46,985 nucleotides of DNA from Actinotignum schaalii. Its GTDB lineage: Bacteria; Actinomycetota; Actinomycetes; Actinomycetales; Actinomycetaceae. The stretch lies in the NCBI RefSeq assembly GCF_028864145.1, contig NZ_JARBHJ010000015.1, forward strand, positions 1 to 46,985, in the 5' to 3' direction. Under the pieces are notes generated by a model that had not been told where the DNA came from, did no database searches, and saw nothing but the letters and a program-made list of their open reading frames with translations. A program made the translations under genes and the position numbers. Shown one piece after another: positions 1-46,985 of the stretch (position 1 is its first letter; every line of letters starts with the position of its first letter).

Positions 1-104
1 TCGGACTCGGCAAGACGATCAATATGGGCAGCCATCGCCGGATAATCAATCGCACCCGAATCATCGATCAACGTGACCGACGGGCAATACACACCAGAAA
101 ACAT
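1..104 (-). CDS. DapA/dihydrodipicolinate synthase-family protein, N-terminal fragment
   Basis: Partial gene running off the left edge; only the first 34 codons are present. The translation begins MFSGVYCPSVTLIDDSGAID and continues YPAMAAHIDRLAES. This matches the start of the DapA / N-acetylneuraminate lyase aldolase family: a short strand giving 'G...P.VT..', then 'DG.ID...+..H+..L...G'. The family uses a lysine Schiff base to cleave or form C-C bonds; the catalytic lysine lies outside the window, so the substrate cannot be told. The ATG start is supported by an AAGAGG ribosome-binding site five bases upstream and by a perfect TATAAT hexamer about 75 bases upstream. It points away from the serine dehydratase gene's 3' end, on the same strand. 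Confidence 0.6.
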   Translation of the reverse strand, partial: MFSGVYCPSVTLIDDSGAIDYPAMAAHIDRLAES

Positions 105-147
105 TCCAACCTCTTGTCAGTGGCGCGCGGCCAGCTACCCCGAATGG

Positions 148-184
148 GCGGCATGCCGCGGCAGCCGTTCATATCTCTATTATA
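148..184 (-). promoter_or_regulatory. Promoter -10 and palindrome upstream of the DapA-family gene
   Basis: On the minus strand a perfect TATAAT lies at 179-184. No good TTGACA-like -35 sits 17 bases upstream. Between the -10 and the start codon is a perfect 12-bp palindrome, GCGGCATGCCGC (148-159), in the predicted 5' leader. It could be an operator or a small hairpin; no regulator is identified. Confidence 0.4.
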
Positions 185-324
185 GAACTAAGTTCCGCCT
201 AATGGGACTGTACAGGGCTTGCGCTACGTCACATTTCAGGAGCGCTCCGGCTAGTTTCGGACCCCGCACCGGGCAATTTCGCGCCCCTTCACGCAGTTTC
301 ACCTAGCGCCGCGGACCGGGCCCG

Positions 325-1899
325 TTAGCACTCCACCACATTGACGGCGAGCCCGCCCTCCGAGGTCTCCTTGTATTTGGAAAGCATATCCATCCCGGTT
401 TGGCGCATAGTTTCCACCACGGTATCGAAGGAGACGGTATGGGAGCCGTCGCCCCACAGCGCGATATAGGCCGCATTAATAGATTTGACCGCCGCCATGG
501 CATTGCGTTCGATGCACGGGATTTGCACCAGACCGCCCACCGGATCGCAGGTGAGGCCGAGGGAGTGCTCCATAGCAATTTCCGCTGCGTTTTCCACCTG
601 GGCCGGGGTGCCGCCCAGGGCCTCCGCAAAACCTGCGGCCGCCATCGCGGAGGCCGAACCAACCTCCCCCTGGCAGCCCACTTCCGCCCCGGCAATGGAC
701 GCATTCGTTTTAATAATGCCGCCGATGGCCGCCCCGGCCAGCAAGAAGTTATACATCCCCTCGCGGGTGGCACCGGGCACAAAACGTTCATAGTACGTGA
801 GGACCGCGGGAACGACGCCGGCCGCGCCGTTCGTCGGCGCGGTGACAATCCGGTGGCCGGCCGCATTTTCTTCGTTGATGGCCAGGGCGAAAAGATTGAC
901 CCACCCGAGCGCTTCCAGCTGATCCGCACGGTGCCCCGCCGCGGTTTTTTCTTCCAGCTCGCGGGCCAGCCCGGGGGCGCGCCGCTTCACGCGCAGCCCG
1001 CCCGGAAGAGTGCCCTCCGTGGCAATACCGGCTTTAATGGCCTCGCCCATAACCGCGTGTACCCGATCCATATGAGCAATAACGGCCCGGTGTGGGCGCA
1101 GCGCGGTTTCGTTAGCGAGCGCGAGTTCAGAGATGCGCATGCCCGTTTCGGAACAGAGCTCCAGCAGCTGTGCGGCGGTGAAAAATGGGTAGGGGACGGC
1201 GGTCTGGGCGGCGTCGGCCTGTTCTTCGGTGGCGAGTGGCGCCACCCGCGGTTCTGCCGGATCGCCCAGCTCTTCCATCACGAAACCGCCGCCCACCGAA
1301 TAATAGGTGTGTTCGGCAAGGAGGTCCTCGCCCGCCCAGGCGCGCAGCGTCAGCGCATTAACGTGGTAGGGCAAAATATCGCGGGGACGGAAAATAATAT
1401 CGCGCTCACGCACGAACGGTGTGGGGGCGAAACCGGGCACGGTGAGGGTTCCGGAGGTGTCGATAGCGGCTTCCATACCGTCCACCACCGCGATGGACAC
1501 ATTTTCCGGGCTGTAGCCGGATAGCCCAAGGAGCACCGCGCGGTCGGTATTATGCCCGCGTCCGGTGGCGGCCAGGGAACCGAAAAGATCCACGCGCAGG
1601 CTCGTGATGCGAGCGCCCGGAGCGCGGGCGGCCAGCAGCGTTGCGAAATGCAGCCCGGCGCGCATGGGTCCCACGGTATGCGACGACGACGGGCCTATCC
1701 CCACCCGGAACATATCGCAGACACCCAGGGGATTCGCGCGGTTTTCCTCCTCCCCGGATTCCCCGGTGGTGGTTTCGCCGGCGAGGATAGCGGCCGGGAG
1801 GGCGGCGCGCGGGGTGGCGGTGGGACGTTCGCTGAGGGAGACCGGAAGGGTATGCGCGGCGTCGTCGAAATCGGGGTTGAGCCGTAAACGCGAGGTCAT
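325..1899 (-). CDS. sdaA: L-serine ammonia-lyase (serine dehydratase, single-chain iron-sulfur type)
   Basis: Converts L-serine to pyruvate and ammonia in the cytoplasm. The 524-residue chain has the beta domain first (about 57-215, with [19 protein letters not shown] at 63-81, typical of the domain start) and then the alpha domain (about 250-520). The alpha domain holds GCQGEVG and [18 protein letters not shown], which supply the cysteines for the [4Fe-4S] cluster that binds serine. The ATG at 1899 is chosen over an upstream in-frame ATG at 1977 because GGAAGGA precedes it by six bases. Even so, about 55 residues of low-complexity sequence (rich in T, A and E) precede the beta domain, which is longer than usual for a family of about 455 residues. 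A downstream start has not been excluded. It is on the same strand as the neighbours on both sides but separated by gaps, so it is probably transcribed alone. Confidence 0.93.
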
Positions 1900-1985
1900 A
1901 CATGTCCTTCCGGTTGCTGGTGACGCACCGTTTGTGATCATACGGCAAGTGGCCGGGAGCTGCGCGCCCCCGGCCACTTTTGTGC

Positions 1986-2006
1986 CGCGCCGCGGGTGCC
2001 GGCGCG
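1986..2006 (-). terminator. Short GC-rich hairpin after the DUF1524 lipoprotein gene
   Basis: CGCGCCG and CGGCGCG form a 7-bp stem with a 7-base loop, just downstream of the gene ending at 2033. There is no T-run, so termination is only a suggestion. Confidence 0.3.
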
Positions 2007-2032
2007 ATCACCGTTATGTTAATTATTACTTG

Positions 2033-2896
2033 TTACTTGCCTGCCGGGCCTTCCCAACCGGGGACCAGCTGGTTCGGGCAGGTCTGGAGGTACTGGGCGA
2101 AAGCATCGTGTTCGGCCTGGGTGACGGTCAGCCCGTAGGTAGCCTTCACGCCGATCTGGCGCGCCACATATTGGCAGGTGAAGCTCTTATTCGCGGGGAC
2201 CCATTCGGCGGCGGAACGCCCGGCCTTCTCCTTGGCCTGGTCCGCGGAGACGGCCTGCATATTGCGCGGGTCGCTGGCGAAGGCGGCGCGCTGCTCGTCC
2301 GTGAACTGGTTGGCGCCCGAAGCCCAGGCGTTATCGAGGCTGACGATGCGGTCCACCACCACGGTCTTGGTTCCCGCTTCGGGCCGCGCGTAGTCAACCA
2401 TATTCCCGGTGTAGCTATCCACCAGGGTGCCGTAGGCGATGCCGCACCCGGAGGTGCCCGGCTGCACGCCGACGTTCACGAGGTCGCGGCGCAGCACGTC
2501 CGTGTAGACGTTACATGCGTCTTCGTTTGCCTCAGCGGCATCGGGACCGAACTTCGCCGGATCGGCTTTGTCGGTGGCGGAAGGCTCGGCAACGGTCAGG
2601 GTACCGAGAAGTTCGGTTGCGCTTTGCGGGTGCGCCGGGTTGGGGATAACGGCCGGGAGCTTTTCCGGCGGGGTTTCCGAAGCGGCGGGAGTGACGACGG
2701 CGGAGCTAGTAGCCGGAGCTGCGGAGCTGGCCGCGGGAGCGGAGGTGGCTGCCGCCTCATCACTACTCTTGGTGCATGCCCCCATCATCCCCGCAAGAAT
2801 CGCCAAGGACCCCATGGCGGCAACGCACTTCGCGAGCGAGGTGCGGGCGGTGGTGGATGCGCCGTGGCCGGCGCTGCCAAAACTAGTGCGTGGCAT
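2033..2896 (-). CDS. Secreted lipoprotein with degenerate HNH (DUF1524 / GmrSD C-terminal-like) domain
   Basis: A 287-residue protein. Residues 1-40 form a lipoprotein signal with a lipobox ending GMMGAC (Cys41), followed by an Ala/Ser/Pro-rich linker. Residues about 125-280 match the actinobacterial secreted DUF1524 family: LRRDLVNVGVQPGTSGCG, then DNAWASGANQF, FASDPRN, AAEWVPAN, CQYVARQIGVK and LTVTQAEHDAF. Family members carry a D-H-V-V strand and an N-R-S-K-G-like motif that build the HNH nuclease site. Here the first reads D-R-I-V (Arg183 in place of His) and the second reads DQAKEKAG. The fold should be intact, but the nuclease is probably inactive. The start at 2896 has GGAAG upstream. 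The gene stands alone between serine dehydratase and the surface-protein cluster. A binding or structural role is possible; the function is unknown. Confidence 0.75.
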   Translation of the reverse strand: MPRTSFGSAGHGASTTARTSLAKCVAAMGSLAILAGMMGACTKSSDEAAATSAPAASSAAPATSSAVVTPAASETPPEKLPAVIPNPAHPQSATELLGTLTVAEPSATDKADPAKFGPDAAEANEDACNVYTDVLRRDLVNVGVQPGTSGCGIAYGTLVDSYTGNMVDYARPEAGTKTVVVDRIVSLDNAWASGANQFTDEQRAAFASDPRNMQAVSADQAKEKAGRSAAEWVPANKSFTCQYVARQIGVKATYGLTVTQAEHDAFAQYLQTCPNQLVPGWEGPAGK

Positions 2897-3169
2897 GACT
2901 TCCTTCTCTTTTCGTTCTCTTTCGGATAGATCAAAGTCGTACGGCGCCAAAACGCCGCGTGACAATGGTAGACGCGCTATCGCACGGATTCAAAAGTGGA
3001 ACGCATGGTGAAATACCTGGTGGACGTGGCGGATGGGGCGCAGGGCGGTGGTGGTATCCTGCGGGCTGGTTTGCGCGGCGGGGTGGGCGCGTGGTGCGAC
3101 GGCGCGGCGGAACCCGGCGCGAGGCTTGTATCGCGCGGTCTCCGCCTTGCCGAACCCAGCGCGGGCAGG

Positions 3170-3232
3170 CATATATGTGTTTTGAGCTGTACTGCATCTG
3201 TAACACAATCGAAGTACAGCCGTGAAAATAAG
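3170..3232 (+). repeat. Dyad element, copy A (family of four)
   Basis: The core GTGTTTTGAGCTGTACT ... AAGTACAGCCGTGAAAA matches copies B, C and D at most positions. GCTGTACT and AGTACAGC form the inner inverted repeat. This is the most diverged copy. It lies in the 430-base gap between the DUF1524 lipoprotein start (2896) and the first coiled-coil gene's stop (3328). Unlike the other copies, I found no 30-bp motif array next to it. The rest of the gap (2897-3169) shows no supported gene. Confidence 0.6.
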
Positions 3233-3277
3233 GTGCCCCGCCCGGAGCCAGAACCGATACTGGCCGGGTGGGGCACC
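3232..3277 (-). terminator. Strong hairpin terminator downstream of the first coiled-coil surface protein gene
   Basis: GGTGCCCC-G-CCCGG pairs with CCGGG-T-GGGGCACC, a 14-bp stem with a single G-T pair and an 18-base loop. It lies 50 bases beyond the stop codon at 3328 and directly abuts dyad element copy A. An A/T-rich stretch follows on the minus strand. Copy D of the element also has a long GC-rich hairpin directly beside it, so this hairpin may belong to the repeat module as well as acting as a terminator. Confidence 0.6.
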
Positions 3278-3327
3278 TATTCGCAATACGCGGTTTTGAG
3301 GCACTGTCGCCTAATGTCTGCACACCG

Positions 3328-5664
3328 CTACTTCACCGCGTGCCGCGCGCGAGAACGACCGAAAGCCACCGCGCCGCCGGCCACCAGCAGCAGCGTTGCC
3401 GCGCCGATAGCGCCGCTCATATCGCTTCCGGTTTCGGGGAGCTTCTGCGCGGGAGCCGCGTTCATCGCCACAGCTCGCTTTGCGGTAGTTGTTTTATTCC
3501 CTGCCGCGGAATACTTTGCTGCGGGATTGCCGGAAGGCTGGGGCGACGACGCATCGGGTACCTGCCCCGGCTTCTGCTCCGGAGTTGGGGCCTGCTGACG
3601 GGCCAATTCCAGATCTCGCTGGGCGGCCTGCAAGGCAAGGTTGGCCGCGGTCAGCTGCTGTTGTGCCTCCTCCTGGGCTTTCAACGCAACCTCTTCCGCT
3701 TCACGAGCCGCCTCGAGCGCGAGCGTTGCCTTACCGTGAGCATCCTGGGCGCTTTGCAGTGCGCCTTCAGCCGCCCGTGCCTTCTCCGTAGCTAGCCGAA
3801 CATCCCACTGCCGTTCGTCGTGCTCATTCGAAGCATTGGCCAGTCGGGTTAGCGTCGCCTGGTGTTCAGCGGCGGTGGCACGCGCAGCATTGAGAGTGCG
3901 CAGCGCTTCCGCAGCCGCTTCACGCGCCTTATCCGCGGCAGCCTTTGCCTGGGTAACTTCCTGTTGCGCGGCCTGCGCGGCAGTTTGCGCGGCGGTCACA
4001 TCCTTTTCCGCCTGCGCGAGCTTCGCGGTAGCGTCTGCCCAGGTCGGCTCCAGCTCCGCTACGCGTTCCTCGAGCCCAATGCGCTTCTTGGTAGCTTCTC
4101 CAGCGGTATCCCGCGCGGTATCACGCGCACCCTGTGCCTTGCCCAGCAGAGCATCAGCCTCTTGGAGGGCTTCTTGCTGAGCAGCCGTGGCGGCGTTGAG
4201 TTTGGCTTCCGCAGTGGCCAGTGCCTCCTGTGCAGCGGCAACCTCTTTTGCTGCCTCCATTGCTTTTTGAGTAGCCTTTTCAGACTCGGCTTTCGCAGTC
4301 ACGAGATCCTGTGCCCGTTGCTCCGCGGTGGCCTGCGCCTGCTGTACTTGCTGTGCAGCTTGTTCCTTTGCAGTTACGGCCTTGTCGCGCTCAGCTTGTT
4401 TCTGCTGTGTGGTGTTACGCGCGGCTTCCAGCTTTGCCACTGCATCTGCATGAGCTTTCTTCGCAGCTTCGAGAGCCTGCTTCTTTTGCTCGGTTACCTT
4501 CTGTGCGTCAGCAATTTTTTGCTTCAGAGTAGCTAGAAGGTCCTTCACATCTTCCGGATCCAACTTCTCGAGATTTTCGAGCTGTTCGCTCAGGATCTTT
4601 TCGCGTGTTTGAGCATCCGCGAGAGCGCTCTCGGCTTTCTTTACGGCCGCTTCCTTTTCGGTTACTTGAATCGTAAGCGGTCCCTCAGCCTGTTCGAGTT
4701 TCTTGGCCTCGGCGTCCAGCTCCGCCGCCAGGCGCTCCGCTTCTGCTTTGGCCGCCTCAGCTTCGGTCACGGCCTTCTTTGCAGCCTGATCAGCTTCGGT
4801 GGCGGTGACCATAGCTTCTTGCGCCTTGCCGGCCTCCGTGGCCGCGCTCTCTTTCAGCGCGTCCTTCGCCTTCACCTCATCCTGCGCAGCCCGAACCGCA
4901 TCCGATTCCTTACGGACCTTCTCTACTTCGGCCTTGACTACTTCATCGCGTTTGGCCTTCGCCTGTTCCAACTCCGCCTCGGCCTGCACCAGCGCTTCCA
5001 GCGCCGCGCTTTCCTGCTGCTTAAGCTCCGCGACTTCCTTGCCGAGCCGTTCCTTCTCCGAACGAGCCGCCGCATCCGCCTCGCGCGCCTTCGTCACCGC
5101 GTCACCGGCCGCCTGCGCAGCCGCGGCCTTTTCCTTAAGCTCAGCTTCTTTTCCGGCGACGCCGCCCGCGGCTTGCCGCGCAGCCGCTTCCGCTTTCTCG
5201 TAGGCAATCTGCGCGGCGGCAGCTTGGTCGGCGGATTCTTGGGCTTTATCAGCCGCCTGCCGGAGCTGGCCCTTCGCAGCCTTCCCCGCCTCGCTCACCT
5301 GATCCGCTGCCTGCTGGGCCGCTTCTGCCGCTTTTGTGGCATCAGCGAACTGCTTTTCGCTCTGCGCCACACCAGCTTGAGTTTGCACCGCGGCCGCCTC
5401 CGCTTCCGCAGCTTTCTTTTTCGCTTCAGTGGCAGCTGCGGTGAGTCGATCAACGTCGGCTTGGCGCGCCGCCACTGTTTCTTGGGCAGCCGCCACCTTC
5501 TTTTCCGCTTCGGCAAGGCCGGGCGCGGGGCGCGCGGCGGTAGCCGCGCGGGCGTCGTCGTTATTCTGCACCGGCTGCGCAATGGCTGCGCCGGCCGGTA
5601 GCAGCGCCACCGCTACTCCCGCTGTGAGAGCGGCGGCGAGGGCTCGGTGAGTATGGGTCCTCAT
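3328..5664 (-). CDS. LPXTG-anchored alanine-rich coiled-coil surface protein 1
   Basis: A 778-residue secreted fibrous protein. Residues 1-31 are a signal peptide (MRTHTHR, then the hydrophobic run to AIAQP). Residues about 50-690 are almost entirely Ala/Glu/Lys/Gln-rich heptad sequence predicted to form a long coiled coil. A Gln/Pro-rich stretch follows, and then a sortase signal: LPETG at 742-746, a hydrophobic helix and the basic tail RSRARHAVK. The start at 5664 was chosen by comparison with the two paralogues, which share GAAAGGA followed by ATG-AGG at the same spacing. It is the last of three tandem paralogues. The role is probably a cell-wall-attached filament or adhesin-like spacer; no binding domain is visible. 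Codon-level repetition makes this region hard to assemble, but the frame is open throughout. Confidence 0.88.
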   Translation of the reverse strand: MRTHTHRALAAALTAGVAVALLPAGAAIAQPVQNNDDARAATAARPAPGLAEAEKKVAAAQETVAARQADVDRLTAAATEAKKKAAEAEAAAVQTQAGVAQSEKQFADATKAAEAAQQAADQVSEAGKAAKGQLRQAADKAQESADQAAAAQIAYEKAEAAARQAAGGVAGKEAELKEKAAAAQAAGDAVTKAREADAAARSEKERLGKEVAELKQQESAALEALVQAEAELEQAKAKRDEVVKAEVEKVRKESDAVRAAQDEVKAKDALKESAATEAGKAQEAMVTATEADQAAKKAVTEAEAAKAEAERLAAELDAEAKKLEQAEGPLTIQVTEKEAAVKKAESALADAQTREKILSEQLENLEKLDPEDVKDLLATLKQKIADAQKVTEQKKQALEAAKKAHADAVAKLEAARNTTQQKQAERDKAVTAKEQAAQQVQQAQATAEQRAQDLVTAKAESEKATQKAMEAAKEVAAAQEALATAEAKLNAATAAQQEALQEADALLGKAQGARDTARDTAGEATKKRIGLEERVAELEPTWADATAKLAQAEKDVTAAQTAAQAAQQEVTQAKAAADKAREAAAEALRTLNAARATAAEHQATLTRLANASNEHDERQWDVRLATEKARAAEGALQSAQDAHGKATLALEAAREAEEVALKAQEEAQQQLTAANLALQAAQRDLELARQQAPTPEQKPGQVPDASSPQPSGNPAAKYSAAGNKTTTAKRAVAMNAAPAQKLPETGSDMSGAIGAATLLLVAGGAVAFGRSRARHAVK

Positions 5665-5727
5665 GGTCATCCTTTCGAGGAAATGCATCCGGGCGAGACT
5701 GGCCCTGTGCCAGCTCTGCTGTGTGAT

Positions 5728-5795
5728 GCGATAAGTTAATGCGACAAAGTCCAGATTCGTCTTGAAATTAACTGGGATTTTCTCAGGAGTCTGAG
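5728..5795 (-). promoter_or_regulatory. Conserved upstream block (putative promoter) of surface protein 1
   Basis: On the minus strand this block reads GAAAATCCCAG...TTCAAGACGAATCTGGACTTTG...TTAACTTAT. It is shared with the other two paralogues at 8143-8208 and 10789-10853, in each case 62-67 bases from the start codon. TAACTT fits a TANNNT -10. It begins immediately after the stop codon of surface protein 2. Promoter assignment is inferred from conservation and position only. Confidence 0.45.
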
Positions 5796-8080
5796 CGCCG
5801 GCCGCGAGCGCGCATAGCCACCGCGGCACCTCCGGCCAGCAGTAGAAGCGTGGCTGCACCAATGGCGCCGCTGGTATCGCTGCCGGTGTCGGGGAGTTTT
5901 TGAGCGGTCGCCGCGCCTTTCGTCACGGGAGCTGCGCTGTTCGCCGCGGGTGTGCCCGTCGCTGTTGCCGCGCCCGTGGCCGCGGGCGGGTTCTTCGCTG
6001 CCGGGTCCTGCTGGCGCGCGGCGGCGAGTTCCTGCTCAGCCGCGTGCGCAGCCACGCGTGCCGCGCCGAGCCTCTGCTCCGCCTGTTCCTGCGCGGCCTG
6101 GGCCTGCCGCAATCCTTCCTGCGCGGCAGTCACCGCGGCGGTAGCTTTCTCCTGCGCGGCCCGCGCTTCTTCGGCTACTTCACCGGCAAGCCGCGCGGCC
6201 TCGGTGGCCTGCTGCAACCGAGCCGAACGCTCATCGTATTTTTGCGCCTCGGAGATCAAGCGTTCCAGCTCAGCCTGCTGGTGCGCGGCCGCTCGCTGCG
6301 CATTTTCCGCAGCTTTCACTTTCTCCGCTTCAGCGGTTCGTGCGGCTTCCAGCTGCGCGTTCGCGGTCTGCACACCCCGTTCGGCCTGAGTCATGGCCTC
6401 CCGAGCCGCCGCCAGCTCCCGCTTCGCCTCCGCGTGCTGGGCCGCCGCCTCCGCGTGGCGCGCCTCCAACCCGGCGGTCTTACCCTTCGCGCCGGCGAGC
6501 TGCGTGGCCGCCTCCGTGTGACGCTCCTGCGCCGCATCCCGCTCCGTCTTGGCGCGCTGGGCCGCTTCCTTCGCACCGGACGTCGCCGCATCAACCTCCG
6601 CCTGCGTGGCCGCGAGCTTTTCCTGCGCTTCTCGCACGGCCTGCTCCGCCTGGCCGGCCTGCGTGGCCGCGTTCCGCGCCGCCTCCTCCTTGCGCTGGAG
6701 CTCCGCCTGCGCGCGGGTCTGAGCCTCGGCACGCTGCGCGGTCACCTCCCGCGCCTCCTGCAGCTGCTGCTCCGCCTTATTCTGTTCGACGACGGCGCCA
6801 TCACGCTCCGCCTTCTTCGCATCACGCAGGTTGATCGCGGCATCGCGCTCCGTAACAGCTACCTCGTGATCCTGTTCGGCCTTGTTGTACTCCTTTTCCT
6901 TGGCGGCAGCCTCGGCCTGGAGTTCCTCAACCTCGTGGCGCTGTTGCTCCAGAGCCTCCTTGAGTGTTGGGTTCTGTTTAGCAGCCCGCTCCAATGACTT
7001 CAACCATAATTCACGGTCTGCGGCTTCGTTCTTCGCCTTTTCCCAGAGCGCTTTTTTGCGATCCTTGGCTTTCGCGAGCCGATTCGCTTCAGCGGCCTTG
7101 GCCGTAACATTCTCCTCCAGCGGGGCAAGCTCAGCATCCAGCTTCTCTACCCGCGCCTGCGCCTGGGCCGCTACCCCCTCAGCTGCAGTTACCACCTGCT
7201 GAGCCTTCTGCACATCCTGGGCGGCATTCACGGCAGCCTCCTGAGCGCGCAGGGCTTCCTGGCGGGTAGTTTCACGCGCGGCAATCTTGCCTTCCGCAGC
7301 CTTGGTGGCGCCTGCCAGCTGGCTAGCGGCGCCGTCGATCTTCCCCTGTTCACCGCGAACGGCAGCATCGCGCGCCGCTTCGGCCTGGTGTAGATTCTCC
7401 TCCGCTTCAGCCAGCTTTGCCTTCGCGGCAGCTTCCGCGGCCCCTAGTTTTTCGACCTCCACAGCCAGGCGAGTCTTATCGGCCTGGGCGCTAGCTTCCG
7501 CCGTCTCCGCGCGCGTGACCGCCTGCGCCGACGCCTCCACCGCGGCGGTTTTCTCCCACAGCGTTTCCTGCTGGGTTTCAAGATTCGCAGCGGCCTGCCG
7601 GGTGTGCTTGGCCGCGGCATCGCGCTCGGTGGCAGCGGCCTCGGCTCGTGCCACGGAATCCTTCGCGTTTTCCTGTGCGGTGGGGAGTTGATTCTTCGCG
7701 GCGGTACCCGCTTCTTTGACCTCGTCGACGGCGCGCTGGGCGGCCAGTTTTTCAGCTTCGGCAGCACCGAGCTTTTCCGCGGCATTCTTCGAGGCCGTGG
7801 CAGCTGCCGCGGCGGCGGTTTCCGCGTCTTTCAAGGCGTGCTGCGCGGTTGCGGATTGCGCAGCGAGGCGATCCACCTCCGCCTGGTGCGCCTGGACCGC
7901 GGCACGGGCAGCCGCGACTTTCTGCTCCGCCTGGGCGATATTGGGTTGTGTTTGCGGCTTCGTGGCCGCGGCACTGGAGCCGGAGAGCGGCTGGGCCTGC
8001 GCGGCACCGGCCGGAACGAGGGCAACGGCCACCCCGGCGGTGAGAGCGGTCGCGAGGGCGCGGTGAGTGTGGGACCTCAT
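5783..8080 (-). CDS. LPXTG-anchored alanine-rich coiled-coil surface protein 2
   Basis: A 765-residue paralogue of the genes on both sides. The signal peptide is MRSHTHRALATALTAG...AQAQP. A continuous Ala/Glu/Lys/Gln/Arg heptad coiled coil runs from about residue 50 to 690, then a short Pro/Ala/Thr-rich linker. The sorting signal is LPDTG at 729-733 with a hydrophobic helix and a basic tail ending RARGRRSDS. GAAAGGAA stands six bases before the ATG. The sequence is closest to its neighbours in the signal peptide and in the last ~50 residues; the coiled coil has diverged more freely, as expected for a structural rod. It should be covalently attached to peptidoglycan by a sortase. The ligand is unknown. 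Confidence 0.88.
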   Translation of the reverse strand: MRSHTHRALATALTAGVAVALVPAGAAQAQPLSGSSAAATKPQTQPNIAQAEQKVAAARAAVQAHQAEVDRLAAQSATAQHALKDAETAAAAAATASKNAAEKLGAAEAEKLAAQRAVDEVKEAGTAAKNQLPTAQENAKDSVARAEAAATERDAAAKHTRQAAANLETQQETLWEKTAAVEASAQAVTRAETAEASAQADKTRLAVEVEKLGAAEAAAKAKLAEAEENLHQAEAARDAAVRGEQGKIDGAASQLAGATKAAEGKIAARETTRQEALRAQEAAVNAAQDVQKAQQVVTAAEGVAAQAQARVEKLDAELAPLEENVTAKAAEANRLAKAKDRKKALWEKAKNEAADRELWLKSLERAAKQNPTLKEALEQQRHEVEELQAEAAAKEKEYNKAEQDHEVAVTERDAAINLRDAKKAERDGAVVEQNKAEQQLQEAREVTAQRAEAQTRAQAELQRKEEAARNAATQAGQAEQAVREAQEKLAATQAEVDAATSGAKEAAQRAKTERDAAQERHTEAATQLAGAKGKTAGLEARHAEAAAQHAEAKRELAAAREAMTQAERGVQTANAQLEAARTAEAEKVKAAENAQRAAAHQQAELERLISEAQKYDERSARLQQATEAARLAGEVAEEARAAQEKATAAVTAAQEGLRQAQAAQEQAEQRLGAARVAAHAAEQELAAARQQDPAAKNPPAATGAATATGTPAANSAAPVTKGAATAQKLPDTGSDTSGAIGAATLLLLAGGAAVAMRARGRRSDS

Positions 8081-8142
8081 CGTGTTCCTTTCAGGGAATT
8101 CGTCTAGGTGAGCCTGGCGCTCAGGCCAGATTGAGGAATGTA

Positions 8143-8208
8143 CGGGGAATAGTTAAAGGCAGAAAATCCGGAGCGGACTTGGAGTTTTCTGGGTTTTCTT
8201 CAGGAATG
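8143..8208 (-). promoter_or_regulatory. Conserved upstream block (putative promoter) of surface protein 2
   Basis: Same conserved block as upstream of the two paralogues: on the minus strand AGAAAAC..AGAAAACTCCAAGTCCG, a GATTTTCTGCC segment and TTAACTATTCCCC. It is 62 bases from the start codon. Conservation between tandem paralogues could also reflect recent duplication rather than selection. Confidence 0.45.
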
Positions 8209-8282
8209 CTGCCCCGTGTCTGCCATTGCGGGGCAGCACCCCTGACGCGGCGCGAAGCGCCACATTACTTCTGTTATTTCAG

Positions 8283-10721
8283 TTATTTCGCCACGTGCCG
8301 GGCGCGCGAGCGACCCAGCACCACTGCCCCACCGGCCAGCAACAGGAGCGTGGCCGCACCAATGGAACCGAGTGCTTCGCTGCCGGAGGCCGCCAGTGCC
8401 GGTTTCGCGGGTGCCTGGTGGCCAGCTGCGCTTTCAGGGCGGGCAGCCGGTGTTGCGGGGACCTTCGGCTGGGCCTGAGGTGCCGCGGGCTGCGCGGCGG
8501 GAGCTTCAGGTTTGGTAGCAGGAGCACTCGGCTTTGTGTCGGGCTTGGTATCCGGCTGATCGGGCTTAGGCGCAGGCTTCACGCCCGGTACATCCGGTTT
8601 CGGCATATCCGGCTTCGGGGCCGGGTCCTGCTGGCGGGCGGCCGCAAGTTCTTGCTCAGCAGCGTGCAGGGCAACCGCCGCCGCACCCAGTTTCTTTTGC
8701 GCTTCGACCTGCGCGGCCTGCGCTTGCTGCGCTACTTCCCGCGCGGCGGTAACCGCCTGAGTTGCCTTGTCATGGGCCGCACGTGCCTCATCCGCCTTTT
8801 CACCGGCGAGCCGAGCCGCCTCAGCAGCCCGCTGCAACGTGGCAGCGCGCTCATCGTACTTCTGCGCTTCGGTGATCAAACGCTCCAGCTGAGCTTGCTG
8901 TTGCGTGGCCGCCCGCTGCGCATTATCCAATGCCTGCGCGCTGGCCTTCTCAGCTTCCCGCGCAGTCTCCAGCTTCGCATTCGCGACGCGCACACTCTCA
9001 TCGGCCCGGGCCGCAGCATCGCGTGCTGCATTCGCATCCGCCTTCGCCGCGGTGAGCTTCTTTTCCGCATCAGCCCAGCGTGGCTTTAGCTTCTCCACCC
9101 GCCCTTTGAGATCCGCGAGTTTCTTAGCCGCTTCGGCGTGCTTCTCACGCTCGGCATCATGTGTGCTCTGCGCAGCCGTTACCTTTTCTGCCTGGGCAGC
9201 CTTGGCTTTCTCCAGCGCAGCGTTCGCCTCGGTTAGTTTCTGCTGGGCGTTTTGCAGATCGGTGGCTGCTTGCGTTGCCGCTGCCTCCGCTTGCTGAGCC
9301 GAGGCTTTCGCTTCGGTAGCCGCAGCCTTCTTACGGGCGACGTTCGCGCTGAGATCCGTGACTGACTTCTGCGCTTCCTTCAGTTCCTGCTCAGCCTTAT
9401 CCTTTTTCACCAGGGCGCCAGCGCGCTCTTCTCGCTTCTTCTCATGCTCGGTAACCACATCATCACGCCGAGCGGCTAAGTCGTCGTATTTTTGTTTGGC
9501 CTCGTTATATACCTTTTGTTTTTCAGCCACCTTTGCCTGCAATGTAGCGAGATCTTTGCGGTGTTCCACGAGACGCTTATTCAGGGAATCCTTTATTTTC
9601 TCTGGCGCGGTTTTAAGCGCGAGCTCAACCTTTCTAATTTCCTGTTGTTTTGCCGCTACTTCACCCTGAGCGTTATCAAGCTCCTTTTTCGCATTATCCA
9701 TCGGAGCCTTGAGTTTCTCCGCAGCCGCGGCCTTCTGTGTAACCACCTGCTGTAATGCCTGAAGTTCCTTAGCTAATCGCGATTCTTCTTGCGTAGCTTT
9801 TTCAGCCGCAGCCTGCGCTTTTTGCTGGGCTTCGTTAGCGGCCTGCAGCTTCCCCGCAGCGACCTGCTGCTCTTTCTCGGCGCGCTGCGCTTCTTGTTGC
9901 GCAGCGTCACGCTCCGCGGCCCTCTGCTCGGCAAGCCGCTGCGCGGCATTCACCGCGCCAGTTTCAGCATCAACCTTCGCGCGATCATTCTTGAGCGCCT
10001 CATCGCGCTCCGCTTCGGCCTGGCGCAACTTCTCCTGCGCCTCGGCAAGCTTCGTTTGGGCGGCCTTTTCTGCCTCCGCGAGATCCTTGACCTCCTGCTC
10101 CAAGCGCTTCTCATCCGCCTTGGCAGCAGCTTCAACTTCCTCAGCCTTGGTCAAAGCTTGAGTGGCAACTTCCACCGCCCCGGCCTTCTGCTGCGCCAGC
10201 TTCTGCTGTTCCCCGAGTTTCTCCGTTGCCCGCCCCAGCTCGGCGGTCGCTTCATCATGCTTCGTTTTTGCGGCGGCAGCACGCTCGGCAGAATCCTGCG
10301 CCTGAGCCCCCGCTTCCTGCAGCTGATTCTTGGCTGCCTCACCCGCTTCTTTCACCTCATCAACGGCGCGCTGCGCGGCATCGCGCTCTTTCTGAGCCGC
10401 ACCGAGTTTCTCGGCGGCTTCTTGGGCGGCAGTAGCAGCTGTGGCCGCGGCGTTTTCCGCCTTCTTGAGGTCATCCTGCGCGGTGGAATTCTTCTTGGTG
10501 ACCTGTTCGAGTTCCGCCTGGCGATTCTGGACTTCAGCCTGCGCCTCGGCCACGTTCCGTTCGGCTTCCTCCACGCTGAGCATCGGGCGCGCGGCATCGA
10601 CCACGGGAGCGTCGCCCGCCCCGGAAACCGGCTGGGCCTGCGCGGCGCCGGCCGGAACAAGTGCAACGGCTACCCCGGCGGTGAGAGCGGTAGCGACGAC
10701 GCGGTGAGTCTGGGACCTCAT
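8283..10721 (-). CDS. Alanine-rich coiled-coil surface protein 3 with Pro-rich wall-spanning region and non-canonical LAASG sorting motif
   Basis: An 812-residue paralogue. The signal peptide MRSQTHRVVATALTAG...AQAQP is followed by a long Ala/Glu/Lys/Gln heptad rod (about 50-690). After it comes a Pro/Lys/Asp repeat region (KPDMPKPD, KPDQPDTKPDTKP) typical of a peptidoglycan-spanning segment. The last 37 residues align with the sorting signals of the two paralogues, but LPETG/LPDTG is replaced by LAASG (776-780) before the same hydrophobic helix and RSRARHVAK tail. Class E sortases are known to prefer LAXTG, so LAASG might be read by the class-E-like sortase at 37368. Alternatively the protein may stay membrane-anchored. 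The start at 10721 has AAAGGAT upstream. First gene of the tandem array. Confidence 0.87.
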   Translation of the reverse strand: MRSQTHRVVATALTAGVAVALVPAGAAQAQPVSGAGDAPVVDAARPMLSVEEAERNVAEAQAEVQNRQAELEQVTKKNSTAQDDLKKAENAAATAATAAQEAAEKLGAAQKERDAAQRAVDEVKEAGEAAKNQLQEAGAQAQDSAERAAAAKTKHDEATAELGRATEKLGEQQKLAQQKAGAVEVATQALTKAEEVEAAAKADEKRLEQEVKDLAEAEKAAQTKLAEAQEKLRQAEAERDEALKNDRAKVDAETGAVNAAQRLAEQRAAERDAAQQEAQRAEKEQQVAAGKLQAANEAQQKAQAAAEKATQEESRLAKELQALQQVVTQKAAAAEKLKAPMDNAKKELDNAQGEVAAKQQEIRKVELALKTAPEKIKDSLNKRLVEHRKDLATLQAKVAEKQKVYNEAKQKYDDLAARRDDVVTEHEKKREERAGALVKKDKAEQELKEAQKSVTDLSANVARKKAAATEAKASAQQAEAAATQAATDLQNAQQKLTEANAALEKAKAAQAEKVTAAQSTHDAEREKHAEAAKKLADLKGRVEKLKPRWADAEKKLTAAKADANAARDAAARADESVRVANAKLETAREAEKASAQALDNAQRAATQQQAQLERLITEAQKYDERAATLQRAAEAARLAGEKADEARAAHDKATQAVTAAREVAQQAQAAQVEAQKKLGAAAVALHAAEQELAAARQQDPAPKPDMPKPDVPGVKPAPKPDQPDTKPDTKPSAPATKPEAPAAQPAAPQAQPKVPATPAARPESAAGHQAPAKPALAASGSEALGSIGAATLLLLAGGAVVLGRSRARHVAK

Positions 10722-10788
10722 CGTTATCCTTTCAAGGAATATACATCTAGGTGAGAGTGGCACCCTTTGCCAGGGCCACGATTTTACG

Positions 10789-10853
10789 GGTAATAGTTAA
10801 GGGCAGAAAAGCCAGATTCGGCTTGGAATTTTCTGGGATTTTCTCGGGAATCC
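10789..10853 (-). promoter_or_regulatory. Conserved upstream block (putative promoter) of surface protein 3
   Basis: Third copy of the block, 67 bases upstream of the start. On the minus strand it reads GAGAAAATCCCAGAAAATTC, then CAAGCCGAATCTGGC and TTTTCTGCCCTTAACTATTA. The rest of the 414-base gap to the next gene holds a small GGGCC-ttcc-GGCCC hairpin near 10963 and a divergent promoter-like TAGACT at 11030-11035. Confidence 0.45.
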
Positions 10854-11136
10854 TGCCGCATTTTCACCACCCCACGCCCGCAATCCCCGTAAATAAGCGG
10901 ATAATTGGTTAATTGCCATTATTTGCTCATTTCCACATTATTACCCATTCAACTTACGACCGGGCCTTCCGGCCCATGCCACACCACCCCTCGCCAATCC
11001 GTTTTGTGGCGCAGATTACTTTTAAGTCATAGACTGGCGTGATGAGGGTTCGCGTGTAGGCCGGGTGGCGCCCCGCTGCTGCGGCGTCGTACCTAAAACC
11101 CACGCCGGTACGCACACCCACATGGAGGAGGCAACC

Positions 11137-11682
11137 ATGAAACGTTTGGCGCTTGTAACAGTCACCTGCGCCGCGGCGCTGATATTCGGCGCATGTTCGG
11201 GCAGCGCCACGCAATCCGCGCCACCGAACGCCGCGAGCGCACCCGCACATGCCCCCGCGAGCGCGGATTCGCCCTCCCGCTGCGCGCCCGCGGAAATGGA
11301 CACCACCCTGGGCGATAGCGACGGGGCGGCCGGGCATCGGTATTACGTGTTGCGGGTGGAAAATACCGGCAAGGTACCGTGCTTCATTCCGGCACAGCTC
11401 GAGGTAACACCCATCAGCGCCAACGGGAATATGTTCACCGAGCCGGCGCCGGCGAACAGCGCGACCGGGGCGGATGTGGTGCTTGAGCCGGGCGAGCGGA
11501 TCGCAATGGAGGTGGACACCATCAATCCCGGGATTGTGTGCCCGGAGAAAACCGTGTGGGAACTCAATCTCGCGGTGGGGTACACGGGTACCAGCATCCA
11601 TTCCGTTTCTCACGGGGAGCAGATGAATTCGTGTTCGTCCGGGGAGGCCACGGTGAAGGTTGGGGATTTTGAGGTGGAGTAG
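11137..11682 (+). CDS. DUF4232-like lipoprotein
   Basis: A 181-residue exported lipoprotein. Residues 1-19 are the signal and FGAC places the lipidated cysteine at 20. From about residue 52 the sequence resembles DUF4232: an initial Cys in RCAPAEMDTTLGDSDGAAGH, then LRVENTGKVPCFIPAQLEV, LEPGERIAMEV, and a late Cys pair (IVCPEKTVW, MNSCSSGE). Such domains are small extracytoplasmic beta-sandwiches of unknown function, common in actinobacteria. The start at 11137 is preceded by GGAGGAGG. A TAGACT at 11030 could be its -10. It is convergent with the antitoxin gene 8 bases downstream. Confidence 0.75.
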   Translation: MKRLALVTVTCAAALIFGACSGSATQSAPPNAASAPAHAPASADSPSRCAPAEMDTTLGDSDGAAGHRYYVLRVENTGKVPCFIPAQLEVTPISANGNMFTEPAPANSATGADVVLEPGERIAMEVDTINPGIVCPEKTVWELNLAVGYTGTSIHSVSHGEQMNSCSSGEATVKVGDFEVE

Positions 11683-11690
11683 GCGCCGAA

Positions 11691-11951
11691 CTACTCGGCA
11701 ACCTCGGAGAGTGGATGTTCGGTTCCCCCGCCCGCCTCAATCTGTTCCATCGCATCAAGCAGGCGCCGAGCATTTCGCGGCGAGCGCATGAGGTAGACCG
11801 TTTCACGCAGGGAGGTGTACTCGTCCAGCGATAGGATAACCGCAGGTTCCTGGCCGCTCCGGGTAATAATCACCGGTTCACAGTCATCAACCACGGACTG
11901 CAAAACGTCCGCGTAGTTCTTCAGCGAGTCTGAATACGTCATTGTTTTCAT
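11691..11951 (-). CDS. YefM/Phd-family antitoxin, no adjacent toxin
   Basis: An 86-residue protein beginning MKTMTYSDSLKNYADVLQSV, with EPVIITRSGQEPAVILSLDEY, then YLMRSPRNARRLLDAMEQIE. This is the classical YefM/Phd layout: an N-terminal DNA-binding half and a C-terminal toxin-neutralising tail. YefM antitoxins normally precede a YoeB RNase toxin on the same strand and repress the shared promoter. Here only 8 bases separate the stop from the convergent lipoprotein gene, and no YoeB-like reading frame is visible on either side. It is therefore an orphan. GGGGGTG precedes the ATG at 11951. Confidence 0.85.
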   Translation of the reverse strand: MKTMTYSDSLKNYADVLQSVVDDCEPVIITRSGQEPAVILSLDEYTSLRETVYLMRSPRNARRLLDAMEQIEAGGGTEHPLSEVAE

Positions 11952-12054
11952 TGCGCACCCCCGGATATATCAGTGCTATCTACCCATAGAATAACAACTG
12001 TGCAGTGTTGCACAATCCGGGCACCGCGCCCGGCGATCCGCGAAGGAGAACCCC

Positions 12055-13275
12055 ATGAAACGATTTACTCCCGCAGCCCTGGCCCTCGCGAGCGCCTTCG
12101 CGCTAACGCTTGCCGGATGCACGAATTCTGGCGGTTCGGCCGCGTCACCCGATTCCAGCGCGCCGGCCGCGAGCGCCAGCGGCGCCGGTGGTTCGAGCGG
12201 CACCGCCACCGCTGCACCGGCTCCCGAATTCGCGGCCCTGGCCAGCTCAAACCTGGCACTCCCCGATTACCTGGCGCGAGCGGTCCGCGACGGCGATGGC
12301 ACCTACCCCGGCAAAGAACCCGCCCAGGTCACCGTGCCCTTCACCAAGGGCACCGCACTCCTCCACGACACCGAGCGCGGCACCCCCGCGCGCACACCCG
12401 TCACCACGGGAGCCACCGGCGCCACCCCAAGCACAAACCTCTTCGAAATCCGCATGGACGATCTGGGCGCCACCACCCTGGGCGGGGTGCCCGTGCGCGG
12501 CGTGATTTTTACGAGCAGTATCCGCCGCACTGGGGCCGAAGCTGCGCCGGAAACTCCGTCGGTCACCTTCGCGTGGTACGACGGCGCCAACCGGCCCGTC
12601 GCCCAGATCATGCCCGAGGATTACCGGCACGGCAGCGCGCATGCTCCCCGAATCGACGTCGTGGATATGCGGGCGGACCAGATTTCCCTGAGCTGGGCGC
12701 CGCTGGATAGTTTTGCCGGGCAGGCCAGCGTGCGTGGGCGTTTCACGTGGAACGGAAGCGCGTGGGTCCAGGATCAGGTCGAGTACACGCTGGCCGATGG
12801 CAGCGTCGTCGTGCAACCGAAAAACGCCGAGCTGGAAGCGCTCGCAACAACGGAGAAGGCGCGGGAGGCCGGGATATCCGGCGAGCTGGCCGGGCGTGTG
12901 TTCACGGCGGATACCCGGATCGCCGGGTGTTCGCTGCGCGGGCCGGACTCGATCACGTACTTCCCCTACGCCTCCTTTATTGCGGATAACCGGGCGGATG
13001 CGGCGGCGGGCAGCGACGCGAAGGCCTCGGCGGGCGAACGTGGGCGCTCCTACTGGATCGGGGAGCCCGCGGAAACCACGCCGGCCGCGGCCACCGATAT
13101 TCTGTGCGCACTGGATGGAAATGAGTTCGCCATTTTAGGCGGCAACCGCCGCGAGGCCGCCCAGCTGGTTCCCGAAACCCCGACCAAGCGCTTCGACTCC
13201 TACCTGGTGCTGGAAGGTAACCCGGCCGGTGAGGTGCGGTTGAAAGAAATCGTTGCTGCGGAGAATGAATCATGA
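12055..13275 (+). CDS. Exported lipoprotein of unknown function
   Basis: A 406-residue protein with a clear lipoprotein signal (MKRFTPAALALASAFALTLAGC, Cys22), followed by a Ser/Gly/Ala-rich linker to about residue 60 and a soluble domain. I do not recognise the domain. Visible landmarks are a segment RAVRDGDGTYPG, a predicted beta-rich stretch (VTFAWYDGANRPVAQIM, FTWNGSAWVQDQVEYTLADG) resembling WG/WNG-type beta-hairpins, and two Cys in the last third. GAAGGAG lies before the ATG. Its stop overlaps the start of the HicB-like gene by 4 bases, so the two are translationally coupled and presumably cotranscribed. That is an odd pairing of a surface protein with a cytoplasmic antitoxin-like protein. 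Confidence 0.8.
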   Translation: MKRFTPAALALASAFALTLAGCTNSGGSAASPDSSAPAASASGAGGSSGTATAAPAPEFAALASSNLALPDYLARAVRDGDGTYPGKEPAQVTVPFTKGTALLHDTERGTPARTPVTTGATGATPSTNLFEIRMDDLGATTLGGVPVRGVIFTSSIRRTGAEAAPETPSVTFAWYDGANRPVAQIMPEDYRHGSAHAPRIDVVDMRADQISLSWAPLDSFAGQASVRGRFTWNGSAWVQDQVEYTLADGSVVVQPKNAELEALATTEKAREAGISGELAGRVFTADTRIAGCSLRGPDSITYFPYASFIADNRADAAAGSDAKASAGERGRSYWIGEPAETTPAAATDILCALDGNEFAILGGNRREAAQLVPETPTKRFDSYLVLEGNPAGEVRLKEIVAAENES

Positions 13276-13466
13276 GCGCATACACTGCACGCGCTACCCC
13301 CGAGGACGGCTGGTGGGTAGTCGAGGTGGACGAAGTTCCCGGGCTCTTTACCCAAAGCCAAAACCCGGAGGATATTCCGGATTTGGTGCGTGATGCCCTT
13401 GCGCTCTTCCCCGAAGCGGAACGGAATCCGGCTAGCGCCCACGTTCGCGTTATCCTGCCGGACTGA
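13272..13466 (+). CDS. HicB-like antitoxin-family small protein, no adjacent HicA
   Basis: A 64-residue protein: MSAYTARATPEDGWWVVEVD, EVPGLFTQSQNPEDIPDLVR, DALALFPE. This is the short HicB fold ('W.v.v.evpG..tqg..leea...vrdal.l'), without the C-terminal DNA-binding domain of longer HicB proteins. HicB antitoxins block HicA RNases that are normally encoded beside them. No ~60-residue HicA with its double-stranded-RNA-binding-like fold is visible nearby. The start overlaps the lipoprotein stop (ATGA). A strong terminator follows at 13489. It may be a free-standing antitoxin or a repurposed regulator. Confidence 0.75.
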   Translation: MSAYTARATPEDGWWVVEVDEVPGLFTQSQNPEDIPDLVRDALALFPEAERNPASAHVRVILPD

Positions 13467-13488
13467 GCCAGCCCGCGGCAGACATGGC

Positions 13489-13520
13489 GAAGGCCGGGGG
13501 TCCACGCTCCCCCGGCCTTC
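13489..13520 (+). terminator. Rho-independent-like terminator after the HicB-like gene
   Basis: GAAGGCCGGGGG pairs perfectly with CCCCCGGCCTTC around an 8-base loop, 22 bases beyond the stop codon. There is no long T-run, which is common in high-GC actinobacteria. Confidence 0.7.
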
Positions 13521-13544
13521 TCAAGACTCTCGCGCTAGAACCGA

Positions 13545-13656
13545 GGATGGAATGGGAACCATCCGGGTTCATCTTGGCTGCGACTGAGCCTGTCCCCAGG
13601 AGATAACCAGTCTCCCGGCAGCGGAACGGGTCCACGCCTCCCGTTGCTTTCCGCTG
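13545..13656 (+). ncRNA. Structured intergenic segment (candidate small RNA or cis element) before luxS
   Basis: Three consecutive hairpins are visible. The first is GGATGG/CCATCC (13545-13564). The second is GACTG/CAGTC (13582-13612), enclosing CCTG/CAGG. The third is a 12-bp two-part stem, CAGCGGAACGGG with CCCGTT-gcttt-CCGCTG (13619-13656). It sits between the HicB terminator and the luxS promoter in a 434-base gap without genes. I looked for SAM-I, SAM-IV and SAH riboswitch signatures and did not see them. It could be a small RNA, a processed leader or simply GC-rich DNA. Confidence 0.3.
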
Positions 13657-13756
13657 ACATGTTCTATATAACCGGAGCTTCCCTAAAATACCATGCACCA
13701 AGGCTGGAATTTTCCTGGGAATCTGAGACCGCTTCGCCGCACTTTCCAAAGCTGGA

Positions 13757-13762
13757 TACAAT
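13757..13762 (+). promoter_or_regulatory. Putative -10 of the luxS-pfs operon
   Basis: TACAAT in the context GGATACAATAG, about 140 bases before the luxS start. No convincing -35 is visible. The resulting leader is C-rich with repeated CCAGGCCC / GCCCAGC words. Confidence 0.4.
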
Positions 13763-13900
13763 AGCCGTTGTTTGTAACACGCCGGGCGGACCAGCCAGGC
13801 CCAGCAGAGCCCAGCGAAGCTCCGCCAGGCCCGCGCGGGACCCGTACACCCGGCCCCATACCCGGCCCACACAAGTAGCGTTCCAAAGAAGGGAAGAGCC

Positions 13901-14365
13901 GTGCCGCATATGAACGTCGAGTCCTTCAATCTCGACCACCGGAAAGTTTCCGCACCCTACGTGCGGGTTGCCGATATCAAACACCTGCCGCACGGCGACA
14001 TCCTCACCAAATACGACATCCGCTTCTGCCAACCCAATAAAGAGCACCTGACCATGCCGGTCATCCACTCCATCGAACATTCCTTCGCCGAATACTCGCG
14101 CAATCACAGCGATGCCGTGGTCGATTTTTCCCCGATGGGCTGCCAAACCGGCTTCTACCTGCTGCTCGCCGCCGAACCGGACGTACCCGGCACCTGCGAA
14201 CTAGTGGAACAAACTTTCCGAGACATCCTAGCCGCCACCGAAGTCCCGGCCGCGAACGAAGTCCAATGCGGCTGGGGAGCCAACCATAACCTCAAGGCCG
14301 CCCAGGAAGCGGTAGCCGCCATGCTCGCCGGGCGCGCGACCTGGGAACAGGTGATGGCCAAGTGA
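13901..14365 (+). CDS. luxS: S-ribosylhomocysteine lyase
   Basis: Cleaves S-ribosylhomocysteine to homocysteine and 4,5-dihydroxy-2,3-pentanedione, the precursor of autoinducer-2. The 154 residues are full length. The metal site is complete: HSIEH (His56, Glu59, His60) and Cys123 in [10 protein letters not shown]. The catalytic cysteine is Cys81 in MGCQTGFYL. The GTG start at 13901 is used because AAGGGA precedes it by six bases; an ATG three codons later is too far from the site. The stop overlaps the pfs start (GTGA), placing the two consecutive steps of SAH breakdown in one operon. Confidence 0.97.
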
Positions 14366-15783
14366 GCCGCGCCCGCTCCCTCGCCCCCGGCGGCACCCGG
14401 CTGCGCGCCCTCATCATCGCAGCTCAAGACGAAGAAATCGTGCCGGTCCTCGCCGCCCTACGCGCCGAACCTTTCTGCGCCACCACACCGGCCACCGCCG
14501 AATCCCTCCAGTCCATCTTCCCCACCGAGCTACGCGGGGCATCCGGCGTGAACGTACCCACCAACCTCGGCCCAATGCTTTGCCTGCGCACCGGCATCGG
14601 CCTGGTCGCCACCGCGAGCGCGCTCGGCTGGGCACTGTCACGCTACCGCCCCGAAGTCATTATCTCGGCCGGGTCCGCCGGCGGCCTAGCTGCTGATATC
14701 CGGGTGGGCGACGTCGTCGCCGGAACCCGCTACCGCTACGGCCGCGCGGACGCAACCGTCTTCGGCTACGCACCGGGGCAAGTTCCCGGCGCACCCGAAT
14801 TCTTCGAAGGAGACGCCGCCCTCCTCGCCGCGGTCCCGGACAATGCGCGGCGCGGTGAAGTCCTCTCCTCCGACGCTTTCGTCACGGCCGCGAACGTGGA
14901 AGATACCCGCACCCGTTTCCCGGACGCCCTGCTCACCGATATGGAATCGACCGCCGCCGCGCATACCGCCGCGCTCGCGGGGATTCCCTTCCTCACGATC
15001 CGCTCCGCCTCGGATCTATGCGGCCCGCAGGCCGGGATCGACTATCACATCGGCATCGACGAGGCCGCCGACCTTTCCGCCCGCGCGGTCACGGCCACCC
15101 TCGCGCGCCTGGCGGAAACTTCGCCGTGGCACGGCACTGCCACGGGCGGCGCACGCGCTCGCAGCTTGCCGCCGCGTTTCTCGCACCTCGCCCTCGAGGC
15201 CGCGATTCTTTACGTTTTCGGCCGTGTTCACACCACTGAGGGCGACGACGCCGCGGCGCCCGTCGCCTCACTTGACGCGGAGATGGTTGCGGATGTGCGC
15301 AGGGCGCTCGGGGATTCCGCGCTGGACGCGGACGAGGTGCTCGCGTGCATTGCCCGGGCCCACAGCGCGATTGCGGCCGATCCGCAGCTCACCCTCACGG
15401 CAAAGCAGTACGACGCCGAACGCCTGGCCGTTACGGAACTAACAGGAGCGGAATCCGGGCGCGGAAAACTCACCTGGCCGCCCACCTCGCAAACCGTGAT
15501 CAAGCGTTTCTCCGGGTATTGGAACGAAGCGCTCCAGGCGGTCGGGCTGGCGGTGAGTAGCGGGCGCAAGCGCGGTGCTTTGAAATTCACCACCCAGGAT
15601 TATGTGGATGCCTTGCGCAGCCACGCTATCGCGGCGCGGCGCAATGGCAAGAACGTCAGCTACAACGGGTATGTGGAGTGGCTGGCCGATTCGGGTAACC
15701 AGGGCACCTATCCCTCCGGGGCCGCGATTCGCCAGCGCTTTGGTTCGTGGTCCGCGGCGCTGGCCGAAGCGGGGATTAGCTAA
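14362..15783 (+). CDS. MTA/SAH nucleosidase fused to two homing-endonuclease-associated (HNH_repeat) modules
   Basis: Residues about 14-255 are a complete Pfs/MTAN nucleosidase, which hydrolyses S-adenosylhomocysteine and methylthioadenosine to adenine plus the ribosyl thiol. Visible are LIIAAQDEE (Glu24/25), the [10 protein letters not shown] loop, DMEST (Glu195) and the catalytic Asp218 in RSASD. The protein is 473 residues, roughly twice the usual ~230. After a helical linker (270-345) come two copies of a short module ending W-P-P-T-S...[15 protein letters not shown] (about 345-397) and [23 protein letters not shown] (about 408-472). This is the pattern of the homing-endonuclease-associated repeat, a presumed DNA-binding element. 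The start is GTG, overlapping the luxS stop by 4 bases. A strong terminator follows. The link to DNA binding is inferred from the motif only. Confidence 0.88.
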
Positions 15784-15803
15784 CCGGCGCGATCGCCCGA
15801 CAT

Positions 15804-15836
15804 GGCCCGGCCCCGTTGCCGTAACGGGGCCGGGCC
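15804..15836 (+). terminator. Strong terminator between pfs and oligopeptidase B
   Basis: A perfect 14-bp stem, GGCCCGGCCCCGTT with AACGGGGCCGGGCC, around a 5-base loop, 20 bases after the pfs stop. It lies between convergent genes and may serve both. Confidence 0.75.
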
Positions 15837-15883
15837 GCTCGCGTTGCACGGCGGACGTGCGGCGGACGTGCGGCGCGGCGCGC

Positions 15884-18088
15884 TTAGTACACCTCGGTAG
15901 CGCCGATCTGGTCGAGCATCCACGCTACCTCTTCGGCGCGCTCCCGCCAGGCGTCATAACGCCCGGTTTTCCCGGCGTGCCCGGCCACCATCTCGATGCG
16001 CTCCAGAATGGGGCGGTCCGGGCTGGGCTTGGTTTTCTCGCGCAGCACCTGGACCCACTTCGTGGGCTCCACGTAGAGCACCCGAATATCGTTGAGAGAC
16101 GTGGTGGCCAACACCGCCGGGTAACGCACGCCTTCGCGCACATTCTCCACCGGGCTGTAGTCCTTCATATAGGCATACACCTCCGGAGAAGCCACCGGGT
16201 TACCCCATTCTTCCCACTCGCCCACCGTCAGCGGGAGCTCCGGTTTAAGAATGGTGGTCAGCGCATCCACGAAGGGCACCGCGGCATGCACGGCTCGGAA
16301 AAGCTCGGGGGCCTGGTTGATCGCCGCACCGATCAGCAGGCCACCGGCGCTGCCACCTTCCGCCACCAGGCGATCAGGTGCCACCCAGCCGGAGTCAATA
16401 AGCCACCGCGCCGAATCCACGAAATCATTAAATGTGTTTTTCTTGCGGAGGAGTTTTCCGTCGTCGTACCACCGGCGCCCCAGTTCACCGCCGCCGCGGA
16501 TATGCGACCACCCGATAACGACGCCGCGGTCGAGCAAGCTCAAGCGGTAAATAGAGAAATAGGGCTCGTTCGACACTTCGTAGCTGCCGTAACCGTAGAG
16601 GTAGCCGGGATTGGTGCCATCCGGGTGGATATCGGCACGGCGCACCACCGTGAGGGGGATCTCCACACCATCGCGGGCGGTCACCCATACCGCATCCTGG
16701 GTGTACAGCGAGGGGTCATAACCCGGGATATCAAGAGTGCGCAGCACCTCAATATCACCGGTGCGCGGGTCGAAGGCCTTTTGGGTGGGCGGCTCCAGGA
16801 TGGACTGCTCCGTGAAGACCACCCGCGAAGTGAACCAATTGCCCTCCGGGTAGGTTTCCACGAAGCTTCCCTCGCCGGTGGGGATAGCCACCGGGGCACA
16901 CCAACCGTGGTTGGGACGTGCCGCGGCCGGTTGGGCGGGCGCCGTGGTGGCGGCGTCGTTCCCCGAAACCGCGCGGGCATCTGCACTGGCCGTTGCCAAC
17001 GGGGCCGAACCGATAGCGCTGGCGGCAGAAAGTGGACGTTCGCGGCGCATAACCCGCAACTGCGTTTGGCCTTCGGAACGCATCGAAATAACGGCGTGGC
17101 CGGCGTAGGCCTCCACGTAATCGACGCGCTCACCCTCCGCGGGCACGAAAATGGGATCCCACTCTTCCGGGGTGGAGGTGCGCAGCGGCGCGGAAGCTAC
17201 CTCGAAATCGGGGCGGTTGGCGTTATGGACGATAAGGACCTGATCGCCGGCGGGCTCCGCGGTGTATTCCAAACCCTCGCGGCGCTCCAAGACCTTGACG
17301 CGCTGCTCGATATTCTCTGTGGAAATAAAACGCACATCCGAGGAGGTCACCGAAGCGGAGCGAATAATAATCCACTTGCCGTTGCGGGACTGTTCGTGAT
17401 CAACGGAGAAACGCTCGTCGTTTTCCTGGAAGAGGACCGTGTCATTAAAATCGCCGATGCGGTGGAGGTTGACCTGCCATTGACGCCAGGAATCATCCAC
17501 GCGCGAGTAGGCAACCGCGCTGGAATCGGCCATCCAGGCTAGGCCGTAGCCAATATCGCGCACGGAATCATCAACGATCTGGCCGGTTTCGATATCGAAA
17601 ATGCGCAGGGTGAAATGCTCATCGCCCGTGAAATCCACGCTCATGGCGCCGAGCTTGCCATCCGGCGAGGGCATGAATCCGCCGCAGAGGAAGAATTCTT
17701 CCCCGAGAGCAAGCTCGTTACCGTCCCACACCGGGAATTCCGGGAAAGAGGTATTCAGGTCCGGGCGGGCGGCTCCGCGGGCCGGGGTGCGGAACATCGC
17801 CGGGTACTGCCGATCCTGGAAAGTGCGCCGGTAGTACCACCAGTCTCCCACCCGGTAAGGAAGTGCGCGGTCAGCCTCCTTGGTGCGCGCCTTGAATTCG
17901 GCCACGAGGTTATCGCGCAGGTCGCTCAGACCCGCGGTTTGCTCCCGGAAATAGGCGTTTTCGGCGTTGAGAAGCGCGCGGACATCCGGATCGGATTTAT
18001 CACGCAGCCACTCGTAATTATCCACGTAGGTGTCGCCGTGGAAAGTGCGTTCGGTAGGGATTTTCTTCGCGATCGGGCCGATAGTCAT
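15884..18088 (-). CDS. ptrB: Oligopeptidase B (prolyl oligopeptidase family S9A)
   Basis: A cytoplasmic serine peptidase cleaving short peptides after basic residues. The 734 residues have the seven-bladed propeller first (about 70-440) and the alpha/beta-hydrolase domain last. The catalytic triad is in place: Ser580 in GGSAGG, Asp667 in LNDIRVLYVEPTKW and His704 in GHAGKTGR. The N-terminal TYVDNYEWLRD is typical of the family. Between about residues 355 and 395 there is an Ala/Ser-rich insertion (SAASAIGSAPLATASADARA) not expected in the propeller. No Shine-Dalgarno precedes the ATG; instead TAGAAT stands six bases upstream, which suggests a leaderless transcript. It is convergent with pfs. 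Confidence 0.93.
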   Translation of the reverse strand: MTIGPIAKKIPTERTFHGDTYVDNYEWLRDKSDPDVRALLNAENAYFREQTAGLSDLRDNLVAEFKARTKEADRALPYRVGDWWYYRRTFQDRQYPAMFRTPARGAARPDLNTSFPEFPVWDGNELALGEEFFLCGGFMPSPDGKLGAMSVDFTGDEHFTLRIFDIETGQIVDDSVRDIGYGLAWMADSSAVAYSRVDDSWRQWQVNLHRIGDFNDTVLFQENDERFSVDHEQSRNGKWIIIRSASVTSSDVRFISTENIEQRVKVLERREGLEYTAEPAGDQVLIVHNANRPDFEVASAPLRTSTPEEWDPIFVPAEGERVDYVEAYAGHAVISMRSEGQTQLRVMRRERPLSAASAIGSAPLATASADARAVSGNDAATTAPAQPAAARPNHGWCAPVAIPTGEGSFVETYPEGNWFTSRVVFTEQSILEPPTQKAFDPRTGDIEVLRTLDIPGYDPSLYTQDAVWVTARDGVEIPLTVVRRADIHPDGTNPGYLYGYGSYEVSNEPYFSIYRLSLLDRGVVIGWSHIRGGGELGRRWYDDGKLLRKKNTFNDFVDSARWLIDSGWVAPDRLVAEGGSAGGLLIGAAINQAPELFRAVHAAVPFVDALTTILKPELPLTVGEWEEWGNPVASPEVYAYMKDYSPVENVREGVRYPAVLATTSLNDIRVLYVEPTKWVQVLREKTKPSPDRPILERIEMVAGHAGKTGRYDAWRERAEEVAWMLDQIGATEVY

Positions 18089-18094
18089 GGAGGG

Positions 18095-18100
18095 ATTCTA
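18095..18100 (-). promoter_or_regulatory. -10 element positioned for leaderless transcription of oligopeptidase B
   Basis: TAGAAT on the minus strand ends six bases before the ATG at 18088, so transcription would begin at or next to the start codon. No Shine-Dalgarno sequence lies in the gap. The -35 region is not recognisable. Confidence 0.5.
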
Positions 18101-18290
18101 CTGGACAGGAGGTGATTGGTGCGCGTGGGCGTGCGCTGTTGCGCGGCACCGTGCGCGCGGGCGTGTGGTACGACGGCGCAGCCGCCGGCTAGCGCGGACG
18201 TCGTCACGTTAGCGGGCAGAAGGGAGCGGGCGGAAGGGAGCGAGAATCTCACAAACCTCAGCAGTCACACCAACATCTGGGGATGGAGCA

Positions 18291-18350
18291 TGTGTTGTCC
18301 GGGCTGTACTTCGCGTGTACGACATTTGCAGTACAGCCCGGAAAAACACC
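18291..18350 (+). repeat. Dyad element, copy B
   Basis: TGTGTTGT, then a perfect 12-bp inverted repeat CCGGGCTGTACT (18299-18310) / AGTACAGCCCGG (18330-18341) around a 19-base centre, then AAAAACACC, which mirrors the outer GTGTT. Copies C and D match most of these positions. It sits in a 657-base gap between divergently placed genes. About 50 bases to its right is a 30-bp-periodic array (18394-18482). To its left GTGCGCGTGGGCGTG recurs at a 32-base distance (18119, 18151), possibly another decayed array. Confidence 0.8.
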
Positions 18351-18393
18351 CCGCCCCGCCGGCTAGGGCACCTGGGTACCGAGGGGATGGGCC

Positions 18394-18482
18394 ACAGGAT
18401 GCAAATTGGGGAACATCGGGATCTTGTAGTGCAAGCCCAGAACAGAAAACGGGCCACAATGGTGTGTAGATTTGCATCCTGT
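18394..18482 (+). repeat. 30-bp-periodic motif array with inverted end (array B)
   Basis: GCAAAT at 18401 and GCAAGC at 18431 are exactly 30 bases apart. A final inverted copy, ATTTGCATCCTGT (18470-18482), is the perfect reverse complement of the first copy ACAGGATGCAAAT (18394-18406). From 18427 to 18487 the sequence is strongly similar to 28007-28067. The remainder of the gap (18483-18745) has small inverted repeats (CCTATA...TATAGG at 18507-18536; GATTCT/AGAATC near 18640) but no gene I can support. Confidence 0.8.
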
Positions 18483-18745
18483 TGCGGGCCAGTTGAGGTT
18501 TACAGACCTATAGGGCCCACAACCGGGGCCTATAGGCCAAAAAATGAGGACCGGCCCTGGACTACTCCAAGGAGCAGCGGTACCGGTCTTGGTGAGATAA
18601 CTTTACCGGATCATCAAGAAAACGCGAGCCTGCTTGGATTCTAGTCAGAATCTACTCACGCCAGGGCGGCTTTGAGCAGGTCGCGGGCCGTTGAATGGCT
18701 TTCTTCGCTGCCGGTTTTCCGGCTTCCGAACGGAACTACGCGCGG

Positions 18746-19573
18746 TCAGCCGCGGCGGGAGAATTCACGGGAACGCGCGACGGCGAGGGAATCGACCAGC
18801 TCGTTGGCGGCATCACCAGCGTGGCCTTTGACCCATTCTACTTCGGTGCGGCCGGTGCGAGACTCGTACAGCGTGAGGAGGCGCTCGACGAGATCACGAT
18901 TCTTCACCGGCTTCCCGTCCGCTTTCTTCCAGCCCTTCGCGCGCCAACCGCGCGCCCATTTCGTCATGACATTAATGACGTACTGCGAATCCGCGCGGAT
19001 AAGCAACGGCGCTTGGGTACCGTGCTGAGCCGCCACATATTCCAAACCCTCGATGAGCGCCGTCAGCTCCATAATATTATTCGTGGTGCGGGCCGCTCCT
19101 CCGCTATCCCGCGCCCCGCTGAGCTGCTCAACCCAGGCCCAACCACCCGGTCCCGGATTCCCCGAGCACGCCCCATCGGTGGCAAGCACCGCGGCAAAGC
19201 CCGGGCGCGGGCTGCCGACCGGGCTACCGCTCCCGGGCGCCAAGGCTGGAGCGGGGCTGGCTGCGGCGGCGTCGTACCCCTCATCTTCATCCATGCCCGC
19301 GAGCGGCAGCAGACCCTGCACCTCGTTAGTCACGGCCTCCGCGGTGGCTGTGCCGCCCGCATCAGTATCCACAACCGCGCGCAGCAAGCGCTCGGAATCC
19401 GCGTGCCACAACACCCCGCTTTCGCGTCCCTCATCAGCTAAACCGTGGCGGGAAGCGAGCGGGGACGGCGCGGCGCCGTCGGCCAAACCTAAACGTTCGA
19501 GGGCGGCGAGGGTAGTGAAAGTATCCGTGCCGCAACGTTCAGCCAATTCAGCGGTTGTTAACCAGGTTGTCAT
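18746..19573 (-). CDS. rnhA: Ribonuclease HI with N-terminal extension
   Basis: Cleaves the RNA strand of RNA-DNA hybrids. The C-terminal ~155 of 275 residues form the RNase H domain with all catalytic positions: Asp in ATDGACSGNPGPGG, Glu in NNIMELTAL, Asp in RADSQYV, and the KGHAGDAANELVDSLA segment. The first ~75 residues (MTTWLTTAELAERCGTDTF...) look like a small winged-helix or helix-turn-helix domain. An acidic, Pro/Ser/Gly-rich linker joins the two. This is not the hybrid-binding domain of eukaryotic RNase H1. The ATG at 19573 has no Shine-Dalgarno, but TACCCT lies six bases upstream, again suggesting leaderless transcription. Confidence 0.92.
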   Translation of the reverse strand: MTTWLTTAELAERCGTDTFTTLAALERLGLADGAAPSPLASRHGLADEGRESGVLWHADSERLLRAVVDTDAGGTATAEAVTNEVQGLLPLAGMDEDEGYDAAAASPAPALAPGSGSPVGSPRPGFAAVLATDGACSGNPGPGGWAWVEQLSGARDSGGAARTTNNIMELTALIEGLEYVAAQHGTQAPLLIRADSQYVINVMTKWARGWRAKGWKKADGKPVKNRDLVERLLTLYESRTGRTEVEWVKGHAGDAANELVDSLAVARSREFSRRG

Positions 19574-19629
19574 AGCTTTAGGGTAGCGTGCCGGGCGGTG
19601 CGACCACGCATCCCGGGGATTCCGCGCAG

Positions 19630-19638
19630 TTATCCACA
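19630..19638 (+). promoter_or_regulatory. DnaA-box consensus
   Basis: A perfect TTATCCACA in the gap between RNase HI and the macrodomain gene. A single box cannot define an origin; it could be chance, a titration site or regulatory. Confidence 0.35.
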
Positions 19639-19753
19639 GGGCGTGGCGGCGGGCGCGCAAGGCCACCGGCCCTGTGCATACGCGCACGAAAACCGTTCCT
19701 GCCCGGTACCCTTGTACTAGGGAACCCTGTTCGGACCCAGAATAAGGAGAATA

Positions 19754-20635
19754 ATGCTCAACCTAGCTGAATATCGCGACGCCCTGAAGCTCGACGACGA
19801 GTGGCCCGCGCCCGCCCCCTCGAAGCGCACCGACCGGGAACTTTTTGAGATTGCCTTCGGCGGTCTGGATGGCGACCTGGCGAAAATGACCGACCGGGAA
19901 CTCTTCACCGAACTCAACCACCGCCTCATCCAGCGTGATCCTGAAGAAGTTAATGAGGATGTGTCACGCGCGATTGACGTGCTGCTCTACCGGCTTTCCG
20001 GCTACCTCGGCCGCACCGAGGCACGCCACCTGGCTCGTATTTCTGACATGATGCCGGAATCGGAATACCCCGCTCGGGATAAAACCGTGATCTGGCGCGG
20101 GGATGCGCGGGAACTCGTGGTGGACGCGGTGGTCAATGGGGCGCGCCCGAACCTGCTGGGCTATCGTGATTACAATAAGCCCTCTATTGACCAGGCGATT
20201 CACGGCCAGGCCGGCCCGTGGCTGCGCAATGATTGCGCCACCCTGTACTCGATGTCGAATCGCGAACTGGAACCGGGCGAAGCGGCGCTGACCCGCGGGT
20301 ATCGCCTGCCGGCACGCTACGTGCTCCACACCCTGCCGCCCACGGTGGAAGGTGAGGTGACGGATGCGGATCGCGCGGCGCTGGCCAGCTGCTACACCCG
20401 CTGCCTGGATCTGGCTTCGGACAAGGGTGATATTACCTCGGTGTCCTTCTGCTCGTTGGCCACCGGCCATTCGCATTTCCCCTTCGCGGAAGCCACCCGG
20501 ATTGCGTTGGATACCGTGGCGCAGTGGCTGCACCAGAATCCGCGCTCGAATGTGAATCTGGTGGTCTTTGATATCTTCGCTGATGAAGATGCGGAACATT
20601 TCGTGCGCACGATTGAGCGCTGGGTGGAGGAATAA
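19754..20635 (+). CDS. Macrodomain protein of the zinc-macrodomain type lacking the zinc ligands
   Basis: A 293-residue protein. An all-helical N-terminal region (1-100) with a repeated TDREL word precedes a macrodomain (about 105-293). The match is to bacterial zinc-dependent protein-ADP-ribose hydrolases: DAVVNGA, then IDQAIHGQAGPWLRNDC, GYRLPARYVLHTLPP, and FPFAEATRIALDTVAQWL near the end. In active relatives the loop reads roughly L-G-C-x4-H-x-C-I-D, with Cys, His and Cys binding zinc, preceded by V-N-A-A-N. Here it is L-G-Y-x4-K-x-S-I-D (Tyr137, Lys142, Ser144), and V-N-G-A-R has Arg131 where Asn is expected. Hydrolase activity is doubtful; ADP-ribose or NAD-metabolite binding is possible. 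GGAG precedes the ATG. The stop overlaps the next start by one base. Confidence 0.8.
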   Translation: MLNLAEYRDALKLDDEWPAPAPSKRTDRELFEIAFGGLDGDLAKMTDRELFTELNHRLIQRDPEEVNEDVSRAIDVLLYRLSGYLGRTEARHLARISDMMPESEYPARDKTVIWRGDARELVVDAVVNGARPNLLGYRDYNKPSIDQAIHGQAGPWLRNDCATLYSMSNRELEPGEAALTRGYRLPARYVLHTLPPTVEGEVTDADRAALASCYTRCLDLASDKGDITSVSFCSLATGHSHFPFAEATRIALDTVAQWLHQNPRSNVNLVVFDIFADEDAEHFVRTIERWVEE

Positions 20636-21768
20636 TGAGCCAGGGAACTCCTGACTCCGTGGATCGCGGCCAATCTGGGTTCCAGGGTCAGTACGGTGCG
20701 CCCGCAGCGGCGGGTTCGGATGCGGGCGTGGGCCCTGATCCGAGCGTCGGTGCGGCCGGGGGCGCTGCTCCCAGTGCGGGCACCGGTGCTGACCCAGCCG
20801 GCCCGGCGTGGCCGCCTTCCGCGCCTCCCGCGGTTCCTGCTGGGGAACAAGAACAGCACCCCAGCAGCCGCGGCTTCTGGGTGATGATCACCGTGCTGGC
20901 GATTATTGCCCTGGTGGTTTTCGCGGTGCTGCTCACCCTCGGCTCGTCCAACGGGCGTTTCGGGGGCAGCGCAGCGCCGCACCCCACCACTACCGCCACC
21001 GCACCGGCCACGCCTGGAGCAGGCGCGCCGGGCCAGGGCGGATCGGCCCAGGGCGCGCCGGGAACCATCCCGAATACCGCGCCCGGCCCCGTCGAAACGC
21101 GCTATACCCAGCTCGCCACGGATCGCGGTTGGGTGGCCGGTCAGGATTACATTCCCACTCAGCCCGATGAGATTCGCACCCAGCTCCAGGCCCTGCCGCA
21201 GCTGGAGCCGTCCTCCGGGCAAACCGCCGGGGATCCCAAGGCCCCCGTGCACGTCACGATCTACTCTGATTACGCATGCAGTTTCTGCAATAAACTCCAC
21301 GCGGAATCCGTCCCGCAGCTCCTGGAACTGGCCAAGAAGGGCGATATTTACTTGGCTTACGTGCAGGTCCCGATTTTCAAGGACACCGTGTCCAGTGATC
21401 GCGCAGCCGCCGCCGCGCACGCGGCCGGATTGCAGGGCAAGTTCTGGGAATACTCGGCTCTTCTTTTCGACGGCGCAGCTGCCGCCGGCCACGACCCTGA
21501 CAAGGCCGCGTCAATGTTCTCCGATGAAAACCTCGATGCTTTCGCCAGCCAGGCAGGCTTGGATGTGGAGGCTTTCCGGGCTGCGCGTGACAGCTCCGAA
21601 ACCACCAGCTTTATTGCCGCCCAGGAATCTTTAGGCCTAGAAACCCTGGGGCTGCGCGGTACCCCGGCGATTATTATCAACGGCACCGCGAGCACCGGCT
21701 ACCAGCCACTCTCCGCGATCACCAATACGATTGAGCTGGAAAAGGCGCTCGTGGACTCGGCGGGTTAA
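20635..21768 (+). CDS. Membrane-anchored DsbA-like thiol oxidoreductase
   Basis: A 377-residue protein with a Pro/Gly/Ala-rich cytoplasmic N-terminus (1-78), one transmembrane helix (about 81-103), a Thr/Pro/Gly linker and an extracytoplasmic thioredoxin-fold domain (about 195-377). The active site is CSFC (Cys215, Cys218). The helical insertion and the cis-proline loop RGTPAI (about 343) fit the DsbA/DSBA_Thioredoxin_4 family found in actinobacteria. It should form or rearrange disulfides in exported proteins. The ATG overlaps the macrodomain stop by one base (TAATG), so the two are coupled, although no functional link is obvious. A terminator lies about 120 bases downstream. Confidence 0.88.
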   Translation: MSQGTPDSVDRGQSGFQGQYGAPAAAGSDAGVGPDPSVGAAGGAAPSAGTGADPAGPAWPPSAPPAVPAGEQEQHPSSRGFWVMITVLAIIALVVFAVLLTLGSSNGRFGGSAAPHPTTTATAPATPGAGAPGQGGSAQGAPGTIPNTAPGPVETRYTQLATDRGWVAGQDYIPTQPDEIRTQLQALPQLEPSSGQTAGDPKAPVHVTIYSDYACSFCNKLHAESVPQLLELAKKGDIYLAYVQVPIFKDTVSSDRAAAAAHAAGLQGKFWEYSALLFDGAAAAGHDPDKAASMFSDENLDAFASQAGLDVEAFRAARDSSETTSFIAAQESLGLETLGLRGTPAIIINGTASTGYQPLSAITNTIELEKALVDSAG

Positions 21769-21886
21769 AGATTCTAGGCAAGCTACACTCAACGAAAATC
21801 AACAGATAGAGAGCAGAGTATCCGTGGTACGTGCCCGACGCTAAAACCTCCCCATCCGGTGAGGCTGCGCCCCAGAAACACTTGAG

Positions 21887-21917
21887 GTGTCTCGGTGCAT
21901 AACCGAGGCACTCTTTT
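21887..21917 (+). terminator. Rho-independent terminator before the ABC-2 operon
   Basis: GTG-T-CTCGGT pairs with ACCGAG-G-CAC around a 5-base loop and is followed by TCTTTT. It lies about 120 bases after the DsbA-like gene. The remaining ~145 bases before the ATPase gene hold no recognisable feature except its GGAGGT site. Confidence 0.65.
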
Positions 21918-22062
21918 GGGCACCTTATATACAGATATTTCGGGTAGTCCTGTTATTCCAACGCCCTATTTCCGAGTATCGCTTTTCATGTCCTGCGAGC
22001 TTGGCCTCTCCGGTATGCACATCCCCTATGGCATTCTTTGCATATTTTGGAGGTAAGCGTTC

Positions 22063-22833
22063 ATGGATACCCCTATCCTCGAAGCTATCGCGGTAGAAAA
22101 AATCCACCCGAAGAAATCAACACCGGCCCTGACCGGCGTCAATCTTGCCCTACATCCGGGAGAATTGGTTGCCGTTATCGGCCATAACGGAGCGGGAAAA
22201 TCCACGCTCTTCGATATCCTTGGTGGGCTCATGAAACCCACCCGCGGCACGGTCACTAATTCCGTAGCCGCAAGCGCTATCGGCTGGTGCCCGCAGCGCG
22301 AGATTATCGACTGGTCCCTGACCGTGGCACAAAACATCCTCGTGGGCCTTGATCTGCGGGGTAACCGTTGGCATCGCCGTGCTGAAATTGAAAGCATCGC
22401 CGCAGTTCTGGGCCTTTCGCGTTTCCTTGACCGCACCGCGGAAACCCTTTCCGGCGGGGAATTACGCCGCACCCAAATCGCCCGCGCGATTATCGGTGAC
22501 CCTCGCCTCATGATTCTGGACGAGCCAACCACCGGTCTGGATCCCACCGGCATTGACACCGTGTTCAGCTACTTGCGCTCCCGGGTGGAAGAAGGGCGCA
22601 CCGTGCTGGTCAGCACGCACGAGACCTCTAAGTTTTCCGAGTATTGCACCCGGGTTATTGCTCTGCGCGGCGGGCGCATTATCGCCGATATGCCCGCAGG
22701 GCAGTTTATGGCCCATTGCCCTGGCAGCACCGACCTGTGGGAAGCCCTCCAGGCGTTCGAGGCCCTCGAACCACCCAAGAATCCGGAAGCCGCTGCAGCC
22801 ACAGAAGCAGAAGAAGGAACCCCGCTCCCATGA
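22063..22833 (+). CDS. ABC transporter ATP-binding protein (ABC-2 / CcmA type)
   Basis: A 256-residue ATPase with Walker A GHNGAGKS, Q-loop WCPQREIIDW, signature LSGGE, Walker B LMILDEPTTGLD and the His of STHET. The sequence is canonical, so it should hydrolyse ATP to drive the permease encoded next. The C-terminus carries a short Glu/Ala-rich tail. GGAGGT stands seven bases before the ATG. The stop overlaps the start of the permease by 4 bases. Substrate unknown; drug, lipid or polysaccharide export are the common roles of this family. Confidence 0.93.
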   Translation: MDTPILEAIAVEKIHPKKSTPALTGVNLALHPGELVAVIGHNGAGKSTLFDILGGLMKPTRGTVTNSVAASAIGWCPQREIIDWSLTVAQNILVGLDLRGNRWHRRAEIESIAAVLGLSRFLDRTAETLSGGELRRTQIARAIIGDPRLMILDEPTTGLDPTGIDTVFSYLRSRVEEGRTVLVSTHETSKFSEYCTRVIALRGGRIIADMPAGQFMAHCPGSTDLWEALQAFEALEPPKNPEAAAATEAEEGTPLP

Positions 22834-23577
22834 AAAAATCACTTATTCTCACTAAGTACCATATTGCTTCCCTATGGAATTGGCGCGGCGTCTACCTCGG
22901 CCGCATCGTCGAACCGCTGGCATATTTCGTATTCCTAGTTGTCGGTATTTCCGGGATGCTCGACAGCGCGCAGAGCCGTAACTACCTCAGCTACGCCTTC
23001 ACCGGCATCGTCTGCCTTCTCACGTTCCGCGCTTTCGGCTACGCCACCTCCGATATCTCCAATGACCGCAAGTGGGGGGGTGTACGCGATTTTCATGATG
23101 CAGGGCGGGAAGGTGTGGGGCTATCTCGTATCGATTATCGCGGTGGCATCCCTTGTTTTCCTTGTCCAATTCGCAGCGGTAGCCCTCGCCTACCTGGGCT
23201 TATCTGTTGCGAGCGGCTCCGGCGTGGACGGTGCCGCTCTTGTGGCGGGGCTGCTTATTGCGTTTCTGGTTGTGTGGGGCTGGGTGGGCCTGGGCGCCGC
23301 GGTAGGCGCCCTGGTCAATAGTTACGAGGCGCGCGATATGCTCTCCACTTTCACCACGCTGCCGGTGGTGCTCTCCGCCCCGCTTTTTTACGAGCTCAGC
23401 TCCGCGCCCACATACCTTCAGGTCATCGCGCGCTGCAACCCGCTCACGTATCACGTGCAGTGGATGCGTGCCCCGGTAGCTGCGGATTTCGTGTACGCGC
23501 TACTCTGGGTTGGAACGACGACGGCGCTAGCCCGCTACGCCCTCAGCCGCGCAGATAGGCTCAGCTCCGAGCGGTAA
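22830..23577 (+). pseudogene. ABC-2 type permease, frameshifted at a G7 tract
   Basis: A six-helix ABC-2 permease interrupted by a +1 shift. Frame one starts MKKSLILTKYHIASLWNWRG and runs through two helices to SNDRKWGG. The rest (VYAIFMMQGGKVWGYLVSII, four more helices, ending ALSRADRLSSER) is in the next frame. The break falls at seven G's at 23074-23080. With six G's the codons read ...KWGVYAIFMMQGG, giving one uninterrupted 248-residue permease. All family features lie on one side or the other of the tract, so the gene is otherwise intact. It may be a sequencing error, a recent mutation or a reversible on/off switch by slippage. The partner ATPase is intact. Confidence 0.85.
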
Positions 23578-23579
23578 CT

Positions 23580-23601
23580 CCCCGGCCCGGCGGCCCGGGG
23601 T
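23580..23601. terminator. Bidirectional GC hairpin between convergent transporter operons
   Basis: CCCCGG ... CCGGGG arms with a GC-rich centre, between the permease stop (23577) and the exporter stop (23648). Confidence 0.45.
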
Positions 23602-23647
23602 ATTCACGAATACTCCACAGGGTATGTGCAAAACTCGTAGCCTCGCC

Positions 23648-25399
23648 TCACACCTCCGGCGCATCGACGGCCTGCCACATCTCCCACAGCCGGGCGTATT
23701 CCCCGCCGCGCGCCACCAGCTCATCGTGGCTGCCCAGTTCAGCAACCCGCCCGTCGATCATGACGGCCACCCGGTCCGCGGAATGGGCACTGTAGAGGCG
23801 ATGCGCGATGGAAATAACGGTGCGCCCTTCCAGCACCCGTGCCAGGGCGCGCTCTGCTGAACGCGCCGCATTCGGATCCAACATTGCGGTGGCCTCATCC
23901 AAAATAAGGATCTGCGGGTCGAGCACAATAATGCGCGCCAGCGCTAGCTGCTGGGCCTGCGCGGGAGAAAGCTCCCGCGCCCCACCGGCCAGGCGCTCCT
24001 CCAGCGGCAGATCCAGTTCCACGGCCGCGAGCGCGGCCCGCATCTCCTCCTCGCTGGCATCCGCGCGGGCCATGCGTAGGTTATCGGCCACCGTTCCCAC
24101 GAATACATGATGTTCCTGCGTCACCAGCGACACCGTGGAATGCAGGTGATCCTCACGGATCCGAACAGCATCCGCCCCGCCAATCCGCACGGTTCCGGAT
24201 TCGGGCCGGTTAATACCGGCAATCAACCGGGCCAGCGTTGATTTACCCGCCCCGGAGGGCCCCACGATAGCCAGATGCTCCCCGCTGCGCACCTCCAGAT
24301 CCACGCCCTTGAGCGCGTAGGCGCGTGGCTCGCTCGGCCCGGCGTCGTCGTGCTGGGTGCGGCCGTAACGGAAACGCACCCCGCGCAATTCGACGTCCGT
24401 TCCGCGCGGCACCTCGGGGCGCGACTCCGGCGGAACCGTATCCACGCCGAAAATGCGGGCGAAAGACACCAGGGAATACTGCAATTCGGTGATGAACCAG
24501 CCAAGCTCTTCGAGCGGGCCCGCCAATTGGATCGCGAGCATCGTGACCGTGATGACTTCCCCAAGGGTGGCGGCGCCGCGCGGGATGAGCAACGCACCCA
24601 CCAGCGGCGTCACCAAGACCGGCAGCCACACGGACAGCGCCACGCCGGCGCGGAACAGCCACACAATCCCCGCGCCGTACGTTTCCACCCGCACGTGTTC
24701 CTCGATGAAGGTGCCCAGGCGCCCGAGGCGCACCCGGCCCAGGTTGAGGGCATCCACCGTGGTTTTTTGAGTCACGGTTTCGGAAACGGAACCCGCGAAA
24801 GCAGCGCGCACCGCGCTCCCGGATTGAAACACCGGGACGATGCGGCGCAGGAACCAGCGCACCACCGCGACCACCAGTGCCGTGAAGAAAAGCGTCCAGC
24901 CGAGGGCCGGGGCCGCCAGCAGCGCCGCGCCCAGCGAAACACAGACGGTGGTCACCAGCACCACGAGACTGGAAATTCCGCGTTGGATGAAGAATTGCAC
25001 GCGGGTGATATCGTCCGTGGTGCGGCCCAGGAGATCCCCGGAACCGGCGCTTTCCACCAGGTCAAGGGGCAGGTGGGTGATGCCGTGCACAACGCCATCA
25101 CGCAGCTGGGCGAAGATGCGGTTGCCGAAATATTCCGCGCGCAAGTCCGCGAGGAACGTGAACAGCGTATGGACCGCGACCGCTCCGAGCATCAGGGCGA
25201 TGAGCCCGGCCGCGCGGGCGGCTGCTTCCGGGTGGCCGGCGATATCTATGGCCCGACCGATCACGATAGGCGAGATGACGGCCGCGATCGCCGCCACTAG
25301 TTGCAGGCCCACGACCAGGCTGAATTCACCCAGGCGCCCGCGGACAATGCGCAGCAGGGCGCGCACGGAAAAACGGCGCGATGCGATAGGAAGGATCAT
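23648..25399 (-). CDS. Heterodimeric ABC exporter half, canonical ATP site with degenerate signature
   Basis: A 583-residue half-transporter with an N-terminal six-helix transmembrane domain (about 20-310) and a C-terminal ATPase. Walker A is intact (GPSGAGKST), as are the Q-loop (VTQEHHVF), Walker B with catalytic Glu (ILILDEAT) and the switch His (IAHR). The signature, however, reads ELSPAQ instead of LSGGQ. The start overlaps the stop of the partner gene (ATGA). In the dimer its Walker motifs face the intact signature of the partner, giving one working ATP site; the opposite site is broken on both faces. Probably exports a peptide, lipid or drug; substrate unknown. Confidence 0.9.
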   Translation of the reverse strand: MILPIASRRFSVRALLRIVRGRLGEFSLVVGLQLVAAIAAVISPIVIGRAIDIAGHPEAAARAAGLIALMLGAVAVHTLFTFLADLRAEYFGNRIFAQLRDGVVHGITHLPLDLVESAGSGDLLGRTTDDITRVQFFIQRGISSLVVLVTTVCVSLGAALLAAPALGWTLFFTALVVAVVRWFLRRIVPVFQSGSAVRAAFAGSVSETVTQKTTVDALNLGRVRLGRLGTFIEEHVRVETYGAGIVWLFRAGVALSVWLPVLVTPLVGALLIPRGAATLGEVITVTMLAIQLAGPLEELGWFITELQYSLVSFARIFGVDTVPPESRPEVPRGTDVELRGVRFRYGRTQHDDAGPSEPRAYALKGVDLEVRSGEHLAIVGPSGAGKSTLARLIAGINRPESGTVRIGGADAVRIREDHLHSTVSLVTQEHHVFVGTVADNLRMARADASEEEMRAALAAVELDLPLEERLAGGARELSPAQAQQLALARIIVLDPQILILDEATAMLDPNAARSAERALARVLEGRTVISIAHRLYSAHSADRVAVMIDGRVAELGSHDELVARGGEYARLWEMWQAVDAPEV

Positions 25400-27303
25400 G
25401 CCAGCTCCTCTCCGGTTTCCCGCACCACGATGCGGCGGTAGTCCGGGTGGTCGAGTAGGTGCGCGTGCGTGCCGCGCGCGATTTCTTTACCGTCACGAAT
25501 AAGAACGACGACGTCAGCCGCCCCCAGCACCAGCGGCGATGCCGAAACAACCACGGTGGTGCGCCCCTTCCGAGCCCTGGCTAGAGCAGCCGCGATACGA
25601 GCCTCGGTGTGGGAATCCACCGCGGAGGTGGGATCCACGAGGATGGCGATATCCGGGTCGCTGGCCAGCAAGCGGGCCAGCACCAGGCGCTGGCGCTGCC
25701 CACCCGACACATTGCGGCCGCGCTCGGTCACCGCGCCGTCCAGGCCGCCCAGCGAATCCACGGCATCGCGGGCCTGGGCTGCGGCCAGCGCGGCGGTGAG
25801 GCGATCATCGGCGCTGGTATCCGCGGGGGCGTGCTGGTGGCCGGCCTGCCCGCTCGAATAATCCTCGAAAAGCTGAGCGAGGGTGCGGGCCGGAACCTCC
25901 GGGGCGTGCTCGCCCTGCAGGTTCTCGCGCAGGGTACCGGCGAAAAGATCAGCAACCGGCCCGGAATAGCGGATATGGGCGCGCAGTTCATCCAGGGGAA
26001 TATCGACGGCGCGGGCGTCGCCCGGGGTGAGCGCCTCGCCCGCCTCACCGTCAGCTGGCGTAGTGGGCCAGCGCAGGTGAATGTCGGCGTCGTCGTTCAT
26101 CCGCGCGAGCCTTGCCGCAATGGCGGTGCCCTCCTCCACGTTCGCGCCCACCACGGCGGTGAAACGCCCGGCTTCGATGTGCAAGTCCGCCGCGGCGTCG
26201 TACAGCGACACGGTGCTCCAGGCCGGGGGAATCACGGTACCGGTATCGGGCAGCAGCGGTTCTGCCGCGAGCGCGCGGGTGATTTTTTTGGCGCTCACCC
26301 AGGCGCCCACCGCGGTCGCCGCGAAGCTCGCGAACATGACGATCGGCATGGAGAGGATGGCACAATAGCCGGCGAACGCGAAGAGTTCGCCGGCGGTGAG
26401 GTGGCCGCTCAGCAGCATGCTCACTCCCACGGTGACGATGACCGCCTGGAAAATAAGCGGACCGCCGTTCGTAACCGTGGACATGAGAGCGCGCGAGGGT
26501 GCGGCGTCGAAACCGGCCTTTTTGACCGCTTCCGATTGTTCGCGGTAGCGCGCATTGTAGTAATCTTCCCCGCCGACGCCGCGCATGACCCGCAGCCCGA
26601 CCACGCCATCCGTTGCCAGGGTGGTGAGTTTGCCCTGTTCTTCGCGCAGCGGTTCACGCCATTTGGCCATGACGCGCGAAATCCAGGAGATGACCGCCAT
26701 AACGAGCGGCAGGCCGATAATCACCGCGAGGCCGAGCGGCACGCTCATCCGCATCATGAGCACGGCCACCAGCCCAAAGGATAGGAACGACGCGAGCGTT
26801 GCCGGCGTATTGATGAACATCGAGCCGACCATATAGGTATCCGAGTTGAGCACGGAGACGACGTCGCCCGTTTGCATCTCCAGATTGGTGCGGCGCGGGA
26901 AAAGCCGGGCGGCGAGGGTGCGCTGCGGATTAATCATCGTGCGCATCCAGATCACATTTTCGGGGATTTCCGTGCAGAGTGTCAGGGCAAGAACAAGGGT
27001 GGCGACGACGAAGGCCCCCGCCGGAGCGAGGAGCTCGGACGTGATGCCGTGCTCCAGCCCGGAATCTAGCATTTTCCCGACGAAGTGAATTTGGCTGACA
27101 CTTGCTACCGAGGTCAGGCAGGCAATGAGCGTGGTCAGTGCGATCACCCCGGCATTTTCGCGGCCAACGGCGAGGAGGAACGCGAGGGGGCGATTCGGGT
27201 AGGCGTGAATATGTTCTTCGGAGAAGCGCAGCGAACGCGGGCGGAAGCCGGCGAAGCGGGAGATATGCGGGGTGGATGTGGAGGCGGCCGAGGGCTGGGT
27301 CAT
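25396..27303 (-). CDS. Heterodimeric ABC exporter half lacking a P-loop
   Basis: A 635-residue half-transporter with a six-helix membrane domain (about 50-340) and a C-terminal ATPase-like domain. The Walker A position reads VVGANVEEGTAIA: the GKS/T is gone. The acidic Walker B end reads VDPTSAVD, so the catalytic Glu is replaced. The signature VSGGQRQRL is intact. This is more degenerate than usual in heterodimeric exporters, where the non-hydrolysing site usually still binds ATP. An insertion of ~45 residues (EVPARTLAQLFEDYSSGQAG onwards) precedes the signature. GAGGAA supports the ATG at 27303 rather than an upstream TTG. First gene of a two-gene operon. Confidence 0.9.
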   Translation of the reverse strand: MTQPSAASTSTPHISRFAGFRPRSLRFSEEHIHAYPNRPLAFLLAVGRENAGVIALTTLIACLTSVASVSQIHFVGKMLDSGLEHGITSELLAPAGAFVVATLVLALTLCTEIPENVIWMRTMINPQRTLAARLFPRRTNLEMQTGDVVSVLNSDTYMVGSMFINTPATLASFLSFGLVAVLMMRMSVPLGLAVIIGLPLVMAVISWISRVMAKWREPLREEQGKLTTLATDGVVGLRVMRGVGGEDYYNARYREQSEAVKKAGFDAAPSRALMSTVTNGGPLIFQAVIVTVGVSMLLSGHLTAGELFAFAGYCAILSMPIVMFASFAATAVGAWVSAKKITRALAAEPLLPDTGTVIPPAWSTVSLYDAAADLHIEAGRFTAVVGANVEEGTAIAARLARMNDDADIHLRWPTTPADGEAGEALTPGDARAVDIPLDELRAHIRYSGPVADLFAGTLRENLQGEHAPEVPARTLAQLFEDYSSGQAGHQHAPADTSADDRLTAALAAAQARDAVDSLGGLDGAVTERGRNVSGGQRQRLVLARLLASDPDIAILVDPTSAVDSHTEARIAAALARARKGRTTVVVSASPLVLGAADVVVLIRDGKEIARGTHAHLLDHPDYRRIVVRETGEELA

Positions 27304-27575
27304 GGGATTCCTCAAGATGCTGTGATTCGAATATTCCGTGGAGCTGGATCAGGATGTGGATCCGAAGCCGAGCTAGAGCCGAGCGGGTTCGGGGCTGGAG
27401 CTGAGCGGAGCACGCAAAAGTTGCGGCGGTACGAGGAGCTGGCGCGAGGGCGCCGATGTACCTACCGGTGAGTGCTGCGTGCGTGACCTGGCGTGACTGC
27501 CGCGCTTCAACGCGAGGCGCCACGCCGATCTAGAGGAATAGTTGAATGCCCATGGGCGAAATCGTAGCACAGAAA

Positions 27576-27690
27576 TTTCGGGGGCCGCGCGCAACTCTGT
27601 TCGGTAGCCACGCGCCCGAAAGCCGAGCGTTCCGTATACCGAGTGCCCGATAAGCCAAAGAACCATAAACCGGGTGCCCTATAACTCCAA
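27576..27690 (-). repeat. 30-bp-periodic motif array with inverted end (array C1, leftward)
   Basis: On the minus strand, TTATAGGGCACCCGG, TTATCGGGCACTCGG and TTTCGGGCGCGTGG recur at 31 and 30 bases (plus-strand anchors at 27674, 27643 and 27613). They end in an inverted CCCCGAAA (27576-27582), 46 bp from the outer edge of the last direct copy. The array runs leftward from dyad element copy C. It lies in a 1069-base gene-free gap; 27304-27575 shows nothing I can assign. Confidence 0.6.
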
Positions 27691-27725
27691 TCTCAGGAGT
27701 CACACCTGTACCTGCGGAGGGACTA

Positions 27726-27784
27726 TGTGTTGTCAGAGCTGTACTTCGTATGTACGACATCCGCAGTACACTCCGGAAAACACA
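27726..27784 (+). repeat. Dyad element, copy C
   Basis: TGTGTTGTCAGAGCTGTACT, TCGTATGTACGACATCCGC, AGTACACTCCGGAAAACACA. It is nearly identical to copy D over ~58 bases and close to copy B. The inner arms are GAG(C)TGTACT / AGTACACTC; the outer arms are TGTGTT / AACACA. Arrays extend from both sides: C1 to the left, C2 and C3 to the right. Confidence 0.8.
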
Positions 27785-27846
27785 TACCGGGTTCGGCGGC
27801 CTACGCGCTCGCGATATTGCCCGCGCGCGTGCCAAAATCCAGCAGG

Positions 27847-27937
27847 CCCCGCAAAGTGTGCGTCACGAACCTCGCAGCCCGCAAAGTGTGCGTGAGGAAC
27901 ATGGAATCAGGTGAAAACGGTACTCACACGCACACTT
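27847..27937 (+). repeat. 30-bp-periodic motif array with inverted end (array C2)
   Basis: CCCGCAAAGTGTGCGT occurs at 27848 and 27878, exactly 30 bases apart. The inverted copy ACGCACACTT is at 27928-27937, 54 bp (outer edge) from the second direct motif at 27884. The segment between them contains AATCAGGTGAAAACGGT, which resembles AATCAGGCCAAAATGGT at the same place in array C3. Confidence 0.75.
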
Positions 27938-27976
27938 GTTCGCGATGAAGGCTCGTCACCGAGTCCGGGGTAAACA

Positions 27977-28067
27977 TAGTGCAAATTCCGGACGGTCAGG
28001 GTCGCGTAGTGCAAACTCAGAGCAGAAATCAGGCCAAAATGGTGCGTAGATTTGCACCCTGTTGTGG
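27977..28067 (+). repeat. 30-bp-periodic motif array with inverted end (array C3)
   Basis: TAGTGCAAA at 27977 and 28007 (30 bases apart), inverted ATTTGCACC at 28050-28058. The spacing (30, then 40 between GCAAA and TTTGC) is identical to array B, and 28007-28067 is strongly similar to 18427-18487. The first inter-motif segment differs between the two loci. Confidence 0.8.
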
Positions 28068-28121
28068 GATCGCTGTTGAACCCTCAGCAACACGACCCGG
28101 AGCCGGCATGCGAAAAGCACA

Positions 28122-28174
28122 GAGCCGCACCCGAGCGGCTCGTTATTTGTAAAGGCGAAAATCAGTGTCGCCTT
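28122..28174 (+). terminator. Two adjacent hairpins in the gap before tRNA-Leu
   Basis: GAGCCGC/GCGGCTC (28122-28141) followed by GTTATTTGT, then AAGGCGA/TCGCCTT (28152-28174). They could be terminators or remnants of a small RNA. The rest, to 28372, holds nothing I recognise. Confidence 0.35.
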
Positions 28175-28372
28175 AACCGCTACCGCTTCCGCGGGCGGGT
28201 AGCTGGGTGCCGGTTTAGTCCGAGGCCAACTACGTATTGAGTATCGCAGTCCGGCGGTGCTGCCGTCCAGAGTTGAAATGGGTAAACCAAAATAACTGAG
28301 GGATTACTACCACGGTGTGATGCTACCGATTTGTGGCGCGATATCACGGAAATCTATTGCCATGACCAACTG

Positions 28373-28459
28373 TGGTGCTCAAGGGGGGAGTTGAACCCCC
28401 ACGCCCTCACGGGCACACGGACCTGAACCGTGCGCGTCTGCCTATTCCGCCACTTGAGC
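28373..28459 (-). tRNA. tRNA-Leu (anticodon CAG)
   Basis: An 87-nt class II tRNA. The acceptor arms GCTCAAG / CTTGAGC are followed by discriminator A and an encoded CCA. The D-arm has GGCGGAAT-AGGCAGACGC. The anticodon stem CACGG/CCGTG encloses the seven-base loop TTCAGGT, giving anticodon CAG for CUG codons. The variable arm is GCCCGTGAGGGC, and the T-arm is GGGGG-TTCAACT-CCCCC. All stems pair. Confidence 0.97.
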
Positions 28460-28472
28460 AAGTGCACGTATG

Positions 28473-28502
28473 AGCTTATCGTCTCATCCGCGATTAGTCC
28501 AA
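28473..28502 (-). promoter_or_regulatory. Promoter of tRNA-Leu
   Basis: TTGGAC (28497-28502) and TAAGCT (28473-28478) on the minus strand, 18 bases apart, with the mature tRNA beginning 13 bases downstream. Good agreement with a housekeeping sigma promoter. Confidence 0.6.
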
Positions 28503-28757
28503 GTTTTTGCAGCACGAATTTACGTGAGACGCGTCGCAGCGCGGCAGTTTCCGCCATCCCAGCGCCAGCAGTCGTTCACAGCCAGAGCACCTGCGGGTAC
28601 GTAGCACCGCCCCGCCAGCGCTGCGCCGTCGCGCCTCCACCAGCACCCCCGCACGGTCCGCGCGCTCCACACGGTCCTCACCCCCACCACCCCCACCTTC
28701 CGCTCCGCTCACGGCGCGGAAGGTAGCGGCGCACCGGCGCGGGCGATTACAGTCGCC

Positions 28758-28763
28758 TATAGA
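28758..28763 (+). promoter_or_regulatory. Putative -10 of the fha-pstP-rodA-pbpA-pknB operon
   Basis: TATAGA 39 bases before the fhaA start; the -35 is not recognisable. The preceding 28503-28757 is gene-free and contains Pro-codon-like CA/CC repeats with no supported feature. Confidence 0.4.
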
Positions 28764-28801
28764 ACCGCAGAACCGACATTGCAGAGGGAAGGGGCAGGGC
28801 C

Positions 28802-29500
28802 ATGGGTGCCCTCGGGAAGTTTGAAAAGGGAGTGGAGAACGCCGTCGCCGGGGCGTTTCGTGTTTTCCAGTCCGAGCTAAAACCGGTGGAGATCCTCACC
28901 GATATTAAAAAGGCCATGACACGTGACGCTGCCGAACTCTCCCGCGAGCGCACCGTTGCCCCCAATATTTTCACGGTCGCGCTCGCCCCGGCGGATCTGG
29001 CCCGGGTGGATTCCTGGGGCCAGGAGGCGCTCCGCGAGGAACTCGCCCGCTCCGCGGTGGAATACGCCACCGAACAGGACTATCTATTCGTCGGCCCCAT
29101 TGAGATCACATTCGAGGAGGATCCCCAGTTGCGCGAAGGAACAGCACGCACCCGGACAACCACGCAGCGCGGAGCCATCGCCCCGGCCACTCGCAGCGCC
29201 GGCACGGAGGAGAACCCGCTCATCCAGGTGGGGCGGGACCGCTACCTCCTCACCGGCACCACCGCGATTATCGGCCGCGGTTCCGATTGCGATATCAGCG
29301 TGGACGACTCGGGCATCTCCCGGCACCACCTCGAGCTGCAAGTCACCCCGAATGGCGTGATCGCCACGGACCTCAACTCCACCAACGGCACCTTCGTGGA
29401 AGGTCACCGCATTAGCGCGGCCACCCTGGTGGACGGCAATACCATCACCATCGGCCGCACCCACATTATGTTCTGGACTGGAACGGCTTCCGCCTCATGA
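28802..29500 (+). CDS. fhaA: FHA-domain protein FhaA (DUF3662 + FHA)
   Basis: A 232-residue cytoplasmic adaptor. Residues 1-118 are the FhaA N-terminal domain (DUF3662; MGALGKFEKGVENAVAGAFR, VEILTDIKKAM, PNIFTVALAP). Residues about 140-230 are a forkhead-associated domain with the phosphothreonine-binding loop (IIGRGSDCDI, ISRHHLEL, LNSTNGTFVEG). In mycobacteria FhaA binds phosphorylated partners in the PknB pathway and regulates peptidoglycan synthesis. The linker is much shorter than in mycobacterial FhaA. AAGGGG precedes the ATG. It is the first gene of a tight operon and its stop overlaps fhaB by 4 bases. Confidence 0.95.
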   Translation: MGALGKFEKGVENAVAGAFRVFQSELKPVEILTDIKKAMTRDAAELSRERTVAPNIFTVALAPADLARVDSWGQEALREELARSAVEYATEQDYLFVGPIEITFEEDPQLREGTARTRTTTQRGAIAPATRSAGTEENPLIQVGRDRYLLTGTTAIIGRGSDCDISVDDSGISRHHLELQVTPNGVIATDLNSTNGTFVEGHRISAATLVDGNTITIGRTHIMFWTGTASAS

Positions 29501-29994
29501 ATCTCGCAATAACCTTATTGCGCTTCGGTTTTCTAGCGCTGCTGTGGCTGTTTATTTTCGCCGTCGTGCTAACGGTGCGCCGCGATGTGCTGGGAACGGA
29601 CGTGCGGCGTCGTTCTTCTCTTCTTTCGGCACGACGCCGCAGCATGCACGCGCCCGCCCCCGCGGAAAACGACTCCCCCGCGCCGCCTGCCGCGCCGGTT
29701 GAACGGCCCGTTTACCTGGTGGTAACCGGCGGTCCGCTGCTGGGAACCGCGGTGCCGCTCAGCTCGCAACCGGTATATATCGGGCGCGCCCCGGATAACA
29801 CTCTCGTCCTGGATGACACCTACGCCTCCGGGCATCACGCCCGTATTTTCGCGGCGGAGGGCCGGCGCTGGGTGGAGGATCTGGGCTCAACAAACGGTAC
29901 CCTGGTAGGGGGGATCCGCATTAACGGCACGGCCGCGCTGGACCCCGGCGTTGTCATTCAGGTGGGGGAAACCACGATGGAGCTACAAGTTTGA
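29497..29994 (+). CDS. fhaB: Membrane-anchored FHA-domain protein FhaB (FipA/GarA-like position)
   Basis: A 165-residue protein with one N-terminal transmembrane helix (about 8-28, LLRFGFLALLWLFIFAVVL), a basic linker and a C-terminal FHA domain (about 80-163) with YIGRAPDNTLV, SGHHARIF and LGSTNGTLVGG. It reads phosphothreonine marks placed by PknB. In other actinobacteria FhaB acts with FhaA, RodA and PbpA in elongation and division. Overlaps of 4 bases at both ends (ATGA with fhaA, TTGA with pstP) show translational coupling. Confidence 0.94.
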   Translation: MNLAITLLRFGFLALLWLFIFAVVLTVRRDVLGTDVRRRSSLLSARRRSMHAPAPAENDSPAPPAAPVERPVYLVVTGGPLLGTAVPLSSQPVYIGRAPDNTLVLDDTYASGHHARIFAAEGRRWVEDLGSTNGTLVGGIRINGTAALDPGVVIQVGETTMELQV

Positions 29995-31562
29995 GTATTC
30001 AGCTACGCTACGCGGCGTTTTCCGATGTCGGCCTGGTTCGTTCCAATAACCAGGACGGTGGCTACGCCTCGCCTCATTTGCTCGTTGTGGCAGATGGAAT
30101 GGGCGGGGCGGCCGCCGGAGATATCGCGTCATCGGTCACGGTGGGGCATCTGGTGGCTGTCGATGATGTGCACGCCGCCGATGATTTGCTGCCGGTGCTG
30201 CGCCGCGCGGTGGAAGCCGCGCATGACGATATGCTCGAGCTCGTTGCGGAGAACCCGAAAATGGCGGGCATGGGCACCACTTGCATCGCCATGCTGCGGG
30301 CCTCGAATAAGCTCGCGATGGTTCATATCGGTGATTCGCGCGCCTACCTTTTGCGGGATGGCAAGCTCGGCCAGGTCACGCATGACCACACTCTAGTTCA
30401 GTACCTCGTGGATCACGGCCGGCTCACCCCGGAGGAAGCTGAACACCACCCGCAGCGCAATGTGATTATGCGGGCGCTCGGAGATACCCCCGGCGAGGTC
30501 GAGCTGGATGAATCCGTGCGGGAAGCCCGGGTGGGCGACCGCTGGCTACTGTGCTCGGACGGCCTATTTGGCGTGGTTGCGCACGACACCATCGAACACG
30601 CCATGTCCGCGATCCCCGACCTGCACCAGCTGGGCGAACACCTCATCGATTTAGCGTTGGCGGCCGGCGCCCCCGATAACGTCACCGTGATTCTTGCGGA
30701 TGTTGTGGACGACGCCACACTCACCAGCCCGCTGCCCTCCCAACCCATTGTGGTCGGTTCGGCGGCGCGTGATTACCGCCGGCCCACCCGCGGGGGTAAT
30801 TCCGCCGCGGCCAAGGCGGCGACGCTGACGCAAAATGCTAGTACCGGGGCCGGCGCTGGCGTGGGAGCTACGGCTGCGACTGCGGCTGATGGTGGCGCGG
30901 GCACAAACGGATCAGTGGCTCCGGCTGGAAAAGATAGGTCGGGAAGCTGCGCCCCGTCCGGCGCTGGCACACCTTCGGGCACCGGCCCCAAGAATAAATC
31001 CGCAAAAACTAGCCCGGCGAGCGGGGCCACCGGCGGCGCGTCCAGTGTGGGCCGCGGCACATCCGGTGTGGGCCGCGGGGATTCGGGCGCGGAGGGCGCT
31101 CCTCGCGCGCGCTGGGGAGCGCGTTTGGCGGTTATTCTGACCGTCGTGGCCCTGGCGGTGGCCGGCCTTGTCGGCGCTTACCGCTGGACCCAGAGCCGCT
31201 ACTACGTGGCCAATAACAATGGCATCGTCACGATCTATCAGGGAATTCCGCAGCGGCTCGGCCCGCTGGAGTTCTCCCACGCGGCGGAAGCTACTGATCT
31301 CCAGGTCCGCGACCTCACCCCGGTGGCCCAAGATCGCCTTGCCACGCCCATCACGCGCGCTTCGCTGCGCGAAGCGCGCGCCGTCGTCGCCGCACTCCGA
31401 GAACAAAAAGCCCAGAACAACGAGCCAACGCCGGCGCCCGCTACGCCCGGCGCCGCGGCAACGCCCACGCCCGCGAGCGCGAGCCCCGCACCCGAGGCCC
31501 CGGCTGCACCCGCGCCAGCACCGGCCGCACCCACCCCCGCGAACCCGGGAGAGAACCGATGA
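29991..31562 (+). CDS. pstP: PP2C-family serine/threonine phosphatase PstP
   Basis: A 523-residue protein. The N-terminal PP2C domain (1-240) holds the metal-binding and catalytic motifs (LVRSNNQDGG, VVADGMGGAAAGDIAS, HIGDSRAYLL, LCSDGLFG, APDNVTVIL). An Ala/Gly/Thr/Lys-rich linker follows, then one transmembrane helix (about 378-400, RLAVILTVVALAVAGLVGAY), an extracytoplasmic segment (~70 residues) and a Pro/Ala tail. It reverses PknB phosphorylation. The start is TTG, overlapping the fhaB stop by 4 bases. Confidence 0.95.
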   Translation: MSIQLRYAAFSDVGLVRSNNQDGGYASPHLLVVADGMGGAAAGDIASSVTVGHLVAVDDVHAADDLLPVLRRAVEAAHDDMLELVAENPKMAGMGTTCIAMLRASNKLAMVHIGDSRAYLLRDGKLGQVTHDHTLVQYLVDHGRLTPEEAEHHPQRNVIMRALGDTPGEVELDESVREARVGDRWLLCSDGLFGVVAHDTIEHAMSAIPDLHQLGEHLIDLALAAGAPDNVTVILADVVDDATLTSPLPSQPIVVGSAARDYRRPTRGGNSAAAKAATLTQNASTGAGAGVGATAATAADGGAGTNGSVAPAGKDRSGSCAPSGAGTPSGTGPKNKSAKTSPASGATGGASSVGRGTSGVGRGDSGAEGAPRARWGARLAVILTVVALAVAGLVGAYRWTQSRYYVANNNGIVTIYQGIPQRLGPLEFSHAAEATDLQVRDLTPVAQDRLATPITRASLREARAVVAALREQKAQNNEPTPAPATPGAAATPTPASASPAPEAPAAPAPAPAAPTPANPGENR

Positions 31563-33070
31563 GTACGGTGGTTCCCCCGCGCACGCGCCGCGGCCGCTGG
31601 CCGGAAATCACCCTGCTGCTCCTGGCCGGAGCCATCGGGGTGGGCGCCTATTACCTGGTGTGGACCGGGCTGGATAATACCGGGCTGCCGCCCAGCTTCG
31701 CGCTGGTGGTGGGTGCCGGCGCCGCCCTGGTATTCGCCTGCCACCTGCTTATTCGCGCACTGTGCCCCTACGCGGATCCGGTGCTTTTCCCCTGCGCGAT
31801 CGCCCTCAACGGGCTGGGCCTGGCCATGATCTACCGGGTGGATGCCGCGTCGGATACCGATCACGCCCGCAGCCAGCTCATCCTCACCGCCGGCGCGCTG
31901 GTATTTTTCGCCGTCACGGTGCTGCTCGTGCGCAATTATCGGGTACTGCAAAATTACATGTGGACCTCGCTCATCGCCGGGGTGGTGCTGCTCCTCCTCC
32001 CGCTCAGCCCGCTGGGCCGCACCCTCAACGGTTCGCGCCTGTGGATCGCGGTGGGTGGGATGTCCTTCCAGCCGGCCGAAGTCGCGAAAATCTGTTTCGC
32101 GGTGTTCTTCGCGGCCTACCTCGTGACCGAACGCGATAACCTGGCGCTCGCCGGCCCGAAAATCCTGGGAATTCGCCTCCCTAAGGCCCGCCATATCCTC
32201 CCGGTTCTCATCGCCTGGGCGCTGTGCATGGGAGTCCTCGTTTTTGAACGCGATTTCGGCACCGCGCTGCTCTTCTTCGGGCTTTTCGTGGCGATGCTGT
32301 GGGTGGCGACCGAGCAGGTCTCCTGGCTGGCCATCGGCGCGCTCCTCACCGTGGGCGGGGTGTGGTTCATTTCAACAACCGTGTCCCATGTGCAGGCCCG
32401 TTTCGCGATTTGGCTCGACCCCTTCGACCCGGAACTGTACGACGCCGTCGGCGGCTCCTACCAGGTGGTTCAGGGGCTCTTCGGCATGGCCTCCGGGGGG
32501 CTCTTCGGGGCGGGGCTGGGGCGCGGCTACCCGAACCTGGTTTACGCGGCGCATTCCGATTTCATTTACGCCTCTTTCGCCGAGGAACTCGGCCTGGTGG
32601 GCGTGGGTGCCATCCTGTGCATCTACCTGCTTCTCATCAGTCGCGGCATGCGGGTTGCCCTGGAATCGCGCGATGGCTTCGGCAAACTCCTCGCTTCCGG
32701 GCTGTCTTTCGTGCTCGGGCTGCAATGCTTCATCGTTATCGGCGGGGTGACGCGCATTATCCCGCTGACCGGCCTGGCCCTGCCTTTCCTCGCGCACGGC
32801 GGCTCGGCACTGCTGACGAACTGGATCATTATCGCGCTGCTGATCCGCATGTCGCACACCGCCCGCCGCCCGGAAGAAGCACGCCCGCTGCCCACCACCG
32901 ATGAACTCGCGATCCTGCGCGGGAACGCCGATGAGGGCGTTAGTGAGGGCGACGACGACGCGCGCCGCGCCCCGCGCGGCGCGGAAAGCTCCACCGGCGG
33001 GGCTCACACGGCGGCCGCGGGTTCCCGACCCGCGGGCGGCGACGCCCACACAGAGGTGGTGCGCCCGTGA
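31559..33070 (+). CDS. rodA: SEDS-family peptidoglycan glycosyltransferase RodA/FtsW
   Basis: A 503-residue integral membrane protein with about ten helices. It polymerises lipid II glycan strands during cell-wall growth, working with the class B PBP encoded next. SEDS hallmarks are visible: NGLGLAMIYR, a long loop containing FERDFGTALLFF (with the Asp of the active site), GLGRGYPNLVYAAHSDFIYA, and the C-terminal FLAHGGSALLTNW. The last ~75 residues are a charged, low-complexity cytoplasmic tail. Start ATG overlaps the pstP stop (ATGA). Its stop overlaps pbpA (GTGA). Confidence 0.95.
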   Translation: MSTVVPPRTRRGRWPEITLLLLAGAIGVGAYYLVWTGLDNTGLPPSFALVVGAGAALVFACHLLIRALCPYADPVLFPCAIALNGLGLAMIYRVDAASDTDHARSQLILTAGALVFFAVTVLLVRNYRVLQNYMWTSLIAGVVLLLLPLSPLGRTLNGSRLWIAVGGMSFQPAEVAKICFAVFFAAYLVTERDNLALAGPKILGIRLPKARHILPVLIAWALCMGVLVFERDFGTALLFFGLFVAMLWVATEQVSWLAIGALLTVGGVWFISTTVSHVQARFAIWLDPFDPELYDAVGGSYQVVQGLFGMASGGLFGAGLGRGYPNLVYAAHSDFIYASFAEELGLVGVGAILCIYLLLISRGMRVALESRDGFGKLLASGLSFVLGLQCFIVIGGVTRIIPLTGLALPFLAHGGSALLTNWIIIALLIRMSHTARRPEEARPLPTTDELAILRGNADEGVSEGDDDARRAPRGAESSTGGAHTAAAGSRPAGGDAHTEVVRP

Positions 33071-34524
33071 ATCGCCCTATCCGCCAGCTCGTCGCGGTCC
33101 TCGCGGTCATGTTCTTAGGTTTGGCCGGCTCCACCACCGCGATCCAGTTCTTCCAGGCCGCCAGCCTCAACGCCAATGCGTGGAATGTGCGGACGCTCTA
33201 CCGCGAATACGGCACCCAGCGTGGTCCCATTATCGTGGCCGGGGAATCCATTGTTTCCTCCCAGCCCATCGACGATGCCTACAACTACCTGCGCGTTTAC
33301 GAGCGCCCGGAGATTTATTCGAATCTCACCGGCTACTACTCCATCGCCCATAACTCGATGACGGGCTTGGAACGCGCCATGAACCCGGTCCTGGGCGGCT
33401 CGGATTCCTCCCTGGCCGGTCAACGTATCGAAGAGCTCATTACCGGCTCCCAACCCCAGGGCGGGGGCGTTGAGCTCACTATCGATCCCCAGCTCCAGGA
33501 GGCCGCAGCCGCCGCGCTGGGTAACCAGCGCGGCGCCGTCGTCGTACTTAATTCCCGCACCGGAGATATTCTGGCGCAGGTCTCCACCCCCGGATTCGAC
33601 CCGAACGGCGTGGCCACGCACGATACCGCGGCCGCGCGCGACAACTATCAGGCTCTCGAAACCGATCCCACCACGCCGCTCATCGACCGGGCGACCGGCG
33701 GGGACCAGTACGCGCCCGGCTCGTCGTTCAAGCTGCTTACCGCCACCGCGATGATTGAGAACCTCGGGCTGAGCCCAGATTCGCTGGTGGAGGCCCCCCG
33801 CACCTTCGTGCCGCCGGGGACCACGCACGATATGTGGAATCCGGGGCAGGCCGCCTGCGGAGACGGCTCCGGGAAAGTTACGCTTACCGAGGCGTTCGCG
33901 CAATCGTGCAATACGCCGTTCGCGATCGGCGGGATCGCGGTGGGCCCGGAAAAAATGGTGGCGCAAGCCGAAAAATTCGGTTTCAATAGCGAGCTTTCCA
34001 CGCCGCTACCCGTTTCCGCTTCGCGTTTCCCCGCCCCCGCGGACGCCGCGGCGCTCGCCATGGATTCCATCGGCCAACGCGATATTCGGGTCACCCCGAT
34101 GCAGATGGCGATGGTCGGTGCGGCGATTGCCAATGACGGCGTGGTGATGAAACCGAATCTGGTGCGCCGCACTCTCACCGCGGATCTCGAACCCGTGAGC
34201 GAAAGCGAACCGGAAGTGCTCTCCCGCGCGATGAGCCAGCAAACCGCGGGCTATATGCACCAGATGATGGTCAATGAGGTCAAGAACGGCACCGGGTACC
34301 TCTTCACCCTCCCCGGGATTGAAACCTCCGGGAAAACCGGGACCGCGGAAATCACGAACGATATCCCCCCGCACGCGTGGTTCGTGGGGAATGCGACCAT
34401 CGGGGACACGGCCTATACCGTGGCCGTGGTGGTCGAAAATTCGGGCAATGCCGTGTGGAATGGCGACGGTGGCTCCGTTGCCGCCCCCCTTGCCCGCACA
34501 GTACTTGAAGCTAAGGTGAACTAA
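33067..34524 (+). CDS. pbpA: Class B penicillin-binding protein PbpA (transpeptidase)
   Basis: A 485-residue membrane-anchored transpeptidase: an N-terminal helix (about 7-27), a dimerisation region (30-140) and a transpeptidase domain. The three catalytic motifs are PGSSFK (SxxK), SCN and SGKTGTAE (KTG). It cross-links the glycan made by RodA. GTG start with a 4-base overlap to rodA. A 29-base gap separates it from pknB. The length is normal for actinobacterial PbpA. Confidence 0.96.
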   Translation: MNRPIRQLVAVLAVMFLGLAGSTTAIQFFQAASLNANAWNVRTLYREYGTQRGPIIVAGESIVSSQPIDDAYNYLRVYERPEIYSNLTGYYSIAHNSMTGLERAMNPVLGGSDSSLAGQRIEELITGSQPQGGGVELTIDPQLQEAAAAALGNQRGAVVVLNSRTGDILAQVSTPGFDPNGVATHDTAAARDNYQALETDPTTPLIDRATGGDQYAPGSSFKLLTATAMIENLGLSPDSLVEAPRTFVPPGTTHDMWNPGQAACGDGSGKVTLTEAFAQSCNTPFAIGGIAVGPEKMVAQAEKFGFNSELSTPLPVSASRFPAPADAAALAMDSIGQRDIRVTPMQMAMVGAAIANDGVVMKPNLVRRTLTADLEPVSESEPEVLSRAMSQQTAGYMHQMMVNEVKNGTGYLFTLPGIETSGKTGTAEITNDIPPHAWFVGNATIGDTAYTVAVVVENSGNAVWNGDGGSVAAPLARTVLEAKVN

Positions 34525-34553
34525 GCAGATGCTCAGCAGAAAGGTGACGCGAC

Positions 34554-36707
34554 GTGAATGATATCCCCCGCGTACTCGGCAACCGCTACCAGGTGGGCGA
34601 GATCATCGGTCGAGGCGGTATGGCCGAAGTACATCTCGGCTACGACACCCGGCTCTCACGCACGGTAGCGATTAAAATCCTGCGCACCGACCTGGCGCAG
34701 GATGCCACCTTCCTGGCCCGTTTCCGGCGTGAGGCGCAATCGGCGGCCGCGCTCAACCACCCCTCCATTGTGTCCGTGTATGACACCGGGGAAGAAACCG
34801 TGACTTCCGCGAGCGGCACCGAGCTGGCGCTGCCCTATATCGTCATGGAATACGTCAAGGGCCGCACCGTGGCCTCCCTGCTGCACGGCGGGGACCCGGT
34901 ACCCATCGGGGAGGCCGTGCAGATCGTGGTGGGGGTGCTTTCCGCGCTGGAATACTCCCATCACGAAGGCATCATTCACCGCGATATCAAGCCGGGCAAT
35001 ATTATGCTCACCACCGGCGGCAAGGTGAAGGTCATGGACTTCGGGATCGCCCGCGCGATTGCCGATTCCGCTGCCACGATGACGCAAACGAACTCCGTGG
35101 TGGGCACCGCCCAGTACCTCTCCCCCGAGCAGGCGCGCGGGGAAGTGGTGGATGCGCGCTCCGACCTGTATTCCACCGGCTGCGTGCTGTATGAGCTGCT
35201 CACCGGGCGCCCGCCCTTCGTGGGTGATAGCGCGGTGGCGGTGGCCTACCAGCATGTTTCTGAAACTCCCAAGCCGGCTTCCCAGATCGCTTCCGATATC
35301 CCGGACGCCATTGACCGCGTGGTCATGAAATCCCTGGCGAAGAGCCGCGAGGACCGCTACCAGGACGCCGCCGAATTCCGCGCGGACCTGTTGGCTGCGG
35401 CGCGTGGGGAAGGCGTGGACGCCCCGGCGGTTTCCTCCTGGAATGCTTACGGGGCGGGGGCGATTGGCGCGGCTGGTGTTGGCGCGGCTGGTGTTGCCGG
35501 TGCCGGTATTGGCGCGGCCGGGGCGAATGCCGCGACGGCCGCTACGCAAGCCTATTCGGCCACTAACGCCCGCCCCGCCTCCACCACCGCTTATCCCACC
35601 GCGACCGCTGGGGGCGCCGGCGGTGCCGGTGCAGGTGCCGCGGGCGGTGCCGGTGCGGGCGGTGCCGGTGCAGGTGCGATTTCTAGTACGACGGCGCAGC
35701 CGGGCGGCGCGCCCACCTACCCGGGTGGGTACCCGACGGGCGCCTACCCCGGGGCCTACCCCACGGGCAGCTACCCCACCGGGAGCTATCCCGGTTATGA
35801 CCCCACGGCAACCGGAGCGCAACCGCCGGTAAAGAAGAAGTCCAGTGCGCCCTTCATTTGGGGCGGGGTGGCTCTGCTTGTTATTGCCCTGGGGATCCTG
35901 GGCTGGTTCTTCCTGTCCGGGCGGGGCGACTCCGCCGAACCGCAACCCACCGAAACCGCGGTGGCGCAGGTGGCGATCCCCGATATGGTGGGGTGGACCG
36001 AGGTGCAGGCCAGCCAACAGCTCACCAGCTTGGGCCTGGAATTCGTGCGCGGCACGGATGTGTCCAGCGATACCGTGGACAAGGGGCTGGTTGTGTCCTC
36101 CAATCCGGCGATGCGGAGCACCGTGGATGTGGGCAGTCGCGTGACCTTGCATTTCTCCTCCGGTCCGTCCGCCGTGCAGGTTCCCGATGTGGTGGGGATG
36201 AGCACGGATCAGGCCTCCCAGGCGCTACGCGCGGCGGGGCTGACCGTGGGCGGTATGGAGCAGGTTAATGACCCGAGCGAGGACCGCGACCGGGTGGTGT
36301 CTACCAGCCCGAATGTGGGCGAAAGCGTGAAGCCGGGCAGTACCGTGAAGCTGCAGGTAGCCAGCGGCAATGTGGCAGTTCCGGATGTACGCGGAATGAG
36401 CGTAGATGAAGCGCGGGCGGCGCTGCGCGATGCTCGCCTCACGGTCGTGGGCCAAAGCGAGCAGGAGGTCACCGACCCGGCGAAGGTCGGCAAAGTCGTG
36501 GATGCGAGCATTGCTCCGGGCACCGTGGTTCAGCGCGATACCGAGATGCGTATTACCGTGGGCATCGCCCCGGCACCCACTCCCACCCCGAGCACTCCGC
36601 CCGCCGGCTCCGGTTCTGGTGGTTCCGGCTCTGGCGGATCGGGAGGTAACGGTGGCGCGGGCGGCGCGCACCCCAACCCCGCACCTACCGGGCAGGGGAA
36701 CGGGTAA
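34554..36707 (+). CDS. pknB: Transmembrane Ser/Thr protein kinase PknB with three PASTA domains
   Basis: A 717-residue kinase. Residues 8-270 are the kinase domain (glycine loop GRGGMAEVHLG, Lys41 in AIKILR, HRDIKPGN with Asp144, DFG at 162, VGTAQYLSPEQARG). A juxtamembrane linker has an Ala/Gly-rich stretch and a Tyr-Pro-Gly-Gly/Thr-Gly repeat (about 385-425). One transmembrane helix follows (about 432-455), then three extracytoplasmic PASTA domains (about 471-690) that bind peptidoglycan fragments, and a Gly/Ser/Pro tail. The mycobacterial orthologue has four PASTA domains. No separate pknA is present in the operon. GTG start with AAAGGTG upstream. Confidence 0.95.
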   Translation: MNDIPRVLGNRYQVGEIIGRGGMAEVHLGYDTRLSRTVAIKILRTDLAQDATFLARFRREAQSAAALNHPSIVSVYDTGEETVTSASGTELALPYIVMEYVKGRTVASLLHGGDPVPIGEAVQIVVGVLSALEYSHHEGIIHRDIKPGNIMLTTGGKVKVMDFGIARAIADSAATMTQTNSVVGTAQYLSPEQARGEVVDARSDLYSTGCVLYELLTGRPPFVGDSAVAVAYQHVSETPKPASQIASDIPDAIDRVVMKSLAKSREDRYQDAAEFRADLLAAARGEGVDAPAVSSWNAYGAGAIGAAGVGAAGVAGAGIGAAGANAATAATQAYSATNARPASTTAYPTATAGGAGGAGAGAAGGAGAGGAGAGAISSTTAQPGGAPTYPGGYPTGAYPGAYPTGSYPTGSYPGYDPTATGAQPPVKKKSSAPFIWGGVALLVIALGILGWFFLSGRGDSAEPQPTETAVAQVAIPDMVGWTEVQASQQLTSLGLEFVRGTDVSSDTVDKGLVVSSNPAMRSTVDVGSRVTLHFSSGPSAVQVPDVVGMSTDQASQALRAAGLTVGGMEQVNDPSEDRDRVVSTSPNVGESVKPGSTVKLQVASGNVAVPDVRGMSVDEARAALRDARLTVVGQSEQEVTDPAKVGKVVDASIAPGTVVQRDTEMRITVGIAPAPTPTPSTPPAGSGSGGSGSGGSGGNGGAGGAHPNPAPTGQGNG

Positions 36708-36747
36708 GTAGCTACCGGGAACCGGGTCGCTCGCGGATCGGTCCGCA

Positions 36748-36960
36748 AAATGCAACCACAACTACATTAACTTTTCCAAATCGTGCGCTGGCGTTGCTTT
36801 TTGTGAGCTCCTAGCCCAGAGTGTTGCTTTCTGCAGCGCCTGTGTGCTGAGGCGTTGCTTTCTGAGACCTTCCGCGTCGAGAAGTTGCATTTTACAAGCT
36901 ATCGCGTTGTGGTGTTGCTATTTGCCGGCGCTCATGCCGAGAGGTTGCATTATCCGAGCA
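36748..36960 (-). repeat. Six-unit 30-bp-periodic GTTGC array with inverted end (array D)
   Basis: On the plus strand GTTGC starts at 36793, 36823, 36854, 36884, 36914 and 36944: spacings of 30, 31, 30, 30 and 30. The shared core is GTTGC-W-T-T; the rest of each ~30-base unit is variable but often ends CGAGA. One opposite-orientation copy, AAATGCAACC, is at 36748-36757. Read on the minus strand, it follows dyad element D: six direct motifs, then one inverted motif 54 bp (outer edges) from the last. It fills most of the 432-base gap after pknB; no gene is visible here. Confidence 0.85.
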
Positions 36961-36964
36961 CCCC

Positions 36965-37005
36965 GCCCGCCGGCTTTCCGCTTTCCTATTTTCTAGCCGG
37001 CGGGC
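36965..37005. repeat. GC-rich hairpin beside dyad element D
   Basis: GCCCGCCGGCT pairs with AGCCGGCGGGC (11 bp); the pairing continues outward as CACCCC/GGGGTG with one extra base. The T-rich loop is 19 bases. The left arm sequence (CACCCC.GCCC.GCCGGCTAG) is also present beside copy B. It could double as a terminator for pknB or for the small gene at 37140. Confidence 0.65.
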
Positions 37006-37008
37006 AGG

Positions 37009-37070
37009 GGTGTCTTTTCCGGAGTGTACTGCACGTGTCTTACATACTAAGTACAGCTCTGACAACACGT
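37009..37070 (-). repeat. Dyad element, copy D
   Basis: On the minus strand: ACGTGTTGTCAGAGCTGTAC, TTAGTATGTAAGACACGTGC, AGTACACTCCGGAAAAGACA. Nearly identical to copy C although on the opposite strand and 9 kb away. Confidence 0.8.
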
Positions 37071-37139
37071 ACCGCCCCCGCAGGGGCTGGTACCGTGCTA
37101 CCGTGTGCTAGCTGTGGTCCGGCTAACCCCGTGGCCCAG

Positions 37140-37298
37140 CTACTGCGTGATGGTGGTATCCTGCGGGCGGAAAACGGTATTTATCCAGGGGAAAACCCAC
37201 TCAAAGAGCGCGAAAACAATCGCGGCGATAATGATAAGGGCCTCGATGACCTTCAACCACGTCGGGCCGGGCAGGTGCCGCCAAATAAATCCGTACAT
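37140..37298 (-). CDS. Small single-pass membrane protein of the sortase-pknB region
   Basis: A 52-residue protein starting MYGFIWRHLPGPTWLKVIEA, followed by a hydrophobic helix (LIIIAAIVFALFEWVFPWIN) and a short tail RPQDTTITQ. The pattern 'MYG..WR.LPGP.W.K' plus one helix with WVFPW is one I associate with a small conserved membrane protein near the sortase/pknB genes in actinobacteria; the association is from memory. GGAG lies before the ATG. It is on the same strand as the sortase and 69 bases after it, so cotranscription is likely. Function unknown. Confidence 0.75.
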   Translation of the reverse strand: MYGFIWRHLPGPTWLKVIEALIIIAAIVFALFEWVFPWINTVFRPQDTTITQ

Positions 37299-37367
37299 TG
37301 CATGCTCCGTTTCTTCTTCACGTATATCTGCTAGTGCCCACCCCGGGGCGAGCCGACCGCCTACTTT

Positions 37368-38273
37368 TTACTTCACCAGCTCCGCCGGGGCGCCCTCGGC
37401 GGCGTCGACCCAATGATCGAGGGTGGCGTAGGTAATCCAGCGGTCGCTGGACACAAAGGGCGGATGGCAGGTGGTAATGGTGAGGATGCGCTGGGTGGGC
37501 GCCTCCTCCGGCTTATTCGGTACCGGCGCCAGCACGCCTACCTGTGTGGGCGGCACAACCTCATGCTCGGTGACCTTGTAGACGTAGTAGGCGTTCTTGG
37601 TTTGCACAATAATCGGGTCGCCTGGTTGGAGCTCAGGCACATCGCGCATGGCCGCGCCGTACGTCTGGCGGTGCGCGGTGATCGCGTAATTACCGATCTC
37701 CCCAACGTACTGGGTATCCGGGTAATGCCCAAAACTCCCGGTATCCACCACGGCTTCCAGGTCCACCCCGTATTTGACGGTGTAGCGCCAATCGGCACCG
37801 AAGCGCGGGATGTAAATAATGCCTTCCAGGTCACCCGTGCGATTTACGTGATCCGGGGCCGGCGGGGCGTCGGTGCGCGGGGTCCCCACCTTGGTGGTGC
37901 CGCGCGGATCGCCCCATTGCTTATTGACGGTTTCGATCTGCTGGGCCTGATCGCGGTTCGCGCCCAGGTCAGTCCAGTAGACCTGCCACACGATAAAGAG
38001 GCCCACCACGATTCCCGCGGTAATGAGCAGCTCCCCGATCACGCCGATAATTGCGTTGAGGATGCCGCCGCGGCGCCGGGCGGGTGCGCCTGCCCGGGTT
38101 GTGCTGACGGTGGCGGTGGCGGCCGGCGCGGCAGGCTGCTGCGGCGTCGTACCTGCACTGGCGGTAGCCGGGCGGTACCGCCCCACAGCTTCGTGCCGCG
38201 GAGCGCGAGCCGCGTTTCCTTCCGCCGCGCGCCTTCCCGCACGGCGCCCTCGTTCGGGCTGCTGTTCGCGCAT
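37368..38273 (-). CDS. Class E-like sortase
   Basis: A 301-residue membrane transpeptidase that attaches exported proteins to the cell wall. A basic, low-complexity cytoplasmic N-terminus (1-70) is followed by one transmembrane helix (about 75-100, IIGVIGELLITAGIVVGLFI). The sortase barrel (about 145-300) has catalytic His in ITAHRQTYG, Cys in LTITTCHPPF and Arg in SSDRWITYATL. Sequence and location next to crgA and pknB point to class E, known to prefer LAXTG. The coiled-coil proteins at 3328-10721 carry LPETG, LPDTG and LAASG and are possible substrates. The start at 38273 has GGAAGG seven bases upstream. Divergent from crgA across 257 bases. Confidence 0.9.
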   Translation of the reverse strand: MREQQPERGRRAGRRAAEGNAARAPRHEAVGRYRPATASAGTTPQQPAAPAATATVSTTRAGAPARRRGGILNAIIGVIGELLITAGIVVGLFIVWQVYWTDLGANRDQAQQIETVNKQWGDPRGTTKVGTPRTDAPPAPDHVNRTGDLEGIIYIPRFGADWRYTVKYGVDLEAVVDTGSFGHYPDTQYVGEIGNYAITAHRQTYGAAMRDVPELQPGDPIIVQTKNAYYVYKVTEHEVVPPTQVGVLAPVPNKPEEAPTQRILTITTCHPPFVSSDRWITYATLDHWVDAAEGAPAELVK

Positions 38274-38530
38274 AGTCTCACCTTCCACTGCCACCGGATT
38301 CGTACTAGAAACAGAATAGTGGTTTCGGCTCGAAAAATGCGGTGAGATAACTCCCCTCACTTTTAGGAACGACGACGCCGCTACGCCCGCGCGCCACCCG
38401 CCAGCGGCCGTGCACATGGCCCCGCGCCGGCTTTTGTGAAAAAATACCAGAGGAATCGCGCGATTGAGCGCGCCACCGGGCGCGTTACTTCGTTAGGCTT
38501 AGGGGCGGAAGGAACCGCGGAAGGTAGAAC

Positions 38531-38908
38531 ATGACAGATCAACAGTTTGACGAACCCGAACTTTCGGAAGCCACCGGCAACGCTGCCCCGGCTCGGAAGT
38601 CGCGCAAGAGCTCTGCTCCCTCGGCGAAGGACGTGCGCCGCCCCGGCACCAAGCGCGATATTGCGGCGCAGGCCACTCGGGAAAAGGATGAGGCGAAGCG
38701 CTCCCGTAAGGTCGCGCAGAAGGATCGCCGCTCGCCGAGCTGGTGGGCGCCGGTCATGTGTACGCTCATGATTATCGGCCTTATCGTGGTGGTGCTCGCT
38801 TACGTGACGGGTGGCCGTTTCCCCATTCCGGGGTGGAATAACGGCAATCTGTTCCTCGGCTTCGGCTTCATGATCGTGGGCTTCCTCATGACGATGGGGT
38901 GGAAGTAG
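38531..38908 (+). CDS. crgA: Cell division protein CrgA
   Basis: A 125-residue protein with a basic, Ser/Ala/Lys-rich cytoplasmic N-terminus (about 1-70) longer than usual, then two transmembrane helices (WWAPVMCTLMIIGLIVVVLA; LFLGFGFMIVGFLMTMGWK) joined by a short loop containing PIPGWNNGN. This is the diagnostic CrgA pattern. CrgA helps place and stabilise the divisome in actinobacteria. GGAAGGTAGAAC precedes the ATG. It is 3 bases from the phosphofructokinase start, so the two are cotranscribed, an unusual coupling. Confidence 0.95.
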   Translation: MTDQQFDEPELSEATGNAAPARKSRKSSAPSAKDVRRPGTKRDIAAQATREKDEAKRSRKVAQKDRRSPSWWAPVMCTLMIIGLIVVVLAYVTGGRFPIPGWNNGNLFLGFGFMIVGFLMTMGWK

Positions 38909-38911
38909 CCG

Positions 38912-40051
38912 ATGGGGAAAGCAGTGAAGCGGGTCGGTATCCTCACTGCCGGCGGTGATGCCCCTGGCCTCAATGCCGCCATCCGCGGGTTTGGTAAAGC
39001 CGCGATGGGCAAGTACGGCATGGAGCTGGTGGGGTACCGCAACGGTATTACCGGGCTCGTCAATAACCGCTATATGCCGCTGGATTCGGATTCGCTGGCC
39101 GGGATTTTGACGCAGGGTGGCACGATGCTGGGCACCTCGCGCGATAAGGTTCATAAGTTCCCGGACGGCAACGGCGGGTACGTGGATATGATTCCGCAGA
39201 TCGCCCAGAACCTCGAAGATGAGCATATCGATGCGCTGGTGTGCATCGGCGGGGGCGGGACCGCGAAGAACGCGAATCGGCTGGCGCAGGCCGGGCTGCC
39301 CGTTATCCACCTGCCCAAAACCATCGATAACGACATCATGCACACGGACACCAGCTTCGGTTTTTCGACGGCGCTGTCTATCGCCACCGATGCTATTGAC
39401 CGGCTCCATTCCACCGCCCATTCCCATCACCGCATTATCGTGGTGGAGCTGATGGGGCATCGGGCCGGGTGGCTTACGCTGGGTGCCGGGATTGCCGGAG
39501 GTGCCGATATTATTCTCATCCCGGAGATCCCGTATTCGATTGAGTCGTGTGCGGCGTCGATCCGGCGGCGGGCGGAAAATGGGCGGCCTTTCTCCGTGGT
39601 GGCCGTGGCCGAAGGCGCGCATTCTATTCCGGTGGCAGCCCAGCTGGCCGCCGCCAATGACCTAGTACGCCACGCCCCCACCCCGGAGGCGAAAGAGGCG
39701 GCGAAGAGCCACCGGCGTTCCATTGAGGAAAACGAGCGCGAATCTACTTTCCTGGTGGCGCAGCAGCTGGAGGAGGCCACCGGCTTGGAGGCACGCGTAA
39801 CCATCCTTGGCTACGTGCAGCGCGGGGGAATTCCCGACGCCGCGGACCGGCTGCTGGGAACCGTGCTGGGGAGCGCGGCCGCCGATGTGGTGGCGCACGG
39901 GAAATCCGGCGTGATGATCGCCTCCCAGAACGGGCAGGCCGTGCCGGTGCCGCTCGAGGATGTGGCCGGGAAGGACAAGTTGGTCCCGGTGGATCACCCC
40001 TGGGTGGCCGCGGCGCGCGCCGTCGGCACCAGCCTGGGTGAGGCGATCTAG
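38912..40051 (+). CDS. pfkA: 6-phosphofructokinase (phosphoryl donor uncertain)
   Basis: A 379-residue kinase phosphorylating fructose 6-phosphate in glycolysis. It begins [19 protein letters not shown]; the fructose-phosphate site includes PKTIDND and MGHRAGW, and [12 protein letters not shown] is present near the C-terminus. The donor-site motif reads [13 protein letters not shown]-dependent enzymes usually have GGDGS or GGEGT, and PPi enzymes GGDDT/GGEDT. Here the acidic residue is Gly, the next position is the ATP-type Gly, and Lys in PKTIDND is shared with PPi-type and long actinobacterial enzymes. A clade with GGGGT is known to me, but its donor is not settled from sequence alone. A strong terminator follows. 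Confidence 0.92.
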
Positions 40052-40079
40052 GAGTACCGCTAGTACTGCTGACAAATAT

Positions 40080-40119
40080 GGGGGCGGCCGCGCCATGTGG
40101 CGGGCCGCCCCCTTATTGT
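40080..40119 (+). terminator. Terminator after phosphofructokinase
   Basis: GGGGGCGGCC pairs with GGCCGCCCCC around a 13-base loop, followed by TTATTGTTT. It lies between convergent genes. Confidence 0.8.
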
Positions 40120-40185
40120 TTATGTTCGCGTTAGTTGGCGCATTACGCCTGGTTAGCGGGCGAACTTAGCGCCGCGCGTTCGTGC

Positions 40186-42342
40186 TTAGCGCCGCACCGC
40201 CGGGGTATCGGTTCCGTTACCGTCCCAATCACCCACGTACAGTTCGTCACTCACGCGCCCGTAGCTGAGAACGGAATCGGCGTTCCCAGCACCCAGCGAG
40301 TTCTTGACGTAGATGGTGTTGCCGCGGCGCACCGCGAAGGTATCGCGGCCATCGCCATCGAAATCACCCAGGATGGTGGCATCACCGGCGCGCCCGTAGG
40401 CGAATACATGATCCGCGATTCCCGAGGAAATGTGGTTCTTCACGAAGTAGGTGCTCCCGCGGCGCACCGCAAAGGTGTCGACACCGTCGCCGTTGAAGTC
40501 ACCGGCGTACACGGTGTCCCCGTAGCGGCCGTAGTTAATGACCTGGTCCGCGTTCCCGCTGTGGAGGGAATTGAGAACGTAGAAGGTATTACCGCGCCGT
40601 ACCGCGAAGGTATCGCGGCCATCGCCATCAAAATCACCCACGAGGATCTCATCGCCCACGCGCCCGTAGCTGAAGGCAATATCAGCGGCGCCGCCATCCA
40701 CGGAGTTCTTCACGTAGATCATGTTTCCGCGGCGCACCGCGAAAGTATCCGTGCCATCCCCGTTCCAATCGCCGACGAGCACCTCATCGCGCGCCCGGCC
40801 GTAGGAGAACACCGAGGATGCCTGCGTGGATGTCCAGTCATTCGATACGTAGAAAACATTGCCGGTATCGGCCGGACGCACCGGGGTATCGATCTGGTTC
40901 ACCCGCTCCTGGGCGCGCAGCACCTCGGCTTCGGCCTTCGCGAGCTTAGCGATGAGATCGCCAGCTTCGGCCATCTTGGCATCAACATCCTTGAAACGCG
41001 CCACGGCCTTTTCCCATGCCTTCTTGGTTTCCGGGAAGGTCTTTTGCGCCTTGAGTGCTTCATCGTAGGAGTGCTTGGCAACGAAGTGAACGCTGCGAGC
41101 ACTCTCCAGGGCTTCCCGGGCCTTGTCGAGTTTTTCGCGCGCGGCCGGATCTTCCTTGCCGGCGTTCGCGCGCTGGAAAGCATCCTGCGCTTCCACCACC
41201 GCGCGGCGGGCTTCAGGGGTCCCGTGGGTCATATTTTCGCGAGCGCTACTGATGTATCCGTCCAGGCGAGCCAGGTACTCCGCGGTGGTGTATCCGGGCA
41301 GGAACTGATCGCCAATCATGCCCTTGCTCGCGAAGGTGTTCCCGAAGAAGTAATAGGGCAATTGATCGGGATCCGCAATGGCGAAGCCGGTGGTCACATA
41401 GCCCGGATCAATAATATTGACGTAGTGCCCCACACTCGGGCCGCGCACGCCTCGGTCATACTCAGCCTTTTCCTTGTCGTACCACAAGGTGAAGGGATCC
41501 CCACTGCGGCTGGGCATGGCAGCGATATTCTCGCCGTAATTGAAGCCCCCCACGTGATCGAAGAAGCCGCCGTGCACATTCACATTGGCGTTAAGCTGGG
41601 CATGAGCCATAAGCCCGGAGGAAATCTTGAGCGGGGCGAGCCCGTGGCGTGCCCGCAGCTCATTGAGCTTATCCACTCGGTGAATCGATTCGCGCATGAG
41701 ATCAAGATTCGTCGCATCCCCGGGTTGCCCGAGCTTGGTGTATTGCGGAATCGGGACATCGTTGATGGTGCTCGTTTGAGAGAAAGCCTCAACAGCCACC
41801 GTATCTCCCATGGCCTCGAAAAATCCGAGCGATCCACGATTCCAACGGGCCTGAGCTTCCCGCTTGGATGCTTCAAGGGCGGCATTCGCGCTATCCATCT
41901 GGCGCTGCGCCGCGGCCACGGCCGCCGAATCGGGCTGGGTAGCTGCATCGTATTTTGCCTGGGCCTGGTCAAATGCACGCTGCGCTGCCGCCAGTTTAGC
42001 AACGGCATCATCGTATTTCTTCTTGATCTCATCAAAGTTATCGACGTAATACTTTTCGTTGTTATAGCGCACTTCCCAGGTACTACGCTCCGTATCAGCC
42101 TTGGCCCATTCCTGCGCGAGCTCGCGCGCTTCGGCCACATCAATGCCCTTGGCTTCCAGTTCGGCAACGATAGCATCGCGATCTTTAATAGCTTTCGCCA
42201 GGCAAGCCCGCAGCTGGTCCGGGGACATTTTCCCCGCATTGCAGACCAACCGGGCCGGCTCGTTCGGGGTGGTGGCCGGCAGGGCGTGGACTGCCAGCGG
42301 GGCGAGAAGCGTTCCCGCCAACATGAGTGCTGTTGTGCGCAT
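40186..42342 (-). CDS. Secreted CAP (SCP/PR1) domain protein with coiled coils and five C-terminal GD-type repeats
   Basis: A 718-residue exported protein. Signal peptide 1-20. Two helical coiled-coil regions (about 35-160 and 385-485) flank a CAP domain (about 200-350; IHRVDKLNELRARHGLAPLK, HAQLNANVNVHGGFFDH, GENIAAM, SVGHYVNIIDPGY). From about residue 505 to the end there are five repeats of ~48 residues with GD(W/F)(D/N)GDG.DTFAVRRGN and YVKNSL...AD.VFSYGR..DE, a putative Ca-binding beta-propeller-like surface module. There is no LPXTG or transmembrane tail, so it is probably released or held non-covalently. GGAG precedes the ATG, and TATATT lies about 45 bases upstream. Confidence 0.88.
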   Translation of the reverse strand: MRTTALMLAGTLLAPLAVHALPATTPNEPARLVCNAGKMSPDQLRACLAKAIKDRDAIVAELEAKGIDVAEARELAQEWAKADTERSTWEVRYNNEKYYVDNFDEIKKKYDDAVAKLAAAQRAFDQAQAKYDAATQPDSAAVAAAQRQMDSANAALEASKREAQARWNRGSLGFFEAMGDTVAVEAFSQTSTINDVPIPQYTKLGQPGDATNLDLMRESIHRVDKLNELRARHGLAPLKISSGLMAHAQLNANVNVHGGFFDHVGGFNYGENIAAMPSRSGDPFTLWYDKEKAEYDRGVRGPSVGHYVNIIDPGYVTTGFAIADPDQLPYYFFGNTFASKGMIGDQFLPGYTTAEYLARLDGYISSARENMTHGTPEARRAVVEAQDAFQRANAGKEDPAAREKLDKAREALESARSVHFVAKHSYDEALKAQKTFPETKKAWEKAVARFKDVDAKMAEAGDLIAKLAKAEAEVLRAQERVNQIDTPVRPADTGNVFYVSNDWTSTQASSVFSYGRARDEVLVGDWNGDGTDTFAVRRGNMIYVKNSVDGGAADIAFSYGRVGDEILVGDFDGDGRDTFAVRRGNTFYVLNSLHSGNADQVINYGRYGDTVYAGDFNGDGVDTFAVRRGSTYFVKNHISSGIADHVFAYGRAGDATILGDFDGDGRDTFAVRRGNTIYVKNSLGAGNADSVLSYGRVSDELYVGDWDGNGTDTPAVRR

Positions 42343-42489
42343 ATGTGTCTCCTTCGATCAGCGCTATGCTCCCAGGTAATTTTCAGAATATAGGCACATA
42401 CGTTGAAAAATAAGTGACCCTGCGCACTGTCGCGAAGTCGCCGGGGATAGCCGGTACAACCCGGAATACACACCCAGCTCAGGGGTCTG

Positions 42490-42521
42490 TTATCCCCAGC
42501 CGGGGATAACCCTGTGGATAA
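42490..42521. promoter_or_regulatory. Cluster of three DnaA-box-like sites
   Basis: TTATCCCCA (42490-42498), its near mirror CGGGGATAA (42501-42509) and a perfect box TGTGGATAA (42513-42521, reverse of TTATCCACA) within 32 bases, in the gap between the CAP gene and rhomboid. No AT-rich unwinding region or dnaA gene is beside it. Confidence 0.4.
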
Positions 42522-42560
42522 TTACATCGATGTTATTTGGGTGCGGATTGCGAGGTGGCG

Positions 42561-42591
42561 GCGTCGTCGTACAAAGAAAGAACGACGGCGC
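42561..42591 (-). terminator. Terminator after the rhomboid gene
   Basis: GCGTCGTCGT pairs with ACGACGGCGC (one G-T) around an 11-base loop, just beyond the stop at 42606. Confidence 0.5.
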
Positions 42592-42605
42592 AGCTTGACG
42601 CTCCC

Positions 42606-43274
42606 CTACCGGTACCCGAAGAAAATCGCTGCCACCAGGAATGCCGCACCGAGCAGCAACACGGCAATATCGCGGGCGGTGAGCGCGCGGGAGACGCGGC
42701 GCCGGCGAGAAATCACGGCCATAAGCAGCGCGCCCATGAGGAGGCCGCCAACGTGAGACTGCCAGGAAATATTGGTGCCGGGCAGGAAACTGATCGCGAG
42801 GTTAATGGCGATGACCACCGCCATTTGGGTGAAGCTACCGCCGAAACGCCGCAGCACCACGAACATCGCCGCGAAAATGCCGAATACGGCGCCGGATGCG
42901 CCGACGGTGCCGGTGTAGTAGTCGATGTCGGTGGAGACGGTGTAGAGGACCATGACGTTGCCGGCCACCGCGCTGAGCAGGTACAACCCCAGGAAACGCC
43001 ACCAGCCGATCATGCGCTCCAGCACCGAACCGATCAGCCACAGCGCATACATATTGAAAAGCAGATGCGTGAAGCCAGCGTGCATGAACGTGGAGGAGAT
43101 GAAACGGTAGGGCTCCTCGTGGGCGATGCCGGGAGAGAAAATGAGGACCTGCCCCACGCGCGCGTCGAGCCATTGGGTCAGCAATAGCGCCACATTAACC
43201 ACGATAAGCGTGATGGTGACATAGGGGATGGGTTTGCGGATCTGAAGACGGCGCTTCTTGGGAACGTTGTGCAC
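42606..43274 (-). CDS. Rhomboid-family intramembrane serine protease
   Basis: A 222-residue protein with six transmembrane helices. The catalytic dyad is Ser128 in GASGAVFG and His174 in SHVGGLLMG; HLLFNMYALWLIG carries the conserved Asn. Rhomboids cut substrates within or next to membrane helices; the substrate here is unknown. It is the short bacterial form, with a basic N-terminus and no extra domain. The start is GTG at 43274 with AGAGAGG six bases upstream. A rhomboid next to a cyclophilin gene is common near the actinobacterial origin. Confidence 0.92.
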   Translation of the reverse strand: MHNVPKKRRLQIRKPIPYVTITLIVVNVALLLTQWLDARVGQVLIFSPGIAHEEPYRFISSTFMHAGFTHLLFNMYALWLIGSVLERMIGWWRFLGLYLLSAVAGNVMVLYTVSTDIDYYTGTVGASGAVFGIFAAMFVVLRRFGGSFTQMAVVIAINLAISFLPGTNISWQSHVGGLLMGALLMAVISRRRRVSRALTARDIAVLLLGAAFLVAAIFFGYR

Positions 43275-43365
43275 TTTCGGCCTCTCTGCGCGGTCATCCC
43301 GCTCGACAACTCTGAATCAAGCGTACCGGACGGCGCGGGGGTGTGACCGGGTGGACGGTACCGGA

Positions 43366-43398
43366 TAGGCGCGGTACCGGATAGATGCGGAACCAGGT
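43366..43398. repeat. Two tandem copies of a 17-bp unit
   Basis: GGTACCGGATAG-GCGC followed by GGTACCGGATAG-ATGCGG, upstream of the rhomboid gene. A further GGTACCGGATAG-like word precedes. Significance unknown. Confidence 0.45.
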
Positions 43399-43408
43399 GT
43401 AGCCAGCA

Positions 43409-43490
43409 AGCTCTCAACTTAACACTCAACTCAACACTCATGTATGTGACTGTTAAGTTGAGTGTTGGGATGAGTGTTGAGTGAGTGTTC
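43409..43490 (+). repeat. 82-bp direct repeat, distal copy (3' of the AlbA_2/GHKL gene)
   Basis: AGCTCTCAACTTAACACTCA...GAGTGAGTGTTC. It differs from 45041-45122 at only two positions. Within it, AACACTCA words and their reverse GAGTGTT recur at 11-12 bases and form a ~20-bp hairpin (two mismatches in this copy). Confidence 0.9.
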
Positions 43491-43514
43491 CCGCACGCCG
43501 AGCCGCGAGTGCAC

Positions 43515-45026
43515 CTAAATGCCAGGTTGAGCGAGGCGGTAACGCTGCTTCGGGCTCGTCTTCGGTTCGGTGCGCTGCACCTCGCCCTCGGTAACCAGCG
43601 TATTAAGAACCGCTCGGGTGCCGCCCAGGCTAATTCCGGCAGCTCCGGCCAGTTCACGGCTGGTGGCGCTGGCATGCGTGCGCAAATAGTCGAGAATACG
43701 TTCACGCGAGGAGGTCCCCGCAGCGGCACCCTGCTCCGCGGGTGTCATGCGGCGGCGCTCGAAAGTCAGACTAAAACTATCCAGGCGGTCGACAGGCCGC
43801 GCGGGGGGAAGCATTTCCCGCTCCAGCTGAGTCATAATTTCCTGATAGCCACTCCCCCGGTTTTCCGCCACAAAACCACCTTCTTCGAAGGGCGTAGATT
43901 CCAGCAGCCGAGCCAGGAATTGATTTCGTGTGGAGGAGAGTCCGGTTGTACCCAGGGAATCAATGGTGACCGTGCCGAATAGCCCACCCGGATTGATTAC
44001 CTCCAAACGATCCGCGTAGAGGTTCAACTGCACCTGCGTACCGCGCGCCACCGGAGAATAATCGCGATGCATCAGCGCATTCGTGAGCGCCTCACGCACC
44101 GCAACGAGCGGATAATCCACAAGGTCATGCCGAAAAGCACCGCGCACCACGCCACCCACCCGCATATTTTTTGCGACGACGCCGACACCGTCGGCCACCA
44201 GGGCGGGAATGGGACCCGCCAGCGTCCCCGAGTCCAGATGCCGCTGCCCGGAAAGCGAAGAAGCTTTGGTTGATCCCGGGTAAACCGCGTAGGTAACCGT
44301 GAGGCGAGGGAAGAACTCCTGGGGATACGTACCTAAGCAGAGCAGACCAGCCAGGGTGGGATGGCGCTGCCCATCCGGGCCAGTTCCGATAATACGTAGC
44401 TGCTCCATCGCGGTTTCATCCGGAAGTTTCCCGAAAATGCGCGGGTGGTTGAGGCGTTCGCGTTCTAGGACCGCGTGGAGGAGGTCTGGGTCTAGGGAAT
44501 CGAGGCTGGCTTCCTCCACCAGGTCGGTATCCCAATGCGGTTGTGTTTTGTTTTCCAGGAGGCGATCAATTTCGTAGGCGGAAAGTTTGCGGTCCCCATC
44601 GCCGGTGCGGATATAGGATCCGCCGTACACATTGCGAGTGGTGACATAGCAGGGTTTATCGCGCGGCTGGAGCGGCGGGATCGCGGCCATGACCAGCGTG
44701 GTTTCTCCATCAGTGGTGTCTCCATAGGGAACCATGGCGATATCCGCGCGGACCGGTGGCGTGAGGCTATCGCTGCACACCCCCGCGAGCGCATCGTAAA
44801 TCCGCGCTGCCGGGAACTTAGGAACCGGCGTGAAGCCGCGGGCCTCATCGAGGCCAAGAACAATCAAGCCACCCGAACCGTTGCTGAATGCCGAGAGAGT
44901 CTCCACGATACTTTTGGGCAAGCCGTGGGCGGCCGCTTTCACTTCGATGTGCTGAGAATCGCGCCCTTGCTGGCGAAAACCCTCAATAAGACGGCCCGTT
45001 TCCTCGCTTGTTGTGGGGATGCGCAT
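43515..45026 (-). CDS. AlbA_2 (Schlafen-like) / GHKL ATPase / winged-helix putative regulator
   Basis: A 503-residue protein. The N-terminal AlbA_2 domain (about 20-150) has HIEVKAAAHGLPKSIVETLS, FSNGSGGLIVLGLDE and VYGGSYIRTGDGDRKLS. A GHKL/HATPase_c_4 region (about 300-400) has REALTNALMHRDYS, GTQVQLNLYADRLEVINPGG and ENRGSGYQEI. A C-terminal winged helix (about 440-500) has LDYLRTHASATSRELAGAAG. This is the layout of predicted transcription regulators often annotated as RecG-like ATP-dependent helicase C-terminal. The ATG at 45026 has no Shine-Dalgarno; TAGGAT lies six bases upstream, so leaderless transcription is likely. It sits exactly between two 82-bp direct repeats, which may be its operators or the ends of an acquired unit. 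Confidence 0.88.
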   Translation of the reverse strand: MRIPTTSEETGRLIEGFRQQGRDSQHIEVKAAAHGLPKSIVETLSAFSNGSGGLIVLGLDEARGFTPVPKFPAARIYDALAGVCSDSLTPPVRADIAMVPYGDTTDGETTLVMAAIPPLQPRDKPCYVTTRNVYGGSYIRTGDGDRKLSAYEIDRLLENKTQPHWDTDLVEEASLDSLDPDLLHAVLERERLNHPRIFGKLPDETAMEQLRIIGTGPDGQRHPTLAGLLCLGTYPQEFFPRLTVTYAVYPGSTKASSLSGQRHLDSGTLAGPIPALVADGVGVVAKNMRVGGVVRGAFRHDLVDYPLVAVREALTNALMHRDYSPVARGTQVQLNLYADRLEVINPGGLFGTVTIDSLGTTGLSSTRNQFLARLLESTPFEEGGFVAENRGSGYQEIMTQLEREMLPPARPVDRLDSFSLTFERRRMTPAEQGAAAGTSSRERILDYLRTHASATSRELAGAAGISLGGTRAVLNTLVTEGEVQRTEPKTSPKQRYRLAQPGI

Positions 45027-45032
45027 AGCGCC

Positions 45033-45038
45033 ATCCTA
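45033..45038 (-). promoter_or_regulatory. -10 element for leaderless transcription of the AlbA_2/GHKL gene
   Basis: TAGGAT six bases before the ATG, directly adjacent to the proximal 82-bp repeat, so a protein bound to the repeat would overlap the promoter. Confidence 0.45.
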
Positions 45039-45040
45039 CG

Positions 45041-45122
45041 AGCTCTCAACTTAACACTCAACTCAACACTCATGTATGTGAGTGTTGAGTTGAGTGTTGG
45101 GATGAGTGTTGAGTGAGTGTTC
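45041..45122 (+). repeat. 82-bp direct repeat, proximal copy (5' of the AlbA_2/GHKL gene)
   Basis: Contains a perfect 20-bp inverted repeat, AACACTCAACTCAACACTCA and its reverse complement, around TGTATG. Further GAGTGTT words follow at 11-12-base spacing. It overlaps the region upstream of the promoter. Confidence 0.9.
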
Positions 45123-45161
45123 TGGCGCGCGGCGAGCATCGCCGCCGGCAGAGCACACAAA

Positions 45162-45191
45162 AGCGGGGCGGTACCTGGGTACCACCCCGCT
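45162..45191. terminator. Terminator between the cyclophilin gene and the repeat-flanked regulator
   Basis: AGCGGGG-c-GGTACC pairs with GGTACC-a-CCCCGCT around a 2-base turn, 30 bases beyond the cyclophilin stop. Confidence 0.65.
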
Positions 45192-45220
45192 CATCACGTA
45201 TGCGGAATTTTGCGTATTGC

Positions 45221-45742
45221 TTAGTCAATAATCTCGACGGAGGAAATCACCACGTCATTGAGCGGGCGATCATTTCCGCCGGTGGGAACCGCGGCGATCT
45301 TATCCACAACCTTGGTGGATTCCTCATCGGCAACCTTCCCGAAGATGGTGTGCTTGCCGAGCAGCCACGGGGTGGGTGCCACGGTGATGAAGAACTGCGA
45401 ACCGTTGGTGCCCTTGCCGAAGCGGGTTCCGGCATTGGCCATGGCCAGCACGTAGGGGGCATCAAAGTTGAGGCCGGGAGCGATTTCGTCGTCGAACGTA
45501 TAACCGGGACCACCGGTGCCGTTACCGAGCGGATCCCCGCCCTGAATCATGAAACCGGAGATCACGCGGTGGAAGATCGTTCCGTTGTACAGCGGATCGG
45601 TCGAAGCCTGACCGGTGGCGGGATTGGTCCATTCGCGTTCACCGCGAGCTAGTCCGGTGAAATTAGCGACCGTTTCGGGCGCTTCGTTCGGGAAGAGTTC
45701 GACGCGAATATCGCCTTCGCTTGTGTGAAAAATTGCTTCCAT
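45221..45742 (-). CDS. ppiA: Peptidyl-prolyl cis-trans isomerase, cyclophilin type
   Basis: A 173-residue cytoplasmic cyclophilin that speeds proline isomerisation during folding. The fold motifs are continuous: FHRVISGFMIQGGDP (catalytic Arg and the FxxGGD-type strand), GTNGSQFFIT, and WLLGKHTIFGKV (Trp-x-x-x-His-x-x-F). The short insertion TNPATGQASTDPLYNG is typical of actinobacterial PpiA. No signal peptide. The ATG at 45742 lacks a good Shine-Dalgarno; the longer upstream frame has no family sequence. Confidence 0.96.
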   Translation of the reverse strand: MEAIFHTSEGDIRVELFPNEAPETVANFTGLARGEREWTNPATGQASTDPLYNGTIFHRVISGFMIQGGDPLGNGTGGPGYTFDDEIAPGLNFDAPYVLAMANAGTRFGKGTNGSQFFITVAPTPWLLGKHTIFGKVADEESTKVVDKIAAVPTGGNDRPLNDVVISSVEIID

Positions 45743-45886
45743 GCGCTCAAGTCTCGCACACCTCATGGTTTTATGCCACGCGAAAAGCAAACGTGATTCA
45801 CGTGACAAATGGGGGGCGAAAAGTGAAACAATAGAGGGGTACTCAATCGCAGGAGAATTCTGTGGTTCAACGGTAGGAGGTCAACG

Positions 45887-46834
45887 ATGGCTTGTGGACG
45901 AAGCCGCGCGGACAAGCGTGCCAAGAAAGCGCAGCGGGAGGTTGACGCCATTATGGCGAAAATCGATGACCTGCGCAGCCAGGCCGAACGCACCGCAAAG
46001 AAAGCCCAGCTCAAGGGGAAGCGGAATCAGAAGAAGTGGGAGCACAAGGCAAAGAGCGCCGCGTCCGATTTCCAGGATTACGCGAAGCAGGCCGGTGAAC
46101 GCCTGAGCGATTACGCCAATCAAGGTTACGAATGGGCGGCACCACGCGCCCAGGAGCTGGCCGAAAAGGCGAAGCCGTACGTGGAACAGGCGAAGGCCGT
46201 GGGCAACGATCTTGCGGAGAAGGCCAAGCCCTACGTGGAGCAGGCCCGCGATAACGCTTCGGAGTTCGTGGAGAACGTGCGCAATGATTACCTCCCGCGC
46301 GCCCAGCGCGCCCTGCACGCCGCCGCCGAGGCCGCCAAGGGCGAGGGCACCGTAGCCGAACGCGGCCAGAAGATCGCGCGGGTGGCCTCGCGTGAGATTC
46401 AGACTCCCGAACCGGTGAAGAAGTCCCGCGGGAAGGGCCGAGTTTTCGGCACGATCGCACTGGTTGGCGGCCTTGGGGTTGCGGTCTACTACCTGTGGAA
46501 GCGCTCCCAGCCCACGGAGGATCCCTGGGCGGAAGCCTACTGGGAAGATGTGGACGGCGTGAAGGCTCCCGCGGAAGATGTGGAAGATTCCGTGAAGGCC
46601 GGTGCTGAGGAGGTTGCGGAAGCTGCGGAAGATGTTGCGAACGACGCCGCAAGCGCAGCTGGCGACGTAGCGGACAAAGCCAAGCGTGCTGGCTCCCGGG
46701 CTGAAGATGCCGTCAAGGAAGGCGCACACGAAGCCAAGGATGCGGCTGAAGATGTAGCCGATAAGGCCAAGGAAGCCGCGCAGCACGCGGCTGACCAGGC
46801 CAAGGATATCGTCGAAGATATCGCGGAGAAGTAA
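45887..46834 (+). CDS. Membrane-anchored, Ala/Lys/Glu-rich helical protein
   Basis: A 315-residue protein. Residues 1-180 are basic-acidic amphipathic helices with internal repeats (AEKAKPYVEQAK at about 90 and again at about 108). One transmembrane helix follows (about 188-206, GTIALVGGLGVAVYYLWKRS). An acidic helical tail (210-315) carries ~11-residue LEA-like repeats (AEDVADKAKEAAQHAADQAK). The short WKRSQPTEDPWAEAYWED after the helix is a pattern I associate with actinobacterial conserved membrane proteins. Function unknown. GGAGGT stands before the ATG. Confidence 0.75.
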   Translation: MACGRSRADKRAKKAQREVDAIMAKIDDLRSQAERTAKKAQLKGKRNQKKWEHKAKSAASDFQDYAKQAGERLSDYANQGYEWAAPRAQELAEKAKPYVEQAKAVGNDLAEKAKPYVEQARDNASEFVENVRNDYLPRAQRALHAAAEAAKGEGTVAERGQKIARVASREIQTPEPVKKSRGKGRVFGTIALVGGLGVAVYYLWKRSQPTEDPWAEAYWEDVDGVKAPAEDVEDSVKAGAEEVAEAAEDVANDAASAAGDVADKAKRAGSRAEDAVKEGAHEAKDAAEDVADKAKEAAQHAADQAKDIVEDIAEK

Positions 46835-46859
46835 AACTAACACAGCAGTAGCGAGCGCG

Positions 46860-46985
46860 GGGGCGGGGGGGGGGTTTTGCGGCGGGGCGGGGGGTTTTTT
46901 TTTTTTTTTTTTTTGATTTTGTGTCTCAGTCAAAAAGGCCGCGGCCCCGATTTTCAGCCGCCCCAGCTTGTCCCCCCCGCGGGCT
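46860..46985. other. Homopolymer-rich terminal segment, probable low-quality contig end
   Basis: Runs of eleven G, six G and more than twenty T follow each other, then C7. No such tracts occur elsewhere in the window. I see no gene. Confidence 0.6.

Follow-up and report, generated by a model that had tools for sequence, protein, structure and literature searches.

What are the short motif arrays that lie between genes of Actinotignum schaalii, and what might act on them? In the window, by which we mean the whole analysed stretch of 46,985 nucleotides, the original prediction had placed five intergenic arrays of one architecture, each a series of direct motif copies at 30 or 31 bp with a single inverted copy at its end. 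Read on the strand that places the inverted copy first, the layout is an inverted motif M, a half-conserved core of ∼30 bp, the reverse complement rc(M), and then rc(M) again every 30 bp, and the flank of M is mostly constant, usually CAAAGTG. The first rc(M) follows the start of M by 46 or 47 bp in 67 of 75 distinct arrays, and a 30-bp period is seen in 45 out of the 48 whose second direct copy is clear (the other 27 of the 75, which have no clear second copy by the rule used, stand outside this count), so that the predicted inverted copy and spacing hold in a sharper form. M belongs to one of several sequence classes and the copies within one array mostly agree; the fixed geometry with a motif that changes between arrays, first noted in this window, extends across the family. 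The arrays and one former candidate are listed below, with E-values from a search of the whole window by the family profile R1 without filters.

27845 to 27944, minus strand: array A2, class GTGYGCG, E 2e-17; M at 27927-27937, direct copies at 27881-27893 and 27851-27863
27968 to 28067, minus strand: array A3, class GTGCAAA, E 6.2e-17; M at about 28051-28058, direct copies at 28008-28015 and 27978-27985
18388 to 18487, minus strand: array A4, class GTGCAAA as in A3, E 2.7e-12; M at about 18471-18480, direct copies at 18428-18435 and 18399-18406, the last of which is complementary to M over 13 bp
36740 to 36960, plus strand: array A5, class ATGCAAC, first 101 bp matched with E 3.5e-8; direct copies at 36793, 36823, 36854, 36884, 36914 and 36944, each of them GTTGCTTT or a variant of it
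27576 to 27690, no strand assigned: not a member, without R1 match; two GTGCCC-type copies 31 bp apart

Four of the five predicted arrays (27847-27937, 27977-28067, 18394-18482 and 36748-36960) are thus matched by R1, and the fifth, at 27576-27690, has been dropped, since it has no match and its copy spacing of 31 bp becomes 48 bp at the orthologous place in another species. The longest of them, A5, carries its six direct copies (36793-36951) at spacings of 30, 31, 30, 30 and 30 bp. The three further R1 matches listed for the window have E-values of 2.6 to 5.2. Among the 50 arrays used to build R1 are the window arrays 18387-18487 and 36740-36840 and the sister-species counterparts of A2 and A3, and because this training set holds A4, A5 and those counterparts, the E-values in the window are not independent. 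A rule that asks for nothing more than a repeat with an inverted copy found 21 clusters compared with 12, 13 and 10 in three shuffles; this bare rule detects poorly, and the profile alone separates signal from chance.

A start profile made from nine arrays found more arrays in stretches of the same genome, and the iterated profile gave 80 matches over 633 kb from six genomes. Filtering for completeness and redundancy reduced the 80 matches to 50 arrays, and a covariance model of these was then run under stricter filters on 151 genomes of the bacterial family, evenly drawn from a larger group. Arrays are present in five of six Actinotignum genomes, with at least 24–26 matches each, since no more than 26 candidates were scored per genome; the sixth (G002) gave no array match by the covariance model, and neither did any of the 145 sampled genomes of other genera. 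The array family is hence restricted to one genus within the sampled bacterial family, and it is on these 145 genomes and the one genome of the same genus, under the stricter filters, that the specificity of R1 rests. A degenerate pattern run on public genomes returned 26 stretches, 21 of them from Actinotignum schaalii, A. sanguinis and A. timonense; the other five are single matches in unrelated bacteria, compared with about four estimated by chance.

In nearly all cases the arrays run in the direction of the gene that precedes them. Genes were called by a codon-usage script and tRNAs by ARAGORN in the window and 80 further stretches (976 kb, 141 arrays), and among the 135 arrays having an upstream gene 129 lie on its strand. 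In the window, A3 sits 3′ of tRNA-Leu (28373-28459, minus strand), A4 sits 3′ of an RNase H gene (18746-19687, minus strand; Pfam RNase_H), and A5 lies 39 bp past the stop codon of a PknB-like kinase gene (34554-36707, plus strand; Pfam Pkinase/PASTA). The upstream gene is a tRNA gene for 25 arrays. Gene-to-array distances run from 12 to 2763 bp with a median of 339, and because they are so wide, genes may have been missed at some sites. The six strand exceptions come from three loci, in each of which the orthologue in another species agrees with the rule. When arrays are grouped by flanking sequence into 38 loci, 33 agree, 3 are mixed and 2 have no upstream gene; in tandem gaps 20 loci are co-directional with transcription and 1 is against it, and 2 loci were scored as divergent, though 75 of the 329 gaps of at least 150 bp are divergent.

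Moreover, the 3′ side of an array is often occupied by a palindrome of ∼62 bp, with the following instances in the window.

27719 to 27792, minus strand: palindrome 3′ of A3 and A2, found by the family profile; the DNA fold at 27712-27790 has z −4.4
18254 to 18345, minus strand: palindrome 3′ of A4, found by blast; the DNA fold at 18258-18345 has z −3.7
37011 to 37084, plus strand: palindrome 3′ of A5, found by blast; in front of it stand a GC-rich hairpin (about 36953-37012) and a short T-run

Over the 976 kb of stretches the palindrome profile matched 75 copies, and a blast search of the window's own genome with a palindrome-holding query gave 39 matches, most of them to the palindrome part. 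A palindrome lies within 1.2 kb of 101 arrays, on the 3′ side of 88 and on the 5′ side of 13, an association that is partly one of choice because the first 20 stretches were picked around palindromes; 40 arrays have no palindrome within 1.2 kb, and 19 of the 75 palindromes have no array near. The 67 palindromes that could be placed fall into tandem gaps (36) and convergent gaps (31) and never into divergent ones. Beside A5 the fold of 36945-37080 (z −5.3) comes from the GC-rich hairpin, and the palindrome alone (37011-37080) folds unremarkably (z 0.46). The hairpin with its T-run is clear at A5, which does not hold for every array. Polarity, position 3′ of genes on the gene's strand and the long palindrome that often follows had all been overlooked by the original prediction.

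We read the arrays as a lineage-specific, polar composite repeat associated with gene 3′ ends, with a putative protein-site function at the end of transcription, and judging from sequence we give this reading a probability of about 0.45. The composite consists of one or more arrays, each of the form inverted M, core, rc(M) and then n further units of about 20 bp and rc(M). It lies at the 3′ end of a transcription unit and runs the same way as the gene; at some sites the GC-rich hairpin and T-run come next, and often then the ∼62-bp palindrome. Each array would line up putative binding sites along a single face of the DNA, 30 bp being near three helical turns, and the rigid period would suit a protein bound every three turns. 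The reader would be a protein that recognises its sequence, probably from a set of paralogues that differ in the motif they prefer. Its action would be polar, on the transcription complex or on the transcript as either arrives from the upstream gene, in 3′-end formation, insulation or read-through control. The tie to the strand of the upstream gene speaks for an agent that encounters the transcription complex or its transcript, and several motif classes within one genome would need either several paralogous readers or pairing within each array.

Pairing is the basis of the main rival, in which the array is a 3′-UTR RNA element: M in the transcript would pair with alternative downstream copies, forming mutually exclusive hairpins that tune termination or mRNA stability. 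We regard this as possible, if somewhat unlikely. The near-strict agreement with the direction of transcription is easier to explain for RNA than for a DNA site, hairpins do lie downstream of arrays, and M agrees with both copies inside arrays, an agreement that counts for the protein-site reading as well: across classes, 92.2% of the cells between M and the first copy pair, with a covariation of 0.644 compared with 0.225 when shuffled and at most 0.233 when the columns are slid by one, two or three. Of the column pairs in the alignment, the strongest five (14-57, 15-56, 14-87, 15-86 and 16-55) join M to the first and second copies; the weaker ones we take mainly to mirror the class structure, though one of these, the inner pair 21-50, lies in register with the M stem and is also in favour of RNA (86% paired, covariation 0.34).

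The kinds of departure from complementarity divide the evidence. Between M and the second copy they comprise 37 G-T and 13 A-C cells, an excess as RNA pairing would give, 17 of the 37 G-T cells coming from one column, whereas between M and the first copy they are nearly equal (16 G-T, 14 A-C), a symmetry expected of double-stranded sites. Moreover, RNAalifold finds only the five M pairs, consensus folding gives nothing beyond M with its first copy, and folding z-scores of six arrays run from −2.3 to +1.0. One stem position has an A-G mismatch in 5 of 50 aligned arrays, and the distances are rigid where a loop should tolerate insertions and deletions. The rigid pitch near three turns, together with the equal treatment of both strands in the departures between M and the first copy, favours protein sites on double-stranded DNA. 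Some motif changes between orthologues have no match in the other copies (for example L059:17718), a point against this reading. When the motif columns are removed, a tree of the 50 arrays, which has few columns and many unresolved forks, gives classes that are mostly clades with a few switches (13 changes, minimum 8), and it does not tell a separate reader for each class from pairing within each array.

In sequence comparisons the arrays look preserved by selection. Loss of the spacing in related strains, which the original prediction had named as evidence against itself, was looked for, and among related species the spacing was found to be kept. In orthologous arrays divergence is three times lower in the motif columns (22 of 557 sites differ) than in the spacers (71 of 573 sites; p 2e-7, from 14 comparisons chosen by hand in 10 groups, with motif columns defined by their conservation across arrays). 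Insertions and deletions occur at 7 of 2079 sites inside arrays compared with 88 of 8484 in the flanks (p 0.0017) in 24 position-matched pairs, selected by hand from 76. Set against substitutions, the deficit lacks significance (p 0.10), and unfiltered automatic pairing of all 76, which mixed in non-matching arrays, gave no difference (15.1 compared with 16.7 gaps per kb). Because pairs and comparisons were picked by hand, the p values for indels and for motif divergence both carry the choice of the author.

Arrays nevertheless turn over against their surroundings. At orthologous places the array class can change while the adjoining palindrome stays (A5 and G003 compared with G001 and G005; L019 compared with L067), the palindrome can be present without an array in one species (L011 compared with L069), and in the gap that holds A2 and A3 sister species gain, lose or swap arrays. 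Such modular turnover, with different array classes beside the same palindrome, would suit the relic of a non-autonomous mobile element that was targeted to gene 3′ ends in one orientation and whose arrays were transposase-binding sites, as would dispersed copies confined to one genus among the sampled genomes. We think this explanation distinctly unlikely. Motif columns that diverge less at fixed sites speak against it, as does the Y1/RAYT transposase (Y1_Tnp, PF01797), found in none of the six genomes of the genus and in 5 of 14 control genomes. Transposase genes do occur beside arrays in one genome (IS3-type in L066, IS110 in L064 and L065), yet no element ending in arrays was seen, and inspection by eye of three orthologous sites for terminal inverted repeats or target duplication of the whole element gave no clean boundaries. 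The original prediction had also allowed that the array was copied by a mobile or RNA-guided process. This is not supported. The spacers of units 1 and 2 agree at about 40% of positions (18–64% by column), one spacer position being identical in 46 of 50 arrays, and for the most part each positional orthologue has retained its own spacers; this argues that units are generally not fresh copies, the array at L027 being an exception.

A further proposal combines agreement within arrays with change between them, namely that gene 3′ ends of the genus bear an 'address' system. The short word of an array would appear once in inverted form and several times in direct form at the fixed 30-bp pitch, would be kept consistent within the array and possibly rewritten in every copy at once, and would be read with polarity by a family of factors when transcription leaves the gene. 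We hold it as speculative and improbable. At one site M is GTGTGCG (L020:1045) and, in another species, GTGGGCG (L068:12605), each with matching copies. A concerted change in place is here no better than array exchange, which is equally likely and makes the 'address' system less probable: outside the motif the two arrays have 48 of 58 positions in common, the L068 array shares 49 of 58 with the array of each of two other loci, and the array tree joins L068 to one of these two.

Several single sites give glimpses of how arrays may be altered. A GTTGC-class array at L027:9557-9800 has six or seven direct copies with several identical 30-bp units, which suggests recent duplication of whole units. 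When L076:2297-2397 is compared with L025:9744-9914, two adjacent arrays of one species seem fused to a hybrid in a close relative, as if by deletion between the array cores. In one genome an element with an IS110-family transposase has inserted at L064:2362-3953 and at L065:5144-6600, in both loci at an identical position of the first direct copy, and L064 has its array pair twice, 1529 bp apart. An IS3-type transposase gene stands between two arrays at L066:6788-8212, where the orthologous stretch elsewhere has a different gene. In a sister species a frame with an antitoxin-like start lies between the palindrome and A2 (L059, about 6880-7130) and is truncated by the array, and the window retains only its tail at about 27800-27850, both by eye. 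Long C/G homopolymer runs at contig ends or internally (L019:1-80, L009 near 11510 and the end of L021) are probably assembly artefacts.

Several known repeat families resemble the arrays in part. REP/BIME elements are palindromes in many copies near gene ends, and the trait of a short palindrome in many copies holds here for the 75 palindromes in 976 kb, many of these stretches having been chosen for their palindromes; REPs are not known to carry 30-bp arrays. The MIRU of mycobacteria are actinobacterial intergenic repeats that, like the arrays, are oriented with flanking genes, and they have longer near-identical tandem units containing small reading frames, whereas in the arrays only a motif of 7–11 bp repeats inside diverged 30-bp units. 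Arrays are also dispersed, modular, lineage-restricted and present in many copies, as MITE- or BOX-like elements are. According to the accessible text on streptococci (PMC3049150), BOX is a composite of modules, intergenic, dispersed and confined to a lineage, with a middle module variable in number and over-represented between convergent genes. The same text has the strand of BOX mirror only the coding bias (60.8%), unlike the 129 of 135 arrays on the strand of the upstream gene, and describes no element-specific key motif that agrees inside each element. SPRITE, as described there, lies like the arrays at gene 3′ ends between convergent genes and is terminator-like, and differs in being one hairpin with a U-rich tract that has no array or motif classes (PMC3049150). 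None of BOX, SPRITE and MIRU is known to combine an inverted word, a 30-bp pitch and a class-specific motif. The TAACTGA repeats of Beggiatoaceae share with the arrays a short motif in few repeats over many intergenic regions and, in the text available, a reader that is unreported, but they are one fixed heptamer located mostly just upstream of start codons (PMC4679880).

Short repeats with segments of about 20 bp between them, and an inverted copy that recalls an anti-repeat, could also bring a CRISPR-like or guide array to mind, which we consider very improbable. The CRISPR definition asks for near-identical repeats with unrelated spacers, whereas here only the motif repeats, and the spacers still agree partly between units and are mostly kept in orthologues. 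The arrays are also short, dispersed and located behind ordinary genes, and CRISPR loci of A. schaalii as published carry a different 29-bp repeat, the accessible text of that genome paper describing no arrays of 30-bp pitch (PMC5720513). No cas family was found among 23 scanned proteins from the window, the DUF4143 set and a minority of the array neighbours. By the definitions tested the arrays are neither CRISPR nor RAYT-driven REP, and the view that they are neither a plain tandem repeat nor a CRISPR stands. In Rfam searches the window gave tRNA-Leu alone, and four further loci had no match. In the literature on Actinotignum genomes, interspersed repeats, BOX, MIRU and DUF4143, as far as its open text extends and with subscription papers mostly outside it, the array family is undescribed, and we read it as a new lineage-specific composite repeat. 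Bacterial interspersed repeats are often viewed as inert or parasitic; array geometry, agreement of copies, lower divergence and direction suggest otherwise here, and point to an unrecognised polar device at transcript ends.

A paralogue search limited to the sampled stretches found no reader gene, and blastp of 230 neighbouring frames for a gene family beside the arrays gave mainly orthologues and spurious frames inside repeats. Among the seven paralogue families listed, the largest is the ABC transporter of the window with its orthologues, and the others are two of BPD_transp_1, one with an alpha-amylase domain, one PFK, one without a match and one IclR-type regulator with six members, three of them in G000.

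A separate kind of array came to light at genes of DUF4143/AAA_14 ATPases, which have motif arrays with a 23-bp period directly before the start codon and a motif specific to the paralogue. In the 150 bp upstream of 17 such genes from five Actinotignum genomes, many of them mutual orthologues (L044, L045, L078, L080, L081, L083-L088 and L090-L095; an 18th locus was unreadable), self-matching is best at a lag of 23 bp in 16 and of 22 bp in 1, the measure being weak for the L045 promoter, where 7 of 200 shuffles reach it. By comparison, 48 of 455 other genes of the sampled stretches reach four matching windows, with scattered lags. The 17 genes fall by eye into six paralogue groups, each with a different promoter motif. 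Among 25 DUF4143 genes of other genera (L186-L205 and L209-L213), some with crudely chosen starts, the best lag is 23 bp in 12 (three of them weak), 8 have no self-match and 5 have other lags.

DUF4143 proteins, considered as readers of the 30-bp arrays on account of their 23-bp promoter arrays, were rejected: by eye none of the six paralogue motifs clearly equals an array class, although TTTTGCAACGTA is similar to the GCAAC class, and whereas the arrays are confined to one of the genera sampled, DUF4143 is present in 22 of 36. A search for an AAARTG half shared by both systems matched only a coding repeat in G002. The 23-bp arrays hint that periodic, paralogue-specific site arrays may be in wider use, and they may perhaps be the more general finding. 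In G002, the coding sequence of a probable ABC transporter protein includes a 21-bp repeat (C12:10107-10217, L142), from which a repetitive tail results.
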